Positions 1 to 64,000 of a stretch of DNA of 64,000 nucleotides are shown here, in pieces (within the stretch, counting starts at the first letter, position 1; each line of letters begins with the position of its first letter). The notes beneath the pieces are model-generated. The model ran no database searches and was not told the DNA's origin. It saw only the letters and a program-made list of their open reading frames with translations. The stretch lies in contig JANQOW010000067.1 in NCBI GenBank assembly GCA_028285595.1, positions 1 to 64,000 on the forward strand, given 5' to 3'. The position numbers and the translations under genes are program-made. This DNA comes from Hyphomicrobiales bacterium (GTDB lineage Bacteria > Pseudomonadota > Alphaproteobacteria > Rhizobiales > CAJQND01).

Positions 1-437
1 ACTGGGGGGCGAAGGTGGACGGCTATTGGAGCGATGGCTGCCGGCACTTCAGCCTCGGTGCGCCGAGCGCGGAACAGAGGCTGGTACACGAGGCGCTGAT
101 GGCGGGGTTCCTGGCTGCTGAACCTCTGCTGGCGCCGGGGGCTGTGATCGGGGAGGTGTTCCAGGCGGCGATCAGCGCGGTGCGGGCGAACGGCCTGCCG
201 GGCTATTCGCGCGGCCATGTGGGCCATTCCATCGGCATGGACGACCAGACCGAGGAGCCGCCGTTCCTTGGCCCGGGTGCGCAGGTGCTGGAGGCCGGCA
301 TGGTGGTGTGCCTGGAGCTGCCCTACTACCCGGCGGATGTGGGCGGGTTCAATATTGAGGACATGTTCCTGATCACCGAGAGCGGGCATGAGGTGCTGAC
401 GCATCTGCCCCGGGAGATGGTGGAGGTGGCGGTTTAG
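1..437 (+). CDS. M24-family metallopeptidase (Xaa-Pro aminopeptidase-like), 5'-truncated by window edge
   Basis: Frame is open to base 3 upstream of the listed ORF (WGAKVDGYWSD...); GHVGHSIGMD and E-L/NIEDM motifs of the pita-bread C-terminal half. Confidence 0.85.
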   Translation, partial: WGAKVDGYWSDGCRHFSLGAPSAEQRLVHEALMAGFLAAEPLLAPGAVIGEVFQAAISAVRANGLPGYSRGHVGHSIGMDDQTEEPPFLGPGAQVLEAGMVVCLELPYYPADVGGFNIEDMFLITESGHEVLTHLPREMVEVAV

Positions 438-440
438 AGT

Positions 441-640
441 GCGGCGTCCTTGCGCAAGCGAGGACCTTCTGAGCCAAGGGGACGGGGAGAGCTATGGGCC
501 CTCGCGTTCGCAAGGGCGCGGGGTGTGGCTCTCCCGTCATCCCCGCGCTTCCTTCTCGTCATCCCCGCGAACGCGGGGACCCAGGGGCGGGTTGCTCTGG
601 GCCCCGGATATTTGCTTGCGCAAATTCCGGGGTGACGATG
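441..640. repeat. Intergenic composite palindromic repeat locus R1 (reverse, diverged type C followed by type A + B)
   Basis: gtcatccccgcgaacgcggggacccag...ccccggatatttgcttgcgcaaattccggggtgac; same modules recur at four other loci. Confidence 0.8.
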
Positions 641-908
641 TGGGCGGGGCGCGCGCAGGGGGCGGCAAGGGTGACGATGAACTCAACCATCAAGGCCAAA
701 TAGCGCTGATTACGCTTTTAGCTCATAGCTTTACGCGAAAATGGGTTCGTTCGGATACACCACCAATTTGGCCAAAAACGGCATTTAAATCAGCTATTTA
801 GTGGCGTTTAATTCGCAAAGTCACCCAATATAGTTAGGAATTTTTTGCTTGACTCTGGTTTTTATATGGATTATATTCCGGTTATTAAATCAAACAAAAG
901 GGATCATT

Positions 909-1535
909 ATGACAAGCGCCATTCAACGCATCGCAAACCGAAAAAACGCCGCAAACAGCACAGGTCCAAAGACCATCGATGGTAAAGCCGTCAGCCGCCG
1001 CAATTCTTTGGAACATGGTCTTCGGGCAGAAACCCTCATGTTGGACGGGGAAGATCCTGACCGCTTCGCCGCGCTTCAAGACCGGTTGCATGAAGAGCTC
1101 GCCCCTGAGGGGATACTGGAATCCGAGTTGGTGGAGCACATCAGCACCTTGATGTGGCGCGCCCGGCGTATCCCACAGTTCGAGGCGGCCTTGTACCGCT
1201 GGATGGGAGCCTGGTGTGAGACCTTCGCCGCCCGCGCCGATCTGGCGAAGTACACCTGCCCGGGCTACGGCGAACTGCGCAACTTCCATGCGCGGCTGAA
1301 ACACAACGCCAAGGAGCATCCGGTTGCCGTGCGCGACCAGCTCATCTTAGGGCGCCTGCTGCAATACAGCCTGGACCGGGACTTCACCGGCAAGCTCAGC
1401 CGCTATGAGGCCCATCTGATGGGTCAACTGCGCGTCGCCACGGCCGATCTGGAGCGGGCCCAGAACAGGCGCCGCAAACAGGCCGGGGAAAGGCCGATGA
1501 AGACGCTCAATCCTCAGCCCGACAACACGGGATAA
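909..1535 (+). CDS. Conserved hypothetical protein with N-terminal ANRKNAANSTGPKTxDGKxxSxxNxxxHGL motif
   Basis: ATG at 909; N-terminal signature recalled from a widespread uncharacterised bacterial family. Confidence 0.7.
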   Translation: MTSAIQRIANRKNAANSTGPKTIDGKAVSRRNSLEHGLRAETLMLDGEDPDRFAALQDRLHEELAPEGILESELVEHISTLMWRARRIPQFEAALYRWMGAWCETFAARADLAKYTCPGYGELRNFHARLKHNAKEHPVAVRDQLILGRLLQYSLDRDFTGKLSRYEAHLMGQLRVATADLERAQNRRRKQAGERPMKTLNPQPDNTG

Positions 1536-1547
1536 ATCTCCACCCCG

Positions 1548-1985
1548 TCACCGGCCGGGCGCTGCCCCGCGCTCGGCAAAGAACGGACCATCGTGCGGCT
1601 GCTCATGGGTGAACGCCATGGTCCATTTCATGTTGTGATGAGCCACGTAGAGGTCAGCGCCGAGCGCTGAAAAGTCGGGATATCTTTCCGATGTGCACGC
1701 CAATGACCAGTCGCCCTCTTCGGCGAACACCACGTAAGGGGCAGACCACTGGCGCTGATACGCCCGCAATGCGCTCTCGCCTCTCAGGGCCGGCTCATAA
1801 TCACAGTTGAAGCCATGCCATCTGAAACCGTGATAGATCCAAGTGCCCGTCGCCTGCTTCACCCCTTGGGCAAAAGCCTGAAGCCAGCGCTCGGTCACGG
1901 CCTTGGTTTCAGCCGGGGTGTGCGGGGTGAACGCAACGCCTTGGTCTTGGAGGACCGTTTCGATGAAGTGTCTCAGGCGGTGCAT
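1548..1985 (-). CDS. Hypothetical protein
   Basis: ORF starting MHRLRHFIETVLQDQ; possible DUF4275-like WHxF pattern but not secure. Confidence 0.55.
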   Translation of the reverse strand: MHRLRHFIETVLQDQGVAFTPHTPAETKAVTERWLQAFAQGVKQATGTWIYHGFRWHGFNCDYEPALRGESALRAYQRQWSAPYVVFAEEGDWSLACTSERYPDFSALGADLYVAHHNMKWTMAFTHEQPHDGPFFAERGAAPGR

Positions 1986-2101
1986 TGAACGGGGAAAGCC
2001 TTCAGAGTGATCACTCCCCAAGAGGGGTAACGCGATTCCGTCTTAAAGTCGCGGTCTCTGCGATTGTGCCAAACCCACCGGAATGATATTCGGGAGCCTG
2101 C

Positions 2102-3625
2102 ATGAAAAAACGCTACAAGATCGCCCTCGGCTTGGTTGTCTTCGCGCTCATCGGGGGCGCGGTCGGCACCTGGTATGTGATGACCGCAGACAGCCGCGAG
2201 CCCGCGTTCGTCGCCTGGCAGGCCAATTGCGCCGCCTGCCATGGCCAAACCCTCGCCGGCACAGACCAGGGGCCCTCGCTTATCGATGGGCCGCTGAAAT
2301 ACGGTGACACGGTGGATGAGATGATGCCCGTCATCGCCAAGGGCGTCCCCGGCAGCGGAAAGAAGGGTTTTGAGGGAACGCTGTCGGCCCGTGAGATCAA
2401 GCTGATGGCGATCTATATCAGCGAGCTGCGCCAACGCTTCCCCACAACGCCGGCCTCCTACACCAAGGAACCGCAAGAGCCCCGGACGCTGCGCTCGCAG
2501 CACCACAGCTTCAAGCTGGAACGGGTGACGGCGCTTGAGAGCCGGCCCTATTCCATCGCGCCGCTGCCCAGCGGGGAGATCCTGATCGCCGAGAAGATCA
2601 GAGGGCTCTCCCTGGTGGACCAGCAAGGCACCCAGAAGCCGCTCATTGAAGGGACCCCTGAGGTCTGGGACACGTTGGCGAGCTTTAGGGGCATCTGGCT
2701 CAATCTGGGCACCGTGCTCGATGTGGAGCTGCATCCGAACTATGCGGAGAACGGCTGGATCTATCTCTCCCACACCGACCATTGCTTCTGGGGCTGCGGC
2801 TGGGTGGTGCCGGGGACGATGGTCCGGGTCGTCCGGGGGCGGATCAAGCAAGGGGAGTGGGTGGACCAGGAGGTGATCTGGTCGGTGCACAAGGATCATT
2901 ATACGCCCGTGCCCGACGCGGTGGCCGCCGGGCGGCTGGCGTTTGACGGGGCGGGGTTTCTCTATATCTCCATCGGCGGCAAGAACACGTACGACAAGCT
3001 GCACAAGCTCGACACGCCCTTCGGCAAGGTTCACCGGGTCCGCGATGATGGTTCCGTTCCAGAGGACAATCCGTTCTATGCCCCGCCGGAGAAGAGGCCT
3101 GAGGCCTCCACCAAACACACGGTCTGGAGCTATGGCCACCGCACGGGCCAGGGGCTGGACGGGCACCCGGTCAACGGCGAGATCTGGAACACGGAGATGG
3201 GCCCGCGCGGCGGTGATGAGATCAACCACATCCTGAAAGGCCAGAACTATGGCTGGCCGCTTTACACCAACGGGCTGGCCTATGATGGCGAGGAGATCTC
3301 GATCGGCAAGGATCTCGGGCTTGATTTTCCGATTGAGAGCACGGTGTTGCCGGTGGTGGATTTCACCCCGGCGCCGGCGGTCTCCAACTTCACCTTCCAT
3401 AGGGGCGATCAGTTTCCGGGCTGGAAGAACGATCTGCTGGTGGGCAGCCTGAAGGCCAGCACGCTCTATCGGTTGCGCATTGAGGACGGCAAGCTGGTGG
3501 AGCAGGAAAAGCTGGTTGAGGATTTCGGCCGCATCCGCGATGTGGCCATGGGGGCGGATGGCTTCGTTTATGTGGCGCTGGAGCACAACGAAACCGGCTC
3601 GCTGTGGCGCCTGGTGCCGGAGTAA
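2102..3625 (+). CDS. Secreted PQQ-dependent sugar dehydrogenase (glucose/sorbosone dehydrogenase-like) with N-terminal cytochrome c domain
   Basis: Signal/TM N-terminus, CAACH heme motif, beta-propeller with GxxLxxSIGGK, YGHRTGQGL and EMGPRGGDEIN. Confidence 0.88.
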   Translation: MKKRYKIALGLVVFALIGGAVGTWYVMTADSREPAFVAWQANCAACHGQTLAGTDQGPSLIDGPLKYGDTVDEMMPVIAKGVPGSGKKGFEGTLSAREIKLMAIYISELRQRFPTTPASYTKEPQEPRTLRSQHHSFKLERVTALESRPYSIAPLPSGEILIAEKIRGLSLVDQQGTQKPLIEGTPEVWDTLASFRGIWLNLGTVLDVELHPNYAENGWIYLSHTDHCFWGCGWVVPGTMVRVVRGRIKQGEWVDQEVIWSVHKDHYTPVPDAVAAGRLAFDGAGFLYISIGGKNTYDKLHKLDTPFGKVHRVRDDGSVPEDNPFYAPPEKRPEASTKHTVWSYGHRTGQGLDGHPVNGEIWNTEMGPRGGDEINHILKGQNYGWPLYTNGLAYDGEEISIGKDLGLDFPIESTVLPVVDFTPAPAVSNFTFHRGDQFPGWKNDLLVGSLKASTLYRLRIEDGKLVEQEKLVEDFGRIRDVAMGADGFVYVALEHNETGSLWRLVPE

Positions 3626-3632
3626 GCGATAC

Positions 3633-4090
3633 CCTCCCGCTCCCCTGCGAAAGCAGGGGCCCATAGCTCGCATCTTTCCCTTGGCTGAGAAGGTTCCTGC
3701 TTTCGCAGGAACGCGGGAACTGCAAACACTGTCATCGGCGCGAACGCGGGGACCCTCACCCACTCCGTCATCCCCGCGAACGCGGAGACCCTCACCCACA
3801 CCGTCATCCCCGCGAAAGCGGGGACCTAGGGGCGGGTTGCTCTGGGCCCCGGATATTTGCTGGCGCAAATTCCGGGGTGACGATGTTGAGTGCTTGCTCC
3901 ACCCAGTCATCGGCGCTCTGGGCCCCGGATATTTGCTGGCGCAAATTCCGGGGTGACGATGAGGGGCAGGGGTGTCGCCCACCCCGTCATCCCCGCGAAC
4001 GCGGGGACCCAGGGGTGACGATGAGGGGCAGGGGTGTCGCCCACCCCCAGTCATCCCCGCGAAAGCGGGGACCCAGGGGTGACGGTGAAG
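3633..4090. repeat. Composite palindromic repeat locus R2 (type C, then multiple A and B modules)
   Basis: gctcccctgcgaaagcaggggcccatagctcgc..., several gtcatccccgcgaa(a/c)gcggggacc, two ggatatttgctggcgcaaattccggggtgacgatg copies, duplicated gaggggcaggggtgtcgcccaccc. Confidence 0.85.
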
Positions 4091-4182
4091 GGATGACAGC
4101 GTCAAACCATAGCGGGTAACGGACTGTCAGGGGATTCTTGCTAGTGTCATTGCGCGCAGTGCCTCCAGAGGACACCAAACCG

Positions 4183-4626
4183 ATGTTCGATGCAAAGATG
4201 CCCATATCCCGTTACCGCTGGCCCAAAGGCCTGGCGGTGTTCTGGATCGGCTCGTGCCTGCGCTACTTTGCCGGGCTGGCGCTGATCGCCCTTCCGGTGA
4301 CCATGCTGATTGAAGGCTGGACCGCGGCGCGGTCCATCGTTCTGTTTCTCATGATGGTGCAACTGTGTGCGGCCACCTACAGCGCGATCGCCATCAACCG
4401 GGATGATTATGCCTCCGCCGCCCTGGGCTATGCCCTGGCGGCCCTTTTCAGCGCCGCGGCGCTGATCTATGTGGCCATGATCTTCAATCCCGCCGCCGGG
4501 CTCTCGCACATCCTGTCATTGCTGGCGTGCGGGCTGGTGTTCTGCCTGCCGGCGCTGGCCGCAGGCGTGATCCTGCTGGGCGAGGCACGCCGGCGCGCCC
4601 TGCTTCAGGTCCATCCGCAGCGCTAG
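4183..4626 (+). CDS. Small integral membrane protein, unknown function
   Basis: ATG at 4183; four hydrophobic segments. Confidence 0.6.
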   Translation: MFDAKMPISRYRWPKGLAVFWIGSCLRYFAGLALIALPVTMLIEGWTAARSIVLFLMMVQLCAATYSAIAINRDDYASAALGYALAALFSAAALIYVAMIFNPAAGLSHILSLLACGLVFCLPALAAGVILLGEARRRALLQVHPQR

Positions 4627-5396
4627 ACTGTGCGCTCCTGAACCGCCCTGACCGGGGTGATGCGCAAGTGGCCTGACGGGGCCTGATCAATCTCGGCGTC
4701 CACCCCGAACAGGGCGCGCAGCCTGTCTGCTGTCAGAACCTGATCGGCCGGGCCATCGGCCTCAATCCTGCCGTTCGCAAGACAGATCACCTGATCGGCA
4801 AACTGAGCGGCCAAAGAGAGGTCGTGGATGGCGATCAGAACGGCGATGTCATGTGCCGCCGCATGGGCGCGGACCGCGTCCATGACGATGAGCTGATGGC
4901 GCAGGTCCAGCGCGGCGGTCGGCTCATCGAGCAGGAGCAGTCGAGGTTCGCGGAAGAGCGCCTGTGTCAGATACACCAACTGGCGCTGGCCGCCGCTCAC
5001 CGCATCAAGCGTGCGCTCCTGCAAGGGGGAAAGGCCGAACCGGTGGAGCGCGTTGAGCGCTTTGGCCTGCAGATCAGTCGGTACCCTGAGGCCCAGCGAG
5101 GTCAGCCGGCCCAGCAGCACCACCTCCAGCACGGTGAGCGAGGACTGTGCGCCGATGTCCTGGGGCATGTAGGCGGCCAGGCTGCGCCGTTCCTGGCGGG
5201 AGAGCTCGCGTCCCTCCGCCCACATGCTGCCGGTTGAGCTGCGCAAGCCGGCCAGCGCTGTCAGCAAGGTGGTCTTGCCGGCGCCGTTGGGGCCGACGAT
5301 GACGGTGATCTTGCCGGCGGCGAGCTCCGAGGAGGCCTGCTGCACGATGGGCGCTCCGCCCATGTGCACGGTGATGTCTTTGAAGGCGTAGGTCAT
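4623..5396 (-). CDS. FecE/FhuC-type ABC transporter ATP-binding protein
   Basis: GPNGAGKTTLL Walker A, SGGQRQL signature, LLLDEPTAALD Walker B. Confidence 0.92.
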   Translation of the reverse strand: MTYAFKDITVHMGGAPIVQQASSELAAGKITVIVGPNGAGKTTLLTALAGLRSSTGSMWAEGRELSRQERRSLAAYMPQDIGAQSSLTVLEVVLLGRLTSLGLRVPTDLQAKALNALHRFGLSPLQERTLDAVSGGQRQLVYLTQALFREPRLLLLDEPTAALDLRHQLIVMDAVRAHAAAHDIAVLIAIHDLSLAAQFADQVICLANGRIEADGPADQVLTADRLRALFGVDAEIDQAPSGHLRITPVRAVQERTV

Positions 5397-6448
5397 GGCC
5401 GTCCGCCCTTCAGGCGCAGGATCAGCCCGAACAGGAACGGCACGCCGATCACCGCCGTCACAATGCCGATGGGAATGACCGAGCCGGGCGAGATCATTTT
5501 GGACAGGATCGAGGCGCCCGTCATGATGCAGGCGCCGGTCAGCGCGGACATGGGCATCAGGAACCGCTGGTCTTCGCCCACCAGCATGCGGGCGATATGG
5601 GGCGCAACCAGGCCCACAAAGCCAATGGTGCCCACAAAGGCCACCGAGCCGGCGGTGAGCAGGGCGACCAGCACGAACACCTTCACGCGCAGACGTTCCA
5701 CCTCAACCCCTAAAGAGGCGGCGCGGGTGTCGCCCAGGCGCAGGGCCGTCAGCCGCCAGGCGTCCGGCACCAGCAGGGCGGTGCAGAACACCACGATGGT
5801 GGCGGTGATCGGCACATTGTCCCAGTTTGCCTTGAGCAGGGAGCCGAACAGCCAGAACACAATCGCCTGCAGCACTTCCGGCGAGGCCAGGTATTGCACC
5901 ATGGACTGGAGGGATTGGAACAGGAACAGGGTGGCGATGCCGGCCAGGACCATCACATCTGGCGTCATGCCTTTGCGGTGGGCAAAGCCATAGACCAGCA
6001 CGGCCGCACCGGAGGCGGCCACAAAGGCGGCGACGGGGATCGTCATCCAGGGCAGGAACGGCAGCGAGAGCCCTGTGACAATGGCCAGCGCCGCACCGAA
6101 CCCGGCCGCGGCCGAAAAGCCCAGCGTATAGGGGCTCGCCAGCGGATTGCCCAGGATGGTCTGCATGGCGACCCCGGCAATGCCCAGCGCGATCCCCACC
6201 AGCATGGCCATCAGCGTCATGGGCAGGCGGATCTGGCGGACGATCACGGCGGTGGTCTGGTCCACTTCGGACGGGGCGAACAGGGCCGTGAGCACCTGAT
6301 CGATGCTCAAGAATGCGGGCCCGGTGAGGATGTCGGCGATGGCGCTGGCGGCCAGCACCAGCGCGCCGGCGCTCAGCCAGCCCAGGCGCCGTGCCGCCAG
6401 TCTGGCATAGCTGGAGGCGCCCGGGACGGCTTGCGGGTGGTCGCTCAA
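5393..6448 (-). CDS. FecCD-family ABC transporter permease
   Basis: GVAMQTILGNPLASPYTLGFSAAAGFGAALA and GFVGLVAPHIARMLVG motifs. Confidence 0.93.
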   Translation of the reverse strand: MSDHPQAVPGASSYARLAARRLGWLSAGALVLAASAIADILTGPAFLSIDQVLTALFAPSEVDQTTAVIVRQIRLPMTLMAMLVGIALGIAGVAMQTILGNPLASPYTLGFSAAAGFGAALAIVTGLSLPFLPWMTIPVAAFVAASGAAVLVYGFAHRKGMTPDVMVLAGIATLFLFQSLQSMVQYLASPEVLQAIVFWLFGSLLKANWDNVPITATIVVFCTALLVPDAWRLTALRLGDTRAASLGVEVERLRVKVFVLVALLTAGSVAFVGTIGFVGLVAPHIARMLVGEDQRFLMPMSALTGACIMTGASILSKMISPGSVIPIGIVTAVIGVPFLFGLILRLKGGRP

Positions 6449-6458
6449 GGCGGCCGGG

Positions 6459-7559
6459 TCAGGGCAGTTGCGTCATGAACGCACCCTTAAGCGGGATCGG
6501 CATGAACTCCTCAAAGTACTTTTCAAGGTTCTTTTGAGGGTCCACGTCGGCGAAGGCCTCCGGGTGCAGCGACTTGGCGATGAACTGGAGGAAGGTGAAA
6601 TCGTAGATCGTGCGCGTGCCGCCATGATAGACCGCGAACACCTTGCCGGACTTGATCGCGTCCAGCTCTGCCCAGCCGGGGCGCTGCTTATAGGGCTTCA
6701 TGCGGGCGTGGGTGTCTTCCACATTGACCGTGGGGCCCATGATCACCGCCTTGTCCTTGCCAACCCAGCCTGAGCCGGCCAGGAACACCACTTCAGGGTT
6801 TTGCGCGAGCACGAATTCAGGGTTCACCGGTCCCCATTTGGCGATCTGGTCTTTGGCGATGTTCTGACCGCCTGCCACTTCCACCAGACGGCCCCACATG
6901 ACATTGCCCCAGGAGAAGCCGGCTTCATCGGCGCCTTTGCGGGCGAGTTCAAAGTGGACCTTCGGGCGCTCCTTGATTTTGGCCACGCGGGCGACAACGT
7001 CCGCCACCGCCGTCTCATACATGTCCGCCAGGCGCTTTGCCCGCTCCGGCTGACCCAGAACGGTGCCCAGAGCCAGAGTGGATTTCACATGCTTTTCCAC
7101 CACTTGGGCGTTGTAGTCGAGAACCACGACGGGGACCCCGGCGGCTTCAAGACGACCGATCGTGTCTTTCAGTGCGCTGAACTGCCAGGCGGCGAAGAGG
7201 GCGACCTGAGGGCGGGCGGCGAGGGCCTTTTCAAGGGAGAACGTGCCGCCGTCCACCTCGCCCACATCGGCGATCTCTGTGATCTTAGGGACCGCGGCGG
7301 TATAGGCTTTCCACTGGAAATTCCGCCAGCCTTCCCAGGCTTCGCGCGATATGGCCACAACGCGGTCATAAACATCCGCGCCGCCCACGGCGAACATGTC
7401 TTCAAAATAGAAGCCAACCAGAATGCGTTCGGCCTTGGCAGGCACCTCTACCTTGCGGTCGAGGACGTCGGTCACGGTGACCGTCTGCGCGAACGCGGCG
7501 GTGGCGAGGAATATGGCCATGAGGAACGCAGAAATGCTGGAAACGAGACGGGCGTACAT
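6459..7559 (-). CDS. FecB-type ABC transporter substrate-binding protein (metal/metallophore)
   Basis: Signal peptide; VTVTDVLDRKVEVPAKAERILVG N-terminus of class III metal/siderophore binding proteins. Confidence 0.85.
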   Translation of the reverse strand: MYARLVSSISAFLMAIFLATAAFAQTVTVTDVLDRKVEVPAKAERILVGFYFEDMFAVGGADVYDRVVAISREAWEGWRNFQWKAYTAAVPKITEIADVGEVDGGTFSLEKALAARPQVALFAAWQFSALKDTIGRLEAAGVPVVVLDYNAQVVEKHVKSTLALGTVLGQPERAKRLADMYETAVADVVARVAKIKERPKVHFELARKGADEAGFSWGNVMWGRLVEVAGGQNIAKDQIAKWGPVNPEFVLAQNPEVVFLAGSGWVGKDKAVIMGPTVNVEDTHARMKPYKQRPGWAELDAIKSGKVFAVYHGGTRTIYDFTFLQFIAKSLHPEAFADVDPQKNLEKYFEEFMPIPLKGAFMTQLP

Positions 7560-7660
7560 GGGCGTGGGGTCCTACCTGGTTTGTGAGTGAAAAGGGACGT
7601 CCGGGCGTGGCGCCCTTGTGAATTGAAAGATCGACGATGCCTGAGCGCGAAGCCTTGAGA

Positions 7661-7680
7661 CGTTACGTTATAACATGACT
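7661..7680. promoter_or_regulatory. Candidate Zur box upstream of the ABC importer (GTTAC-GTTATAAC-ATGAC)
   Basis: Palindromic core GTTATAAC at 7667-7674, imperfect flanks; same core at 10349-10356. Confidence 0.6.
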
Positions 7681-7847
7681 TTTATGGCAGCAAGAGGACG
7701 CGTCTGCGTTTTCAGCCGGATTGTGCTCGGGCACTCCCGTGGCCGGTTTGTTGCGATTTCTATAACTAAAAATGTACTTGAAATTTTTATTTGTATAAAA
7801 TAGAAATAAAAATGAAATATAGTTTTATATTCAAATAAATTGGTCAA

Positions 7848-8228
7848 ATGAAAATGCGAAATATTGCGTTTATAATTAGCATTTTATTTTCCATCACATT
7901 AAATTCTGCGGGTTCGTATGCGCAAATGGCTCAAACAACACCCGGAACGGGTGGTATGGTTGTTCCATTGCAGCCTGCGCCGCTAAGAAAGTCTCCCCCT
8001 ACGGGTGTTTTTACTCAGCCTGGTGATCAATTCAGCAACACGGTCCCGGGCACGTCTTACGTCATCACGGATCAGGTTTATAAGCAGAACCTGTTTCACA
8101 CCGACAAATGGATCCAAATCGCCCCTGTTGATGCCAAGGGCAAGCCCGATCTCAGCCGCAAGGGGTGGAGCTATTGGGGGAACTCGGAAACTCTGACAAG
8201 CCCAAACTTTGAAGCAAAGATGCAGTGA
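7848..8228 (+). CDS. Small secreted protein of unknown function
   Basis: N-terminal signal peptide; low-GC upstream region. Confidence 0.6.
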   Translation: MKMRNIAFIISILFSITLNSAGSYAQMAQTTPGTGGMVVPLQPAPLRKSPPTGVFTQPGDQFSNTVPGTSYVITDQVYKQNLFHTDKWIQIAPVDAKGKPDLSRKGWSYWGNSETLTSPNFEAKMQ

Positions 8229-8229
8229 T

Positions 8230-8550
8230 ATGGAACCGACTTTCCTGTTTTACAAAATCACCGACATTATCGCGCTGATCACGCCTTTTCTGGCGTTTTT
8301 TGTCGGCGTCTTCATCTCCATCAAGTTAGAGCTCAACGGCCAAAGCAAGCACTCTCACGTCGTTCTGATGTCCATCCCTGTTGGCCTGCTCACAATCGGC
8401 AACCTGCTCATGGCGACGAACGTGAACGGGCAGTATGGGTTCATGGGCTCTGCCGGCCAGTACTTGATTTTTATCGGAACGGTTATGCTCTACGGGACCC
8501 TGGTTCCCCAGTTGTTCGAAAGCGCCAGATCGAGAATTTCCAGCGAGTAG
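8230..8550 (+). CDS. Small multi-pass membrane protein of unknown function
   Basis: ATG at 8230, one base after the preceding stop; about 3 TM segments. Confidence 0.6.
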   Translation: MEPTFLFYKITDIIALITPFLAFFVGVFISIKLELNGQSKHSHVVLMSIPVGLLTIGNLLMATNVNGQYGFMGSAGQYLIFIGTVMLYGTLVPQLFESARSRISSE

Positions 8551-8665
8551 GTCCAACCATCCAGCGGTGAGCGTTCTGCCTCCAGAGTATTCGCGGGCCC
8601 CTTTTCTTGCGCCTGCCGCTTATGCTAAGGCGGTTTCAGGGATGATTGCGCAGGAGGCCCGCCCA

Positions 8666-9649
8666 ATGCCCTTAAGACCATTGTTTTTGAGCCTTGCGGT
8701 GGCGCTGGCTGTGCTTGCGTCCGGGCAGGCGCAGAGCCTGGCGGCTGAGCATGCTGATGAGATCCCGAGCTGGCTGAAAGCCCATATGGGCACCGGTGAC
8801 GGCAAAATCGCGCCGGTGGTGTTAAAGCGGGCCCGTGCGCTCTATCACAAGAAGCTGAGTGAAGGCGCGGTCAAAAATCCGTGCTACTTCGCCATGGATG
8901 CCACCCGCCCCAGTCTGTTGCCGTCCGGCAAGATTGGGCGGCGGTTCTATACCATCTGCGAGAAAGACAAGACTTTCAGCGCGGTCTCGTCGGGCTATGG
9001 CAATGGGCGCAAGCTGAAGCGTGCGAACTTCTCCAATGGGCGCCAGTGCGCGCGGAACTTCTCCAATGCGGAAGGCTCCAAGCTCACCACCGGCGGGTCC
9101 TATGTGACGGCGGAAACCCGAACCTCGTTCAAGGGCTATTACCGCAAAGGCGGCAAGCGGACGCCGTTCCTGCGCACCTTTTTGCTGTTTGACGGCGAGG
9201 GCGATACGGCCAATGCCCGTGAGCGGGCCATTGGCGGACACCCGGCCGTCTTCCTGCGCTGGCGCTGCCGCTACAAGAACCCCAAGAGCAAGTATGCCGA
9301 CAAGGAGGGCTTCACGCCCTATGGGCGCCTGGTGAACTACACCGCCGGGCGCAGCAATGGCTGCACCACATGGTCGCCGAAAGATTCCAAGAAGATCCTT
9401 GCCCTGGTGGAGGGCAATCCCACCACGCTCTATATCTATCCGGAATCGGGCGATATCGATGCGGTGGTCAAGGCGGTGAAAGCCAAGACGTCCCTGTCCA
9501 AGGCGGGGCTCTATTGGAACAAGGCGTGCCTCAGGGCCATCGGCAAGCCGAAATTCTGGCCGAAGGAAAAGCTCCAGCCCATCATCAACGCCTGGCGCGA
9601 CAGTTTGCCGAAAGTGCCGTGGCGGCCTTTGCCCATCTGCAAGAGCTGA
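8666..9649 (+). CDS. Murein L,D-transpeptidase catalytic-domain (YkuD_2-like) secreted protein
   Basis: Signal peptide at MPLRPLFLSLAVALAVLASGQAQSLA; catalytic-like AGRSNGCTTWS. Confidence 0.72.
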   Translation: MPLRPLFLSLAVALAVLASGQAQSLAAEHADEIPSWLKAHMGTGDGKIAPVVLKRARALYHKKLSEGAVKNPCYFAMDATRPSLLPSGKIGRRFYTICEKDKTFSAVSSGYGNGRKLKRANFSNGRQCARNFSNAEGSKLTTGGSYVTAETRTSFKGYYRKGGKRTPFLRTFLLFDGEGDTANARERAIGGHPAVFLRWRCRYKNPKSKYADKEGFTPYGRLVNYTAGRSNGCTTWSPKDSKKILALVEGNPTTLYIYPESGDIDAVVKAVKAKTSLSKAGLYWNKACLRAIGKPKFWPKEKLQPIINAWRDSLPKVPWRPLPICKS

Positions 9650-9659
9650 TCTTCGTCGC

Positions 9660-10292
9660 CTAGCCCCTGCCGATCATGTCGAGAAACTCCCGGCGGGTGG
9701 CCGGGTTGTCGCGGAAACTGCCCAGCATGCGGCTTGTGACCATGCTGACGCCGGGCTTGCGAATGCCGCGGGTGGTCATGCACTGGTGCGCCGCTTCGAT
9801 CACCACGCCGACGCCCCGGGGCTGCAGAACCTCCTGAAGCGTGTCGGCAATCTGTGCGGTGAGGGTTTCCTGGATCTGCATGCGCTTGCCGAAAACCTCC
9901 ACCAGCCGCGCCAGCTTGGAGATACCCACCACCCGGTCAGACGGCAGATAGCCGATATGGGCCTTGCCCAGAATGGGAACGATATGATGCTCGCAATGGG
10001 ATTCCAGCCGGATATCGCGCAGAACGATCATGTCGTCATATTCGGCGGTTTCCTTGAACGTGGTGGTGAGGAATTCCGCGGGATCTTCCCGGTAGCCGGC
10101 AAAGAACTCTTCATAGGCGCGCACGACCCGGGCCGGCGTGCCGATCAGACCTTCCCGGTCCGGATTCTCGCCCGCCCACTCAATCAGCGTGCGCACAGCC
10201 GCTTCTGCCTCAGCGCGGCTGGGACCGTTCGCCGTCTCGGGCGCGTCGTCCGCCAAGGGCTCATGAGCGAGCGTATCTACTGCTTCGTCCAT
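9660..10292 (-). CDS. folE: GTP cyclohydrolase I (type I)
   Basis: [52 protein letters not shown]. Confidence 0.95.
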
Positions 10293-10342
10293 CTTTCGAT
10301 TGTCCTGTGATACCAGTGTTGTCGCGGCTTGCGATTCAAAAA

Positions 10343-10362
10343 CGTAATGTTATAACATTGCG
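10343..10362. promoter_or_regulatory. Candidate Zur box between folE and the DUF1826 gene
   Basis: CGTAATGTTATAACATTGCG: perfect 14-bp palindrome AATGTTATAACATT at 10346-10359. Confidence 0.72.
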
Positions 10363-10400
10363 GATCACTTTCAAGTCACCAAACCGCAGGAGTTCGGCGG

Positions 10401-11045
10401 ATGAACTATGTCCGCGAGTTTGTCCAGGACGCCGCCATTGGCGTGAGCGTTGTGGACCGGCAGGCTGACCTGGATGGGTTCTTGGCCCCCGGGGTTGCAG
10501 CCGCAATCTGGCAACGCCCGCTTCCGAGCGGTTTTCACGCCTGGATTAGCGAGTTAACGCCTCTAGCCCTACCGTCCTGCCGGATCATCGTCAAGCCCGA
10601 AGCGGTCCGCGATGCGGTGACGGAAGTGTGTGAGGACGCCGGTACCCCGGCCGGGATCTGGCGCGACTGGTTCATCGATGACGTCGTCTCCATGGCGGAC
10701 ATGTTCGCCGGCCTCATGACCGCTGAGTTCCTGCGTGTGCGCTTGGATGTGGTCACCACCGATGCCTGCCGCAAGTTTCACATCGATCAGGTGACCGCCC
10801 GTTTGCTGTGCACCTATCGGGGCACCGGCACGCAATATGGTCTTTATGCCGAAGATGCTGAGCCGGCTTTGGTTGAGACCGCGCCCACGGGGGCACCGAT
10901 CCTGTTGCGGGGCACACTTTGGCCCGATCCCCCGGTCTCAGGGCTTGTGCACCGCTCGCCCCCCATTGCCGGTTCAGGCGAAACCCGGCTGCTCCTCGTG
11001 CTTGATCCGATGGAGCGACCTCAAGAACACGTCGCGTTGCCATAG
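10401..11045 (+). CDS. DUF1826 domain-containing protein
   Basis: DACRKFHIDQVTARLLCTYRGTGTQY and HRSPPIAGSGETRLLLVLDP motifs. Confidence 0.85.
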   Translation: MNYVREFVQDAAIGVSVVDRQADLDGFLAPGVAAAIWQRPLPSGFHAWISELTPLALPSCRIIVKPEAVRDAVTEVCEDAGTPAGIWRDWFIDDVVSMADMFAGLMTAEFLRVRLDVVTTDACRKFHIDQVTARLLCTYRGTGTQYGLYAEDAEPALVETAPTGAPILLRGTLWPDPPVSGLVHRSPPIAGSGETRLLLVLDPMERPQEHVALP

Positions 11046-11124
11046 AATAGACAAAAGGTGTTTGATAAACGGAGCGCGCACCCCGCACCGTGGTATGCTC
11101 GAATCAAACAACAAGGATCAAAGC

Positions 11125-11784
11125 ATGATGGTTCGCCGGCTGAGAGAGATGGGACTGTGCGCAGTTCTGGCTCTGGCGTTGGTTATGCAGGTTTGGACGG
11201 CAGCACCGGCCAGCGCCCATCCGCACGCATGGATCGATCTGCGCAGCACTGTTGTGTTGAACGAGGCCGGCCAGGCGATTGCCTTGGAACAGGAATGGCT
11301 GTTCGACGATTTCTACACGGCCGTGGCCACGGAAGCCTCCGGCAGCACTAACGACAAGAAGACCGATTGGATGGAGCTGGCCAAGTCGAACCTGGACAGT
11401 CTCAAGGCCTACAACTATTTCACCGAGATCCGTTCCGGCGGCGAGAAGGTCACGCTGGGCACAGTGAGCGAGTATGACAGCGAAGTGCGCGGCGGGCGGC
11501 TGTGGATGCGCTTTGTGGTGCCGCTGGCAAGCCCCGTTGACCCCAAGGCCAAGGACTTCTCGTTCTCGGTGTACGATCCCAGCTACTATATTGAGATTTT
11601 GCACATGAAGGGCGATGTGGTGGCGTTCAAGGGACCCTCTGCCAATACCTGCCGCGGATATGTGCTGACGCCCAAGCCCACGACCGAAATGCTCTTGCTG
11701 GCCCAGGCCATTGATGACAACGCCAAACCGGACACCGGGTTAGGCAAAATGTTTGCAGAAAGGGTCGAGGTCTCATGTCGGTGA
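11125..11784 (+). CDS. DUF1007 family periplasmic protein (ZevA-like)
   Basis: Signal peptide, AHPHAWIDLRSTVVLNEAGQ..LEQEWLFDDFYT; pairs with the downstream NicO permease. Confidence 0.85.
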   Translation: MMVRRLREMGLCAVLALALVMQVWTAAPASAHPHAWIDLRSTVVLNEAGQAIALEQEWLFDDFYTAVATEASGSTNDKKTDWMELAKSNLDSLKAYNYFTEIRSGGEKVTLGTVSEYDSEVRGGRLWMRFVVPLASPVDPKAKDFSFSVYDPSYYIEILHMKGDVVAFKGPSANTCRGYVLTPKPTTEMLLLAQAIDDNAKPDTGLGKMFAERVEVSCR

Positions 11785-12794
11785 GGATCGCGGCCTCGAA
11801 AGTGTCCACGGCCGCCTGGCTTGCCGGGTTGGCCGGGTTGGCGGTGCTGTTTTTCGTCCTGCAGCAAGGCATCTTCAGCGCCCACTGGTCTGCCATGGTG
11901 TTGGAGATCCAGGCCCTGCAACGGGACCTGCACAAGGAACTGGCCGCAGCGCTGCGCGCGATTAAGGCAGACGGCGTTACTGCGGCCTGGAGCCTGGTGT
12001 TCTTGAGTTTCTTTTACGGCGTTTTCCATGCCGCCGGACCGGGTCACGGCAAAGTGGTGATTTCCACCTATCTGCTGACCCAGGAAAGCCAGTTGCGCCG
12101 CGGCATCCTGCTCTCCGTTCTGGCCTCGCTCACCCAAGGCGTCACGGCGATTGTGGCGGTGACGGGGTGTGTGACCCTGCTCGGGTTTTCAATGCGCCAG
12201 GCGCAGCGCACCGCTGGCGAGCTGGAGACGATCAGCTATGCCCTGGTGGCTTTGGTGGGGGTTATGCTGGTGCTGACCCGGGGCAGGCGGCTGTTCACGC
12301 GCCGCCAACCGGTGCACGATCATGCTCATGATCACGCCCACGATCACGCCCATTCCCATGATCACGGGCACGACCATGCGCATGATGAGGCCTGTTCAAG
12401 CTGCGGCCATGCCCATGGTCCCACGCGCGAGGAGCTGGACCAGCCGCTGTCGTGGCGCGGTTTGGTCGGCATGGTGGCGTCCATCGGGCTGCGGCCCTGC
12501 AGCGGGGCCATCGTGGTGCTGCTGGTGGCCCATTCGCTGCAGCTTAGCTGGGCCGGGGTGGGGGCTGTTATCGCCATGTCCATCGGCACGGCGATCACCG
12601 TGTCGGCGTTGGCCACGTTGTCGGTCTATGCCCGCACCACATCCTTGCGCCTGGCAGAGGTGCTGCCGGGCCAGGGCAGCCGGATCGGCCTGATGATTGA
12701 CATTGCCGGCGCTGTCGGCGGCGTCATCATTCTGCTCGCCGGGGTCATGCTCTTCCAAGCCGCCTGGAGCGCGCCGGTGCATCCGCTCATGTAG
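11775..12794 (+). CDS. NicO-family metal permease with His-rich loop (ZevB/RcnA-like)
   Basis: YGVFHAAGPGHGKVVISTYLL; HDHAHDHAHDHAHSHDHGHDHAHDEACSSCGHAHG loop; GLRPCSGAI. Confidence 0.88.
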   Translation: MSVRIAASKVSTAAWLAGLAGLAVLFFVLQQGIFSAHWSAMVLEIQALQRDLHKELAAALRAIKADGVTAAWSLVFLSFFYGVFHAAGPGHGKVVISTYLLTQESQLRRGILLSVLASLTQGVTAIVAVTGCVTLLGFSMRQAQRTAGELETISYALVALVGVMLVLTRGRRLFTRRQPVHDHAHDHAHDHAHSHDHGHDHAHDEACSSCGHAHGPTREELDQPLSWRGLVGMVASIGLRPCSGAIVVLLVAHSLQLSWAGVGAVIAMSIGTAITVSALATLSVYARTTSLRLAEVLPGQGSRIGLMIDIAGAVGGVIILLAGVMLFQAAWSAPVHPLM

Positions 12795-12849
12795 GGGTGG
12801 GTAAGCGGCTGGAGCGGCAACGCTCCCATCGTCCTCCCCACTCACTACC

Positions 12850-13262
12850 ATCGTCATCCCTGCGAACGCGGGGACCCAGAGCGGTTGGCTCTGAGCTCTG
12901 CGGCTCCTGGGTCCCGGATATTTTGCTGGCGCAAAACTCCGGGATGACGGAAGGGGAAGAGCGGCACCATATCCGCTCCCCTGCGAAGGCAGGGGCCCAT
13001 AGCTCGCCTCTTTCCCTTGGCTCAGAAGGTTCCTGCTTCCGCAGGAACGCGGCAACACACCTCCCGTCATCCCCGCGAACGCGGGGACCCAGAGCGGTTC
13101 GCTCTGAGCTCTGCGGTTGCTGGGTCCCGGATATTTTGCTGGTGCAAAATTCCGGGATGACGGTGTGTGGTCCCGCTCCCCTGCGAAGGCAGGGGCCCAT
13201 AGCTCGCATCTTTCCCTTGGCTCAGAAGGTTCCTGCTTCCGCAGGAACGCGGGAACGTACCC
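12850..13262. repeat. Composite palindromic repeat locus R3 (A-B-C-A-B-C order)
   Basis: Two near-identical units: gtcatccc(t/c)gcgaacgcggggacccagagcggtt...ccggatattttgctg(g)cgcaaaa..ccgggatgacgg then gctcccctgcgaaggcaggggcccatagctcgc...ttcctgcttccgcaggaacgcgg. Confidence 0.88.
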
Positions 13263-13273
13263 CGCTCCCCTCT

Positions 13274-13687
13274 TTACCTCACCACGAAAACGGCGGCCTT
13301 TGAGTGGGCGGCGATCTTTCCGCCGTTTGATGGCCAGATATAGTCAACAAGCGATGGCACATGGGAGGCCATCACAACCAGGTCGGCGCCAACCTCGTCC
13401 ACCGCCTTCAACAGAACATCGTCCACGTCGATCGCCGGGTCGTGTCCGATGAAGGTGCGTGATGTGGCGGTGTGGCCATCCTCTGCGGCCTGCTCTGCGG
13501 CAAAGGCGGAGAGCTTCTGCTCGTACTCATCCGGATTGTGGGCAACCTCGCTTGGCTGCGATGTGGCCACCCCCACGTAGCACACCGGCGCATCATACTG
13601 CTTGGAAAGATCCGAAGCGATCTTCAGGGATTTCTCCAACTCGCCCGTGTGTGCCAGATCGACCGGAACCATAATCTGATTGAACAT
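13274..13687 (-). CDS. Universal stress protein (UspA family)
   Basis: MFNQIMVPVDLAHTGELEKSLKIASDL...GADLVVMASHVP...HSKAAVFVVR. Confidence 0.9.
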   Translation of the reverse strand: MFNQIMVPVDLAHTGELEKSLKIASDLSKQYDAPVCYVGVATSQPSEVAHNPDEYEQKLSAFAAEQAAEDGHTATSRTFIGHDPAIDVDDVLLKAVDEVGADLVVMASHVPSLVDYIWPSNGGKIAAHSKAAVFVVR

Positions 13688-13756
13688 TGCGCCCTCCTCC
13701 ATTGAACGTCGCGTGGCTTTATCCATCCACCGTAGTCCAAAGAGCACCCAGTGCGT

Positions 13757-13770
13757 TTGACCGAAATCAA
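13757..13770 (-). promoter_or_regulatory. FNR/FixK-type box upstream of the usp gene
   Basis: Minus strand TTGATTTCGGTCAA matches TTGAY-N4-RTCAA; about 70 bp from the usp start codon. Confidence 0.65.
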
Positions 13771-13873
13771 CCAGGGCGGGACGGCTGCAGCCGCGCTTAA
13801 GCCAAGTGCGCAAAGGAAAAGCGGCCCCCGAGGGAGCCGCTTTCCGCGTCATAGGCTTGGCTGACTTAATCTC

Positions 13874-14155
13874 TTAGTAGTGCACCTTCACCCGGTGGCA
13901 GCGGCGCTTGTAGATGGCTTTGTAGCGGTAGCCGTAGGAATAGTGGTCCCAGATCTTGCGGTGGCCCACTTTCACCCGGTGACACTTGCGGATGTAGCGG
14001 TAGCGCGGCTTGTAGGAGCCATAGCTGGAGTAGCCGTGGCTGTAGGTGTTGTAGCCGCCGTAGCCGCCATAACCGTAAGAGCCGGCTTGTGCGGTGGTGG
14101 CTGCACCGGCGATGGTGGCGACGGCTGCGATGGCGAAAAGTGCTTTGCGGATCAT
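13874..14155 (-). CDS. Small secreted Gly/Tyr-rich basic protein with duplicated CHRVKV motif
   Basis: Signal peptide; SYGYGGYGGYNTYSHGYSSYGSY tract; RKCHRVKVGHRK and KRRCHRVKVHY. Confidence 0.7.
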   Translation of the reverse strand: MIRKALFAIAAVATIAGAATTAQAGSYGYGGYGGYNTYSHGYSSYGSYKPRYRYIRKCHRVKVGHRKIWDHYSYGYRYKAIYKRRCHRVKVHY

Positions 14156-14304
14156 TGTTTTGGTTCCTTGTCCCTCTAGGGTGTTGCCCGATCTGCCCCA
14201 TGCAGATCTCGTTTGTGTTGAGACCTTTTTAGAAGCGAGGAGGGGCCCCCGCAGTGACGCGCGTCACAGGGGGGCAAAAAAATGAAACCAGATGCTTTTT
14301 TGGC

Positions 14305-14790
14305 TCACTTTCCTTTGAGCTGCCGGATCGCGCCGGCCCAATCTTCAATATGGTAGGAGGTGACGATCTTGCCGTCCTTCACGGTGTGGATGTCGATCGA
14401 CATGATCTCCCAGCTCTTGCCTTTGCCATCAATGCCGAACATGGGGCCCTTGGGCGTGCCGCTGGCGCGGCCGCGCACGATCACCCTGTCGCCGGAGACG
14501 ATCATCTCTTCAATCTTCCAGGTCATGTCCGGGATCAGCTTGCCGAAGCCCGACATCTGCTTGACGAACTGATCACGCGACTTGGTCTTGCCGCTATAGT
14601 CGCCGATGCTTTGCCAGTTCTCCGAAATGATGGCCTCTGCCGTTTTCGCCACGTCCGCGCCGGAGGCCCGGGTCAGGATCTTGGTGTAAAACGGCTCAAC
14701 CACCGCCTTTAAAGCCTCGTCCGCCTTGGCCGGCACCAGTGCGGCGGCCAGAACGCCGGCGGCTACAACCGTCATCATCATGCGCTTCAT
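14305..14790 (-). CDS. Secreted SnoaL/NTF2-like (nuclear transport factor 2 fold) protein
   Basis: Signal peptide; polyketide-cyclase/ester-cyclase-like pattern. Confidence 0.65.
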   Translation of the reverse strand: MKRMMMTVVAAGVLAAALVPAKADEALKAVVEPFYTKILTRASGADVAKTAEAIISENWQSIGDYSGKTKSRDQFVKQMSGFGKLIPDMTWKIEEMIVSGDRVIVRGRASGTPKGPMFGIDGKGKSWEIMSIDIHTVKDGKIVTSYHIEDWAGAIRQLKGK

Positions 14791-14907
14791 GTCTTATGTC
14801 TCCTTGTCAGGTCAGGTGTGATGGCTTCGATGACGGAAAACATAATGACTTTGGCTTTCTTGCATAATATGGGATAATTGCGTTTCAGAATTCGATAAAC
14901 TTGAAGA

Positions 14908-15810
14908 ATGATCGATCGATTACGACAGCTTGCGATCTTTGCCAAGGCGGCTGAAGCTGGCTCGTTCCGCGGGGCGGCGCAGGTGTTGGATCTCTCGCCC
15001 TCGGTGGTCAGCCATCACATCTCCAAGCTGGAGAGCGATTTGGGCGTTGCGCTGTTCTACCGCTCCACGCGCAAACTCTCGCTCACCAGCGATGGCGAGA
15101 CGGTGTTGAAGTCGGCCCAAGAGATGGTGGCCGCCGCCGAGCGGGGGCTGGATCAGATCAGTGCGGGCTCGTTGCAGCCGTCCGGCCGGCTGAGGCTGAC
15201 GGCGCCGGCCGTCATGGCCCATTCGGCCCTGATTGACCGCATCGCGGCCTTCTCGGCCGATCATCCGCGGGTGGATCTGGAGGTGAGCTTCACCGACGTG
15301 CGCCGCGACATTATCGCGGAGGGCATAGATCTGGCGATCCGCATGGGCTGGCTGAAGGACAGCTCGCTGAAGGCCAAGAAAGTGGCGAGCGAAGAGCGCA
15401 TCCTGCTGGCCGCGCCGTCTTTGCTGAAGGGGCGCGCGGTGCCGAAGACGCCGGATGATCTCGCCGGCTGGCCGGTGGTCAACCTGGGCGATATCCATCG
15501 GCAGTTTGAGTTCACAGGGCCTGAGGGCGAACACAAGACCCTGACCGCAGCATCCCGCCTCATGGTGGACGATGCCATGGCGCTTTATCGGCTGGTCAAA
15601 GCCGGAGCGGGGCTCGGCACCTTGCCGGTGTTCCTGGCCGCAGACGATCTGGCGGCGGGCCGGGTGGTGCACCTGTTGCCGGACTGGCGCGTCAGCCCGC
15701 TTGGCATCTACGCGGTCTGGCCCTCCAACACCGTGCGCGACAGCCTAACCTCCCGGTTCGTGAAGTATCTGGACCGCATGACACCGTCAGCCGCCGCGCG
15801 CGACCTTTAA
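14908..15810 (+). CDS. LysR-family transcriptional regulator
   Basis: LRQLAIFAKAAEAGSFRGAAQVLDLSPSVVSHHISKLESDLGVALFYR helix-turn-helix. Confidence 0.93.
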   Translation: MIDRLRQLAIFAKAAEAGSFRGAAQVLDLSPSVVSHHISKLESDLGVALFYRSTRKLSLTSDGETVLKSAQEMVAAAERGLDQISAGSLQPSGRLRLTAPAVMAHSALIDRIAAFSADHPRVDLEVSFTDVRRDIIAEGIDLAIRMGWLKDSSLKAKKVASEERILLAAPSLLKGRAVPKTPDDLAGWPVVNLGDIHRQFEFTGPEGEHKTLTAASRLMVDDAMALYRLVKAGAGLGTLPVFLAADDLAAGRVVHLLPDWRVSPLGIYAVWPSNTVRDSLTSRFVKYLDRMTPSAAARDL

Positions 15811-16350
15811 CGTGGAGACCTTGAGGGCCTTGAGGAGCGCGAGCAGATGCTTCCGGCTGCCGGCGTTGTACTTTGCGCCAGAGGCTGAGCGCTGAACGAA
15901 ATCGGCAAACTGGTCCAGGGTGAGGCCGCTCTCCTCGATCGCCGCTTTTGAGGGGGCCAGCGTCTCGGCAATGATCACCCTGTTGCGTTCCGCCGCCGCG
16001 GCGATTTCCTTCTGGCTGGAGGCGTTAAAGCCGGCGACAATGTCTTCGGCGTTGGGCGAGGCGTTCAGCAGATCGAAGGGCTCAACGGCAATGTGCCGGA
16101 AGATCACATCGAGCCGGTCGCCGAGCTCACGTGCGGTCTCAAACTCCGCCTCGATCCGCGCGGTTGATTGATCAGAAAACAACCGAATGGTTGCCTGCAA
16201 CACCTCATCCTTGTTGGAAAAGGCGTTGTAGAGCGTCTGGCGCGCGATGCCGGCTTCTGCGGCAATATCGTTCATGGTGGTGCGCTTCACGCCGTAGCGG
16301 GAAAACACGTTCACCGCTGCTTCAATAATGGCCTTTTCCCGCGCGTTCAT
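15787..16350 (-). CDS. TetR/AcrR-family transcriptional regulator
   Basis: AAVNVFSRYGVKRTTMNDIAAEAGIARQTLYNAFSNKDEVL. Confidence 0.92.
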   Translation of the reverse strand: MNAREKAIIEAAVNVFSRYGVKRTTMNDIAAEAGIARQTLYNAFSNKDEVLQATIRLFSDQSTARIEAEFETARELGDRLDVIFRHIAVEPFDLLNASPNAEDIVAGFNASSQKEIAAAAERNRVIIAETLAPSKAAIEESGLTLDQFADFVQRSASGAKYNAGSRKHLLALLKALKVSTLKVARGG

Positions 16351-16356
16351 CCTGAC

Positions 16357-16387
16357 ATATTGACAAATGGACGCTAATTGTCAATAT
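16357..16387. promoter_or_regulatory. Inverted repeat, probable TetR operator
   Basis: ATATTGACAA-N11-TTGTCAATAT, perfect 10-bp arms between divergent tetR and SDR genes. Confidence 0.75.
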
Positions 16388-16429
16388 AGACAAAAATACG
16401 CTTTATGTCCAATTTGTCGGAGAGTGCAT

Positions 16430-17323
16430 ATGAGCGACCCTTCTCAGAAAACAGCGATTGTTACAGGCGCCAACACAGGAATCGGATTTGAAACCGCGGC
16501 CGGCATGGCCGAAGCCGGCTGGCATGTGGTGATGGCGTGCCGGTCGGAGGCGAAGGCGGCGGACGCCAAGGCCCGGCTGCTGAAGCGCCTGCCGGCCGCT
16601 AAGCTCGATGTCATGCTGGTTGACCTTGGCGATTTCGCCTCGGTTCGCGCGTTTGCCCAGGAATACCGGGACCGCGTGGGCGCGCTTGATGTGTTGATCA
16701 ACAATGCCGGCCTTCTGCTCTATTCCAAACAGACCAACGATGCGGGGGTTGAGCTGCAGTTCGCAACCAACCATCTGGGCCACTTCCTTTTAACCGCGCT
16801 GTTGATCGATCTGATGCCCGACCATGAGGCGTCGCGCATTGTGGCGCTGTCGAGCGTCGCCCATAAGGGCGCGCGGATCCACTTTCCTGATCTGACCTGC
16901 GGCGGCAATGGGCTTGTGGCCTATGGCCAGTCCAAGCTGGCCTGCCTGCTGTTTGCCGATGAGCTGAACCGGCGCCTCGTGGCGGCCGGGCGCAGCGTTA
17001 GGGCGCTCGCGGTCCATCCGGGCGGATCGGATTCAAACCTGTTCGGGGAGATGGGCCGCGCCCAGTATTACGTTCTAAAGACGCTCTCGCCGTTCTTCAC
17101 ACACTCCAACGCGTCCGCCGCCCAGCCGGCGCTCTATGCGGCGCTCTCAGAAGATGCGGCCGGCGGCGGCTATTATGGCCCGACCGGCACGATGGAGCTG
17201 CGCGGCCCGGTGGGCGTGGCCAGGCGCGATCCCATCACTCAGGACAAAGCCGTAGCCGAGCGGCTCTGGGCTGTGTCTGAAGAGCTTACAGGCCAAGCGT
17301 TCATGAGCGAGGGAGCCTCATGA
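16430..17323 (+). CDS. Short-chain dehydrogenase/reductase (retinol dehydrogenase-like)
   Basis: TGANTGIGFETA, NNAG, YGQSKLA motifs. Confidence 0.9.
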   Translation: MSDPSQKTAIVTGANTGIGFETAAGMAEAGWHVVMACRSEAKAADAKARLLKRLPAAKLDVMLVDLGDFASVRAFAQEYRDRVGALDVLINNAGLLLYSKQTNDAGVELQFATNHLGHFLLTALLIDLMPDHEASRIVALSSVAHKGARIHFPDLTCGGNGLVAYGQSKLACLLFADELNRRLVAAGRSVRALAVHPGGSDSNLFGEMGRAQYYVLKTLSPFFTHSNASAAQPALYAALSEDAAGGGYYGPTGTMELRGPVGVARRDPITQDKAVAERLWAVSEELTGQAFMSEGAS

Positions 17324-17775
17324 TGCCGGGACTTATGGACAGGCTCTCACAAGGCTTCAGCTATTTGATGCTCCTGGCCGCCACGGTGATGCTCGGCTGG
17401 GGCGTTTTGGGGTTTGTTGAATATTTCACCGGGGCAGCGCTGCTGATGCCGTTGCAAAACCCCACCTTTCCTCCCGGCACGCAGTTTGTGCATTGGCTGT
17501 TGATCGCAACGTCCGGGGCCGTCTTCCTGGCGGGCTATGCCGCACGCTGGCGCTATACGCCGATTGCCATGATGGTGCTGTTCGCAGCGCTGGCCACCCT
17601 GTGCGCCATTCAGACATTTGATTTCATGGAAAACCCGAGCCGCTATGGGGACTTTGCGCGCGAATGCACGTATTACGTTCTGATGTCGATCTATCTGGTC
17701 CGCTCCAAGCGGATGCGTGCGCATTTCGGTGAGATCAAGGTTGTGCCGCCCGGCCAGCCCGCTCTCACGTACTGA
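17320..17775 (+). CDS. Integral membrane protein, unknown function
   Basis: Four TM segments; start overlaps SDR stop (ATGA). Confidence 0.7.
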   Translation: MMPGLMDRLSQGFSYLMLLAATVMLGWGVLGFVEYFTGAALLMPLQNPTFPPGTQFVHWLLIATSGAVFLAGYAARWRYTPIAMMVLFAALATLCAIQTFDFMENPSRYGDFARECTYYVLMSIYLVRSKRMRAHFGEIKVVPPGQPALTY

Positions 17776-17804
17776 CGGCCTACCGAGCACCCTGGAGGAG
17801 AAAG

Positions 17805-19034
17805 ATGAGCGCAGTGACGGCCCGCCAAACGATTGTGGAGTGGTTCACCGTGCCGCCGGCGCATGTGCCCGATGACCTGGTGCGCTACTACATCTATTGG
17901 AAGGTGTTCTATGTGCTGGGGGCGGCGGGGCACTTTTTGACCGGACTGCTGTTCTGGCAGAACGGCGTGACCTTCATGGCGCTGTTCAATATCTTCAGCG
18001 TCATCCTCTTTGTGAGCGCGCTCATTGGGCTGGACCGGGGCTATTATCAACTGGCGTTTTGGGGGGCGATCACCGAACTGGTGCTGCACGGCATCGCGGC
18101 CACGGTTTGCGTGGGCTTTCAGTATGGCTTCCAGAACTATCCCTTCCTGGTGGGCATTCTTTTGTTCATCCAGCCCTTCTATTCTCTGCGCATATCCATT
18201 CTGGGCACAGGCGTCATATTGGCGAGTGCGGGCCTGGTCATGGCCTACTCGGTCACCCATGACCCGATCTACCTGATCCCGGAAAGCCAGCGTGTGTTCT
18301 TAAGCGTGACCGCCATGTTCACCTGGCCGGTCTATGTTCTGTTGATGGTGCTGCCGTTCGTCCAAGCCTCTGCCCGGGCGGAGCAGGAGGTGGCCGCCGC
18401 CTATGCGGAGAGCGAGCGGCTGTTGCTGAACATCCTGCCGGCGCCGATTGCGGCGCGCCTGAAGGAAACCGAGGGCATGATTGCCGACGACTATGAGCGG
18501 GTCGCCATTCTGTTTGCCGATATTGCCGGGTTCACGCAAATGTCCGGCCGGCTGGAGCCGGCACAACTGGTGAGCCTGCTGAACGATGTCTTCAACGCCA
18601 TTGACGAGGTGGTGGCGCGCTATGGGGCAGAGAAGATCAAGACCATCGGCGATGCCTATATGGTGGTGGCCGGCCTGCCCATTGAGGACCCGGACCCTGA
18701 TGACACCATCTCACAGCTCGCGTTGGACATGGTCGACGCCGTTGCCAATTTCAAAGATCCACTGTCCGGCGAGCCGGTTCAGATCCGGGTGGGGATCAAC
18801 TCAGGCGCCGTGGTGGCCGGCGTGATCGGCAAGCGCAAGTTTGCATATGATCTGTGGGGCGATGCGGTGAACGTGGCCGCGCGCATGGAGGCCACCGGCG
18901 AGATCGGCCGCATTCAGGTGCCCGATGAGTTCGCCGCAGCCTTGCAGGACCGCTTTACGTTCGAGCCGCGCGGAGAGATTGAGGTGAAAGGCAAAGGCAA
19001 GATGCGCACCAGCTTCCTGGTGGGGCGCGCCTAA
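17805..19034 (+). CDS. Membrane-anchored class III adenylate/guanylate cyclase
   Basis: N-terminal six-TM region; VAILFADIAGFTQMSGRLEP, KTIGDAYMVVAGLP, GINSGAVVAGVIGKRKFAYDLWGDAVNVAARME. Confidence 0.92.
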   Translation: MSAVTARQTIVEWFTVPPAHVPDDLVRYYIYWKVFYVLGAAGHFLTGLLFWQNGVTFMALFNIFSVILFVSALIGLDRGYYQLAFWGAITELVLHGIAATVCVGFQYGFQNYPFLVGILLFIQPFYSLRISILGTGVILASAGLVMAYSVTHDPIYLIPESQRVFLSVTAMFTWPVYVLLMVLPFVQASARAEQEVAAAYAESERLLLNILPAPIAARLKETEGMIADDYERVAILFADIAGFTQMSGRLEPAQLVSLLNDVFNAIDEVVARYGAEKIKTIGDAYMVVAGLPIEDPDPDDTISQLALDMVDAVANFKDPLSGEPVQIRVGINSGAVVAGVIGKRKFAYDLWGDAVNVAARMEATGEIGRIQVPDEFAAALQDRFTFEPRGEIEVKGKGKMRTSFLVGRA

Positions 19035-19423
19035 GTTCCGGTCTTCTCGCGTGTCGCTTCCCTCAGCCGCTCGATCAACGCGATCAGGCGGGGAGATGTG
19101 CGGCTGGCCGGGTCGAACTCAATGCCGAAGCCGGTTTGCCCCACCCAGCGGACAGTGCCGGCCAGGGTGTCCAGCGGCTCGACCATGAGCTTCACACGAT
19201 TGCCCACTCTGATGGTGCCGAAGCCCTTCTCAAACAGAGCTGCGCCGCCAAGCGAAATGTTCGTCACAGCGCAGAAAAAGTTGGTGTAGTTCACGTAAGC
19301 TGTCGCCGGCAAACTGCAGCTAAAGCGCGTTGCTGACCTTTGCTCGTGAGACTCCGCGGCGGACCCTCCGCTCGGAGTTAAATGTTTTATCGCACCCCCT
19401 CGACGAATTAGGAACTCGTGCAT
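19031..19423 (-). CDS. PilZ domain protein
   Basis: ERQ-like SHEQRSATRFSC, NISLGGAAL, WVGQTGFGIEFD. Confidence 0.8.
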   Translation of the reverse strand: MHEFLIRRGGAIKHLTPSGGSAAESHEQRSATRFSCSLPATAYVNYTNFFCAVTNISLGGAALFEKGFGTIRVGNRVKLMVEPLDTLAGTVRWVGQTGFGIEFDPASRTSPRLIALIERLREATREKTGT

Positions 19424-19691
19424 GTTTTTGACCTTTCAACGGCACATCCCAACGTCGGAACGCATTCATCTAATTCTCAAAAAGTTAATACGCGTATAAC
19501 GTGCGTACCCGCAAAAAATACGTCCTATTGGTACGTGTAACTGGAATAAACTGTTCCATTTAGTCTGACTTTCAGGGCAAAGGCGGGTTAGGAATGCTGA
19601 AACGCGCAGTCAACGGTGTGGCTGTTCTGCTGGATGAGAAATCAGATCTCATTTTTTGACCGGTTTACCTGAAACCTTGCGGCGTCATGCG

Positions 19692-20264
19692 TCAGTGTGC
19701 CCTTTGGTGGCGCGACTCATGACGGTCCAGCAGGTGGGTGAGAACCTGCACGTAGTGGTACGGATCGGTGTGGGCATAAACTTCCAAGAGCTCCACTCCC
19801 GCCTTCTGCAAGGCCCGTTTCTTCACGGTATCCCGGGCGACGGATTTGGCCCGGTCGTGGCCTGAGCCATGATACTCCACCACCAATGCCGGCCGGCCGT
19901 AGGGGTCGATGATGAGAAAATCCACCCGTTTGCTGCCGAAGGTGCTGTAGGCGCGCTTGCGCTGGGCCGCGGTGCCATGGTGTTCGGAGGTTTTGATGAA
20001 AGCGCCCATGCTCACTTCCGCCAACAGCCGGTACCGGGTCCCCCTGTTGGGCAGCTCGGTCTCGATGGTGCGAAACACCTTGAAGGCTTCTTTGTTTATG
20101 GGGATTGCCGGACGCAATTTGGCCTCTTCGATAAAGCGAAGCTGATTGTCCGTGTTGGAGACATCATAGCGCCGGTATCGCTGCAGCCTGAGAACCGTGC
20201 TGAGGCGCAACGATGTGTAGGCGACCATCGCGCCGAGGGCGCTGCCGATGAGCAGTTCGACCAT
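19692..20264 (-). CDS. DUF2726 domain-containing protein (nuclease-like fold)
   Basis: VDFLIIDPYGRPALVVEYHGSGH...RDTVKKRALQKAGVELLEV. Confidence 0.7.
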   Translation of the reverse strand: MVELLIGSALGAMVAYTSLRLSTVLRLQRYRRYDVSNTDNQLRFIEEAKLRPAIPINKEAFKVFRTIETELPNRGTRYRLLAEVSMGAFIKTSEHHGTAAQRKRAYSTFGSKRVDFLIIDPYGRPALVVEYHGSGHDRAKSVARDTVKKRALQKAGVELLEVYAHTDPYHYVQVLTHLLDRHESRHQRAH

Positions 20265-20379
20265 TTTGTCCTCTGGACCAGTGAACCAGTGAGGGACGGG
20301 CCTTCCTCAATGGTCATTCAGGGGACGTGAGATCAATGTCATCGATTTGACGGTTGGTTTTGGACAGGGCCGTCGGGCG

Positions 20380-21204
20380 TTATCGTTCCATGGTGGCGCG
20401 ATCCCAAGCGGCATAATCGGGCGGGCCTTCCAGGCGCACCTTGGCCTGATAGCCGAACTCGATCATTTGAACCATCACCGATGAGGCGTCGGCGTGGAGC
20501 ACGGCGTAAGCTTGGGGCAAATCTGAACCGGCCAGCATCTTGTCTTCATCAAAAGAGAACCAGCCCGCATGGTTGGTCCCGCGCGGCGCACTGAACGAGA
20601 TGCCGTGAAACGAGCCGGCCAGCGGCAGATGGCAGTGGCCGTGGCAGATGTGACGGATCTTGTCCTTGTGTCGCTCAATCACCTGGCCGAAGGCGTCCGC
20701 GTCTTTCAGCATGATGGAATCAAGCGGGCCCAACCGATTGGGCACGAAATTGTGGTGCATGAAGAGCCAGGCCGGCGATGAGCTTGCGGACAGAGCGCGG
20801 TCGAGCCATTGCAGACGCTTGGTGCACAGAGCGCCTTCATGGGTTTGAGGAGCCCAGGTGTCCAGGGCAATGCCGGTGCCGAGCGGCAGAGGGAAGATGT
20901 AGTTCACAAAGCCGTCTTCGCTCGCCAACTCGGGAAAGACGCTCAAAAATGTGGGCCGGTCATCGTGGTTGCCGATGCAAAGCTGAACCGGAAACGGAAG
21001 GCGCGCGATGCGGTGTTTCAGGCGCTCATAATCTTCCCGATCACCCCAGTCGGAGAGATCGCCGGTGATCACCATGGCGTCTGCGTCCTGGTGATCTTTG
21101 AGGCAATGGTCCAGGGCTTTCTCAAAGTTGGCATTCGGGTCGCGCCCGCCGATGGTTTGGCCGGGTTTGGTGAGATGAATGTCGGTAAGCTGTAGAATTT
21201 TCAT
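20380..21204 (-). CDS. Metallophosphoesterase (cyclic-nucleotide / glycerophosphodiester phosphodiesterase, CpdA/GpdQ-like)
   Basis: QLTDIHL, GDLSDWGD, GNHDDR, GHCHLPLAG metal-binding motifs. Confidence 0.85.
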   Translation of the reverse strand: MKILQLTDIHLTKPGQTIGGRDPNANFEKALDHCLKDHQDADAMVITGDLSDWGDREDYERLKHRIARLPFPVQLCIGNHDDRPTFLSVFPELASEDGFVNYIFPLPLGTGIALDTWAPQTHEGALCTKRLQWLDRALSASSSPAWLFMHHNFVPNRLGPLDSIMLKDADAFGQVIERHKDKIRHICHGHCHLPLAGSFHGISFSAPRGTNHAGWFSFDEDKMLAGSDLPQAYAVLHADASSVMVQMIEFGYQAKVRLEGPPDYAAWDRATMER

Positions 21205-21297
21205 GGATGCAAAAGGTCTAAATGTGTCGGGCAGGATGGCAGGGCGAGCGGCAGCGGCAGGTCAGGCGGCCTGCCGCTGCTCCCCCCATGAAAAAGG

Positions 21298-22563
21298 TCA
21301 GGAGCCCTTAGGCAGCAGATCCTGAACTTCTTCTTTCATTTCTTCAGCAAGAGCGTCCATGTCATCGGCATCGCCGGTAACGATCCGCTCCATGCTGTCG
21401 TAGATCACCTGGGTGGCGGCGAGACCCTTGTCGCCCGGATAGGCCTGCCAGTCGCGCAGCAGCGGGAGCTGACGCACGGCGGTCTCTTTGTTGGGGTTCT
21501 TCTTGTAGAAGTCCGCCAGGATCACCTCGTTGGCCGCTTTGTTGGGCGGCATGTAGCCGGTGGTGCGGGCAACGTCCGCGGCGCCTTCACCGGAGGTGAT
21601 GAACTTCAGCCAGGCCCAAGCGGCTTCCAGCACTTTGGGGTCCTTGGAGGTTGAGGTCAGCATCGCGGCGTTGCCACCTGCGGGCAGGCCTTTTGGACCG
21701 CTCGCGTTCAGACCGGGGAACTCGTTGGTCATGAGCTTGAAGTCACCTTTGGCCCGTTCCACAGCGCCGAGGGCGGATGTGGACCAGTACATCATGGCGA
21801 TTTCCCCGGCGGAGAAGGAGGCAAGCGCGCCCTTCCATTCCAGGTTCTTCATGTCGCAGCCGCGGAAGATCTTCTTCATGGTCTTCAGGGCGGTTTTGCC
21901 TTCCGTGGAATCGATCGTGAAGTTCACGCCTTCCACGGTCGGCTTGTTCTGCGACCACATCAGGGCCTGCAGGAACCAGTTGCCGGTGATGTTCCAGCCC
22001 CAGAACATGGGGTTCTTCACGCCGGCTTCGCGCAGCTTGCCGCACAGTTCCACAACCTGGTCCCAAGATTTGGGCAGTTGGTCTTGGCTGGTGATGCCGG
22101 CTTTTTTCATGAGGTCCATATTGTAGTAGCCAACCGGCAGGGAAACCGAGAACGGCAGGCCATAGACCTTGCCGTCAAAGGTGCCGAGATCCAGCATGGC
22201 CTTGTGGTAGCCGTCTTTCTCAAAGTCGGCTTCCTTGGCCATAAAAGGCTCCAGCGACTTGGCAATGCCTTTTTCCACCAGGATGGCCTGGCGGTTGAGG
22301 CCTTGCATGGTCACGTCCGGCAGCTTGTTGGCCACCGCTTCACGCAGGATGGTGTTGGTGCCGTCTTCGTAGCTTTCGTAGGTGGCCCGGAACTTCACCT
22401 CAATGTTGGGGTGTTTGGCCTTGAATTTCGGCATCACCTTTTCATAGGTGACGTCAAACAAGTGGGAGTAGGGGTAGCCGAACTCGATGGTCACTTTGTC
22501 TGCAGCTTGGGCCGAGGCGCCAAGCGACAGCGTTAAGGCTATTGCAGGCAGCAGTTTCTTCAT
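21298..22563 (-). CDS. ABC transporter substrate-binding protein, family 1 (UgpB-like)
   Basis: Signal peptide, YESYEDGTNTILREAVANKLPDV; adjacent to UgpAEC-like genes. Confidence 0.85.
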   Translation of the reverse strand: MKKLLPAIALTLSLGASAQAADKVTIEFGYPYSHLFDVTYEKVMPKFKAKHPNIEVKFRATYESYEDGTNTILREAVANKLPDVTMQGLNRQAILVEKGIAKSLEPFMAKEADFEKDGYHKAMLDLGTFDGKVYGLPFSVSLPVGYYNMDLMKKAGITSQDQLPKSWDQVVELCGKLREAGVKNPMFWGWNITGNWFLQALMWSQNKPTVEGVNFTIDSTEGKTALKTMKKIFRGCDMKNLEWKGALASFSAGEIAMMYWSTSALGAVERAKGDFKLMTNEFPGLNASGPKGLPAGGNAAMLTSTSKDPKVLEAAWAWLKFITSGEGAADVARTTGYMPPNKAANEVILADFYKKNPNKETAVRQLPLLRDWQAYPGDKGLAATQVIYDSMERIVTGDADDMDALAEEMKEEVQDLLPKGS

Positions 22564-22700
22564 GGGATATTCCCTTCGTTTCCGTTCGTGAGGCAGGCCG
22601 GGGTCCAAGAAGGTCTGCCTCATGGTTTATCCCTCAACGGGGATTTCGGATCGGAGGTCTGCCGTCTTGCCGGACGGCGGACCTCCGAAACTCTCAAAAC

Positions 22701-23639
22701 TTATTTCATTCCGGTCAGCGTGATCCCTTCAATGAAGCGGCGCTGAGCCAGCATGAACGCCACGATCAGCGGGGTGACGATCACCGTGGCGGTGGCCATC
22801 ATGGGGCCGAAATTGTCGCCGTCCGCATCGCCCTTGAACTCGCGCAAGCCCAGCGGCGGCGTGAACAACTCCCGGGTGCCGGTGATGACGATGCGCGGCC
22901 AGAAATAATCGTTCCAGTGGGCCACCACGGAGAAGATCGCAAAGGCCAGAAGCGCCGGGATGGCCGTGGGCAGCATCACCTGCCAGATGATGCCGAACTC
23001 GCTCATGCCGTCCATGCGCGCCGCATCGATCAGGTCGTCCGGCACGGTCATGAAGAACTGGCGCATGAGGAAGATGCCGAACACCGAGATGGTCCAGGGC
23101 ACGATGAGGGCCGCATAAGTGTTGGTGAGGCCGAGCTTGGCCAGCATGATGTAGAGCGGCAGGGCGATGGCGTGCACCGGGATCAGCAGGCAGAAGAGCA
23201 CCAGCGAGAACACGGTCTCGCGCCCGCGCCAGCGCAGCTTGGCCAGCGCATAGGCGCACGGGAGCGCCACCAGCACCTGGATGAAGAAGATGGAGGCGGT
23301 GACGATCACCCCGTTCATCAGATAGCGCAGCAGAGGCGCTTTGCTGAAGGCGGTGGTGTAGTTGTAGATCCACGGCTTGACCATGCAGTCGGCCACCTCG
23401 TTGCCGAGCTTGATGCAATAGTCGTCGCGGAAGAGCTCCTGGGCGCCGAAGAAGCCGCCCGTGTTGGTCATGATCTCAGAGGGGCTTTTGAACGAGTAGC
23501 TGAGCATCACGTAGAACGGCAGCAGCACGATCACCGCACCCAGGATGAGGCAGACATGCTTGAGGGTTTCCGTTGCGGAGAAGCGGAAGTTGGTCACCCG
23601 TTCGGTCCGGGCCGGGGCGCTGAGCGTAGTGTCGGTCAT
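22701..23639 (-). CDS. ABC transporter permease (UgpE-like, MalG type)
   Basis: EAA loop DAARMDGMSEFGIIWQVMLPTAIPAL. Confidence 0.88.
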   Translation of the reverse strand: MTDTTLSAPARTERVTNFRFSATETLKHVCLILGAVIVLLPFYVMLSYSFKSPSEIMTNTGGFFGAQELFRDDYCIKLGNEVADCMVKPWIYNYTTAFSKAPLLRYLMNGVIVTASIFFIQVLVALPCAYALAKLRWRGRETVFSLVLFCLLIPVHAIALPLYIMLAKLGLTNTYAALIVPWTISVFGIFLMRQFFMTVPDDLIDAARMDGMSEFGIIWQVMLPTAIPALLAFAIFSVVAHWNDYFWPRIVITGTRELFTPPLGLREFKGDADGDNFGPMMATATVIVTPLIVAFMLAQRRFIEGITLTGMK

Positions 23640-24556
23640 GAGTAATGCACCCTTCGCTCCACAAGCCAGCGCTGCAGCATGGTGAGCCCCATCACGAAGC
23701 TCATGAAGATCACGGTAATCGCCGCACCAATGCCCATCAGGTTCTGCTGAATGGCCTTCTCATAGATGGCGAACATCATCACGAAGACCGATTTTCCAGG
23801 GCCCCCGCCTTGGGGGTAGAAGGCTTCCACCGTGTCGAACACCTGGAACGAGCGGATGCAGGAGATGGTGACCACGAAGACCGTGGTGGGGCCTAGCATG
23901 GGCCAGGTGACCAGGCGGAAGCGCTCCCAGGCAGAGCGGGCGCCGTCCATCTCCGCGGCTTGATAGAGCTCGCGCGGCACGCCGGTGAGGCCGGCGAGAT
24001 AAAGTACCATGTTGAAGCCGAAGCCCTGCCAGATGCCGATGAAGGCGACGACCCAGATCGCGTAATTCTTGTCGGTGAGCCAGAGCGGGAAGCCGTTTGC
24101 GCATTGATAGGCGTACCAGCCCCACACTTCCAGCCAGGAGCCGCAGCCTTTAACCAGGGTCTTGTTGACGATGCCCACCGTGGGGTGCAGCGCGAATTCC
24201 CATACGATGGCCATGGCCAAAAGCGCGGCCATGACAGGCAGGAAGTAGATGGTTTTGTAGATGTCGCCAAAGCGGGTGAGCGAGTTGATGGCGAGCGCGG
24301 CGGCAAGCCCCAGACCCACGGACGCCGGCACCACCACGAAGACATAAGTGAAGGTGGCGGTGAACATCTTCTCGTAGGTGGTGCGGGTGAAGACTTTCTC
24401 GTAGTTCTCAAAGCCCACCCACTCTGCGCTCGTGTTGCCCAGGCTGTAGTCGGTGAAGCTCAAGACAGCGGCCACCAGAATGGGCAACAGCAGGATCAGG
24501 CACATCAGCGTGATGGCCGGGGCCACAAACCAGATATGGACGCTGCGTCCAGCCAT
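23636..24556 (-). CDS. ABC transporter permease (UgpA-like, MalF type)
   Basis: YQAAEMDGARSAWERFRLVTWPMLGPT EAA loop. Confidence 0.88.
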   Translation of the reverse strand: MAGRSVHIWFVAPAITLMCLILLLPILVAAVLSFTDYSLGNTSAEWVGFENYEKVFTRTTYEKMFTATFTYVFVVVPASVGLGLAAALAINSLTRFGDIYKTIYFLPVMAALLAMAIVWEFALHPTVGIVNKTLVKGCGSWLEVWGWYAYQCANGFPLWLTDKNYAIWVVAFIGIWQGFGFNMVLYLAGLTGVPRELYQAAEMDGARSAWERFRLVTWPMLGPTTVFVVTISCIRSFQVFDTVEAFYPQGGGPGKSVFVMMFAIYEKAIQQNLMGIGAAITVIFMSFVMGLTMLQRWLVERRVHYS

Positions 24557-25716
24557 CAGGCCACTTTGCGCTGCAGGGGTTCGGGCTTGGCTTTGCTCTC
24601 CACCTCAAGGCGCGCGCCGTCCCGTCCGAAGATCAAGGCATGTTCAGTGGCAAAGCGTACGTTTACCTCGTCCCCCACCTCAAAGCTCTTGCCACCCCCG
24701 GCGGCCATGCGGGCGATCATTTTGGCTTTGCCGTCCATGAGGGCCACATGGCAGAACACGTCGGAGCCGAGATTTTCCTGGTAGGTCACCTTGCCGCTCA
24801 AGCCGGCGGCGCGAGCGGCCGGCTCAATCAGAAGATGCTCGGCCCGCACCCCAATGTGAACCGGACCGGAGAGCGCAGGATCGACCCTTAAGCTGAGCGC
24901 CTTGCCGGCCAGGCGCACGCTGCCGTTTGCCGCCTCGCCCTCGAACACATTGATTTGCGGTGACCCAATAAACTTGGCCACTTCGAGCGTGTCCGGCCGG
25001 GTATAGATCAGATGCGGGGTGTCGAGCTGCATGATGTGCCCATTGCGCATCACCGCCATGCGGTCGGACATGGTGAGTGCCTCGGCCTGGTCATGGGTGA
25101 CGTAGACGAAGGTGACGCCCAGGGATTGATGAAGCTGGACCAGCTCCGCACGCATATGGACGCGCAGTTCCGCATCCAGGTTCGAGAGCGGCTCGTCCAT
25201 GAGAAAGGCCACCGGCTTGCGCACCATGGCCCGCCCAAGGGCCGCCCGCTGACGCTGACCGCCGGAGAGCTGGCCGGGTTTGCGCCCGAGCAGCTCTTCG
25301 ATTTTGAGCACTTTCGCGGTGGCTTCCACCTGGCCCATGAGTGCGTGGTACTTCTTCCGCGCCAGGATGGGGCCGACCACGGGTGCGCGCTCAAGCATGG
25401 TCAGATCGCGCAGCTTCAGCGGGGTCATCATGTTTTCCGCCACGGTGAGGTGGGGGTAAAGCGCATAAGACTGGAACACCATGGCCAGGTTGCGTTCGGA
25501 GGCCCTGACAGCGTTCATGTGCGCGCCGCCGATTTCGATGCGGCCGTCATTTGGGGCTTCAAGACCGGCCAGAATGCGCAACAGTGTGGACTTGCCGCAC
25601 CCCGAGGGCCCCACGAGCGTCAGGAACTCACCGGCATGGATGTCGAGATCCACGTTCTTCAAAACCTGAGTGTCGCCAAACGATTTAGAGATGTGCTTGA
25701 GCGCAATCGACGCCAT
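24556..25716 (-). CDS. ABC transporter ATP-binding protein (UgpC/MalK-like)
   Basis: GPSGCGKSTLLRILAGLE, LSGGQRQRAALGRAMVRKP, FLMDEPLSNLDAELR, C-terminal TOBE domain. Confidence 0.92.
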   Translation of the reverse strand: MASIALKHISKSFGDTQVLKNVDLDIHAGEFLTLVGPSGCGKSTLLRILAGLEAPNDGRIEIGGAHMNAVRASERNLAMVFQSYALYPHLTVAENMMTPLKLRDLTMLERAPVVGPILARKKYHALMGQVEATAKVLKIEELLGRKPGQLSGGQRQRAALGRAMVRKPVAFLMDEPLSNLDAELRVHMRAELVQLHQSLGVTFVYVTHDQAEALTMSDRMAVMRNGHIMQLDTPHLIYTRPDTLEVAKFIGSPQINVFEGEAANGSVRLAGKALSLRVDPALSGPVHIGVRAEHLLIEPAARAAGLSGKVTYQENLGSDVFCHVALMDGKAKMIARMAAGGGKSFEVGDEVNVRFATEHALIFGRDGARLEVESKAKPEPLQRKVA

Positions 25717-25787
25717 GGCCGACTTCCTCCGTGCCGCAAAGGTTATCGAGAGGTTAACGAGCGCTGTTAAAGTTTGTGTGACGAAAT

Positions 25788-25802
25788 ATTAGTGTCACTA
25801 AT
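25788..25802. promoter_or_regulatory. LysR-type palindrome between ugpC-like and lysR genes
   Basis: ATTAGTG-T-CACTAAT, 7-bp arms, contains T-N11-A. Confidence 0.68.
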
Positions 25803-25850
25803 GCCAGGCAGAGTCTTTCGCGCGATATGCTCTCAGACGCGATAAGGCCC

Positions 25851-26729
25851 ATGAAATACAGCCCGTTTCAGGTTCAAGCCTTCACCCATGCCGCCCGGGC
25901 GGGCAGCTTTTCGCGAGCCGCCAGCCGGCTTGGGGTCACCCAGTCCGCGGTCTCGCAACATGTGGGCAAGCTGGAACACGCCGTTGGCTCGCGCCTGTTC
26001 GTGCGCCGCCGCGATGGCTTGGAGCTGACCCATGCGGGGCGCGAGCTCTATGGCTTGTGCGACCGGCTGGTGGATGCAGAACAATTGGTTGAAGAGAAGA
26101 TCCAAGCCTTTTCCAATCTGGACGAAGGCGAGCTGACGATCGTGGCCACAGCCACACGCCCGGCCATGTCGATCATCTCCGCCTATGTGCGTCAATATCC
26201 GAAGGTGAAGATTACGTTCGCCCTTCAAAGCTGGACCCGGTGTATGGAGGCGATGAGCGACAAGTCCGCCGACATTGCCGTGGTCACCGAGCCCGAGCGC
26301 CAGGATGCCCTGGTGCAGCGGCCGCTGAACCAGACCCAATATGTGGCGTATCTCAACACGAAGCACCCGCTGGCCAAGCGCCGGGAGCTGTCCTTGGGTG
26401 AACTGGCCGGCGAGACGGTCATTCTGCCGGAGGATGGCTCGCTCACCCAGAAGATCGTGACCGGAAAGCTTCAGGACTATGGCTTTGCGTTTCCCCGGGT
26501 GATCAAGACCACCACGTTCCTGGTGTTGAAGGAGGCGGTTCTGCATGGGGTCGGCGCCGGGCTCTTCCTGCGCGACAGTCATTATCCTAGCGAGTTTGTG
26601 GCGTTCGTGCCGATCAAGGAGATGCCGGAGACCTATACGAACTATCTGGTGATGCACGAGGATAAACAGGACCTGCGCCTGCTCAGCAGTTTTATCGATG
26701 TGACGGACGGGATGGTGTCTGAGCTTTAG
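25851..26729 (+). CDS. LysR-family transcriptional regulator
   Basis: FTHAARAGSFSRAASRLGVTQSAVSQHVGKLEHAVGSRLFVRR. Confidence 0.93.
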   Translation: MKYSPFQVQAFTHAARAGSFSRAASRLGVTQSAVSQHVGKLEHAVGSRLFVRRRDGLELTHAGRELYGLCDRLVDAEQLVEEKIQAFSNLDEGELTIVATATRPAMSIISAYVRQYPKVKITFALQSWTRCMEAMSDKSADIAVVTEPERQDALVQRPLNQTQYVAYLNTKHPLAKRRELSLGELAGETVILPEDGSLTQKIVTGKLQDYGFAFPRVIKTTTFLVLKEAVLHGVGAGLFLRDSHYPSEFVAFVPIKEMPETYTNYLVMHEDKQDLRLLSSFIDVTDGMVSEL

Positions 26730-26777
26730 GGGGTGGGCAGACCTGCTCTGAGCGTCATTCTCGCTTTTCTCCCTTTC

Positions 26778-26869
26778 GTCTTCCCCGCGCACGCGGGGAT
26801 CCAGGGCAGGCAGAGCCTCGTCGCTCCTGGGTCCCGGATATTTTGCTGCGCAAAATTCCGGGATGACGA
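26778..26869. repeat. Composite palindromic repeat locus R4 (A + B)
   Basis: gtcttccccgcgcacgcggggatccagg...cctgggtcccggatattttgctgcgcaaaattccgggatgac. Confidence 0.85.
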
Positions 26870-26875
26870 AAGGGG

Positions 26876-27565
26876 TTAGGCCAGCGCGAAGTCCAACGCC
26901 GTCTCGCAGTGGATCAGCGTGGTGTCGAACACCGGCACCTCAACGTTCTGCTGGTTCAGCAGCATGCCCACTTCGGTGCAGCCCAGAATGAGCGAATCTG
27001 CGCCCTCGGCCACGAGCCTCTGGGCAATGGCCTCATAGGCCTGCCGGCTGGGATCGGTGACAATGTCCTTGCAGAGTTCTTCATAGATGATGCGATGGGT
27101 CTCCGCCCGGTCCGCATCTGCGGGAACCATCGGCTCAAGACCGTGATCGACCAGGCGCTCGGTGTAGAAGGTCTGCTCCATGGTGAAGGCAGTCGCCATG
27201 AGGCCGGGCGTCTTGAGGCCCCGCGCGATAATGGCCTTGGCGGTTGCGTCCGCAATATGGATGAAGGGGATGGAAACGCCCGCCATCATCTGCTCAGCCA
27301 GCTTGTGCATGGTGTTGGTGGCCAGGATCAGTACGTCCGCGCCGCCTTGCTCAAGGGCTTTGGCCTCACGGTTGAGCACCGCGCCGGCCTCCTCCCATTG
27401 CCCGTTCATCTGCAGCGCTTCAATGGCTGCAAAGTCGAGAGAACGGATCAGAAGCTCCGGCGAGTGCAATCCGCCCAGGCGCGTGCGGGTGAGCGCGCAC
27501 AGCTCGCGGTAATAGATCTGGGTGGAGGCGGCCGACATGCCGCCGAGGATGCCGATGGTTTTCAT
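26876..27565 (-). CDS. Aspartate/glutamate racemase family protein
   Basis: MKTIGILGGMSAASTQIYYREL, ATNTMHK, LILGCTEVGML. Confidence 0.9.
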   Translation of the reverse strand: MKTIGILGGMSAASTQIYYRELCALTRTRLGGLHSPELLIRSLDFAAIEALQMNGQWEEAGAVLNREAKALEQGGADVLILATNTMHKLAEQMMAGVSIPFIHIADATAKAIIARGLKTPGLMATAFTMEQTFYTERLVDHGLEPMVPADADRAETHRIIYEELCKDIVTDPSRQAYEAIAQRLVAEGADSLILGCTEVGMLLNQQNVEVPVFDTTLIHCETALDFALA

Positions 27566-28002
27566 TCTGCGTGTTGATCCTGAAACTGCGCGGTGCCGGA
27601 TGCATTGAGTTGCTGTTTCACGCTGTCCACGTCCCCCAATACCCACAGCTCTGTGATTTGGCGACCATCGGTGGTGAAGAATGCCCCGCCGGCCCAGGCA
27701 ATGTCGCGCCCGGTCGGCTCCACGTTGAAAAACACGCCGCGGTGGCGCCCTTCGAACAGCATACGTGCCGCAGCTCTGGTGTCGGTCACCACCAGATCTT
27801 CAATGGTGCAGGTATAGTCCGCCAAGGCGGCGTGGATCGATCGCATATAGTCGATAAACCCGTCCGGCCCGCGCCGCTCCGGCCCAAGCGAGGCGCGGAA
27901 GCGGAAATCTTCATGCAGGATCTCATGCGCCACCGCCTCGTCGGCCTGGTTCCAGACGTCGTGGTAGAAGCGCTCGACAAGGGTTTTGGGTGTTTGTGCC
28001 AT
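27562..28002 (-). CDS. SnoaL-like ester cyclase family protein
   Basis: VERFYHDVWNQADEAVAHEILHEDFRFRASLG...GPDGFIDYMRSIHAALADY. Confidence 0.8.
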   Translation of the reverse strand: MAQTPKTLVERFYHDVWNQADEAVAHEILHEDFRFRASLGPERRGPDGFIDYMRSIHAALADYTCTIEDLVVTDTRAAARMLFEGRHRGVFFNVEPTGRDIAWAGGAFFTTDGRQITELWVLGDVDSVKQQLNASGTAQFQDQHAE

Positions 28003-28106
28003 CTGATGGGTCGTTGCGTGGTTGGGGCGGGTGGCTGCCCTTATAGCAAAGAATTAAACAAGCGCGCGTAGTCTGTTCGCAATGGGCAACGAGCGGAGAC
28101 AGCGTG

Positions 28107-28910
28107 ATGTCTGAACAGCTAAACGAGGAAAGCGCCAGGGCTGCGCTGAAAAGAGCCGATGATCTGATCGAAGACGTGGTTGGCGGTGTGGTCAACATGG
28201 ATCGGGAAGATCAGGCGTTGTCGGAAGCGGATGTGCTCTTGAACCAGGCCTTGACCTTTTACCGTGGCGAGGGAAACACCCATCACGTTGCCGTCACCCT
28301 TGAAAGCATGGCCTATATGGAGCGCCACGGCCGGGCGAACATTGAGCGGGCCCGCGCGCTCTTCTTGGAAGCTGCCGAACTGTTTGAGCAGGTTGGTGAT
28401 GCCGGGGAACGCATTGCCGCGCTGCTCGAGCTTGGGGAAATGGACCCGCGCAATGCGAAAACGCAAGAGGCTGTGGACGCGCTGTTGCGTACCGGGCTCA
28501 GCGAAGATCCTCACCATACGGAAGATCCTGCGCGGTTGGCGGATGCGAAGTGGCGGGCCGGTGATGCAGACGGTGCGTTGGCGCTTTACGATGCCCTCGT
28601 GAACGAGGCCCTCACCCGCGACAGCAAAGCCCGCGCCGCGCGGCTGCTGCGCGATGTCGCCCGCATTCATGAAGACGGTAAGCGAGACAAAGTCGCTGCT
28701 GCGGACACGCTGGAGCGTGCGCTCAAGCTTGCCGAGGAAGGCAGCGACAAAGACGAAATCGGAGCGGCATTGCTGCGCCTCACCGATATTTGGGTTGAGC
28801 GCAACAAACCGAAAGTGGCCCGCGATTACTTCGAGCGCGTTGTGAACATGCGCGGGTTGCCGAGCTGGCAGAAAAAGCTCATCGGCCCCATGCGGATGTA
28901 CTTTAGCTGA
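28107..28910 (+). CDS. Helical/TPR-like protein of unknown function
   Basis: Repeating amphipathic helices (LNQALTFYRGEGNTHHVAVTLESMAYMERH...). Confidence 0.6.
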   Translation: MSEQLNEESARAALKRADDLIEDVVGGVVNMDREDQALSEADVLLNQALTFYRGEGNTHHVAVTLESMAYMERHGRANIERARALFLEAAELFEQVGDAGERIAALLELGEMDPRNAKTQEAVDALLRTGLSEDPHHTEDPARLADAKWRAGDADGALALYDALVNEALTRDSKARAARLLRDVARIHEDGKRDKVAAADTLERALKLAEEGSDKDEIGAALLRLTDIWVERNKPKVARDYFERVVNMRGLPSWQKKLIGPMRMYFS

Positions 28911-29817
28911 GGTGAGCGGCTTGGGGCGTTGCCTGCAGGGCCTTGCTCACAAAGTCCACAAAAACGCGGATCTTCGGCGAGAGCTGGCGGTTGCTGAGAT
29001 AAAGCGCGTAAATCGGTATTTCGCGACCGGCCTCAAACTCTTCAAGGACGGAAACCAGCCGACCATCGGCCAAAGCATCCTCCACCACGAACTCCGATAC
29101 GCTCAGTATGCCTGCCCCTGACAGGGCCGCCTCGCTCAGCACTTCTATCGTGTTGCAAGTGAGGCGTCCGGAGACCCGCAGCTTGGGCTGATCTGTGATC
29201 CCGTCGAAGTGCCATTCGTTATAGAACTGGGTCTCATCCTGGCGCACCAGACAGCTGTGCTGAGCAAGGTCGGCAGGTTTGCGCGGCGTGCCGTGTTCTG
29301 CCAGGTAGGCCGGTGACGCGCAGAACACGCGCTTGGTTGATTTGATCTTCCGGGCGATCAGCGTGGAATCTTCCAAGTTCCCGGAGCGAATGGCCACGTC
29401 TGTGCCCTCTGCCACCAGATCGACGAGCCCATCGGTGAGCTTTAGCTCAATATTGATGTGCGGATAGGTGCGCAGGAAGTCCGGGATGAGTTTGACCAGA
29501 TAGCGGTTGCCGAACGCATGGGAGGTTGTGACGCGCAGGCGTCCTTGCGGCTTGGCGTAGAGTTCGGCGGTTTCGCGCTCCGTATCCTCAATATCGGCGA
29601 TGATCTGCGATGCTCTCAGATAATAGGTCTCTCCCGGTTCCGTCAGACTGAGGCTTCTGGTGGTTCTGTTGAGGAGGCGCACCCCAAGGCGTTCCTCCAG
29701 ATTGCGGATCCGCCGGCTGACCGCCGAGGGGGTCATCTGCATCGTCTTCGCCGCCTCCGCAAAGCTGCCTTCGTCCACGACGTTGACAAGGACGGCCATG
29801 TCTGTGGTGTCCGCCAT
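28903..29817 (-). CDS. LysR-family transcriptional regulator
   Basis: FAEAAKTMQMTPSAVSRRIRNLEERLGVRLLNRTTRSLSLTEPGETYY. Confidence 0.93.
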   Translation of the reverse strand: MADTTDMAVLVNVVDEGSFAEAAKTMQMTPSAVSRRIRNLEERLGVRLLNRTTRSLSLTEPGETYYLRASQIIADIEDTERETAELYAKPQGRLRVTTSHAFGNRYLVKLIPDFLRTYPHINIELKLTDGLVDLVAEGTDVAIRSGNLEDSTLIARKIKSTKRVFCASPAYLAEHGTPRKPADLAQHSCLVRQDETQFYNEWHFDGITDQPKLRVSGRLTCNTIEVLSEAALSGAGILSVSEFVVEDALADGRLVSVLEEFEAGREIPIYALYLSNRQLSPKIRVFVDFVSKALQATPQAAHLS

Positions 29818-29949
29818 GAAATCCTCATTCATGATTTTAAATCACTAATGTAATGAAAAATGAGAGGATTATCAAATTTTGAGATTGAATTATGTTGGGT
29901 GCAGATGATTTCAATTGAGAGATCGCACAACGCGAAAAGGATCGCCCCC

Positions 29950-30150
29950 ATGCAAACGACAAAAACGAACGCACCCAGCTATCTGGATTTCAACGAGATT
30001 GAGGCCGCGATGGCTGTGGGGCGGAAAGAGCGTGCAAGGATCTTCGCCTCAGTTCTGAAAGCGCTGGGAGAACGGCTCTTCGGTGAGGCCGACCAGCACC
30101 AGGGTGACGCCGTGACGTCCCCGGGCTGCGTGGCCCAAGCCAGCCGCTGA
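29950..30150 (+). CDS. Small hypothetical protein (66 aa)
   Basis: ATG at 29950; MQTTKTNAPSYLDFNEIEAAMAVGRKERARIFASVLKALGERLFG; divergent from lysR. Confidence 0.5.
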   Translation: MQTTKTNAPSYLDFNEIEAAMAVGRKERARIFASVLKALGERLFGEADQHQGDAVTSPGCVAQASR

Positions 30151-30168
30151 ACGCGAGCCTGAGGGTGT

Positions 30169-32682
30169 TTATGCCCTCAGGCGCTCGTTCTCCGGATCGA
30201 ACGGGGATTCCTCGATCACCGTGGCGTCATAGAGGTCGCCGAGAAGCTTGATCTGCAGCTTGGTGCCCACGTCGCCTTTGTCCGGCTGAACCATGGCCAG
30301 TGCCAACGACTTGCCTACGCGCCAGCCATAGCCGCCTGAGGTGGCCCGGCCGACGAGCGTGCCGGAGGTGTCATAGATGGCTTCGGAGCCTCGGGCATCC
30401 ACATCCTTCACGCCATGCACGTCCAGGGTCACATAGCGCCAGGCGTCTCCCGCCCCGTGGCGTTCCACCAGCTTATCACGGCCCAGGAACTGGCCCTTAT
30501 TGGGGTGGACAAAACGGTCGAGGCCGGATTCGTAAGCCGAATACTCAATAGAAAGCTCGCGCCCGATCAGCCGGTAGGACTTCTCAATGGCCATCAGCGT
30601 CATCGCCCGGATGCCGAAGGGTTTGATGCCATGTTCGGCGCCCGCTTCCATCACCAGATCGAAGATCTTGTTCTGCATCTCGATCGGGTGGTGCAGTTCC
30701 CAGCCGAGTTCGCCCACGAAGTTGACCCTAAGCGCATGGGCCTGAGCAATGCCCACATTGATGAACTTGCCGGTGAGCCACTTGAAGTTGTCCGTTGAAA
30801 GATCGGTGTCGGTGAGCTTTTGCAGGATGTCGCGGGATTTTGGCCCGGCCAGGACCAGCACGCCATATTGGGTGGTGATGAGCTGCAGGTTCACGCCGCC
30901 GTCTTCCGGCAGAAGCTTGTTCAAGACATCCCAGTCATGCCGCTCAAAGGCGCCGGGACCCACCAGGTAGTAGTCGCCTTCGCCTTTCTTGTAGACTGTG
31001 AATTCGGAGCGCACGCCGCCTTCTGAGGTGAGCAGGTGGCACAGCCCCACGCGGCCGATGCCCTTCGGGATCCGGTTGGCGAGGATGCTGTCCAGCCATT
31101 CTGCGGCCTTGGGCCCGGTCACGGCATATTTCGCGAAGGCCGACATGTCCAAAAGGCCGGCATTTTCGGTGACGTTCTTCACCTCATTGCCCACATGCTC
31201 GAAGTAATTGGAGCGGCGGAACGACCAGAGCTCCTTGACCTTCTCGCCTTCGGCCGGCGGGGCATAGTTCTCCTTGGTGATCACATCGGGCCGGTCGATT
31301 TCGCTCTCTTCAAAACCATAGCCTTCCGGGGCAAACCAGTTGGGCCGCTCCCAGCCGTAAACCTGGCCGAAGACGGCGCCAAGCGCCTTCATGCGGTCGT
31401 AGCAGGGGGAGGTTTTGAGAGGCCGTGCGTCCCAACGCTCTTCGTCCGGGTAGTGGGGCGTGAAAACGTTGCGATAGGCTTCCTCGTTCTTGGTTTTCAG
31501 ATAGCCGCGCGCGGCATAAGGGCCAAAGCGGCGCGGGTCGACACCGATCATGTCGATGGTGGGCTCGCCCTCCACGATCCACTCGGCCAGTTGCCAGCCG
31601 GCACCGCCTGCGGCGGTGACACCGAACGAGTGGCCTTCGTTGAGCCACAGGTTCCGTTTGCCCCAGGCCGGGCCGATAATCGGCGAGCCGTCAGGCGTAT
31701 AGCAGATGGCGCCGTTATAAACCTGCTTGATGCCGGCTTCGCCGAAGGCCGGCACCCGTTCTATGCAGCTTTCAATATGGGGGGCGATGCGGTCGAGATC
31801 TTCCTGGAAGAGCTCATATTCGGCATCATCGGCCGGGCCGTCCACGTAGCAAACCGGGGCGCCGGGCTCATAGGGCCCAAGGATGAGGCCACCGGCTTCC
31901 TCGCGCATGTACCAGGCCGAATCCGCATCGCGCAGCACGCCCATTTCCGGCAGGCCCTGTTCCTGGCGGGCTTTGATTTCGGGGTGGGCTTCGGTGACGA
32001 TATATTGGTGCTCCACGGGGATTACCGGAATGTCGAGGCCCAGCATCTCGCCGGTTTGGCGCACGAAGTTACCGGTGGCGGTGACCAGGTGCTCGCAGGT
32101 GATGTCGCCCTTGTCGGTCTTCACCAGCCACTCGCCATTTGCCTTTTGCTCAAAGCCGATAACCCGTGTCTTGCGGTAGATCTCTGCCCCACCGTCGCGC
32201 GCGCCCTTGGCCATGGCCTGGGTCAGGTCGGCCGGCTGCACGTAGCCGTCTTCAGGGTGCTGGATGGCGCCGATCAGCCCATCAGTGTTGCAGAGCGGCC
32301 AGATCTCTTTGACTTGCTCCGGCGTCAGCACGCGCACGTCCACGTCGATGGTCTCGGCAATTCCGGCGTAGTACTTGAACTCGTCCATGCGGTCCTGGGT
32401 TTGGGCGAGGCGGATGTTGGACACCCGGCGCAGGCCCACATGCTGGCCGGTTTCTTCTTCCAGGCTGGCATAAAGGTTGACCGATTTCTGGTGAATCTTG
32501 CCGACCGAGTAGCTGACGTTGAAGAGGGGCAAGAGCCCGGCCGCATGCCAGGTGGAGCCGGACGTGAGCTCATTGCGTTCAATCAGCACCACATCGCTCC
32601 AGCCCTTCTTGACCAGAGCATAGAGCGTACCAACACCAACAACCCCGCCGCCTACGACGACCACACGTGCATGAGATTTCAT
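30169..32682 (-). CDS. FAD-dependent oxidoreductase + GcvT/aminomethyltransferase fusion (dimethylglycine/sarcosine dehydrogenase-like)
   Basis: VVVVGGGVVGVGTLYAL Rossmann motif, STWHAAGLLP, C-terminal GcvT (GDYYLVGPGAFERHDW, NFVGELGWELHHP). Confidence 0.9.
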   Translation of the reverse strand: MKSHARVVVVGGGVVGVGTLYALVKKGWSDVVLIERNELTSGSTWHAAGLLPLFNVSYSVGKIHQKSVNLYASLEEETGQHVGLRRVSNIRLAQTQDRMDEFKYYAGIAETIDVDVRVLTPEQVKEIWPLCNTDGLIGAIQHPEDGYVQPADLTQAMAKGARDGGAEIYRKTRVIGFEQKANGEWLVKTDKGDITCEHLVTATGNFVRQTGEMLGLDIPVIPVEHQYIVTEAHPEIKARQEQGLPEMGVLRDADSAWYMREEAGGLILGPYEPGAPVCYVDGPADDAEYELFQEDLDRIAPHIESCIERVPAFGEAGIKQVYNGAICYTPDGSPIIGPAWGKRNLWLNEGHSFGVTAAGGAGWQLAEWIVEGEPTIDMIGVDPRRFGPYAARGYLKTKNEEAYRNVFTPHYPDEERWDARPLKTSPCYDRMKALGAVFGQVYGWERPNWFAPEGYGFEESEIDRPDVITKENYAPPAEGEKVKELWSFRRSNYFEHVGNEVKNVTENAGLLDMSAFAKYAVTGPKAAEWLDSILANRIPKGIGRVGLCHLLTSEGGVRSEFTVYKKGEGDYYLVGPGAFERHDWDVLNKLLPEDGGVNLQLITTQYGVLVLAGPKSRDILQKLTDTDLSTDNFKWLTGKFINVGIAQAHALRVNFVGELGWELHHPIEMQNKIFDLVMEAGAEHGIKPFGIRAMTLMAIEKSYRLIGRELSIEYSAYESGLDRFVHPNKGQFLGRDKLVERHGAGDAWRYVTLDVHGVKDVDARGSEAIYDTSGTLVGRATSGGYGWRVGKSLALAMVQPDKGDVGTKLQIKLLGDLYDATVIEESPFDPENERLRA

Positions 32683-32846
32683 TCGTCCAGATCCTTGCCC
32701 GAAATCCTGGCGCAAATCGCCAGGCGCGGCGCCACAATATCTGCCCTTACGCGCCCGGCGTAAAGATTAGCGACGGGTGGGTTGTAGAATCCGACACTGA
32801 AGAGGGTTTGGTGAGCTGAGATCAGTAAAGATGAGCTCTGATCACC

Positions 32847-33257
32847 CTAAAGCCCCTGACCGCCATAGCCCACCGCCAGGTCTCTGCGGGCAGACCGGAT
32901 GGAGACCGAATAGCCCGCCACAACGTCGATAAACGCGATCACCATGATCAGGAAGAAGGTGGATGTGGCCGCCTCGCGCACAATGATGAACTCCACCAGG
33001 CAGGCGATGAACACCAGGGTGGACAGCAAGTGGTCCAAGATGGTGCCGGCCCCTGTTCTTGTGGCCTTCAGCACTTCGATGAACAGAAGGAACAAGGCGG
33101 CGCTGATCAACATATCCGACACGGTGAGGCTCCAGAGGGCGCCTGAGGTCATGTTGATCGATAAAATCACGTGGCCCAGTTGTTGAACGCCACTCGTGAA
33201 CACCACGGCGTTGTAGCCGATGAGCACCAGAAGGATCATGGGGAATGCGAAAATCAT
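32847..33257 (-). CDS. Integral membrane protein, unknown function
   Basis: Four hydrophobic segments; start MIFAFPMILLVLIGYNAVVF. Confidence 0.65.
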   Translation of the reverse strand: MIFAFPMILLVLIGYNAVVFTSGVQQLGHVILSINMTSGALWSLTVSDMLISAALFLLFIEVLKATRTGAGTILDHLLSTLVFIACLVEFIIVREAATSTFFLIMVIAFIDVVAGYSVSIRSARRDLAVGYGGQGL

Positions 33258-33487
33258 TGTTCAGGGCCTCGCGGATCAATGGGTGAGCGAAGCTATCAGA
33301 AACTGCTGCTTCGGACAGCCCAAAATGAGAGGACGTTGCTTCCGGAGCGGGTTCACGTTTCATCACGCGGAATGATCATAACGTCAGACGTTTTCATTTG
33401 CGCAGAGCTCACTAATCTGCTTGCACAGCTGAGGAGTTTGGACACGCATCCCACGATCTCATGTCCAGTCCCACCTGGAGACGGATC

Positions 33488-34339
33488 ATGACACTCAAGA
33501 CCAATAATAAGAAGGCGATCATTGTGACGGGGGCAGGTTCCGGCATTGGCCTGGCCAGTTGTGAATTGCTGGTTGAGAGAGGCTTTCAGGTGTTCGGCGG
33601 CATCAGGCCTGGGGGCGATGACGGACCGGTGCTGAATGCCGGCGCGGTCCCGGTTGCGCTTGACGTTACGAGCCCAGCGAGCCTGAAAGCGGCGTTGAGC
33701 ACAGTTGAGCGCAACATTGGGGACAATGAGGTGTGGGGACTTGTCAACTCGGCGGGTGTTGTGGCCGCAGGACCGGCTGAATTGCAGGACATTGAGGAGG
33801 TGCGCAATCTGTTCGACGTGAATGTGATCGGCGTGCTCGCCACGGTTCAGACATTCCTGCCGCTCATCCGTCAGGCCAGGGGCAGAATAGTCACCCTAAG
33901 CTCATTGTCTGGCCTTCTTGCGGTCCCCTTCCTGGGGCCTTACTGTGCGTCGAAGGCGGCGATCGAATCTCTATCTGACAGTATGCGCCGGGAGCTTCAC
34001 CCGTTGGGTGTTGACGTTGTGGTGGTGCAACCTGGAGCAACACGAACCGGCATGTGGAACAAGGCGGAAAAGATTGATTTGGCGCCCTTTGCCGGCACGC
34101 CCTACGGCGAGGCCACAGCGAAAATGAAGAACGAGGCTGTTGGCAAAGGGCACCGCGGGCAATCACCGCAGAAGGTTGCCGAAGCGGTTCATCTGGCGCT
34201 CACAGCACAAAAGCCGCCGACCCGGATTCGGGTGCAGCGTAAGCGCTCTTCACGCCTGCTTTATTCTCTTCTGCCTTGGCTTCCCGACAGCATCGTCGAT
34301 CGCAAGATCGCCGACGCTGTTTGGGGCGATCTGAAATGA
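33488..34339 (+). CDS. Short-chain dehydrogenase/reductase
   Basis: VTGAGSGIGLASCELL, NSAGV, YCASKAAIESL. Confidence 0.9.
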   Translation: MTLKTNNKKAIIVTGAGSGIGLASCELLVERGFQVFGGIRPGGDDGPVLNAGAVPVALDVTSPASLKAALSTVERNIGDNEVWGLVNSAGVVAAGPAELQDIEEVRNLFDVNVIGVLATVQTFLPLIRQARGRIVTLSSLSGLLAVPFLGPYCASKAAIESLSDSMRRELHPLGVDVVVVQPGATRTGMWNKAEKIDLAPFAGTPYGEATAKMKNEAVGKGHRGQSPQKVAEAVHLALTAQKPPTRIRVQRKRSSRLLYSLLPWLPDSIVDRKIADAVWGDLK

Positions 34340-34369
34340 TCGCGCAGGGTCACTAAGTAGGCGAGCCGA

Positions 34370-36064
34370 GTGATTTCCATCTTTAAAATCTTCTTTGGGG
34401 CTAAGCGCACAAGACCTTTCATTGTGTTGGCGAGCCTGCTCGTTGCCGGGTTCTTCGAGTTTGTGTCTATCGGGGCCCTGCTCCCCTTGATTGCGCAGAT
34501 TGGGGGAACGGACACGGCCAGCACCTCAGAATTGAGCAAAATCACCAAAGAGATCTTCGCGTTCTTCTCTATCGAGACGGACCTGGTTTCGATTGTTTTG
34601 GTGATCGTCTCGACAATGGTCTTGAAGGGGGTCATTGCGTTTGCCGCGCTGGGATATGTCAGCTATGCGATCGCGGATGCCGTGTCGGCGATGCGCTCGC
34701 AACTGGTGCGTCACTTCCTGGACGCCAAGTGGAGCTACTATGCAGATCAACGCGTGGGGCGTATTGCCAATGCGCTGTCAAACGATGCAACCCGCGCCGG
34801 GACGGCTTACCAGCGCGCAGCGCGGTTTGTGGCCTACTTCGTTCAAGCCATCGTCTATATCAGTGCCGCCATCCTGATTTCCGGAGAGTTGGCGCTGGTG
34901 GGCGCCTCGGTCGGTGGGGCCCTGCTGGTGGCGACGTCCTGGATCGTCAAGATTTCGCGCAAGGCGGGGTACAAGCAGACCGACAGCACATCGGAATTGA
35001 CCACGCTCATTGCCGATACGATGAACAATATCAAGCCGCTGAAAGCCATGGACCGGCAGACGCTGTTTCTGGATCTGTTTGCGGCCAATATCCAGGTGTT
35101 GCGGGGCTCTCTCATCCGCCAGGGGCTGGCGACCTATGGCCGGCATTATGCCCATTACATATTGATGTCCCTGTTCCTTGGGGGCTCGATATACATCGCT
35201 GTGGACACGCTCAAGATCCCGCTTTCTGAGCTCGTGGTGTCTGGGGTTGTTTTCTTCCAGGTCACCTCCATCGTGTCGAAGCTCCAGGGAACGCTGCAGG
35301 ATGCCGCTCAGTTGGAGAGCGCATTTTGGCGGGTGGACGAGCTTTTGAACACAACCAAAGCGGCTGAAGAAGTGAATGAGGGAACGCGGTCAGGCCAGCT
35401 CTCAAAGGAGATCAACTTGCAGAATGTGAGTTTCTCGCATGGCCAATCGCTGATTGTGCACAATGTAAACCTGCACATCCCCGCCAATAAGATCACCGTT
35501 TTGCAAGGGCCTTCGGGCTCGGGGAAGACCACGCTGATCGACCTGATCATCGGCTTGCACAAGCCCGACACCGGGAGCGTTGAGATCGATGGGGTTCCCC
35601 TTGGCGAGATCAATCTGAAGGATTGGCGGCAGAAGATCGGTTATGTGCCGCAAGAGCTCAACCTCTTCCACACCTCGATCCGGCGGAACATCACGCTGGG
35701 CGATGAAACGGTCAGCGATGAAGACATTCTCAAAGCCCTGACCCTTGCCGGAGGGGCTGAGTTCGTGCTCGGACTGCCCGAGGGGCTCGATACGGTGGCC
35801 GGCGAGCTCGGCACCAAACTGTCGGGTGGCCAGAGACAGCGGATTGCGCTCGCGCGCGCCCTGATCAACCGGCCTCTGTTGGTCATCTTGGATGAAGTCA
35901 CCAGCGCGCTCGATCCTGAAACCGAGGCAGACATTGTTGCCAAGATCGGCGAATTGTCGGGCGAGTTTACGATCATTGCGGTCACACATCGCCCGGCGTG
36001 GGTTGAAGCCGCCGACAAGCTCTACAAGATCTCCGAAGGCGTCGCCGAAGAAGTCGCCGCCTGA
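34370..36064 (+). CDS. ABC exporter, fused permease/ATPase
   Basis: N-terminal six-TM domain; GPSGSGKTTLIDLIIGL, LSGGQRQRIALARAL, LVILDEVTSALD; GTG start. Confidence 0.9.
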   Translation: MISIFKIFFGAKRTRPFIVLASLLVAGFFEFVSIGALLPLIAQIGGTDTASTSELSKITKEIFAFFSIETDLVSIVLVIVSTMVLKGVIAFAALGYVSYAIADAVSAMRSQLVRHFLDAKWSYYADQRVGRIANALSNDATRAGTAYQRAARFVAYFVQAIVYISAAILISGELALVGASVGGALLVATSWIVKISRKAGYKQTDSTSELTTLIADTMNNIKPLKAMDRQTLFLDLFAANIQVLRGSLIRQGLATYGRHYAHYILMSLFLGGSIYIAVDTLKIPLSELVVSGVVFFQVTSIVSKLQGTLQDAAQLESAFWRVDELLNTTKAAEEVNEGTRSGQLSKEINLQNVSFSHGQSLIVHNVNLHIPANKITVLQGPSGSGKTTLIDLIIGLHKPDTGSVEIDGVPLGEINLKDWRQKIGYVPQELNLFHTSIRRNITLGDETVSDEDILKALTLAGGAEFVLGLPEGLDTVAGELGTKLSGGQRQRIALARALINRPLLVILDEVTSALDPETEADIVAKIGELSGEFTIIAVTHRPAWVEAADKLYKISEGVAEEVAA

Positions 36065-36257
36065 GGTGTTGCAGAAACGGGCTCGGCTTGCGTCCGCTGC
36101 CGGCCGTACTCTGTTCAAGCCGCCTTGTTCGCAATAGGTGTTTTCTATTGCCGGAGCTTTTGTAATCAATTTGCCGTCCACCCGCAGGCGCACCACGTGC
36201 TGCTCAAAGCAAACCCGAATAATGAGTGTTTGCCGTCTGTCGGAGGAGTGTGGACAA

Positions 36258-37274
36258 ATGAACCGGTTCAAGAACATTCTGGTGTTATGTCAGGAAGATA
36301 GCCAAGTGAAATTCGCACTTGAGCGCGCGCGCAGTCTTGCAAGCGCGAACGGTGCGCAGATCACGCTTCTGGATGTTGTCGATCTCGATCAGCGGGACGT
36401 GGACGATGTTCTTTCAGGGCTGTCGCACCAGACGCCCCAAGAGCTGAAGCAGCATATCGAGCACTACCACCAGGACCGCCTGGATCACCTCGCGGCTGAG
36501 TTCGAACGCGATGGTCTTCTCGTCACGACCAAGGTGGTGCACGGCGTGCCCTTTGTTGAGACGATCCGCGCCGTGCTCCGCGATGGCTATGACCTTGTCA
36601 TGAAGGGCGCCAACGTCAATCCGGCCACCCAGCGCTCGGTCTTTCTGGGGTTAGACCTTCATCTGATGCGCAAATGTCCGTGTCCGGTGATGATCGTCAA
36701 CGAGCCCTTGATCAGCGACCGGTCCCGTATCCTTGCCGCGGTCGATCCTGACACCGACGATGTCAATAAGGATTGCGTCAACCGTTTGATCCTTGATTTG
36801 GCGGCGTCACTGTCCACCTCACCTGAATCGAACCTGCATGTGGCGCACGCGTGGCGGATCGAGGAGGAACATGCTTTGCTGACCAGCAGCCTGATTAATG
36901 CAAGCCCAGAGGAGATCAGGAAGATCAAGCAGAAGAAGCGGGCCAAGCGTGTTCAGGAACTCGATCAGCTCTTGTCCGAAACCCCGGCCACCCCAACTGG
37001 TTGCGACGTTCATATGATGCAAGGCCATGCGGGGGATGTGATCCCGATGCTGGCTGCAAAGTTTCAGGTCGATCTGGTTGTCATGGGAACCGTCAGCCGC
37101 ACCGATATTGGCGGCCTGTTCATCGGAAGCACCGCGGAGACCATAATCAGCCGGCTTGAGTGCTCGATCCTGGCCGTCAAGCCGCCGGAATTCCAGACAC
37201 CCATCGCCCTGGGAGATGCCTTGAGCATCGGCAGCACGGAAGCGCGCTTGGAAGACGCGCGCGCCGCAGCCTAA
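36258..37274 (+). CDS. Tandem-domain universal stress protein
   Basis: Two UspA domains; MKGANVN...CPCPVMIVNEP and LVVMGTVSRTDIGGLFIGSTAETIISRLECSILAVKPP. Confidence 0.9.
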   Translation: MNRFKNILVLCQEDSQVKFALERARSLASANGAQITLLDVVDLDQRDVDDVLSGLSHQTPQELKQHIEHYHQDRLDHLAAEFERDGLLVTTKVVHGVPFVETIRAVLRDGYDLVMKGANVNPATQRSVFLGLDLHLMRKCPCPVMIVNEPLISDRSRILAAVDPDTDDVNKDCVNRLILDLAASLSTSPESNLHVAHAWRIEEEHALLTSSLINASPEEIRKIKQKKRAKRVQELDQLLSETPATPTGCDVHMMQGHAGDVIPMLAAKFQVDLVVMGTVSRTDIGGLFIGSTAETIISRLECSILAVKPPEFQTPIALGDALSIGSTEARLEDARAAA

Positions 37275-37314
37275 AGGCGCTTGCGGCTGGCAAACTGCCG
37301 CGCCCAACACTCAA

Positions 37315-37356
37315 GAAATCAAAAGAAAAAGGCCGGTCCTTTCCAGGGCCGGCCTT
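37315..37356 (-). terminator. Rho-independent terminator downstream of rpmF
   Basis: Minus strand AAGGCCGG-N12-CCGGCCTT followed by TTTCTTTT. Confidence 0.8.
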
Positions 37357-37382
37357 CCTTATCTCATGCGCAAAGGCGACGA

Positions 37383-37568
37383 TTAGATATCGTCTTTGGG
37401 CTCCAGCACCTGGCGACCGCGATACATGCCCGTTTTCAGGTCAATGTGATGAGGACGGTGCAATTCACCGGTTTTCTTGTCCTCAACATAAGTGCGGGTT
37501 TCCTTGGTGTGGCCCGAACGGCGATGTCCACGCTTTTGCGACGTGATCTTACTCTTAGGCACAGCCAT
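37383..37568 (-). CDS. rpmF: 50S ribosomal protein L32
   Basis: [55 protein letters not shown]. Confidence 0.95.
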
Positions 37569-37805
37569 GATAGAATTCTCCAAAAACATGCGGCCGCTGG
37601 CGGGCAGCGGCCGGTTGCTTGGCGCGCCTTATAATCTGATCTGCAGCAAAAAGCCAGTACTGTTTGGCCGCAGTCTCACGCCAAAAACGGCAACGAGACT
37701 GCGCTTGAAAAGAGACCAGATCTTAATCAGTTTCACACAAGACGAAGCCGCTAGGTTGCCTGTTTAAGGCAGGTCAAAAGCTACGCCTCAGGTGGGCACG
37801 TTCAT

Positions 37806-38219
37806 ATGAACCAGATTGATACCGTGTTGATCGTGGACGACGACCCGATCGCGCGTGCCATTTATCAATCCCATTTGACCAACGCAGGGGTGCGTTCCGT
37901 TCAGGAAGCGGCTTCAGGCCGGGAAGCCGTTCAGATGCTTGCGCAGATGCCCGGCGGGCCTCAACTGCTCATTCTTGATCTCAACATGCCCGAGATGGAC
38001 GGGATCGAGATGCTCAAGCACCTGCATCATATCGGGTACGCGGGGCGGCTGGTGATCGGCAGCGCATCGCATCGCGCAAACCAGCAAAGCGCGCTGAAAC
38101 TGGCCGAGATCTATGGCCTGAATCTCATCGGCTTCATCTCAAAGCCGCTCACGAAACGCAAATTGGATGAAGCTTTGCCGTCACCGCAGGAACAACCGAT
38201 GGGGCAGCTCACAGGCTAG
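37806..38219 (+). CDS. Single-domain response regulator (receiver)
   Basis: VLIVDDDPIARAIY, LLILDLNMPEMDGIEML, ISKPL. Confidence 0.9.
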   Translation: MNQIDTVLIVDDDPIARAIYQSHLTNAGVRSVQEAASGREAVQMLAQMPGGPQLLILDLNMPEMDGIEMLKHLHHIGYAGRLVIGSASHRANQQSALKLAEIYGLNLIGFISKPLTKRKLDEALPSPQEQPMGQLTG

Positions 38220-38497
38220 AGAGGTCGCTCGCGGGCGCGCTTCATTAAAAGTTTAATGGATGTGTTGGCGGTTCTTAAACATCTCGCCCGCAAAATAACC
38301 TGTGTTCACAACATGATCCACCGTGATCGACGCGGCGTAGAAGGGATTATGGGGCGAACTATTTTCCGCACGGGATCAACCAAAAAGAGTGCAACTGAGC
38401 ACCCTTGCTGGCGCGGGCTCACTGTAACGAGTCTGGAGTTGGGTATGAGACCTAGTGCGAATACTCCCGGCCGGGGTAAACTGGGGGCTGTGGTGTA

Positions 38498-38668
38498 ATG
38501 ACGGCAAACTCTCCAAACAGGTTGGCAGAGATTGAGGGCATTGTGGAGCTGACAAGATCAGCCCGCGAGAAGGCTCTCGAAATAGATCTGACCTTCGAGG
38601 CTTACCTGCTGCACACCGCGCTTGTGGCCCTCATGGAACAATTAGAGCTCGAGGACGGGCACCGCTAG
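38498..38668 (+). CDS. Small helical protein, 56 aa (not in ORF track), paralogue of the 39268-39462 product
   Basis: MTANSPNRLAEIEGIVELTRSAREKALEIDLTFEAYLLHTALVALMEQLELEDGHR; shares (L/K)xFEAYLLxxAxxALxEQL with the other copy. Confidence 0.65.
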   Translation: MTANSPNRLAEIEGIVELTRSAREKALEIDLTFEAYLLHTALVALMEQLELEDGHR

Positions 38669-38681
38669 AGCAGTTCTGGCC

Positions 38682-39089
38682 TCAGCCCCGAGGAGGAAAC
38701 GCCTCAAAGTGGTGACGCAGAATGCCGAGCAACAGGCGGGTAGCATCATCGCCCTCAAGGACTGGTTCATCGCTCATGAGCTGACTGGCCAGTTTCGGTT
38801 CAATCTCTAGGCCTGCGGTGAAGGATTTCTGACCGGACAAGGTCAGTGCGCAGTTGGACATCGGACCGCTGACCAGGCCCTGCCTTGAAAGCCATTCCCA
38901 CAATGGCTCAAAGCCCTCTTTGTGAGCGGTGATGCGTTCGCAGGTGGTGAGATCGATCCGGTCCGGAAAGGCCGTGTCGAGACACCTCAGAACAAACAGC
39001 ACCACCTTGCTAAAGTCGGGGCCTTCAAAGTCTTGGTCATACAAACGAAATGTTGGAGGAAAAGCACAGTCGGGAGCGCTTCCAGTCAT
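38682..39089 (-). CDS. Hypothetical protein
   Basis: 135-aa ORF with typical codon use. Confidence 0.5.
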   Translation of the reverse strand: MTGSAPDCAFPPTFRLYDQDFEGPDFSKVVLFVLRCLDTAFPDRIDLTTCERITAHKEGFEPLWEWLSRQGLVSGPMSNCALTLSGQKSFTAGLEIEPKLASQLMSDEPVLEGDDATRLLLGILRHHFEAFPPRG

Positions 39090-39267
39090 TACTCTTTACT
39101 CACCCAATTTCTGCAGACCCTTCAGCTTGGTCTAATGCCAGCGTTCAGGATCTGCGAAATCCCCACAGGCGCAACTGTATGCGCGAGAGTTCGGTTTGGT
39201 CAACCGTCATGAACCCGCGCACATACAGTGTGCACGTAACTGCAGATACCATTCCACGCCAATCAGG

Positions 39268-39462
39268 CTATGCGCTTTTAGGCGGCGTCTGGCGGAGTTG
39301 TTCAGTAAGGGCCATGGTGGCCATTTCCAGCAGATAAGCCTCAAACTTCAGCTCCATCAGCTGGGCCTCATCACGCGCGTTTCTTACGCGTTCAAGCATT
39401 TCTTCTATGCGTTGTTTTCTTTGGTCAGAAAAATCACGAGCCCCCGTGTTTGCCTCTGACAT
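39268..39462 (-). CDS. Small helical protein, paralogue of the 38498-38668 product
   Basis: MSEANTGARDFSDQRKQRIEEMLERVRNARDEAQLMELKFEAYLLEMATMALTEQLRQTPPKSA. Confidence 0.65.
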   Translation of the reverse strand: MSEANTGARDFSDQRKQRIEEMLERVRNARDEAQLMELKFEAYLLEMATMALTEQLRQTPPKSA

Positions 39463-39557
39463 TGCCACGTTTGTTTCACCTCTCAAAAAACATAAGCGCG
39501 GCTCACTCCGACGAGATCGCCGCGCACGAGTTTCCCTCAACCCTGGTCACAAGTTAG

Positions 39558-39571
39558 TTACTAGTCGGTAG
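39558..39571. promoter_or_regulatory. Operator-like TTACTAGTCGGTAG (inverted copy 1)
   Basis: Contains ACTAGTCGG (39560-39568), reverse complement of CCGACTAGT at 39685-39693. Confidence 0.55.
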
Positions 39572-39682
39572 CCTGTCAATGCTTCGCCAACTTGCATTTT
39601 CGTCCAATTTGTGGCAGAAAATCAGGGTGTTTTGCACCCATACGTAGCTTTTTGCTATCTTGGGTTTTGTGATCGGTGGCTT

Positions 39683-39700
39683 GTCCGACTAGTAGGTCGA
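39683..39700. promoter_or_regulatory. Operator-like GTCCGACTAGTAGGTCGA (copy 2) upstream of tetR
   Basis: CCGACTAGT core, imperfectly palindromic, about 100 bp before the TetR start. Confidence 0.58.
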
Positions 39701-39791
39701 ATCAGTTCAACACATTGCACCGAACAGATTCTGGCGGCATAAGTGCCTTTGAGGCGTGATTGCGTTTGGCTTAAATTCGGGGACCTTACCT

Positions 39792-40367
39792 GTGGTGCAA
39801 AGTAAGCAAGAACAGATATTGGATGTGGCCGAGGCGATCGTGCGGTCACGGGGCTATAACGCGTTCAGCTATGCGGATATTGCTGCGGAGGTCGGCACTT
39901 CCAAGGCCAGCCTGCATCATCATTTCGCCACCAAATCGGATTTGGGATTGCGCCTGGTTACCCGCTTCACTCAGAACGTTCTGCAGGCCCTGGACGACAT
40001 TGAAACCGTGCACTCCAGCGCGTTAATCAAGTTGCGCGAATATGCGCGCCTTTTTGAAGGCGCCATGGAGGAGAACCAGATGTGCCTGTGTGGCATGCTG
40101 GCTGCCGAGCACGAGACCCTGTCGGAAGCCATGCAGGTTGCCGTCAATGACTTCTTCGATGGACATGAGCGCTGGCTTGAACAGGTTCTGCTGTCGGGCC
40201 GGGAAAACGGCGAACTGGAATTCGACGGTGAAGCCAAGGTGCACGCACAAGCCATTGTGTCGAGTTTCCAAGGTGCGCTGCTGGTTGCAAAGTCACAGCG
40301 CTCGATGAAGCGGATGAACCTTGTGTCGTCTCACCTGGTGGAAAACTATCGCGCCAAGTCGTCTTGA
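39792..40367 (+). CDS. TetR/AcrR-family transcriptional regulator
   Basis: IVRSRGYNAFSYADIAAEVGTSKASLHHHFATKSDLG; C-terminal CLCGMLAAE. Confidence 0.92.
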   Translation: MVQSKQEQILDVAEAIVRSRGYNAFSYADIAAEVGTSKASLHHHFATKSDLGLRLVTRFTQNVLQALDDIETVHSSALIKLREYARLFEGAMEENQMCLCGMLAAEHETLSEAMQVAVNDFFDGHERWLEQVLLSGRENGELEFDGEAKVHAQAIVSSFQGALLVAKSQRSMKRMNLVSSHLVENYRAKSS

Positions 40368-41281
40368 GTGTCTTGCAAGCTCGACACGACCGCATCCTGG
40401 ATGATCTGACGCAGAAGAACCTCCGACGGGTCGCGGTCGGTTGCCAGGCGCCATGCCATGGTGAGATCGAACTCCGGCGAGGTGAACGGTAAAGGGCTGC
40501 TCCTTAAGGGTCCGCTTAGCGCCAAACTCTGCGCCACATGCCTGGGAACCGTCGCTACGCGATCGCTGTTCTGCAAGACAAATGGCAGAACGGAAAACGT
40601 GGAAAGCGAAAGCTCAATGCGTCGGGCCAGTCCTTGGGCGCTGAGGGTCTCATCCACATAGCCGATCAGGTCACCGGCAAATGTCACCAACACATGGGCG
40701 CCGGCGCAGTACTGGGTCAATGAAGACAGGGGCGGCGCAGCCTGGCAGGTGAGGGCCCTGTAGCCCACGCGCGCGAGTTTCTTGACCCGCGCATTGGCCG
40801 GCAGCTTGTTGAGGTAGCCAACCACTATGGAGGCCGCCCCGCTATCGAGCAGCGATCCGGCCCGCAGATAGTCGGTGTGCTGCACAATCAGCCGGGCCTT
40901 CGGCATGACGGCTTTCAGGCGCGCACAAATGTCCGGCAGGAAGCTGAGCTGAATATCGTCGGACATGGCAAGCTGGAAGACAGGCTCTGCTGTTTCCGGG
41001 TCGAACATGTCTCCGGCTCGCAGCGCGTGTTCTATGTTTTCAAGGGCCGGCTTAAGCTGTGCATGGAGGGCGAGGGCCCGCGGCGTGGCCTCCAGGGCTC
41101 GACCCGCGCGCACGAACAACGGGTCGTTCAACAGGTCCCGCAACCGGGCCAGGGACCGCGAGACTGCCGGCTGACCCAGCCGCAAACGACGCGCCGCCGC
41201 CGTAACGCTGCGCTCTTGCATCAGCAGGTCGAAGACACCCAGCAGGTTCAGATCGAGGGAATAGATATCATTTTGAGTCAT
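40346..41281 (-). CDS. LysR-family transcriptional regulator
   Basis: LNLLGVFDLLMQERSVTAAARRLRLGQPAVSRSLARLRDLLNDPLFVR. Confidence 0.93.
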   Translation of the reverse strand: MTQNDIYSLDLNLLGVFDLLMQERSVTAAARRLRLGQPAVSRSLARLRDLLNDPLFVRAGRALEATPRALALHAQLKPALENIEHALRAGDMFDPETAEPVFQLAMSDDIQLSFLPDICARLKAVMPKARLIVQHTDYLRAGSLLDSGAASIVVGYLNKLPANARVKKLARVGYRALTCQAAPPLSSLTQYCAGAHVLVTFAGDLIGYVDETLSAQGLARRIELSLSTFSVLPFVLQNSDRVATVPRHVAQSLALSGPLRSSPLPFTSPEFDLTMAWRLATDRDPSEVLLRQIIQDAVVSSLQDTQDDLAR

Positions 41282-41363
41282 AATTAATATCTAAATTATC
41301 GATTGGAGTAATGCAAATTGAGCTGTCATAGGTGCGGTGCATGACAATTTCGAGGTGTCCGCA

Positions 41364-42080
41364 ATGGCCAATCCCGCTCTAAGATTTGATGAACTCTATG
41401 CCCAAGCTTTGAGGGGTGATCTGGCCGGGCGCGGCGTGTTGTCCGCCGATGAACGGTTTGCGGTACAACTGGGCTCTCTCGCCGCCCTTGACCTTGGACC
41501 CACGGAACTGACCGGTGAGCTGTCAGCCTTGCTCAAGGAGGGCTGTTCGCCGGAACTGGCTGAGGACGTGTTGGTTCAGATGGCGGCCTATCTGGGCTAC
41601 CCCCGCACGAGGCGCTGCATGGCAAGCCTTAACGCTGCCTTGGCAAGCCTGGGACAGGGCTGCGGACCGTTGGCACCTGCGGGGCTGAGCGATGCTGAAC
41701 GCTACGCCTCAGGCATTGCCGACTACGCCCGGCTCAATCCAGATGCGCTCACAACCATCAAGACGGCCTTTGGTGACCTGGCACCGCATGTGATCGAGCT
41801 GACATTCCGGACCTTCGGCGATGTGTATGCGGCTTCGCGTCAATCCTTGCAGGTGCGCCAACTTGCAACGATTGCCGCGTTGGGTGTTCTTGGATCGGCC
41901 GCGCCGCAACTGAGATTTCATATCGGTGCGGGCCGGTACGTGGGGCTCACCGAGGCACAATTGGTTGAGGTGATCGCCTGGGTGCAGTTCTTTGCCGGTG
42001 CACCTGCGGCCTATAATGCGCTGATTGAGCTGAAGGCATCTCTGGCGGAAGGCGCCGCCGCCACCCCCGCCTATCAGTAG
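41364..42080 (+). CDS. Carboxymuconolactone decarboxylase (CMD) family protein, two-domain
   Basis: Repeated CMD pattern (EDVLVQMAAYLGYPRTRR; QLVEVIAWVQFFAGAPAAYNAL). Confidence 0.8.
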   Translation: MANPALRFDELYAQALRGDLAGRGVLSADERFAVQLGSLAALDLGPTELTGELSALLKEGCSPELAEDVLVQMAAYLGYPRTRRCMASLNAALASLGQGCGPLAPAGLSDAERYASGIADYARLNPDALTTIKTAFGDLAPHVIELTFRTFGDVYAASRQSLQVRQLATIAALGVLGSAAPQLRFHIGAGRYVGLTEAQLVEVIAWVQFFAGAPAAYNALIELKASLAEGAAATPAYQ

Positions 42081-42101
42081 CACGTCCTTAAGGCGTGAGC
42101 C

Positions 42102-42536
42102 TTATCGCTGCAGGCTCTTCACATACGACGTGATGCGGTCAACCCGTTCGGTGATCTCGGCCTCGGTTCTGCTCTGATCGGTCTTCAACAGCCCGCCTGA
42201 GGTTACCTCGAAAGCAAACCAGTTGCCCCAGACGGGCATTTGCCGCGTGCCGTGCCCAGCCTCGGTGCTGCGCCCATCTATGCTGCGTTTGACCCGCTCG
42301 GCCGGGAAGGTTCCGCTGTTCTCTGCTGCAAGCTGTGTAAGGTCTGTGGGTGCGGTCTCCAGGTCCTTCGCAACGGGGCCGTCCCCTTTCCCTTCGGGCC
42401 CATGGCACCGCGCGCACCAAGCCTGAAACTCGCCGGACCCTGGCGGGATGTCTTGGGCGTGGGCGCCTGAGAGCCCGGCGAGGGCAATCAAACAGAGCGC
42501 AAGGGTGACAAAGACGGCGGGACGGATCTGCGGCAT
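42102..42536 (-). CDS. Secreted c-type cytochrome
   Basis: Signal peptide; CARCHGPEGKGDGP; distal Met in RQMPVWGNWF. Confidence 0.88.
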   Translation of the reverse strand: MPQIRPAVFVTLALCLIALAGLSGAHAQDIPPGSGEFQAWCARCHGPEGKGDGPVAKDLETAPTDLTQLAAENSGTFPAERVKRSIDGRSTEAGHGTRQMPVWGNWFAFEVTSGGLLKTDQSRTEAEITERVDRITSYVKSLQR

Positions 42537-42593
42537 GAGTTAACTCTCCAATGGGTGTTGGCTCTGCTCTACCGGCTTTCGCTGCGCCGGACT

Positions 42594-42626
42594 TTGATAT
42601 GGATCAGCCCGATTGTCCTAGATCAA
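42594..42626. promoter_or_regulatory. Two tandem FNR/FixK-like boxes
   Basis: TTGATATGGATCAG (42594-42607) and TTGTCCTAGATCAA (42613-42626) in the cytochrome c / DUF3775 divergent region. Confidence 0.58.
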
Positions 42627-42681
42627 TGCTCTGCTGCGTCGCGTGCCTTACGTTCTGAGGCATGGAAGGAGAGGGTTGGTT

Positions 42682-43074
42682 ATGTTGGATATTTCCCCTG
42701 AAAAGGTTGCACATGTGATTGTCCGGGCACGAGAGGTGGACGCCAAAGTCAGTCCTTGGGATCAGGCCGGGGATCCAAGCGATTCCGACAGCATTTTGGA
42801 AGACCGTTCGGGCGATGCAACCGAGGCGGAATTGAAGAGTTTCATTGCCAATTGCAATGTGGATGAGCGCGCGAACCTTGTGGCGTTGGCGTGGGTAGGG
42901 CGCGGGACCTACGACGCCGATGAGTTTGCAGAGGCCAAGCGGGAGGCCGCAGCTCAATCGGTGACCCCAACGGAGGACTATCTGTTGGGTATTCCGTTAT
43001 TGGCAGACTATTTGGAAGAGGGCCTCAACCAACTCGGCATCTCCGTGGAAGACGCAGAGGCTGGAGTGCTCTAA
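42682..43074 (+). CDS. DUF3775 domain-containing protein
   Basis: LDISPEKVAHVIVRAREVD...DEFAEAKREA...YLLGIPLLADYLEEGLNQLG. Confidence 0.8.
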   Translation: MLDISPEKVAHVIVRAREVDAKVSPWDQAGDPSDSDSILEDRSGDATEAELKSFIANCNVDERANLVALAWVGRGTYDADEFAEAKREAAAQSVTPTEDYLLGIPLLADYLEEGLNQLGISVEDAEAGVL

Positions 43075-43991
43075 GGCTTAGGTGACGGTTTGCCGCCGAA
43101 CTTCAGACCGGCAATGGCAATGCCGATCAAAATGAGAGCCAGCGCCACATAGGCATTCGGCGAGGGCCGCTCGGCCAGCAAGACGGCCCCCCAGGCGACG
43201 CCGAAGGGCGGCACCAGGTAGTTGATCTGTGAGAAGAATGCAGCCCCTTGCCGGCGCACGATCGTGAACAGCAGCAAGGTGGCAACGACCGTGTGCAACA
43301 CTGCCAGGCCGGCAATGGCGAGACCTGAGAGCAGGCTAGGTTCCAGGCTGAGCGGGCTGTCAAAAAGGAAGGTTGCCGGGATCAGCATCAATGCGGACAA
43401 CATGACCACCGACGCAGCAAGGCTGCGGGGCGGCAGGCCGGAAAACTGCTTGGTGATGATCGCGTTGATGCCGTAGCACACCGCTGCGCCGGCCACCGCC
43501 AGTTGACGCACGGTCTCCTCGCCCAACGTGGCAAGCTTGGCCGGCCCGATCAGCACGATGAGACCGGCAAAGCCGAGCACCACCCCGATGGCCTTGGGGA
43601 GTGTGATCTTCTCGTCCGCCGTAAAGATATGGGCCAGCACCAAAGTGGTGAGCGGCATGACCGCCATCAGAATGGCAGCAAGCCCGCTATCGATCTTCTC
43701 CTCGCCCCAGCCGATCAGAGCAAACGGCAGAGCATTGCCGAAAAAGGCCGACATGAGTATCCACCCCCAGAGCCGCTTTCCCCTGGGCATGGGCTGTTTG
43801 CTCAGAACCGCCATGGCCACCAGGATGACGCCGGCGAGTGTCAATCGGGATGCGGTCATGCTCACCGCCGGCATGGTTTCCACCGCCACCTTAATGAACA
43901 GGAAGCTGCTGCCCCAAATGGCTGAGAGCAGAAGAAGCAATCCATAATCCGCAAGGCCCGGGCCGGATGCGGCTGGCGGTTGAGAGGTCAT
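43071..43991 (-). CDS. EamA/DMT-family transporter
   Basis: Ten TM segments; AIWGSSFLFIKVAVETMP. Confidence 0.9.
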   Translation of the reverse strand: MTSQPPAASGPGLADYGLLLLLSAIWGSSFLFIKVAVETMPAVSMTASRLTLAGVILVAMAVLSKQPMPRGKRLWGWILMSAFFGNALPFALIGWGEEKIDSGLAAILMAVMPLTTLVLAHIFTADEKITLPKAIGVVLGFAGLIVLIGPAKLATLGEETVRQLAVAGAAVCYGINAIITKQFSGLPPRSLAASVVMLSALMLIPATFLFDSPLSLEPSLLSGLAIAGLAVLHTVVATLLLFTIVRRQGAAFFSQINYLVPPFGVAWGAVLLAERPSPNAYVALALILIGIAIAGLKFGGKPSPKP

Positions 43992-44303
43992 GACAGGATC
44001 CAGAATGGGTGCGCGTGGTGAGACTGTGCGCTTCATTCGGGTTAATCATGAAACCGGCCTGTTGTCATGGCCATTTTTACCTAAGCCGGCCATATCCCCG
44101 ACCAAAAGTGATGAAATATCCCAAAATTCGAGGCATGAAGGACCTAAAGCAAATGACTGCCCTCTCTGCTGTGTTCGACACGAGCGCTCCGGTTTTGGTC
44201 ACCGGCGCAAAGCGTTTGGCCGTGTGCGAGATGTTTCGACAGTTGGTCGATGCCGGAACCGTCAAACAAGAGTAAACTGCAGACCGTGAGGACTTGGATC
44301 ATC

Positions 44304-45095
44304 ATGCACACAAAAGCAATGGTACTGAGCGTTTCTTTGCTCTCGCTTTCGCTTTTTGCGAACCCGTCGGCGGTGCGAGCAGAATCCACCGCTGACGACA
44401 CTCACGCCCGCTCCGGCAACCGGCAGTTTGAATATCATCAAAAGCCCGGTGCTGAGGCCGATACTGTGGTGATCCTTCATGGCTTGGGCCGCAACCGGTC
44501 GGCCATGTGGACTTTGGCCAAGCGCCTGGAAGTGGCCGGATACCGCACGGAACGGTTCGGCTACCGCTCGCTGCAACAGTCCCCGGAGGAGATTGTTAGC
44601 CGGCTCGGTGCTCAGGTGGCGGCGTGTTGCGCAGGCACTGAGAGCAAGGTGCACTTTGTTGGCCATTCGCTTGGCGGTCTGATCGCCCGTGCTTATCTCG
44701 CCAAACACAAACTGCCCAATCTCGGCCGGGTGGTTCTGCTGGGCACCCCGAACCAAGGCTCGGAGCTGGCCGATGCTTATCAGAACAAGTGGTGGTTTGA
44801 GTACCTCGGCCCCACCGTAAAGCAGCTTGGCACAACTGATGGCGGACTTGCCGGAAGCCTGCCAAAGCCGGATTACCCTGTGGGTGTGATTGCGGGCGCC
44901 CGCAGTGGACGCGAGAATGAAGACGTTCTGCCGGGACAGGATGACGGTTTGGTCACAGTGTCTTCAACCAAGTTTGCCGGAATGACCGACTTCATGGTGA
45001 TGCCCACCAGCCATTGGGAGATGCGTTACAGCGAGCCGGTGGCCGCCCAGGTTGTGAACTTCCTGAAGACCGGCCAGTTTGAGAAAAACCGTTAG
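44304..45095 (+). CDS. Secreted alpha/beta hydrolase (lipase-like)
   Basis: Signal peptide; VVILHGLGRNRSAMW; VGHSLGGLIAR nucleophile elbow; LLGTPNQGSELAD. Confidence 0.88.
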   Translation: MHTKAMVLSVSLLSLSLFANPSAVRAESTADDTHARSGNRQFEYHQKPGAEADTVVILHGLGRNRSAMWTLAKRLEVAGYRTERFGYRSLQQSPEEIVSRLGAQVAACCAGTESKVHFVGHSLGGLIARAYLAKHKLPNLGRVVLLGTPNQGSELADAYQNKWWFEYLGPTVKQLGTTDGGLAGSLPKPDYPVGVIAGARSGRENEDVLPGQDDGLVTVSSTKFAGMTDFMVMPTSHWEMRYSEPVAAQVVNFLKTGQFEKNR

Positions 45096-45790
45096 CGCGC
45101 TGGGTCCTTTGATTGCGCTGATGCCGCGCGCTCGCCCACCACCACATCTTTGGGGATCACGACGGGAGAGACGGCCCACACCAGCTTGCACACTTCATTC
45201 GACCGGTTGCGGCCATGGTGGGGGATGCTGGCGCTGAAACTGTAGCTGTCGCCGGCGCGCAAGGTGATGAGTTCATCACCGATCTGCATCTCCAACTCGC
45301 CTTCTATAACAACGCCATGCTCTTCGCCCACATGTTGCTGCAGGGGCTCTTCTGGGCGCTCGGCGCCAGGCAGATAGGTTGCGATGCCCATATAGAATTG
45401 CCCGCCAATTGAGCTGGAGAGGAGACGGTCCTCGTAACCCAACTCAACGGAGGTTTGTTGGTACAGGGTGTTCAAGTCACGCCGGTTCTGAGCGCGCACC
45501 ACATGAGCGCGTTCCATGGGACCATCCCCGGGGCGCTTGGCAAAGAACCAATTGGCGGACACGCCCAGGGCGCTTGCCACGGCGTGTACAACGTCTACGG
45601 ACGGATTGGAGGCGTTGCGCTCGATCGCGCTCAAGTGGCTGACAGAAATGCCGCTTTCCGCTGCGAGATCTTTCAGGCTCATCTTGCGCGCATGACGCAA
45701 CTGGCGCACTTCCGAGCCCAGCGAGATCAGCGATTTTGCCAGGGCAATCACGCGCGCCCCGCCTTCCTCATTCCGCGTCGAGTTCGCCAT
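45092..45790 (-). CDS. XRE-family HTH regulator with C-terminal cupin domain
   Basis: LRHARKMSLKDLAAESGISVSHLSAIERNASNPSVD; cupin HVGEEHGVVIEGELEMQIGDE. Confidence 0.9.
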   Translation of the reverse strand: MANSTRNEEGGARVIALAKSLISLGSEVRQLRHARKMSLKDLAAESGISVSHLSAIERNASNPSVDVVHAVASALGVSANWFFAKRPGDGPMERAHVVRAQNRRDLNTLYQQTSVELGYEDRLLSSSIGGQFYMGIATYLPGAERPEEPLQQHVGEEHGVVIEGELEMQIGDELITLRAGDSYSFSASIPHHGRNRSNEVCKLVWAVSPVVIPKDVVVGERAASAQSKDPAR

Positions 45791-45879
45791 GTCCCATCAC
45801 CCCGTTCGTCAATTCAACCCCATCCTAGTGTCGTTAGATCGTGCTGAGAAGAATTTTGTTGCTTTTTTCTTCTCTGAAA

Positions 45880-45891
45880 GGGAAACTTCCC
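45880..45891. promoter_or_regulatory. Short palindrome GGGAA-AC-TTCCC, candidate XRE-cupin operator
   Basis: Located between divergent xre-cupin and SBP genes; a second inverted repeat AGAAGAA...TTCTTCT at 45847-45873. Confidence 0.5.
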
Positions 45892-45990
45892 CATTCGTAA
45901 GGAACCGGAGGCTGTTCCAGCTTCCGGTATGTGAGGCGAAGTGCGCGGAGTGACGCGCTCCACAATTAGGTTTCTAGGGAGGAAACACGT

Positions 45991-47625
45991 ATGTCCGACG
46001 ACAATCATCAAGGCCCAAAGGGCGTTGAGTACAGCTCGCTTACGGCCGGCGAGAAGGAAGGGGTACAGCGTGCCCTGAAACGCGGCGCAACGCGGCGCGA
46101 AACGATGCAAATGATGGTCGCTGCCGGCATGACCGCCGCGGCTGCTGGAAGTATCGTCACCGCAGCGAGCGAAGCGCTTGCAATGACACCCAAAAAGGGC
46201 GGTAAACTTCGGGTCGGTACCGCGCTGCATGGCCCGGACGACACTCTGGATCCGATCCGACTGACCTCTGAAACCGACTATGGCCGCGCCCGCGCGCACT
46301 ATAACAGCCTGATCCAGCTCAGCGACGACATCGTTCCGCAGCCGGAACTGGCAGAATCCTTCGAAGCCAACAAAGACGCTTCGGAGTGGACGTTCAGCCT
46401 GCGTAAGGATGTGAAGTTCCATGACGGCAGCAAATTCACCGCTGACGACGTGGTGTGGTCATTGAGCCGCCACTTGGGCAAAGACTCAAAATCCGTCGGT
46501 AAAGGGCTGATGACCACGGTTAAAGAGTGGAAGAAGACCGGTCCTTATGAAGTGAAGGCGATTTGTGAAGCGCCTTACGCCGACCTTCCGGCCGTACTGG
46601 GCGAGAAGCACTTTAAGATTGCCAAGGCAGATACGAAAGACTTCGCGACTGCGCCTGGAACCGGCCCGTTCAAGCTCGATTCCTTCCGGCCCGGCGTGGG
46701 CTCGCGGCATGTACGCAACGACGACTATTGGCGCGAGGGTGCCAATGTGGATGAGATTGAGCTCTTTGGTATCACCGACGAGGTGGCCCGGGTGAATGCT
46801 CTGATCGCCGGTGACGTGCAGCTCATCAATGTGGTTCCGCCAAAGTCCATGTCGCAGGTTGAGAACGCTCCGGGCGTGACCGCGCGGTCCATTCCGTCAG
46901 GCTCCTACATGGGGATCTGTCTGCACACCAAGCACGGGGAAGGCAACAATGCCGACTTCGTCAACGCCATGAAGTACATCATGCGCCGCGACCGGATTGT
47001 GAAGAACATTCTGCGCGGCCATGGCACAGCGGGTAACGATCACCCGATCAACGTGGCTTACGGCGTAGATTTTTGCGATGCGCTTCCGCAGCGTGAGTTC
47101 GATCCGGACAAGGCCAAGGCCCTGTTCAAGAAGTCAGGCCTGTCGGGCGCCGAAGTGCAGGTTGCCGAGGTGGCCGGTGGTGTGACCGACACCATGCTGC
47201 TGGTTCAGCGCGAGTGCCAGAAGATCGGCTTTAACCTGCAGATCAAGAAGGTTCCGACTGACGGTTACTGGGGTGCAGTGTGGCAGAAGACCGCCATGAA
47301 CGTCACCGCTTGGAACATGCGCCCAACCGCGACCATCATGCTTGATCTCTCCTATGCGCCTGGGGCTCCGTGGAGCGATACCGGCTGGGAAAATGAAGAG
47401 ATGGGCGTGTTGCTGGCCAAGGCCAAGGCGGAAACCGATCCCAAGATCAAGCACGAGCTTCTGTGCAAAATGCAGAAGATCGTGGCCGAGAACGCACCTG
47501 TGGTTATCCCGAGCCACCGGAACATCGTTGACGGTATCTCCGACAAGGTGAAGGGCGTGCCGAAGCTCGCGCTCGGCGGCCTTGGCGCCAGTGAGTGGCC
47601 GGAGTTCGTCTGGTTCGACGGCTAG
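45991..47625 (+). CDS. Peptide/oligopeptide-type ABC transporter substrate-binding protein (SBP family 5), Tat-like leader
   Basis: RRETMQMMVAAGMTAAAAGS leader; LRVGTALHGPDDTLDPIRLTSETD; FTADDVVWSLSRH. Confidence 0.88.
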   Translation: MSDDNHQGPKGVEYSSLTAGEKEGVQRALKRGATRRETMQMMVAAGMTAAAAGSIVTAASEALAMTPKKGGKLRVGTALHGPDDTLDPIRLTSETDYGRARAHYNSLIQLSDDIVPQPELAESFEANKDASEWTFSLRKDVKFHDGSKFTADDVVWSLSRHLGKDSKSVGKGLMTTVKEWKKTGPYEVKAICEAPYADLPAVLGEKHFKIAKADTKDFATAPGTGPFKLDSFRPGVGSRHVRNDDYWREGANVDEIELFGITDEVARVNALIAGDVQLINVVPPKSMSQVENAPGVTARSIPSGSYMGICLHTKHGEGNNADFVNAMKYIMRRDRIVKNILRGHGTAGNDHPINVAYGVDFCDALPQREFDPDKAKALFKKSGLSGAEVQVAEVAGGVTDTMLLVQRECQKIGFNLQIKKVPTDGYWGAVWQKTAMNVTAWNMRPTATIMLDLSYAPGAPWSDTGWENEEMGVLLAKAKAETDPKIKHELLCKMQKIVAENAPVVIPSHRNIVDGISDKVKGVPKLALGGLGASEWPEFVWFDG

Positions 47626-47645
47626 GCGCCAGCCCTTCGTTATAA

Positions 47646-47692
47646 CGGTCATGACGTGGTCCCGCTGAGAGCGGGGCCACGTCTCCTGACCG
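47646..47692 (+). promoter_or_regulatory. Large intercistronic hairpin
   Basis: Outer CGGTCA/TGACCG plus inner GACGTGGTCCCGCT-GAG-AGCGGGGCCACGTC; no U-tract, 17 bp before next ATG. Confidence 0.75.
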
Positions 47693-47708
47693 CTTGGGGA
47701 TTGCCCTC

Positions 47709-49682
47709 ATGACATTGACCGCTTCGTGTGCGTTCGATGACATCGAACACGTGTGGATTGAGATGCCTGACGGTGTGCGGCTGGCCGCGCGCCTCTGGCT
47801 TCCGCGCGGCGCGGCGAAGGCCCCTGTTCCAGCGGTCTTTGAGATCATTCCTTATCGGAAGGGCGACATGGTGCGCGCGAGAGATGAGCGCAACCATCCC
47901 TATTTCGCGGCCCGCGGCTATGCCTGCCTCAGGGTCGATATGCGCGGGTCGGGTGACAGCGAAGGCCTGATGGGGGACATGTATGAGCCGAACGAGCTTG
48001 CCGACACCCGCCACGTGATTGAGTGGATTGCCAGCCAGCCCTGGTGCACCGGGCGCGTGGGGATGTTCGGCACATCGTGGGGCGGCACCGCCGGCTTGCA
48101 GGCCAGCGTTGATGCGCCCGAGGCGTTGAAGGCCGTGATCGCGGTGTGTGCCACCCATGACCGCTATGAGGACGATATCCACCATATGGGGGGATGCTTG
48201 CTCACAGACTCCATCGAGTGGGGCGCGACGCTGCCGGCGATACTGGCCTCCCCACCGTGTGCGGACACGGTGGGGCCTGAGTGGTGGGAGATGTGGCAGG
48301 AGCGGCTGGAGCACCTTGCGTTTCCGCTTGAAGCCTGGGTGCGCGAAGAGGCCAGAGGGGCGTATTGGCGGCACGGGTCTACACGGTTCGATGCTGATCG
48401 GATCAGCACACCCATTCTTGCTATTGGTGGCTGGTCAGACCGCTATTCGAACTCCGTAATGTCCTTGGCGGCTGCGCGGCCTGATCAGGTTTGGGGGATC
48501 GTGGGGCCGTGGAGCCATCACTATCCCGATGTAGGTCACCCTGGGCCGGCCATGGACTTCCAAAAGGTTGCTCTCGACTGGTGGGACCATTGGCTCAAGG
48601 CTTCAGAGCCGGAGGTGCCGTCTTGGCCCAAGCTCCGTGTGTGGCTGCGCGAGCATGATGAGCCGGCTGATGCGATTGACCGAAGGAACGGGCGGTGGAT
48701 CGAGAGCCAGCTTGCCGAGGAGCATTGGCGCCTGCACTTGAGTGATGGAGCGCTGGTGGAGGAAGTCCCTTCAGATCAGGCGGGCGGAGAAGCGATTGTG
48801 CCCCACGATTTGCGGGTGGGGCAGTGTGCTGGGGACACCGGTTATTTTGGCCGGTTCGGCGGCCTTCCGCTGGATCAAAGCGGCGATGATGTCCATGCGC
48901 TCTGCTATGAGACGCCGGCGCTGAGCGAAGATTTGATCCTCTATGGTGCCGCTGAGATGGTGCTGCGGGTCGCCGCCTCCGTACCACGCGCACAGCTCAG
49001 CCTGCGGCTCAGCGATGTTGCGCCTGATGGCACGGTCTGCCGTGTTGCCTTCGCCGTCCGCAATCTGGCTCTGGATGATATGTTGGATGGAGCGCCAGAG
49101 ACCCAAAAGGCGGCGATCCGTTTTCACACCACCGCCTATCGCTTCAAGGCCGGGCACAAGATCAGAGTGTCTTTGGCTGCGTCCTACTGGCCGCTTGTGT
49201 GGCCGGTGCCTCACACTTCTGAGATCAGCCTCAGTGAAGGGGCGTTGTCGTTGCCGGTGCTCAGCGGCGCACCTGACGCACACATACCTGAGCCGGGTGG
49301 GGAGGCGCAGCCGAAACTGCACACGGTCCTTCAAGCTCAGCCCTTAGAACGCCTGGTCGAAGAGGCCATGGACGGCACGCTGGTTTCCTCTTGGCATCAA
49401 CCCAGCATCCGGGTGAAGCACCATGCCACCAACTCCACGTTCGGATATGAAACCAGTGCGCGCCATCAGGTCCACAAAGATGACCCCTTGAGCGCGCGGA
49501 GCCGGTTCGATCACAGCATGGAGTTTGAGCGTCCGGACGGGGTCGCCCGCGTCCGCTCCCATGCCGAGGTGCGCTGTGATGCGGAATACTTTTACCTATC
49601 CGGTGAGGTGACGGTGAGTTGGAACGACGAAGACATCTTCGCCCGGCAGTGGGCGCCGTCCATCAAGCGGCGCTGGTCGTGA
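47709..49682 (+). CDS. CocE/NonD family hydrolase (S15 peptidase-like)
   Basis: RVDMRGSGDSEG, GMFGTSWGGTAGLQ, jelly-roll C-terminal X-Pro DPP domain. Confidence 0.9.
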   Translation: MTLTASCAFDDIEHVWIEMPDGVRLAARLWLPRGAAKAPVPAVFEIIPYRKGDMVRARDERNHPYFAARGYACLRVDMRGSGDSEGLMGDMYEPNELADTRHVIEWIASQPWCTGRVGMFGTSWGGTAGLQASVDAPEALKAVIAVCATHDRYEDDIHHMGGCLLTDSIEWGATLPAILASPPCADTVGPEWWEMWQERLEHLAFPLEAWVREEARGAYWRHGSTRFDADRISTPILAIGGWSDRYSNSVMSLAAARPDQVWGIVGPWSHHYPDVGHPGPAMDFQKVALDWWDHWLKASEPEVPSWPKLRVWLREHDEPADAIDRRNGRWIESQLAEEHWRLHLSDGALVEEVPSDQAGGEAIVPHDLRVGQCAGDTGYFGRFGGLPLDQSGDDVHALCYETPALSEDLILYGAAEMVLRVAASVPRAQLSLRLSDVAPDGTVCRVAFAVRNLALDDMLDGAPETQKAAIRFHTTAYRFKAGHKIRVSLAASYWPLVWPVPHTSEISLSEGALSLPVLSGAPDAHIPEPGGEAQPKLHTVLQAQPLERLVEEAMDGTLVSSWHQPSIRVKHHATNSTFGYETSARHQVHKDDPLSARSRFDHSMEFERPDGVARVRSHAEVRCDAEYFYLSGEVTVSWNDEDIFARQWAPSIKRRWS

Positions 49683-49694
49683 TCCGCTTTTGGC

Positions 49695-50429
49695 TCAGCG
49701 GAAACCTGAGGCTGTCATGAAGTTCTCATAGAGCTTCTTGGAGTCTGCCTTCATTCCGGTCATGCGTTCGTCGGCTTCGGCCTTGAAGCGTTCAAGTGCG
49801 CCGGCGCCTGCCGCCTTTTCCAGAGCGTCAGCATATTCAGGGATTGCGCCCCACATGGGGACGGTCGTCTCGTCGATCTCCACATGGTACTGGATCGAAA
49901 ATGCTTTCGGCCCCCAGCTCATGGCCTGCACCCGGCATGCCGGAGTGGAGACCAGAATGTCAGCGCCCTCGGGGGCCGCTAAGACTTCCGCGCTGTGCCA
50001 TTGCAGGCACCAGATTGTTTCCGGGAAGCCTTCAAGGAACGGGCTGGTTTTGCCGTTATCGGTCAGATGCACCGGCATGATGCCAATCTCCGGTTCGGCG
50101 GCCGGACCCACTTTGCCGCCCAGCGCTTCAGCCAGAAGCTGGTGACCCAGGCACAGGCCCATATAAGGCATCTTCAGGTCCACCACGGCACGGCGGATGG
50201 CGGCCTTCTCTGTTTTAAGCCAGGGGTGGGCGTCTTCCTGCCAGGTGTCCATGGGCCCGCCCATGACCCATAGGGCGTCGTACCCCTCCAGCTCAGGAAT
50301 GGTCTCGCCCTCGTCGAGCTCAACGGCGTCCCACTCAATGCCGTCGGCTGCGAAGTACTCTCGGAACGTGCCCGGGTGCTCGCAGGCGATGTGTTGGAAG
50401 ACAAGGAATTTGAGGGGTTTGATGCTCAC
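49695..50429 (-). CDS. Class I glutamine amidotransferase (GATase1)
   Basis: GMPYMGLCLGHQLLAEALGGKV; VMGGPMDTWQ; FSIQYHVE. Confidence 0.9.
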   Translation of the reverse strand: MSIKPLKFLVFQHIACEHPGTFREYFAADGIEWDAVELDEGETIPELEGYDALWVMGGPMDTWQEDAHPWLKTEKAAIRRAVVDLKMPYMGLCLGHQLLAEALGGKVGPAAEPEIGIMPVHLTDNGKTSPFLEGFPETIWCLQWHSAEVLAAPEGADILVSTPACRVQAMSWGPKAFSIQYHVEIDETTVPMWGAIPEYADALEKAAGAGALERFKAEADERMTGMKADSKKLYENFMTASGFR

Positions 50430-50445
50430 AAGAGGCCTCCGCTAA

Positions 50446-50541
50446 CGTCATCCCGGAATTTGCGTCAGCAAATATCCGGGACCTAGGGCCGAGCGCTCAG
50501 AGTGTGCAGGCTCTGGGTCCCCGCTTTCGCGGGGATGACGG
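50446..50541. repeat. Composite palindromic repeat locus R5 (B then A, reverse order)
   Basis: cgtcatcccggaatttgcgtcagcaaatatccgggacct...ctgggtccccgctttcgcggggatgacgg. Confidence 0.85.
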
Positions 50542-50547
50542 TTTGGT

Positions 50548-50958
50548 TCAAAACTTCCTATAGGCCTTGTTGAGCTGAACCATCGGATGGTCCGGCGACA
50601 TCTGAAACTTGATCAGCATCTCGCGGGCCATCATGTCCCGGTCCTGCTGATTGTTCGGAAGTTTGATATCGTCCGGGATCGCCAGCCAGCCGTTGATGTT
50701 GCGGTCAAACACGGCGGGCTTGCCGTCGTCATAACCCATATGCACATCTTCCAGCCAGTTGAGATCATCCCAGCCCATGAACTCCATATAGCCCTTCAGG
50801 AAGGGCGTCAGGCGGTCATAGTCGGGCACCAGGTTCACATCGTAGCGGTAGCCGATGTGTTGGCCGAGTTCGCGCTCACGGTCGGAGTCCAGTCCATCGC
50901 CTTTGATGAACTGGTCCACATCCTTGATTTCTGAGCCTTTATAGCTTGATCCTGCCAT
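50548..50958 (-). CDS. Hypothetical protein in the glutamate-synthase-like operon
   Basis: 136-aa ORF, acidic, YDRLTPFLKGYMEFMGWDDLNWLEDVHMGY; starts 19 bp after the upstream stop. Confidence 0.6.
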   Translation of the reverse strand: MAGSSYKGSEIKDVDQFIKGDGLDSDRERELGQHIGYRYDVNLVPDYDRLTPFLKGYMEFMGWDDLNWLEDVHMGYDDGKPAVFDRNINGWLAIPDDIKLPNNQQDRDMMAREMLIKFQMSPDHPMVQLNKAYRKF

Positions 50959-50976
50959 CGGTTCGTCCTCTCAAGA

Positions 50977-52362
50977 TCAAATGTGGTGATAGTCTTCAAC
51001 GCCGACCGTGTGGTCGGTGCCGGCCAACGGCACTTGGGCCATGGCGGAGGCTTCCATGGTGAGCGCGGCAAGATCTTCCGGCTCCAGGGAATGGACGTTG
51101 GTTTTACCGCAAGCGCGGGCCATCATCTGTGCTTCGATGGTCAGCGTGTGCAGGAAGTTGTAAACCCGCTCAGCGGCTTCATCAGGGTTCAGGCGCTTAC
51201 GCAACTCCGGGTCTTGCGTGGCCACGCCCACCGGGCAACGCCCTGTGTGGCAGTGGTAACAAGAGCCTGCAGGCACTCCCATTTCCTTCTCATAGTCGGC
51301 TTCGGGAATGTCCTTGTTGCAGTTCATCGCCATCATGGCCGAGTGACCGATGGCAATGGCATCAGCGCCCAAGGCAAGGGCCTTGGCCACGTCGCCGCCG
51401 TTGCGAATGCCGCCGGCATAGACCAGCGAGATCTCGCCGCGCTTGCCGATATCATCGATCGCACGCCGCGCCTGGCGGATGGCGGCCATGCCGGGCACAC
51501 CGGTTTCTTCGGTGGCCAGGTGCGGGCCCGCCCCGGTGGAGCCTTCCATGCCGTCGATGTAGATCGAATCCGGATCGGTCTTGGCGGCCATGCGAACGTC
51601 ATCATAAACACGCGCAGCGCCCAGCTTGAGCTGGATCGGGATCTGCCAGTCGGTGGCTTCGCGGATCTCTTGGATCTTCAGAGCCAGATCGTCCGGGCCC
51701 AGCCAGTCCGGGTGACGGGCTGGCGAGCGCTGGTCGATGCCGGCCGGCAGCGAGCGCATCTCGGCCACCTGGTCGGTCACCTTCTGGCCCATCAAGTGGC
51801 CGCCCAGACCCACCTTACAACCCTGGCCGATGAAGAACTCACAGCCGTCTGCAAGGCGCAGGTGGTGCGGGTTGAAGCCATAGCGGGACTGAATGTTCTG
51901 GTAGAACCACTTGGACGAATAGCGCCGCTCGTCGGGGATCATGCCGCCTTCGCCAGAACAGGTTGCGGTGCCGGCCATGGTGGCGCCGCGGGCAAGGGCG
52001 GTTTTGGCTTCAAACGACAAGGCGCCGAAGCTCATCCCTGTGATGTAGATCGGAATGTCCAGCTCAAGCGGACGCTTGGCACGGGGGCCGATCACGGTCT
52101 TGGTCAGGCACTTTTCGCGGTAACCTTCGATCACGAAGCGCGTCAAGGTGCCGGGGAGGAATGTCAGTTCATCCCAGTGAGGGATCTTCTTGAAGAGTGA
52201 GAAGCCGCGCATCCGGTAGCGGCCCAATTCGGACTTGATATGGATGTCATCCATGACCTGCTGGTTGAAGATCCAGCTTCTGCCCAGGATGGTCGTGTCG
52301 CGTCCGTTTCCGTTCTTTTTCGACTTCTTCTTTTTCTTCTTCTTTTTCTCGTCTTTAGCCAT
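50977..52362 (-). CDS. FMN-binding glutamate synthase family protein (MgsC/GlxD-like)
   Basis: GMSFGALSFEAKTALARGATMAGTATCSGEGG; IYIDGMEGSTGAGP; CYHCHTGRCPVGVATQDPELR. Confidence 0.9.
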   Translation of the reverse strand: MAKDEKKKKKKKKSKKNGNGRDTTILGRSWIFNQQVMDDIHIKSELGRYRMRGFSLFKKIPHWDELTFLPGTLTRFVIEGYREKCLTKTVIGPRAKRPLELDIPIYITGMSFGALSFEAKTALARGATMAGTATCSGEGGMIPDERRYSSKWFYQNIQSRYGFNPHHLRLADGCEFFIGQGCKVGLGGHLMGQKVTDQVAEMRSLPAGIDQRSPARHPDWLGPDDLALKIQEIREATDWQIPIQLKLGAARVYDDVRMAAKTDPDSIYIDGMEGSTGAGPHLATEETGVPGMAAIRQARRAIDDIGKRGEISLVYAGGIRNGGDVAKALALGADAIAIGHSAMMAMNCNKDIPEADYEKEMGVPAGSCYHCHTGRCPVGVATQDPELRKRLNPDEAAERVYNFLHTLTIEAQMMARACGKTNVHSLEPEDLAALTMEASAMAQVPLAGTDHTVGVEDYHHI

Positions 52363-52400
52363 GTTTCAGGTCTCCCAGGCCTCCTCAGAGGCGTGAATGG

Positions 52401-53246
52401 TTAGAGAACAATCTTCTTCTCGGTGGGCTCTAGGTTGTCGTAGTTCCAGAGCTGTTTACCGGCGACGATCTTGGTGAAGTGGTCCACGCCTTTGTCAGGC
52501 ATCAGCTCATATTGAGTGAGCTTGCGGGTGAGCCAGGCTTTGTCCAGATCCGTCAGCTCGCCCGGCACCGCGTCAACGCCGAGATCCTGGATCTCGCCGC
52601 CCACATAGATGGTGCCGTCATACATGCTGTCGCCCAGGTTCTTGCCGGCGTTGCCGCAAATGAGCATGCGTCCACGTTGCATCATGAAGCCGGAGAAAGC
52701 GCCCGTGTCGCCGCCGACGATGATGGAACCGCCCTTCATGTCGATCCCGGTGCGCGAGCCCACAGAGCCCTTGCAGACCAGATCGCCGCCGCGCAAGGCC
52801 GCGCCGAAGGTGGAGCCGGCGTTCTTTTCGATCACCACGGTACCGGCCATCATGTTTTCAGCACACGACCAGCCAACCCGGCCCGAGATGCGCACGTTTG
52901 GGCCGTCAAGAAGACCCACGCCGAAGTAGCCGAGGCTGCCTTCGATGATCAGGTTCAACCGGTTCAAGATGCCCACAGCGATGGAGTGCTTGGCGCCGGG
53001 GTTCTTGATGACAATGGTGCCATGGCCCTCGCTCATCAACTCGCGGATGCGGGTGTTGACCTCAGTGGCTTCCATGTTGTCGGCATTGATCTCGGCGCGC
53101 TTGTTGAAGTCCACATCAAACGCATCGTAGTAGCCGTAGCCGCCCTCGTTCTCGAGGGTGAACATGGTTTTGATGTCCCGGCCGGTGAGCGGCTCGGTGT
53201 GCATTCCCATTTCATGGGAAACGCTGTCTTGGTTCAGGCCTTCCAT
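52401..53246 (-). CDS. Glutamate synthase GXGXG-domain protein (MgsB/GlxC-like)
   Basis: IEGSLGYFGVGLLDGPNVRISGRVGWSCAENMMAGTVVIEKNAGSTFGAALRGGDLVCKG beta-helix. Confidence 0.88.
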   Translation of the reverse strand: MEGLNQDSVSHEMGMHTEPLTGRDIKTMFTLENEGGYGYYDAFDVDFNKRAEINADNMEATEVNTRIRELMSEGHGTIVIKNPGAKHSIAVGILNRLNLIIEGSLGYFGVGLLDGPNVRISGRVGWSCAENMMAGTVVIEKNAGSTFGAALRGGDLVCKGSVGSRTGIDMKGGSIIVGGDTGAFSGFMMQRGRMLICGNAGKNLGDSMYDGTIYVGGEIQDLGVDAVPGELTDLDKAWLTRKLTQYELMPDKGVDHFTKIVAGKQLWNYDNLEPTEKKIVL

Positions 53247-54169
53247 ACCCGGACCTCCTCATCATAAGGGTCATACGTATCGATTTCGTGGGGGATCACC
53301 GCGCGGATGGCCACCTCTTCAGAGGCGAGCGCCACCAGGTCGTCGGCTTCGTAAAGCACCATCGGCTTGGCGGCCATGGTGTCTTTGGCCATGCCCAGCT
53401 CATCGCGGGTGGTGACCAGATAGGTGAACACGCCGTCGATCTCTTCGATCGACATGCGCAGGCTCTCTTCCAACGAAATGCCCTTCTCAAGGTTCACGGC
53501 CGTGTAAACGGCGAGAAGCTCTGAGTCACAGTTGGAGACAAAGCGCTGACCGCTGCGTTCCAGGTGGCGGCGCATCAGCCAATAGTTGGTGATCTGGCCG
53601 TTATGCACCACGGCAATGTCGTTGTAGGGGTAGGCCCAGTACGGGTGGGCGGAGCGGATGTCTACGTCCGATTCCGTTGCCATCCGCGTGTGGCCGATGG
53701 CGTGGGTGCCTTCGAACTTGCCGAGGCCATATTGGTCGGACACCACGGTGGCATCGCCCAGGTCCTTGATCAGTTCAAGAGCGCTGCCGATCGAGAGGAT
53801 CTCAGCGCCGTTAATGTCTTCGATCCGGTCCGCAATCTGCTTCATGTCACCGTCAAAGGCGATCCGGTAGCGGTAGGCATATTCAGTCGCCTCCTCTTCC
53901 TTCTTCACCTTCACGCCCACTTCTTTCAGGAGCGCGTCCACTTTGGCGCGGCGGTCTTTGATCTCCTGGTGAATGTGAAAGCCCGTGGAGAGCTCTTCCT
54001 GCTCGGCCACTTTGAAGCGCATCACATATTCATCCTTGCCCGGTTTGCCGTAAATGGCAAAGCCGGTTGAATCGGGCCCACGGTGTTTGAGTGCCTGCAG
54101 CATGGCGGTCATTTCCCCGCCCACATTGCTGGTGCCCTTGCGGTGGATAAGCCCTGCTATTCCACACAT
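53234..54169 (-). CDS. Class II glutamine amidotransferase (MgsA/GlxB-like)
   Basis: MCGIAGLIHRKG N-terminal Cys; GHTRMATESDVDIRSAHPYW; NCDSELLAVY. Confidence 0.9.
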   Translation of the reverse strand: MCGIAGLIHRKGTSNVGGEMTAMLQALKHRGPDSTGFAIYGKPGKDEYVMRFKVAEQEELSTGFHIHQEIKDRRAKVDALLKEVGVKVKKEEEATEYAYRYRIAFDGDMKQIADRIEDINGAEILSIGSALELIKDLGDATVVSDQYGLGKFEGTHAIGHTRMATESDVDIRSAHPYWAYPYNDIAVVHNGQITNYWLMRRHLERSGQRFVSNCDSELLAVYTAVNLEKGISLEESLRMSIEEIDGVFTYLVTTRDELGMAKDTMAAKPMVLYEADDLVALASEEVAIRAVIPHEIDTYDPYDEEVRVWKA

Positions 54170-54263
54170 TTTTCTGCTCTCCCTTTAGAAATTGGGTTGC
54201 ACGGTCCTGGGGCGGGCGGCGCCATCGCGCCATCCGCCCAAACTTTTGTCCGCAATGCCGCGC

Positions 54264-55742
54264 TTAAGGCAGGCAGTGCAGGTAGGTTTCCTGATCCCAG
54301 TCGGTCACGGTCGACATGAACCGTGCCCATTCATCCGATTTGTACTCATGGTAGAGGCGGTACATCTCGCCCGGCATGCCGCGCTGGACCACCTCATCCT
54401 GCTCCAAGGCTTCCAAAGCTTCGCCCAGAGACATGGGCAGCTTCTTCACCTGCTTGCCGGCTTCCATGGCTTCGTAGATGTTGCGCTCTTCCGGCTCGCC
54501 CGGATCCAGGTTGTTCTCAATGCCATCGTCGGCGGCCGCCAGAATGGTGGAGCCCATAATGTAGGGGTTCACCATGGAGTCCACCGAACGGTACTCAAAG
54601 CGGCCCGGCGCGGAGACGCGCAGACCCGTGGTGCGGTTCTGGAAGCCCCAGTCGGCGAAGACCGGTGCCCAGAAGCCGGTGTCCCAAAGGCGGCGGTAGG
54701 AATTCACCGTGGAACAGCCGATTGCGGTCAGCGCACGCAGGTGGTGCACGATGCCGCCAATGGCTTTGAGACCCTGCTTGCCCGGCATTTGCGGATCGTC
54801 CGTGTCGGGCATGAAGGTGTTGTCGCCACCTTCGATGTACATGTAGTTGTCTTTCATGCCCGGCAGCTTTTTGGGATCGTTGCCGGTCTTGTGGAAGACA
54901 TCCTTACCGCCGCGCCAGAGCGACATGTTGTGGTGACAACCTGAGGCGGAGACGCCCATGAACGGCTTGGTCATGAAGCAGGCAATGAGGTTGAACTCAC
55001 GGGCCACCTGGGCACAGATCTGCCGGTAGGTGGTGAGCCGGTCTGCATTTCGCAGAACGTCGTCGAACATCCAGTTCAATTCGAGCTGGCCCGGTGCGTC
55101 CTCATGGTCGCCCTGGATCATGTCGAGACCCATGGCGCGGGAATACTCCATCACCTTCATGTAAACCGGACGTAGGCTCTCAAACTGGTCAATGTGGTAG
55201 CAGAAGGGTTCAGAGAAGCCCCCATTGGGCTTGCCGTTCTCGTCCTTCTTGAGCCACATCATTTCCGGCTCGGTGCCCATGCGCAGGTGAAGGCCTTTGT
55301 GCTTCTTTTGGAATTCCTCGTGCAGACGGCGCAGGTTGCCGCGGCCGTCCGAGGTCAGATAACCACCTGGGTTTTCCTTCTCTTCGCGGTTGCGGAACAA
55401 GGTGCAGTAGAACCGGGCGATGCGCTTGTCCCAAGGCAGCTGCATCATGGTTTCCGGCTCGGGGATGCCGACCAACTCGGCGGCTTCAGGTCCGTAACCC
55501 AGATATTCGCCGGCGCGGTTGGTGAACAGGTTCATGGTGGCGCCATAGACGAGTTGGAAGCCCTTCTTGGCGACGCTTTCCCAGTGATCTGCGGGGATCC
55601 CCTTGCCCATGATCTTGCCGGTTACAGAGACGAACTGCAGGTAGAGATACTCAATCCCCAACTCGTCGATCTTTTTGCGGACCTCTTTGACCTTCTCCGC
55701 ACGGCCCTTCTGTTTTACGAAATTTTCGATGTCCATCGGCAT
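54264..55742 (-). CDS. Glutamine synthetase family protein (GlnT / gamma-glutamylamide synthetase-like)
   Basis: MGTEPEMMWLK, QGDHEDAPGQLELNW, GCHHNMSLW, NSYRRLWDTGFWAPVFADWGFQNRTTGLRV. Confidence 0.88.
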   Translation of the reverse strand: MPMDIENFVKQKGRAEKVKEVRKKIDELGIEYLYLQFVSVTGKIMGKGIPADHWESVAKKGFQLVYGATMNLFTNRAGEYLGYGPEAAELVGIPEPETMMQLPWDKRIARFYCTLFRNREEKENPGGYLTSDGRGNLRRLHEEFQKKHKGLHLRMGTEPEMMWLKKDENGKPNGGFSEPFCYHIDQFESLRPVYMKVMEYSRAMGLDMIQGDHEDAPGQLELNWMFDDVLRNADRLTTYRQICAQVAREFNLIACFMTKPFMGVSASGCHHNMSLWRGGKDVFHKTGNDPKKLPGMKDNYMYIEGGDNTFMPDTDDPQMPGKQGLKAIGGIVHHLRALTAIGCSTVNSYRRLWDTGFWAPVFADWGFQNRTTGLRVSAPGRFEYRSVDSMVNPYIMGSTILAAADDGIENNLDPGEPEERNIYEAMEAGKQVKKLPMSLGEALEALEQDEVVQRGMPGEMYRLYHEYKSDEWARFMSTVTDWDQETYLHCLP

Positions 55743-55763
55743 GGTACCCTCGCACCCCTTCAA

Positions 55764-55824
55764 ATTGGTTTTTTGATTGGCCTTAAATGGCGCTAAGGCC
55801 GGAGCATACCAATTATGGACCAAT
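55764..55824. promoter_or_regulatory. ATTGGY/ACCAAT repeat cluster upstream of the GS-like gene
   Basis: ATTGGT 55764, ATTGGC 55776, ACCAAT 55808 and 55819. Confidence 0.6.
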
Positions 55825-56125
55825 TTTGACAACTGGCAAGACTATTTTTAGGGCGGAATTTTTTCACCTCGCCCCGATAGAATGCTTCAATCGAAGCAAT
55901 GAGCAGGCGGGTGCTGTCAGTTCTTTGCCGTTTACCGGCAGAAATATTAGGTTTTTGTATTTGGGAAGCGGATCACAGGCAGGCGCTGAACCGCCAGATC
56001 CTGCGGGTGTTCGGTCAGGTGAAATGGTTACAACGCGGACCAATCGGCGCCCTTTCTGTGGTCAAAACAGAACCTTCCCTCGACGCGGTGCGTAATCATA
56101 GGTCATAATGTAAGAAGAAAAACAT

Positions 56126-56162
56126 ACCAATTTTATACCAATTATGACCAATAAGGACCAAT
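56126..56162. promoter_or_regulatory. Four-copy ACCAAT direct-repeat array with 11/10/10-bp periodicity over the gntR start
   Basis: ACCAAT at 56126, 56137, 56147, 56157; last copy overlaps the first ATG (56161). Confidence 0.72.
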
Positions 56163-56913
56163 GAAGGACCCCATGGCGAAGAAAGCTGAGTTCGATGTGA
56201 ACGGGTTGGCAGAGCATATGCCGGCCGACCTTTCGCCAGGGCGTGGGGCGGGGGCCATCACGGCGCGTCTGCGCAATGCGATCGAAACGGGCGTTTATTC
56301 CGATGGTGACCAGCTTCCGCCAGAGCGCCAACTGGCCACCGCCTTTGATGCGGCGCGCAGCACCATCCGCAAGGCGCTGAACCAACTTGAGCAAGCCGGG
56401 TTGGTGGAGCGGCGGATCGGCAGTGGCACCTATGTCTCCTACTCAGGACCCATTTCTGAGCAGGGAGATGAGATGATTGACCTGGTGAGCCCGTTGCAGC
56501 TCATCGAGGCGCGCTTTGCCATTGAACCCTACATGACCCGCCAAGCCGCGCTTCATGCCACCAAGCGTGATTTGGAGAACATTGAGGCGATCTTGGTGCG
56601 CCTTGAGGGAGCGCGCAATGATGAACCCTCGTTCTCTCGCTGGGACAGTGAGTTCCACCAGCAGTTGGCACGCTGTTCTCGGAACCCGCTCATTGTGCGG
56701 CTCTATCAGAACATCAACGAGGTGCGCTCCCATGCACAGTGGCGCGCCATGCGCCGCACGATCCTCTCTCCTGAACAGATTGACGTCTATAACGCGCAGC
56801 ATCGCCAGATCTACGATGCGCTCTGTGAGCGCGATCTGAAAACTGCGTCAAAGCGCATTGAGGCGCATCTGGAAAAGGCTCGGCAAGATCTCATCGGGGC
56901 TGAAAGCGGATAG
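56161..56913 (+). CDS. FadR-subfamily GntR transcriptional regulator
   Basis: LRNAIETGVYSDGDQLPPERQLATAFDAARSTIRKALNQLEQAGLVERRIGSGTYV plus FCD domain. Confidence 0.92.
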   Translation: MKDPMAKKAEFDVNGLAEHMPADLSPGRGAGAITARLRNAIETGVYSDGDQLPPERQLATAFDAARSTIRKALNQLEQAGLVERRIGSGTYVSYSGPISEQGDEMIDLVSPLQLIEARFAIEPYMTRQAALHATKRDLENIEAILVRLEGARNDEPSFSRWDSEFHQQLARCSRNPLIVRLYQNINEVRSHAQWRAMRRTILSPEQIDVYNAQHRQIYDALCERDLKTASKRIEAHLEKARQDLIGAESG

Positions 56914-56935
56914 GCGAGCAGAGGCGCATTCAATC

Positions 56936-57799
56936 ATGAGCCCGGTGGTACTTGGCAGCCTGGCGGCCTTATTCTGGGGCGTGCACGATCTGGTGGCCGG
57001 CATCTCCAGCCGCAAACTTGGCCATATGGTGGTCGTGCTCGGGGTGACCGTCTTCGGGCTCTTGGCCATTACGCTATGGATTGGGCTGACCTCTGAGTTT
57101 CCCAATATGGCGCGTACTGATGTTTGGGTGCCCTTGGCTGCAGGGGTTGGCTATGCGTGCGCGACCCTTTTCCTTTTTGCGTCCTTTGCCGCCGGGCCGT
57201 TTTCGATTGCCGCACCGGTCGGAGGGTCTTATCCGCTCACATCTATGATGATCGCCGCGCTGCTCGGTAACCCCACGAGCGGACTGCAGCTTGTCGCTGC
57301 TTTGACCGTTATTGCCGGCGTCGTGATTGTTGCCGTCACCGAACCCGGCGGGGACGGCGCGCAGACTTACGACAAACAGGCCATACGGCGCACCATCATC
57401 TGTGCCGGGCTTGCTCATATCAGCTTTGCCGTCGCCATCGCGCTTGGCCAACAAGCCGCTGTGCTCTTCGGCGCGGTGGAAGGTACATGGATCAGCCGCC
57501 TCGCGGGTGCCCTCTTGATCTTGTGCTTGTTCTTTACCGTCAACACCCGCCGCGCCCTTCCGTTCAAATGGATTGCGCCAGTGGTTGCGATCGGGTGTTT
57601 GGACGCGGCGGCCATCAGCCTGCTCAACGCCGCCGGCAACACCGATCAGCCGCAAATTGCGGCTGTGGCTGGGTCTGCCTTTGGGGTGGTGACGATTCTG
57701 CTTGCCCGGATTATCTTGAAAGAGCAAATCTCTCCCAAACGTTGGCTGGGGATTGCGCTGACCTTCGTCGGCGTGGCGGTCCTATCGGCTCTGGAGTGA
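56936..57799 (+). CDS. EamA/DMT-family transporter
   Basis: About ten TM segments; LGSLAALFWGVHDLVAG, terminal KEQISPKRWLGIALTFVGVAVLS. Confidence 0.88.
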   Translation: MSPVVLGSLAALFWGVHDLVAGISSRKLGHMVVVLGVTVFGLLAITLWIGLTSEFPNMARTDVWVPLAAGVGYACATLFLFASFAAGPFSIAAPVGGSYPLTSMMIAALLGNPTSGLQLVAALTVIAGVVIVAVTEPGGDGAQTYDKQAIRRTIICAGLAHISFAVAIALGQQAAVLFGAVEGTWISRLAGALLILCLFFTVNTRRALPFKWIAPVVAIGCLDAAAISLLNAAGNTDQPQIAAVAGSAFGVVTILLARIILKEQISPKRWLGIALTFVGVAVLSALE

Positions 57800-57803
57800 C
57801 CTG

Positions 57804-58634
57804 ATGATTGAGCTCACCGAGACGCACAAACACACGTTTCGTGAAGACGGCTTTGCCATCGTGGAAGGTGTGCTGGACCGCGAAACCATCGAGGCGGCGC
57901 GCGAGAAGTTTCCGCTTCTGTTCAAAGGTCAGTTTGAGACGGGGCTGCAGCCAGATGAGTGGAACTGGCATGAAGGCCGTGACCGCGATACGCTCACCCG
58001 GCAGATCTGTAATGGCTGGAAGGCGGACCGGACGATTGCCTCCATCGTTCTGCGCGAGGACATTGGACGGGCATGTGCTGAGCTGCGAGGCTGGCCGGGC
58101 TCGCGGATCAACCAAGACAATGTGATCTGGAAACCTCCAGGCTCAAAACCCTTAGGGTTTCACCAAGATGACAGCTACCAGGACTGGATTGTTCCCAACG
58201 AGATGATGACCTGTTGGATCACGTTGGATGACACCACGGCCACGGGTGGCACGATCGAATATGTGCGCGGTTCTCACCTATGGCCCTTGGCGCCGCCGAT
58301 TGGGCAGTTTCATGCGCCTGACGATGCGCTGGCCGATCTGAGGCCCGCGGCAGCCGGTGCGGGTGTGGAGCCTGAGATCGTTCCAATTGAGGTTCCTGCC
58401 GGTTCGGCCGTGTTCCACCACGGGCGCACATGGCATGGCTCGCGCGACAATAAAGGTGAGGCGCCCCGGCGCTCGGTGGTGGCCCATTGTATGTCATGCG
58501 ATGTGGCTCATCATCCCTCGAACGTACACCCGGTCTACAGCCGATATCGAAGGCAAGACGATCTGTCGATGGATGAGAGCTTCTTTCCCATCCTCTGGCG
58601 CCAAGATGGCTATCGTACGGCCTGGCTGCCTTAG
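57804..58634 (+). CDS. Phytanoyl-CoA dioxygenase (PhyH) family Fe(II)/2-oxoglutarate oxygenase
   Basis: GFHQDDSYQDWI (HxD), GTIEYVRGSH, HHGRTWHGSRDN. Confidence 0.9.
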   Translation: MIELTETHKHTFREDGFAIVEGVLDRETIEAAREKFPLLFKGQFETGLQPDEWNWHEGRDRDTLTRQICNGWKADRTIASIVLREDIGRACAELRGWPGSRINQDNVIWKPPGSKPLGFHQDDSYQDWIVPNEMMTCWITLDDTTATGGTIEYVRGSHLWPLAPPIGQFHAPDDALADLRPAAAGAGVEPEIVPIEVPAGSAVFHHGRTWHGSRDNKGEAPRRSVVAHCMSCDVAHHPSNVHPVYSRYRRQDDLSMDESFFPILWRQDGYRTAWLP

Positions 58635-58659
58635 TTCAGTTCAATAAGGGACATTCGGT

Positions 58660-59346
58660 TTGCCCAAGCATATCGGAATTGTGGCCTGCTCAGCAGAAGG
58701 TGCATCGCTTTGCTACCGCACGATCTGTGTGGAGGGAGCGGAGGTTCTGGGACCTCATGCCCATCCTGAGGTCACCATGCACACGCCCTCGCTTGCCGAC
58801 TATGTCGCGTGCCTGGATGCGGGCGATTGGGACGGTGTGGGGGCATTGATGCTCGCTTCGGCGGAGAAGCTGGCGGCGGCCGGCGCCGATTTCCTCATCT
58901 GCCCGGACAACACCATCCATCAGGCGTTCGGCCCTGTGGAGGCGCACTCTCCGTTGCCGTGGCTGCATATTGTGGACGGTGTCGCCGCGGCCGCCGAAGA
59001 GCAAGGCTTCCGCAAGCTGGCGCTTACTGGAACGCAATGGTTGGTAGACGGCCCGGTCTATCCTGATAAGCTGGCGGCGCGTGGTCTGGAGTGCGTGCGG
59101 CCCAGTGCTGAGGAACGGGCTGAGATGAACCGGATCATCATGCAAGAACTGGTCAACAGCACCTTCAAACCCGAGAGCACGGCCTACTTTCAAACAGCCA
59201 TTGAGGGATTGAAGAGCCAAGGATGTGATGCCGTCATATTGGGCTGCACCGAGATCCCGTTGATCATAAATGACGATAACTCAGCTTTGCCGACCCTGGA
59301 TTCTACCCGGCTTCTCGCCCGCGCCGCCTTACAGCACGCGCTCTAG
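58660..59346 (+). CDS. Aspartate/glutamate racemase family protein
   Basis: IGIVACSAEGASLCYRTI, CPDNTIHQ, VILGCTEIPLII; TTG start. Confidence 0.87.
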   Translation: MPKHIGIVACSAEGASLCYRTICVEGAEVLGPHAHPEVTMHTPSLADYVACLDAGDWDGVGALMLASAEKLAAAGADFLICPDNTIHQAFGPVEAHSPLPWLHIVDGVAAAAEEQGFRKLALTGTQWLVDGPVYPDKLAARGLECVRPSAEERAEMNRIIMQELVNSTFKPESTAYFQTAIEGLKSQGCDAVILGCTEIPLIINDDNSALPTLDSTRLLARAALQHAL

Positions 59347-60278
59347 TAGCCCCGGGCCCGGTTCACCTCGTGCAGGAGGGGTGAACCGTCTAATAAACGC
59401 CGATAGTTTTCCGCCACATCCTTGAGTGCGTCGCCCAAATGCCAGCCCGACACGTGGGGGGTCAGCGTCACTTTGGGATGGGTCCAAAGTGGGCTGTCCG
59501 GCGGCAAGGGTTCGCTGTTCACCACATCGAGCACCACCCCGCCCACATGATCGGCGTCCAGGTTGTTCATGAGGTCGCTTTCGATCACCAGATCGCCGCG
59601 GCCCACATTGATCAGGACGGAGCCCTTCTTCATGGACGCCAGAAACTCCCGGTTCACCAGCCCGCGGGTCTCCAGCGTCGAGGGTAACACGCAGGCCACG
59701 TAGTCGCATTCCTTGAGCATTGGCAGCAGTGTATCGGCGCCATGGCGGCATTCGATGCCTTCAATGTACTTGGGCGAGCGGCTGTAGCCGATGACCTTGA
59801 AGCCCACGGCCGCAATCATCTTTGCCGTGCGGCTTCCGATGTGGCCAAGCCCAAGCACACCCACAACGGTATCCGGCGTGCTGCGTGGCGCGATTGGCTG
59901 CCAGACGCGCTCTGCCTGGCGTGCATCGTGAAACTTCATGTTGCGTTGGTCGCGCAGAATATAGGCCAGGCAGAACTCGGCCATTTCCCGGGCCGGGGCA
60001 TCGGGCTTGAGGCGGGTGATTTTCACATGGCCTGGAAGGTCCGGATTGCCAACCATCGTCTCAACACCCGCTCCCAATTTCTGAACGAGTTTGAGATGCG
60101 GCAGCTTGGCCGCCAGGTCCGGGCGCAGCCGGGTCACGGCCGCCATCTCAATTTCGACCGGGTCGCCCATATTCTCGTAAACCCGCACATCCGCATCCGG
60201 AAGCATGGACAAAACCTCTCTGGCGAGAGCCTCATCGGTCATCCATTCCGGCATATTTACATCGATCAACAAGGCCAT
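59343..60278 (-). CDS. D-2-hydroxyacid dehydrogenase (GhrA-like)
   Basis: VVGVLGLGHIGSRTAKMIAAVGFKVIGYSRS; VGRGDLV; HVSGWH. Confidence 0.9.
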   Translation of the reverse strand: MALLIDVNMPEWMTDEALAREVLSMLPDADVRVYENMGDPVEIEMAAVTRLRPDLAAKLPHLKLVQKLGAGVETMVGNPDLPGHVKITRLKPDAPAREMAEFCLAYILRDQRNMKFHDARQAERVWQPIAPRSTPDTVVGVLGLGHIGSRTAKMIAAVGFKVIGYSRSPKYIEGIECRHGADTLLPMLKECDYVACVLPSTLETRGLVNREFLASMKKGSVLINVGRGDLVIESDLMNNLDADHVGGVVLDVVNSEPLPPDSPLWTHPKVTLTPHVSGWHLGDALKDVAENYRRLLDGSPLLHEVNRARGY

Positions 60279-60354
60279 GCCGCACCTCTCTCTCAACCGC
60301 AATCTGAGGGACAGTGTTGCTGAGATCAGGTGCCAAGACAAGCTGCAGTTGTGC

Positions 60355-61428
60355 TTATGCAGCCTCTCGAGCGCTCTGAGCTTTGGCTTTGGCAATGGCC
60401 TCACGGGCCATCTGATCGGCCATCTCGCTCGGCGAGGCGTTCTCGTCGTGGGCGCGGCGAAGGATCTTCTCTGTTCTCTCGCCTATGCGCATCACCGCGT
60501 TTAGAACGCGTTCCTTGGTGGCCTGCGGATCGCGCTCGGCTGCCACCGAGATTATCCCGCCTGCGTTGATCACATAGTCCGGCGCATAGGTAATTCCAGA
60601 CACCGCGAGAAGATTGCCATCGGTCTTGGCCGCCAGCTGATTGTTGGCCGCACCGGCCACCACCCTGGCTTTAAGAGAGCCGATGGTGTCAACGTTCAAG
60701 ATGCCGCCCAAAGCACATGGGGCGAGAACATCTGCATCAGCCTTCAGGACGTCTTCGATAGGAACCGGCGTGGCCGAAAACGCTTCAACCGCCCGGTCCG
60801 TGTTCGCGGTGTTAATGTCCGAAACAATCAGCTTCGCGCCGGCCTCGTGGAGCAGATTGCAAAGATGGTAGCCCACATGGCCGATGCCCTGGACGGCGAC
60901 GCGCATGTCTCTCAAATCAGCGGTTCTGAACCGATGCCCAATTGCGGCCTTCATACCTTCAAAGACGCCAAGCGCGGTCACAGGCGAAGGATCTCCGCCG
61001 CGATATCCATCATCCTTCGGAATCCCGCTCACATAGTCGGTGAACTTTGCCACGGAGCGCATGTTCTCAACAGACGTGCCCACGTCTTCTGCCGTGATGT
61101 AACGCCCACCGAGACCGTCCACGACACGGCCATAAGCTTCGAAGAGAGCGTCATCGGCGTTTGATCGGGTCCCACGCATGATCACGGCCTTGCCACCGCC
61201 ATAGGGCAGCTCGGCGAGGGCGTTCTTGTAACTCATGCCTTGGGAGAGGCGCAGGGCATCCGTCAGAGCCTCGCCGTCATCAGCGTAGGTCCACACCCGG
61301 CAGCCACCGAAAGCCGGGCCAAGGGCGGTTGAATGAATGGCGATAAATCCGCGCAGATCCGCCTCAGGCAGGCAGAAGGCGTGAACGGCTTCGTGATTGT
61401 CGAATCCCGGTTGGGAGAAGATGGACAT
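60355..61428 (-). CDS. Glu/Leu/Phe/Val dehydrogenase (leucine dehydrogenase-like)
   Basis: GMSYKNALAELPYGGGKAVI; VAVQGIGHVGYHLCNLLHEAGAKLIVSD; APCALGGILN. Confidence 0.9.
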   Translation of the reverse strand: MSIFSQPGFDNHEAVHAFCLPEADLRGFIAIHSTALGPAFGGCRVWTYADDGEALTDALRLSQGMSYKNALAELPYGGGKAVIMRGTRSNADDALFEAYGRVVDGLGGRYITAEDVGTSVENMRSVAKFTDYVSGIPKDDGYRGGDPSPVTALGVFEGMKAAIGHRFRTADLRDMRVAVQGIGHVGYHLCNLLHEAGAKLIVSDINTANTDRAVEAFSATPVPIEDVLKADADVLAPCALGGILNVDTIGSLKARVVAGAANNQLAAKTDGNLLAVSGITYAPDYVINAGGIISVAAERDPQATKERVLNAVMRIGERTEKILRRAHDENASPSEMADQMAREAIAKAKAQSAREAA

Positions 61429-61590
61429 GGCGATCTCCTATGCAACGGCACAAACCGCAAATTTTTGCGTGTTTTGCCTTGGGGTCCGCCTCCATTTATA
61501 TGTAAGTGTATCCCGCCGGGTCTGAACGAACGGTGAATTCAACTCTTTGCGAGTTTTCCTCAAAAAGGCGTAACGGAGGCATTTACAGCC

Positions 61591-63309
61591 ATGCAAGAGA
61601 GCACTGTGTCCAAACCAATTGATGCGGCGGATGAGCTGGATGCTGTGATTATCGGGGCCGGCTTTGCGGGCCTCTACCAGCTCCACTGTTTGCGTGACCA
61701 ACTGGGGATGTCGGTCCGTGTGCTGGAGAAGGCCGATGGCGTTGGGGGCACTTGGTATTGGAACCGCTATCCCGGCGCCCGCTGTGATTCTGAAAGCCAT
61801 GCCTATGCCTACTACTTTTCCGCAGAGCTTCTGGAAGAGTGGCAATGGTCGGAGCGATATCCGGGCCATGCAGAGATTGTGCGCTACTTGAATCATGTGG
61901 CCGACAAGTTTGATCTGCGGCGCAACATTCAGTTGAGCACCAAAGTTGTCTCTGCCCATTACTCTGAGGCTGCAAACCGGTGGGTGGTGACCACGGAAGC
62001 TGGCGAGGTGGTTTGCGCGACCTATCTGATCACCGCCGTCGGTTGCCTGTCGGCAGCCAATGTGCCGGACATTGACGGGCTGGAGGACTTTAAGGGCCAA
62101 TGGTACCACACCGGCCTTTGGCCTCACGACGGCGTTGAATTTGAAGGCAAGCGCGTGGGACAGATCGGCACCGGGTCGACCGGCATTCAGGCTGCTCCTG
62201 TGATCGCAGAAACCGCGCGTCATCTCACCGTTTTCCAGAGGACGCCGAATTACAGCGTGCCGGCGCGCAATCACGTGCTGTCAGACGACTTCAAGCGCCA
62301 TTGCCGGGAAAACCACAAGGACATTAAGGCGATTATGCACTCAACGCCGAATGGCCATGCCTTCACAATTTCAGAGCGCAAGGTCTTCGATGTGGACGCT
62401 GAGGAGCGCCAGGCGATTTACGAGGACTATTGGAAAGATGGAGGTTTGCGCTTCCGGTCGTGCTTTCAGGACCTGTTGGCCGACAAGGCGGCCAATGATA
62501 CTGCGGCGGAGTTTTTGAAGTCCAAGATCCGGGGTATCGTCAAAGACCCCGAAACGGCCGCCAAGCTCTCCAGTATCGATCATCCTTACGCCACCAAGCG
62601 CCCGCCGGTGGACACCAACTACTTTGAGACCTTCAACAGAGATAACGTGAGCTTGGTGGATATCCGGGCAAATCCCATTGAACGCATCACGCCGGACGGG
62701 ATTCAAACCAGCGCCGGCCACCATGAGCTGGACATCATCGTGTTCGCGACCGGCTATGACGCCATGACGGGACCGCTCCTGAGGTTGGATATACGTGGCC
62801 GCGATGGGCAGACCTTGCAAGATGCCTGGAAGGAGGGACCGCGTACTTATCTGGGCCTTACAGTGGCCGGTTTTCCAAACATGTTTACCGTGACCGGACC
62901 GGGCAGCCCGTCCGTCTTGACCAATATGCCTGTTGCTATCGAACAGCATGTGGAGTGGATCACCAGGTGTATTCAACACATGCGTCAGGAGGGGGCGGAG
63001 AGGATAGAGGCCTCGCCGGAAGCTGCAGATCTGTGGGTGAACCACGTCAACGATGCGGCCAACGCCACTTTGCTGCCCCAAGCCGGGCACTCCTGGTATT
63101 TGGGTGCAAACATTCCGGGCAAGCCGCGCATGTTCATGCCTTACGCCGGGGGTATGGTGCGCTACCGCACAATTTGCGATGCGGTCGCAAACAACGGTTA
63201 TGAAGGGTTCCGCCGCAATGACGCGAATGCCAGTGTGCCCTCTGCCGTAGCCAGCGCAACCGTGGGGCCGTTTACGCCAAACACCGAGCCGGCAGCCCCG
63301 GGCATCTAG
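61591..63309 (+). CDS. Flavin-containing Baeyer-Villiger-type monooxygenase
   Basis: GAGFAGLYQLH, GGTWYWNRYPGARCDSESHAY, GQIGTGSTGIQ; FQRTPNYSVPARN. Confidence 0.9.
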   Translation: MQESTVSKPIDAADELDAVIIGAGFAGLYQLHCLRDQLGMSVRVLEKADGVGGTWYWNRYPGARCDSESHAYAYYFSAELLEEWQWSERYPGHAEIVRYLNHVADKFDLRRNIQLSTKVVSAHYSEAANRWVVTTEAGEVVCATYLITAVGCLSAANVPDIDGLEDFKGQWYHTGLWPHDGVEFEGKRVGQIGTGSTGIQAAPVIAETARHLTVFQRTPNYSVPARNHVLSDDFKRHCRENHKDIKAIMHSTPNGHAFTISERKVFDVDAEERQAIYEDYWKDGGLRFRSCFQDLLADKAANDTAAEFLKSKIRGIVKDPETAAKLSSIDHPYATKRPPVDTNYFETFNRDNVSLVDIRANPIERITPDGIQTSAGHHELDIIVFATGYDAMTGPLLRLDIRGRDGQTLQDAWKEGPRTYLGLTVAGFPNMFTVTGPGSPSVLTNMPVAIEQHVEWITRCIQHMRQEGAERIEASPEAADLWVNHVNDAANATLLPQAGHSWYLGANIPGKPRMFMPYAGGMVRYRTICDAVANNGYEGFRRNDANASVPSAVASATVGPFTPNTEPAAPGI

Positions 63310-63421
63310 GGGACCAGGCGGGTCCAAGCGCGTGCACCCTAAGGACCGGCGCAAATAAATCGACCGCCAGCGGCGCACGCCTATCAGGCGGACCTTCAAT
63401 TTCGGTCCTCACCGGTGAAGC

Positions 63422-64000
63422 TTAAAGTGGTGTGGTTTTGCGGATGTGGTTGACCAGGGCCTTGTCCGGATAGCATGTGGGCTTCAAGCCTTGAGACTTG
63501 GCGTAGGTGCCCGCGGCAATGCGCGACCTGAAGCCGATCAGTCCGTCCACGCCGCCCACATCCAAGCCGCGCTTCACCAAGCGTTTCTGCATGTCCAGCG
63601 TGTCGCCGCGGGTGAGGCCGCGCACACTGTCCCATTTGCCGGCAAATGTGCGGTTCTTGCCGTATCGATCCGCCAGGTGACCGACGAACAGAGCGTATAG
63701 ATCGGATTCGTTGTATTCCTTGAGCACGTAGAAGTTCTTCAGCGCAATAAAGGCCGGGCCGTGTGTGCCGGCCGGCAGCAGAATTGATCCTGCTTGCTTG
63801 AGCTGCGCCGGGCTGAAGGTTCGCCCAAAGGTGCGCTTGACCCCCCGTTTGACCCAGTCGGATATGGGGCGGCGTTTGTCGGGGCCTTCCAAGGTGCAGT
63901 CAAAGCCTTTTGGCAAAACCACTTCATATCCCCACGTGTTGCCGCTCCAGCCTTTCTGCTTAAGGAAGTTGGCAATGGAGGCCAGTGTGTCCGGCACAGA
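63422..64000 (-). CDS. Lytic murein transglycosylase (MltB/SLT_2-like) with C-terminal peptidoglycan-binding domain, 5'-truncated by window edge
   Basis: Frame open to 64000; DTLASIANFLKQKGWSGNTWGYEV; LTRGDTLDMQKRLVKRGLDVGGVDGLIGFRSRIA. Confidence 0.85.
   Translation of the reverse strand, partial: SVPDTLASIANFLKQKGWSGNTWGYEVVLPKGFDCTLEGPDKRRPISDWVKRGVKRTFGRTFSPAQLKQAGSILLPAGTHGPAFIALKNFYVLKEYNESDLYALFVGHLADRYGKNRTFAGKWDSVRGLTRGDTLDMQKRLVKRGLDVGGVDGLIGFRSRIAAGTYAKSQGLKPTCYPDKALVNHIRKTTPL

Follow-up and report, generated by a model that had tools for sequence, protein, structure and literature searches.

Gene organization of the locus

The window analyzed in this work is a 64,000-nucleotide stretch of a Hyphomicrobiales bacterium genome (contig JANQOW010000067.1). 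Its minus strand carries six consecutive ORFs: a 492-aa glutamine synthetase-like amine ligase (GSL, 54264..55742; Pfam Gln-synt_C), a putative gamma-glutamyl-dimethylamide synthetase; an MgsA/GlxB-like class II (Ntn) glutamine amidotransferase subunit (53234..54169; GATase_6/7); an MgsB/GlxC-like GXGXG subunit (52401..53246; GXGXG); an MgsC/GlxD-like FMN subunit with the Cys motif CYHCHTGRCP (50977..52362; Glu_synthase); a conserved 136-aa protein termed U136 (50548..50958), which has no match in Pfam, NCBIfam or PDB; and a class I glutamine amidotransferase, GATase1, with GLCLGH and HVE in its translation (49695..50429; GATase). All six ORFs are present as given in the initial annotation, and its family assignments agree with Pfam; the intergenic gaps from GSL to GATase1 are 94, -13, 38, 18 and 118 nt.

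Three further genes lie on the plus strand: a divergent GntR/FadR-type regulator with Pfam GntR and FCD domains (56161..56913), an EamA-type transporter (56858..57799; Pfam EamA) 3' of it, and a PhyH-type Fe(II)/2OG dioxygenase (57804..58634; Pfam PhyH), for which a role as demethylase is speculative. The promoter region of GSL contains a TTGGTAT repeat (55806..55812, minus strand) that is a candidate operator of the GntR regulator, judged by sequence pattern only. Two copies of the identical word lie 5' of the GntR gene (56124..56141, minus strand).

Conservation and genomic context of the five-gene core

The order GSL, class II GATase, GXGXG subunit, FMN subunit and U136 is intact in 90 of 101 homologous loci, which span Alpha- and Gammaproteobacteria, and therefore does not reflect chance; in the other 11, core genes are missing where the contig stretch runs short. 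U136 is always the last core gene, with 57-95% identity across classes. The GATase1 gene, previously proposed to join the operon, occurs near the core in only 22 of 101 loci and was excluded from it as an optional neighbor. A divergent GntR regulator is located 5' of the core in 72 loci, and AATTGGT-type words are the commonest 8-mers upstream of GSL (31 of 86 loci).

Genes for methylated amine metabolism are frequent among the neighbors of the core in the 101 loci, namely Tdm-like DUF1989-GcvT (45 loci), Tmm-like FMO (23), TmoXVW-like ABC transporter components (25/27/18), Amt (31), SoxB (20) and Fhs (9). In most loci, a gene for a single-chain FAD oxidase, whose product had no NCBIfam match at E 1e-20, is found directly 5' of GSL. 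This oxidase is missing from 6 of 37 core-containing genomes, including that of the window. Nitrilase, PhyH and EamA genes are variable neighbors; a minority of loci have the EamA gene beside the core, and the PhyH gene is close to it in loci L084, L097, L099, L100 and L055. PhyH as a clean replacement of the FAD oxidase is unsupported, as four PhyH loci belong to genomes that possess the FAD gene.

In the SAR11 strain HTCC1062 (Pelagibacter), sequence comparison identified the core as SAR11_1305-1309, U136 corresponding to SAR11_1309; it is flanked by the Tdm and FAD oxidase genes (1303/1304) and by amt/mgsABC/gmaS (1310-1316) (PMC2704228, PMC5069961, PMC3160333). Roughly half of the sampled SAR11-order genomes contain the core.

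GSL is distinct from known glutamine synthetase families

The curated cutoff of the TIGR03105 (GmaS/GSIII) model is 469.6 bits; GSL scores 314 bits, whereas the canonical GmaS of the same genome scores 664. Neither the PuuA model NF045547 (218 bits vs. a cutoff of 650) nor the GlnA model TIGR00653 (250 vs. 429) describes the protein. The phylogenetic comparison suggested in the initial annotation separates GSL from GmaS, with which it shares 30% identity, each forming a monophyletic clade (100/100); yet all eight GmaS amine-site and flap residues are retained in GSL as K47, Y182, Q210, D212, E214, E221, N223 and W358 (in RhGmaS, K30', Y147, Q175, D177, E179, E186, N188 and the flap residue W300). 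These amine-site/catalytic residues are invariant in 25 GSLs, and none of the eight other glutamine synthetase paralogs of the window genome that were compared keeps all of them. Relative to GmaS, GSL carries inserts at residues 70-79, 119-125 and 279-303.

Synthase-like subunits and U136

The GATase2-GXGXG-FMN gene order is that of MgsABC. The GATase2 subunit shares an invariant Cys2 and VHNG with MgsA and is 32-33% identical to canonical MgsA; the identities of the GXGXG and FMN subunits to canonical MgsB and MgsC are ~34% and ~51%. By comparison, the canonical MgsA/B/C of the window genome are 48/57/79% identical to those of HTCC1062, so the core trio falls short of the closeness seen among canonical subunits. 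The GlxBCD/GlnT-type clusters of rhizobia and other bacteria combine a GS-like gene with three glutamate synthase-like subunits, but the GATase2 subunits are only ~33-34% identical, and U136 is absent from the plasmid collection searched. The predicted structure of U136 is of modest confidence (pLDDT 72.5) and matched no PDB entry.

Methylamine genes of the window genome

The absence of mgdABCD-like genes, on which the initial annotation had relied, is true for the window, where the sole hits (22-27%) fall on a GcvT/DAO-type gene around 30-32 kb that is unrelated, but it has little meaning: two soxBDAG/mgdABCD-like operons (contigs C14 and C85) and a canonical mgsABC-gmaS cluster (C62) are present elsewhere in the genome, so methylamine is already served. 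Joint induction of distant mgdABCD genes on methylamine had been named as evidence for the canonical pathway; their presence, the first half of this expectation, was found, yet it does not refute a separate route, because the canonical monomethylamine (MMA) pathway has its own gmaS and mgsABC. By the same observation, the canonical N-methylglutamate pathway is ruled out as the identity of the core. The earlier suggestion of a GmaS/MgsABC-like route distinct from the canonical one, probably for another amine, is supported, and the evidence points to dimethylamine (DMA).

No DmmDABC system, in which a PF11927 protein is accompanied by a reductase and DmmD, was found in the window genome; its single PF11927 protein candidate was rejected as a paralog that is 28% identical to Dmm and has no reductase and DmmD neighbors.

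Co-occurrence with Tdm, Dmm and GmaS

In a class sample of 387 alphaproteobacterial genomes, the core is present in 28 of 36 genomes with trimethylamine N-oxide (TMAO) demethylase (Tdm) and in ~10 of 351 without it (p ~3e-27, with kinship ignored). True Dmm occurs in nine of the 387 genomes and never together with the core (0/38), nor in 50 further named core-containing genomes, among them a Ruegeria, that were chosen by U136 similarity; this exclusion could partly reflect lineage. Dmm is carried by five of the eight genomes with Tdm and no core (one-sided p 1.5e-4), while the remaining three have neither (G022 and G336, both with a divergent Tdm, and G260). One genome (G160) possesses Dmm and the FAD oxidase but lacks the core. 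The ~10 core-containing genomes with no detectable Tdm could take up DMA. Canonical GmaS was found in 31 of 37 core-containing genomes, and MMA is therefore covered there.

Proposed pathway and alternative explanations

Taken together, the five linked genes appear to encode a hitherto unassigned route by which bacteria join dimethylamine to glutamate. We propose, with a probability of roughly three in four, that the core is a DMA assimilation module that parallels the GmaS-MgsABC N-methylglutamate pathway but is specific for DMA; the choice of DMA as substrate is inferred from the genomic context. In the proposed scheme, GSL would join DMA to the gamma-carboxyl group of glutamate at the expense of ATP, yielding gamma-glutamyl-dimethylamide. 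The GATase2/GXGXG/FMN complex, of which U136 is probably an accessory subunit, would free the amine and move it to the alpha-carbon, forming N,N-dimethylglutamate. In most genomes, the adjacent FAD oxidase (SAR11_1304-like) may then remove one methyl group, and the resulting N-methylglutamate would enter the ordinary Mgd step. The window genome lacks the FAD enzyme; candidate enzymes for the last step there are a Sox/Mgd complex and the PhyH dioxygenase. GmaS alone would not suffice for DMA, as the Km of RhGmaS is 16 mM for DMA and 27 uM for MMA (PMC7948447). Our search of open-access full texts found no report of bacterial dimethylglutamate or glutamyl-dimethylamide.

The proposed module shares protein families, complex architecture, amine-site residues and glutamate as the carrier with the N-methylglutamate pathway (GmaS, MgsABC and MgdABCD), and differs from it in the separate GSL clade with its extra inserts and sub-cutoff score, in the invariant U136 and the FAD oxidase neighbor, and in its coexistence with GmaS, its tie to Tdm and its exclusion of Dmm. 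It would take the position of DmmDABC (known in R. pomeroyi and Methylocella) between TMAO demethylase and N-methylglutamate/MMA oxidation, standing in for the DMA monooxygenase. The proteins are unrelated, and Dmm is an NADPH-dependent monooxygenase that yields free MMA, whereas the core would use ATP and glutamate-bound intermediates. A parallel to this scheme is dimethylglycine/sarcosine demethylation, in that a DAO-family flavoenzyme is proposed to strip methyl groups oxidatively, step by step, from the nitrogen of an amino acid; the amino acid here would be DMA-derived N,N-dimethylglutamate.

Among the alternatives, glutamylation of another small amine (ethylamine, ethanolamine, an N-methyl amino acid or a choline-derived amine) by a core merely housed in methylated amine clusters is unlikely: the GSL inserts, the core-containing genomes without Tdm, and the changing nitrilase, PhyH and EamA neighbors would fit it, but the strongest associations, those with Tdm, Tmm, TmoXVW and Amt and the absence of Dmm, all point to DMA. 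Slightly less probable still is a redundant MMA module in the form of a second GmaS-MgsABC that differs in its regulation or affinity. The retained MMA-pocket residues and the identical complex architecture agree with such a module, which would leave the Dmm exclusion and the Tdm tie unexplained and would have to coexist with canonical GmaS in most core-containing genomes, even in streamlined SAR11, which retains both systems side by side. We give equally little weight to a variant of our scheme in step order, its probability overlapping with that of the scheme itself, in which the FAD oxidase acts directly on gamma-glutamyl-dimethylamide and the gamma-glutamylmethylamide produced is passed to canonical Mgs, while the core complex acts otherwise; the position of the FAD gene next to GSL and of SAR11 gmaS/mgs next to the core speak for it, but the invariant synthase-like trio and U136 would be left without a role, and some core-containing genomes lack the FAD gene. 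Finally, ordinary ammonia assimilation by a glutamine synthetase and glutamate synthase, as the SAR11 annotation of GSL as glnT (PMC5069961) would imply, is highly improbable, as the GSL scores fall well short of the GlnA and GSIII cutoffs, Trp takes the place of the ammonia-type Glu flap residue, and DHED that of the HHE motif.

Implications for dimethylamine metabolism in SAR11

SAR11 are the most abundant bacteria in the ocean, and TMAO and methylamines belong to the marine organic nitrogen pool. Genes for the conversion of TMAO to DMA were reported in 20-25% of surface bacteria, but the DMA monooxygenase was much less common and was found in no SAR11, which led to the proposal of a DMA bottleneck feeding marine aerosols (Lidbury et al. 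2017, PMC5520151). Nevertheless, TMAO suffices as the sole nitrogen source for HTCC1062, which lacks dmmDABC, and an unknown isoenzyme was posited (PMC8918994). With less confidence than for the module itself, we favor the view that SAR11_1304-1309 and their homologs are the missing DMA route of the ocean, an ATP-dependent pathway via gamma-glutamyl-dimethylamide and N,N-dimethylglutamate that replaces the monooxygenase whose absence was called a metabolic bottleneck. If the operon is indeed the DMA route, the gap between the missing Dmm and the growth of HTCC1062 on TMAO would close, the inference of a DMA bottleneck would need to be revised, and SAR11_1305 would become a biomarker.

Genomic organization and distribution of the core

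The six open reading frames of the initial annotation were recovered on the minus strand at the positions it had given, with close gene spacing and the expected Pfam families (Gln-synt_C, class II GATase, GXGXG, Glu_synthase and class I GATase). Five of them encode a glutamine-synthetase-like ligase (GSL), a class II glutamine amidotransferase subunit (GATase2), GXGXG and FMN subunits, and a 136-aa protein (U136). This core is found whole, in the order GSL-GATase2-GXGXG-FMN-U136, in 90 of 101 loci, the remaining 11 having fewer core genes on contigs that end early. The class I glutamine amidotransferase (GATase1), previously thought to join the operon, is not conserved with it, being near the core in only 22 of the 101 loci. 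U136 was detected in 37 of the 387 alphaproteobacterial genomes sampled and at no fewer than 594 loci, some of them gammaproteobacterial, in a species-level genome collection. It is also carried by 204 of the 398 genomes sampled from an order with genomes mostly of 1.0-1.5 Mb, which is Pelagibacterales by the HTCC1062 identification of its member G442. U136 has no relatives in Pfam, NCBIfam or PDB, and its model, of modest confidence, gave no fold match.

The core is divergently transcribed from a FadR-type GntR regulator. In the window, the promoter regions of GSL and of the regulator gene contain TTGGT-type repeats, and the commonest 8-mers upstream of GSL at other loci are related words; this sequence pattern is at most a candidate operator. 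A PhyH-type Fe(II)/2OG dioxygenase (57804-58634) lies beside the core here and is retained at five further loci that carry it; it may catalyse oxidative demethylation. The adjoining genes at 58660-61428 (Asp/Glu racemase, 2-hydroxyacid dehydrogenase and a Glu/Leu-type dehydrogenase, ScyB-like but under cutoff) possibly belong to an unrelated amino-acid pathway.

Comparison with the N-methylglutamate pathway

Against the GSIII/GmaS model, GSL scores 314 bits (cutoff 469.6) and the canonical GmaS of the window genome 664. In a phylogenetic tree, the GSL and GmaS clades are separate and each fully supported, while their mutual placement is only weakly resolved. All residues lining or working the methylamine site of RhGmaS (PMC7948447) are retained in GSL and invariant across 25 GSLs; of nine other GS-family proteins compared from the window genome, only GmaS shares this set. 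GSL, like GmaS, has Trp at the ammonia-type Glu-flap position. Judged by sequence, GSL is not GmaS, yet its predicted chemistry is GmaS-like. Cys2 and the VHNG motif are preserved in GATase2, as is the Cys motif of the FMN subunit. The three iron-sulfur-motif cysteines present in SAR11 MgsC (L226:15285-16601) and the core FMN subunit are missing from the window genome's own canonical MgsC (L039:8266-9594).

The window genome encodes canonical mgsABC-gmaS (contig C62, L039:6650-10954), tdm (C140), and two soxBDAG/mgdABCD-like operons (C14, C85), either of which may be Mgd. With the methylamine pathway already encoded there, the operon in the window represents an additional system. Contig C122 (L081:8004-11043, L042:7640-12175) carries a third glutamate-synthase-like set with another GS-like gene. 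Inspection by eye adds an aldehyde dehydrogenase and two small bacterial-microcompartment-shell-like proteins to this group, which may encode a compartmentalised route for glutamylated amines.

Association with TMAO and dimethylamine genes

Recurrent neighbours of the core encode a conserved ~196-aa protein with no Pfam match (76 loci; L146:11266-11856, L066:10595-11143), GntR (73), a nitrilase-family protein (50), a DUF1989-GcvT protein matching TMAO demethylase (Tdm; 45), a 448-aa DAO-family FAD protein (43), Amt (31), TMAO-type ABC transporter components (27, 25 and 18), a Tmm-like monooxygenase (23), SoxB (20) and Fhs (9). The roseobacter-like layout is GATase1, GntR, FAD, core, nitrilase, u196, tmm, tmoXVW, tdm; Tmm, Tmo and Tdm are named by domain content, family resemblance and context. 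A 71-74-aa protein, probably membrane-bound, accompanies Amt in canonical and core-type methylamine clusters (L226:13270-13494, L187:11591-11806, L117:13676-13894); two copies checked had no Pfam match.

Among the 387 genomes, the core is present in 28 of 36 with Tdm (27 through U136, plus G173, whose contig ends within the core) and in about 10 of 351 without. Dimethylamine (DMA) monooxygenase (Dmm), searched with PF11927 and then true Dmm, occurs in nine genomes, none core-positive; five of the eight Tdm-positive, core-negative genomes encode Dmm, flanked by its reductase and DmmD. Dmm was likewise absent from 50 further core-positive genomes, Ruegeria arenilitoris included, three having only partial matches (26-32%); R. 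pomeroyi has Dmm (PMC5520151). Canonical GmaS and the FAD oxidase each occur in 31 of 37 core-positive genomes. The co-occurrence p-values ignore phylogeny and are indicative only. G160, a Dmm-positive, core-negative genome, has an FAD oxidase homologue (67%; L227:8271-9614), which may have a second role.

Proposed pathway and the SAR11 counterpart

Gene content and conserved residues, read by analogy with GmaS-MgsABC-MgdABCD, suggest a DMA counterpart of that pathway, the core architecture being a variation on this known type. GSL would convert DMA to gamma-glutamyl-dimethylamide, the synthase complex would form N,N-dimethylglutamate, the FAD oxidase would yield N-methylglutamate, and Mgd would release glutamate. 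A dedicated ligase makes sense because DMA is a poor RhGmaS substrate (Km 16 mM; PMC7948447). No FAD oxidase was found in the window genome (best match 29%), so a Sox/Mgd complex or the PhyH dioxygenase might serve instead.

In G442, the U136 gene ends at 1,245,731, exactly abutting the published HTCC1062 interval (1,245,732-1,245,856) between SAR11_1309 (hypothetical) and SAR11_1310 (amt) (PMC2704228), which identifies G442 as HTCC1062 and U136 as SAR11_1309. The layout is TmoX (1302), Tdm (1303), FAD (1304), GSL (1305), GATase2/GXGXG/FMN (1306-1308, numbered by gene order), U136 (1309), amt (1310), mgsABC (1313-1315) and gmaS (1316). SAR11_1304 has been named monomeric sarcosine oxidase (PMC3160333) and SAR11_1305 glnT (PMC5069961); under sulfur limitation, SAR11_1302 and SAR11_1305 mRNA shifted together about fivefold (PMC5069961). 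Although it has no dmmDABC, HTCC1062 can use TMAO as its only source of nitrogen, and the authors of that work proposed an unknown isoenzyme converting DMA to methylamine (PMC8918994). The literature searched, predominantly open-access, contained neither a DMA assignment of the core nor these SAR11 genes as candidates for the missing step, though an earlier description of either may exist. We propose SAR11_1304-1309 as a candidate for the missing DMA step.

Follow-up and report, generated by a model that had tools for sequence, protein, structure and literature searches.

The divergent promoter region between a gntR gene and an operon headed by a glutamine-synthetase-like (GS-like) gene, in the 64,000-nucleotide stretch of Hyphomicrobiales DNA analyzed here (the window), carries ACCAAT direct repeats set one helical turn apart. 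This array is real and conserved, and arrays with the same phasing recur beside orthologs of the regulator gene and beside genes for the use of methylated amines. From this we infer, with a probability of roughly three in four, that the arrays are operators of the adjacent GntR protein, a repressor of the TmoR clade, whose dimers would bind them cooperatively, repress their own gene along with a methylated-amine regulon, and be released by an effector.

The divergent locus and its repeats

The features of the locus, in window coordinates, are the following:

50548-50958, minus strand: 136-aa conserved protein, present at the end of the same operon in about 20 loci
50977-52362, minus strand: FMN-binding glutamate synthase-like protein (MgsC/GlxD-like; domain match)
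52401-53246, minus strand: GXGXG protein (MgsB/GlxC-like; domain match)
53234-54169, minus strand: class II glutamine amidotransferase (MgsA/GlxB-like; domain match)
54264-55742, minus strand: GS-like protein of 492 aa (PF00120), first gene of the divergent operon
55764-55769, minus strand: single ACCAAT (ATTGGT on the plus strand), putative accessory half-site near the GS-like start, kept in a sister species
55776-55781, minus strand: degenerate putative half-site GCCAAT (ATTGGC on the plus strand), 12 bp from the copy at 55764, kept in the sister species
55803-55839, minus strand: two promoter-like sites of the GS-like operon that overlap each other, TTGCCA-16-CATAAT and TTGTCA-18-TATGCT (consensus match only)
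55808-55824, plus strand: pair of ACCAAT (starts 55808 and 55819, 11 bp apart), overlapping the GS-like -35/-10 region
56039-56044, plus strand: single ACCAAT between the two predicted operators, seen in the sequence and in the sister-species alignment
56080-56109, plus strand: promoter-like site TCGACG-18-CATAAT of gntR (consensus match only)
56126-56162, plus strand: fourfold ACCAAT array (starts 56126, 56137, 56147 and 56157; spacing 11/10/10) at the gntR start
56161-56913, plus strand: FCD-type GntR regulator of the TmoR clade (Pfam GntR and FCD domains, tree, structure)
56936-58634, plus strand: genes for an EamA transporter and a PhyH-type oxygenase, which follow gntR here and in other loci

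The positions of the ACCAAT copies, their 11/10/10 phasing, the pair at 55808 and 55819 and the two ATTGGY sites at 55764 and 55776, as given in the first-pass annotation, are all borne out. The hexamer is ordinary in number over the window as a whole (22 seen against 24.6 expected), so that the signal lies in clustering and phasing. That ordinary frequency might suggest a functionless cluster arising by chance or composition, to which we give practically no weight: when the 430-bp intergenic region was shuffled 20,000 times by dinucleotides, giving a mean of 0.37 copies, no shuffle reached the 8 observed, and none exceeded a phased run of 2, against the observed run of 4. Further, in the sister species, whose GntR protein is 96% identical, the stretches at about 55764-55840 and 56126-56175 align nearly unchanged, whereas the central part of the intergenic region aligns poorly; the repeats are thus kept as a footprint, and the family-wide conservation described below points the same way.

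The 11-bp pair sits inside both overlapping promoter-like sites of the GS-like operon and is its predicted operator. The fourfold array, a predicted autoregulatory operator, begins 17 bp downstream of the promoter-like -10 of gntR and ends on the start codon, its fourth copy (56157) overlapping the ATG at 56161. Translation could also start at another in-frame ATG, at 56173, which has a good Shine-Dalgarno sequence; the MxDP start conserved in three orthologs (L090, L098 and L099) favors 56161. To the extent that the consensus matches mark promoters, this placement over the core promoters and at the start of gntR is the layout expected of a repressor. A role of the gntR leader at the RNA level was also considered; it has no match in Rfam, and we reject such a role because the repeats at the GS-like and tmm genes run antisense to the gene, over or near the promoter.

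In the GntR protein, the PF00392 (73.9 bits) and PF07729 (93.8 bits) domains both score above their cut-offs, while the nearest NCBIfam model, NanR, reaches 111 bits, below its cut-off of 260. The AlphaFold model shows the expected fold (pLDDT 82.8) with a disordered N terminus, and Foldseek matches it to FCD-GntR structures, with NanR ranked second. Invariant in 27 orthologs are D162, H166, H214 and H236 of the FCD domain, which we take to be its Asp/His metal site.

The divergent operon (50548-55742), with its GS-like, amidotransferase, GXGXG and FMN-binding synthase genes, is a second, longer gmaS-mgsABC paralogue. Its GS-like protein does not score above the glutamine synthetase equivalog cut-offs, and the 136-aa protein has no Pfam or NCBIfam match. 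Two ortholog loci (L107 and L117) carry both gmaS-mgsABC and the GS-like paralogue set, and the genome of the window itself has a separate gmaS-like gene (64%) along with a DUF3445 gene of the dimethylamine-monooxygenase kind. On the other side, gntR is followed (56936-61428) by genes for the EamA transporter, the PhyH oxygenase, an Asp/Glu racemase, a 2-hydroxyacid dehydrogenase and a Leu-dehydrogenase-like protein. In other loci, too, PhyH and EamA genes neighbor gntR, and in L140 a PhyH-like end lies ahead of tmm.

Arrays in relatives and across the genome

Scanning GTDB genomes with an alignment of the GntR protein gave 32 named ortholog loci, from Kiloniellaceae, Pelagibius, Aestuariivirga, Taklimakanibacter, Hyphomicrobiaceae, Methyloceanibacter, Anderseniella and others. 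In the 492 kb covered by 29 non-redundant loci, ACCAAT pairs on the same strand lie 10 bp (9 pairs), 11 bp (29), 20-22 bp (20) and 31-32 bp (4) apart, with single counts at other spacings. Permuting the hexamer in its 59 other ways yields on average 0.49 pairs at 10-11 bp, and the two permutations with the highest counts are shifted readings of the ACCAAT arrays themselves. A partly different set of loci holds 46 distinct arrays with 107 repeats, in which 39 spacings are of 11 bp and 22 of 10 bp; over these arrays the repeat unit reads CANACCAATT. The conservation in orthologous promoters that the first-pass annotation had proposed as a check is found, the array adjoining the FCD-GntR gene in about 25 of 30 ortholog loci; three loci (L106, L109 and L113) have no array at gntR. 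As that annotation also held, the GS-like and gntR promoters share the motif, and do so in relatives.

When 38 loci were sampled, 59 of their 60 arrays proved to be no more than 450 bp away from where a regulon gene starts. The gene list behind this count was partly drawn from genes beside arrays, so that the whole-genome search described below is the unbiased test. The orientation of the arrays in these loci is nearly fixed for each target gene: at the GS-like gene they lie on the opposite strand, 34-72 bp from the start in the large majority of loci (214 bp in L154); at tmm they are likewise on the strand opposite to the gene; at tdm they are on the same strand, as they nearly always are at gntR. 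One contig of a genome from another order (G371) brings together the GS-like operon, gntR (55%), a nitrilase gene, tdm, tmm and a periplasmic binding-protein gene, with three array regions and with gntR near tmm. No arrays were seen at the plasmid-borne tmm loci of Rhizobium leguminosarum and Paracoccus aminophilus. We also observed a family of about 200-aa proteins (L107, 1825-2424, and relatives), without a Pfam match and often beside amt, with arrays at the promoter. Distant FCD-GntR paralogs (L012, L016, L017, L018, L019 and L024) have ACCAAT or ATTGGT near their starts, in some cases as palindromes and in others as direct repeats, among them three tandem ATTGG at 9 bp in L017.

A genome-wide motif search, likewise suggested by the first-pass annotation, was run over 5.96 Mb with the pattern ACCAAT-N4-5-ACCAAT and returned 8 matches, compared with 2 for the reversed pattern. 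All 8 fall at four methylated-amine promoter regions, namely the GS-like/gntR divergon and three others:

C52: array upstream of an FMO-like gene, read as tmm (trimethylamine monooxygenase)
C139 (L071): array flanked by an AraC gene and by an OpuAC-ABC transporter, read as tmoX/W/V
C140: array upstream of a DUF1989+GCV_T gene, read as tdm (trimethylamine N-oxide [TMAO] demethylase)

The FMO-like protein shares 71-73% identity with those encoded in trimethylamine (TMA) clusters of Rhodobacterales, Paracoccus aminophilus among them, and we therefore read the products of these genes as putative Tmm, TmoX/W/V and Tdm of trimethylamine/TMAO catabolism, with names taken from the literature. Strict triple arrays are confined to two places in this genome, the divergon and tdm. 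Among 298 genomes sampled from the order, only 3 have such an array (G000, G001 and G020), and all of these carry the GntR ortholog. The same three have the most two-copy matches among 61 relatives (8, 8 and 12, respectively), while those lacking the ortholog give 0-5, a level similar to that of the controls. The two-copy pattern is hence unspecific in the absence of the regulator, and only arrays near the gene set or with at least three copies are informative. At C66 and C70 of the genome there are lone CCAAT-type pairs without a full ACCAAT pair.

The first-pass annotation had linked the two divergent operons into one regulon. The shared array supports the link, but two operons are too few: the predicted regulon is much larger, taking in tmm, tdm, tmoXWV, amt, nitrilase, DAO and other genes, and the GS-like operon is predicted to be controlled together with the TMA genes.

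The array at tmoX raises the question of which protein binds, as it lies between that gene and an AraC-family gene, and in Ruegeria an AraC protein, TmaR, binds all TMA promoters (PMC13390433). One alternative, then, is that the arrays are bound by another pathway regulator, such as an analogue of TmaR, and that gntR is merely one of its targets. We regard this as unlikely because an AraC-family gene is present at few loci, whereas the GntR gene lies beside an array in about 25 of 30. Moreover, a FadR-subfamily protein has ACCAAT as its half-site, and the placement of the arrays over core promoters and the gntR start fits a repressor.

Probable regulator and operator architecture

A known counterpart of the adjacent GntR protein is TmoR (SPO1553), which in Ruegeria pomeroyi represses tmm by binding directly to its promoter, responds mainly to dimethylamine (DMA) and to a minor degree to TMAO, and controls only tmm, without effect on tdm; the study describing it names no operator motif (PMC13390433). 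In a tree that includes TmoR of Ponticoccus and Thioclava, the window GntR and its orthologs form with these TmoR proteins a single supported clade (98/86), which stands apart from most other FCD-GntR paralogs and within which they are the sister branch to TmoR. Besides belonging to one clade, both regulators are encoded among TMA genes, and ACCAAT half-sites occur at the tmm promoters of TmoR-bearing Rhodobacterales just as an array does at tmm here. However, the window GntR is only 35% identical to the Ponticoccus TmoR, and its motif marks tmm, tdm, the transporter, the GS-like operon and gntR; given the restriction of Ruegeria TmoR to tmm, the wider regulon predicted here departs from that precedent.

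In Ponticoccus, two ACCAAT copies spaced by 10 bp stand at the tmm promoter. Most half-sites in TmoR-bearing Rhodobacterales are not one turn apart, in contrast to the 10-11 bp found here; the tmm promoters of four such loci (L177-L180) show recurring ATTGGTYCA about 32 bp apart. We suggest these half-sites as a candidate TmoR operator. We found no description in the literature of a phased array layout for a TmoR-type regulator.

The first-pass annotation rightly noted that GntR-type regulators usually bind a single palindrome. For the FadR/FCD subfamily this is NyGTM-N0-1-KACNy, usual but not strict, with known exceptions (PMC4494728); we did not find it here, where direct repeats stand instead. 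The PdhR box, ATTGGTnnnACCAAT, contains the half-site ACCAAT (PMC7660256), identical to the repeat described here, and the winged-helix domains are related, but the PdhR site is an inverted repeat with a 3-bp spacer. As a canonical PdhR-type palindrome, ATTGGT-N3-ACCAAT occurs just once in the 492 kb, against 38 direct pairs at 10-11 bp, and was rejected. These counts also bear on the idea that the arrays are rows of ordinary FadR-type palindromes with a degenerate second half, acting as independent sites without cooperative phasing. Sites of this subfamily are indeed often accompanied, at a distance of 7-12 nt, by an additional weaker half-site (PMC4494728); yet the positions expected for a second half-site carry little information and the spacing is kept to helical multiples, and we consider the idea quite improbable.

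The nearest precedent for phased direct repeats is NanR of Escherichia coli, which binds (GGTATA)3 cooperatively with one dimer per repeat (PMC8012715). It too is an FCD-GntR protein, its short direct repeats lie downstream of where RNA polymerase binds, and it is among the best PDB matches to the window GntR by both sequence and fold. Its half-site differs from ACCAAT, however, and its successive repeats are spaced by less than half a turn, with dimers offset by half a turn, whereas the repeats here are a full turn apart. The cooperativity of NanR depends on an N-terminal extension; the extension of about 30 aa in the window GntR is not conserved among orthologs, and a contact between neighbors would therefore have to be sought elsewhere in the protein. 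Direct-repeat operators are also known for the GntR-family regulators FarR, NagQ, GabR and TauR (PMC4494728), which belong to other subfamilies (HutC and MocR) and use other sequences and spacings. In light of exceptions such as NanR, FarR and NagQ, the array by itself implies neither another regulator, one of the two options named in the first-pass annotation, nor a new principle. The best reading is a predicted phased direct-repeat operator of a GntR/FadR-type protein.

Proposed repression and its meaning

We propose that each ACCAAT serves as a half-site of the FadR/PdhR kind, and that copies one helical turn apart (10-11 bp, or 21 and 32 bp where copies are skipped) would place several dimers on one face of the DNA, where neighbors might help each other bind, in line with the cooperative, filament-like binding suggested in the first-pass annotation. 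At the GS-like operon, the regulator bound to the pair would cover the -35/-10 region and block the operon; at gntR, the four copies reaching from just downstream of the promoter into the start codon would allow self-repression; and the same arrays elsewhere would impose a block on tmm, tdm and the TMAO transporter. By analogy with TmoR, a pathway intermediate, either dimethylamine or TMAO, might bind the FCD domain and cause release. A more far-reaching possibility, which we offer tentatively, is that this FadR-type clade has exchanged the palindrome for arrays of single half-sites phased strictly at one turn, with dimers stacked on one DNA face and with copy number tuning repression at each methylated-amine promoter. 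Such a one-turn array, of 2-4 copies and with whole-turn gaps allowed, would be geometrically unlike the half-turn assembly of NanR.

Taken in this way, the arrays would make the control of trimethylamine/TMAO use readable from DNA sequence in many uncultured alphaproteobacteria of sea and soil, and would tie the glutamine-synthetase-like operon to the methylated-amine pathway. They also provide ACCAAT as a candidate half-site for TmoR and may represent a second, differently spaced case of FCD-GntR dimer assembly on direct repeats.
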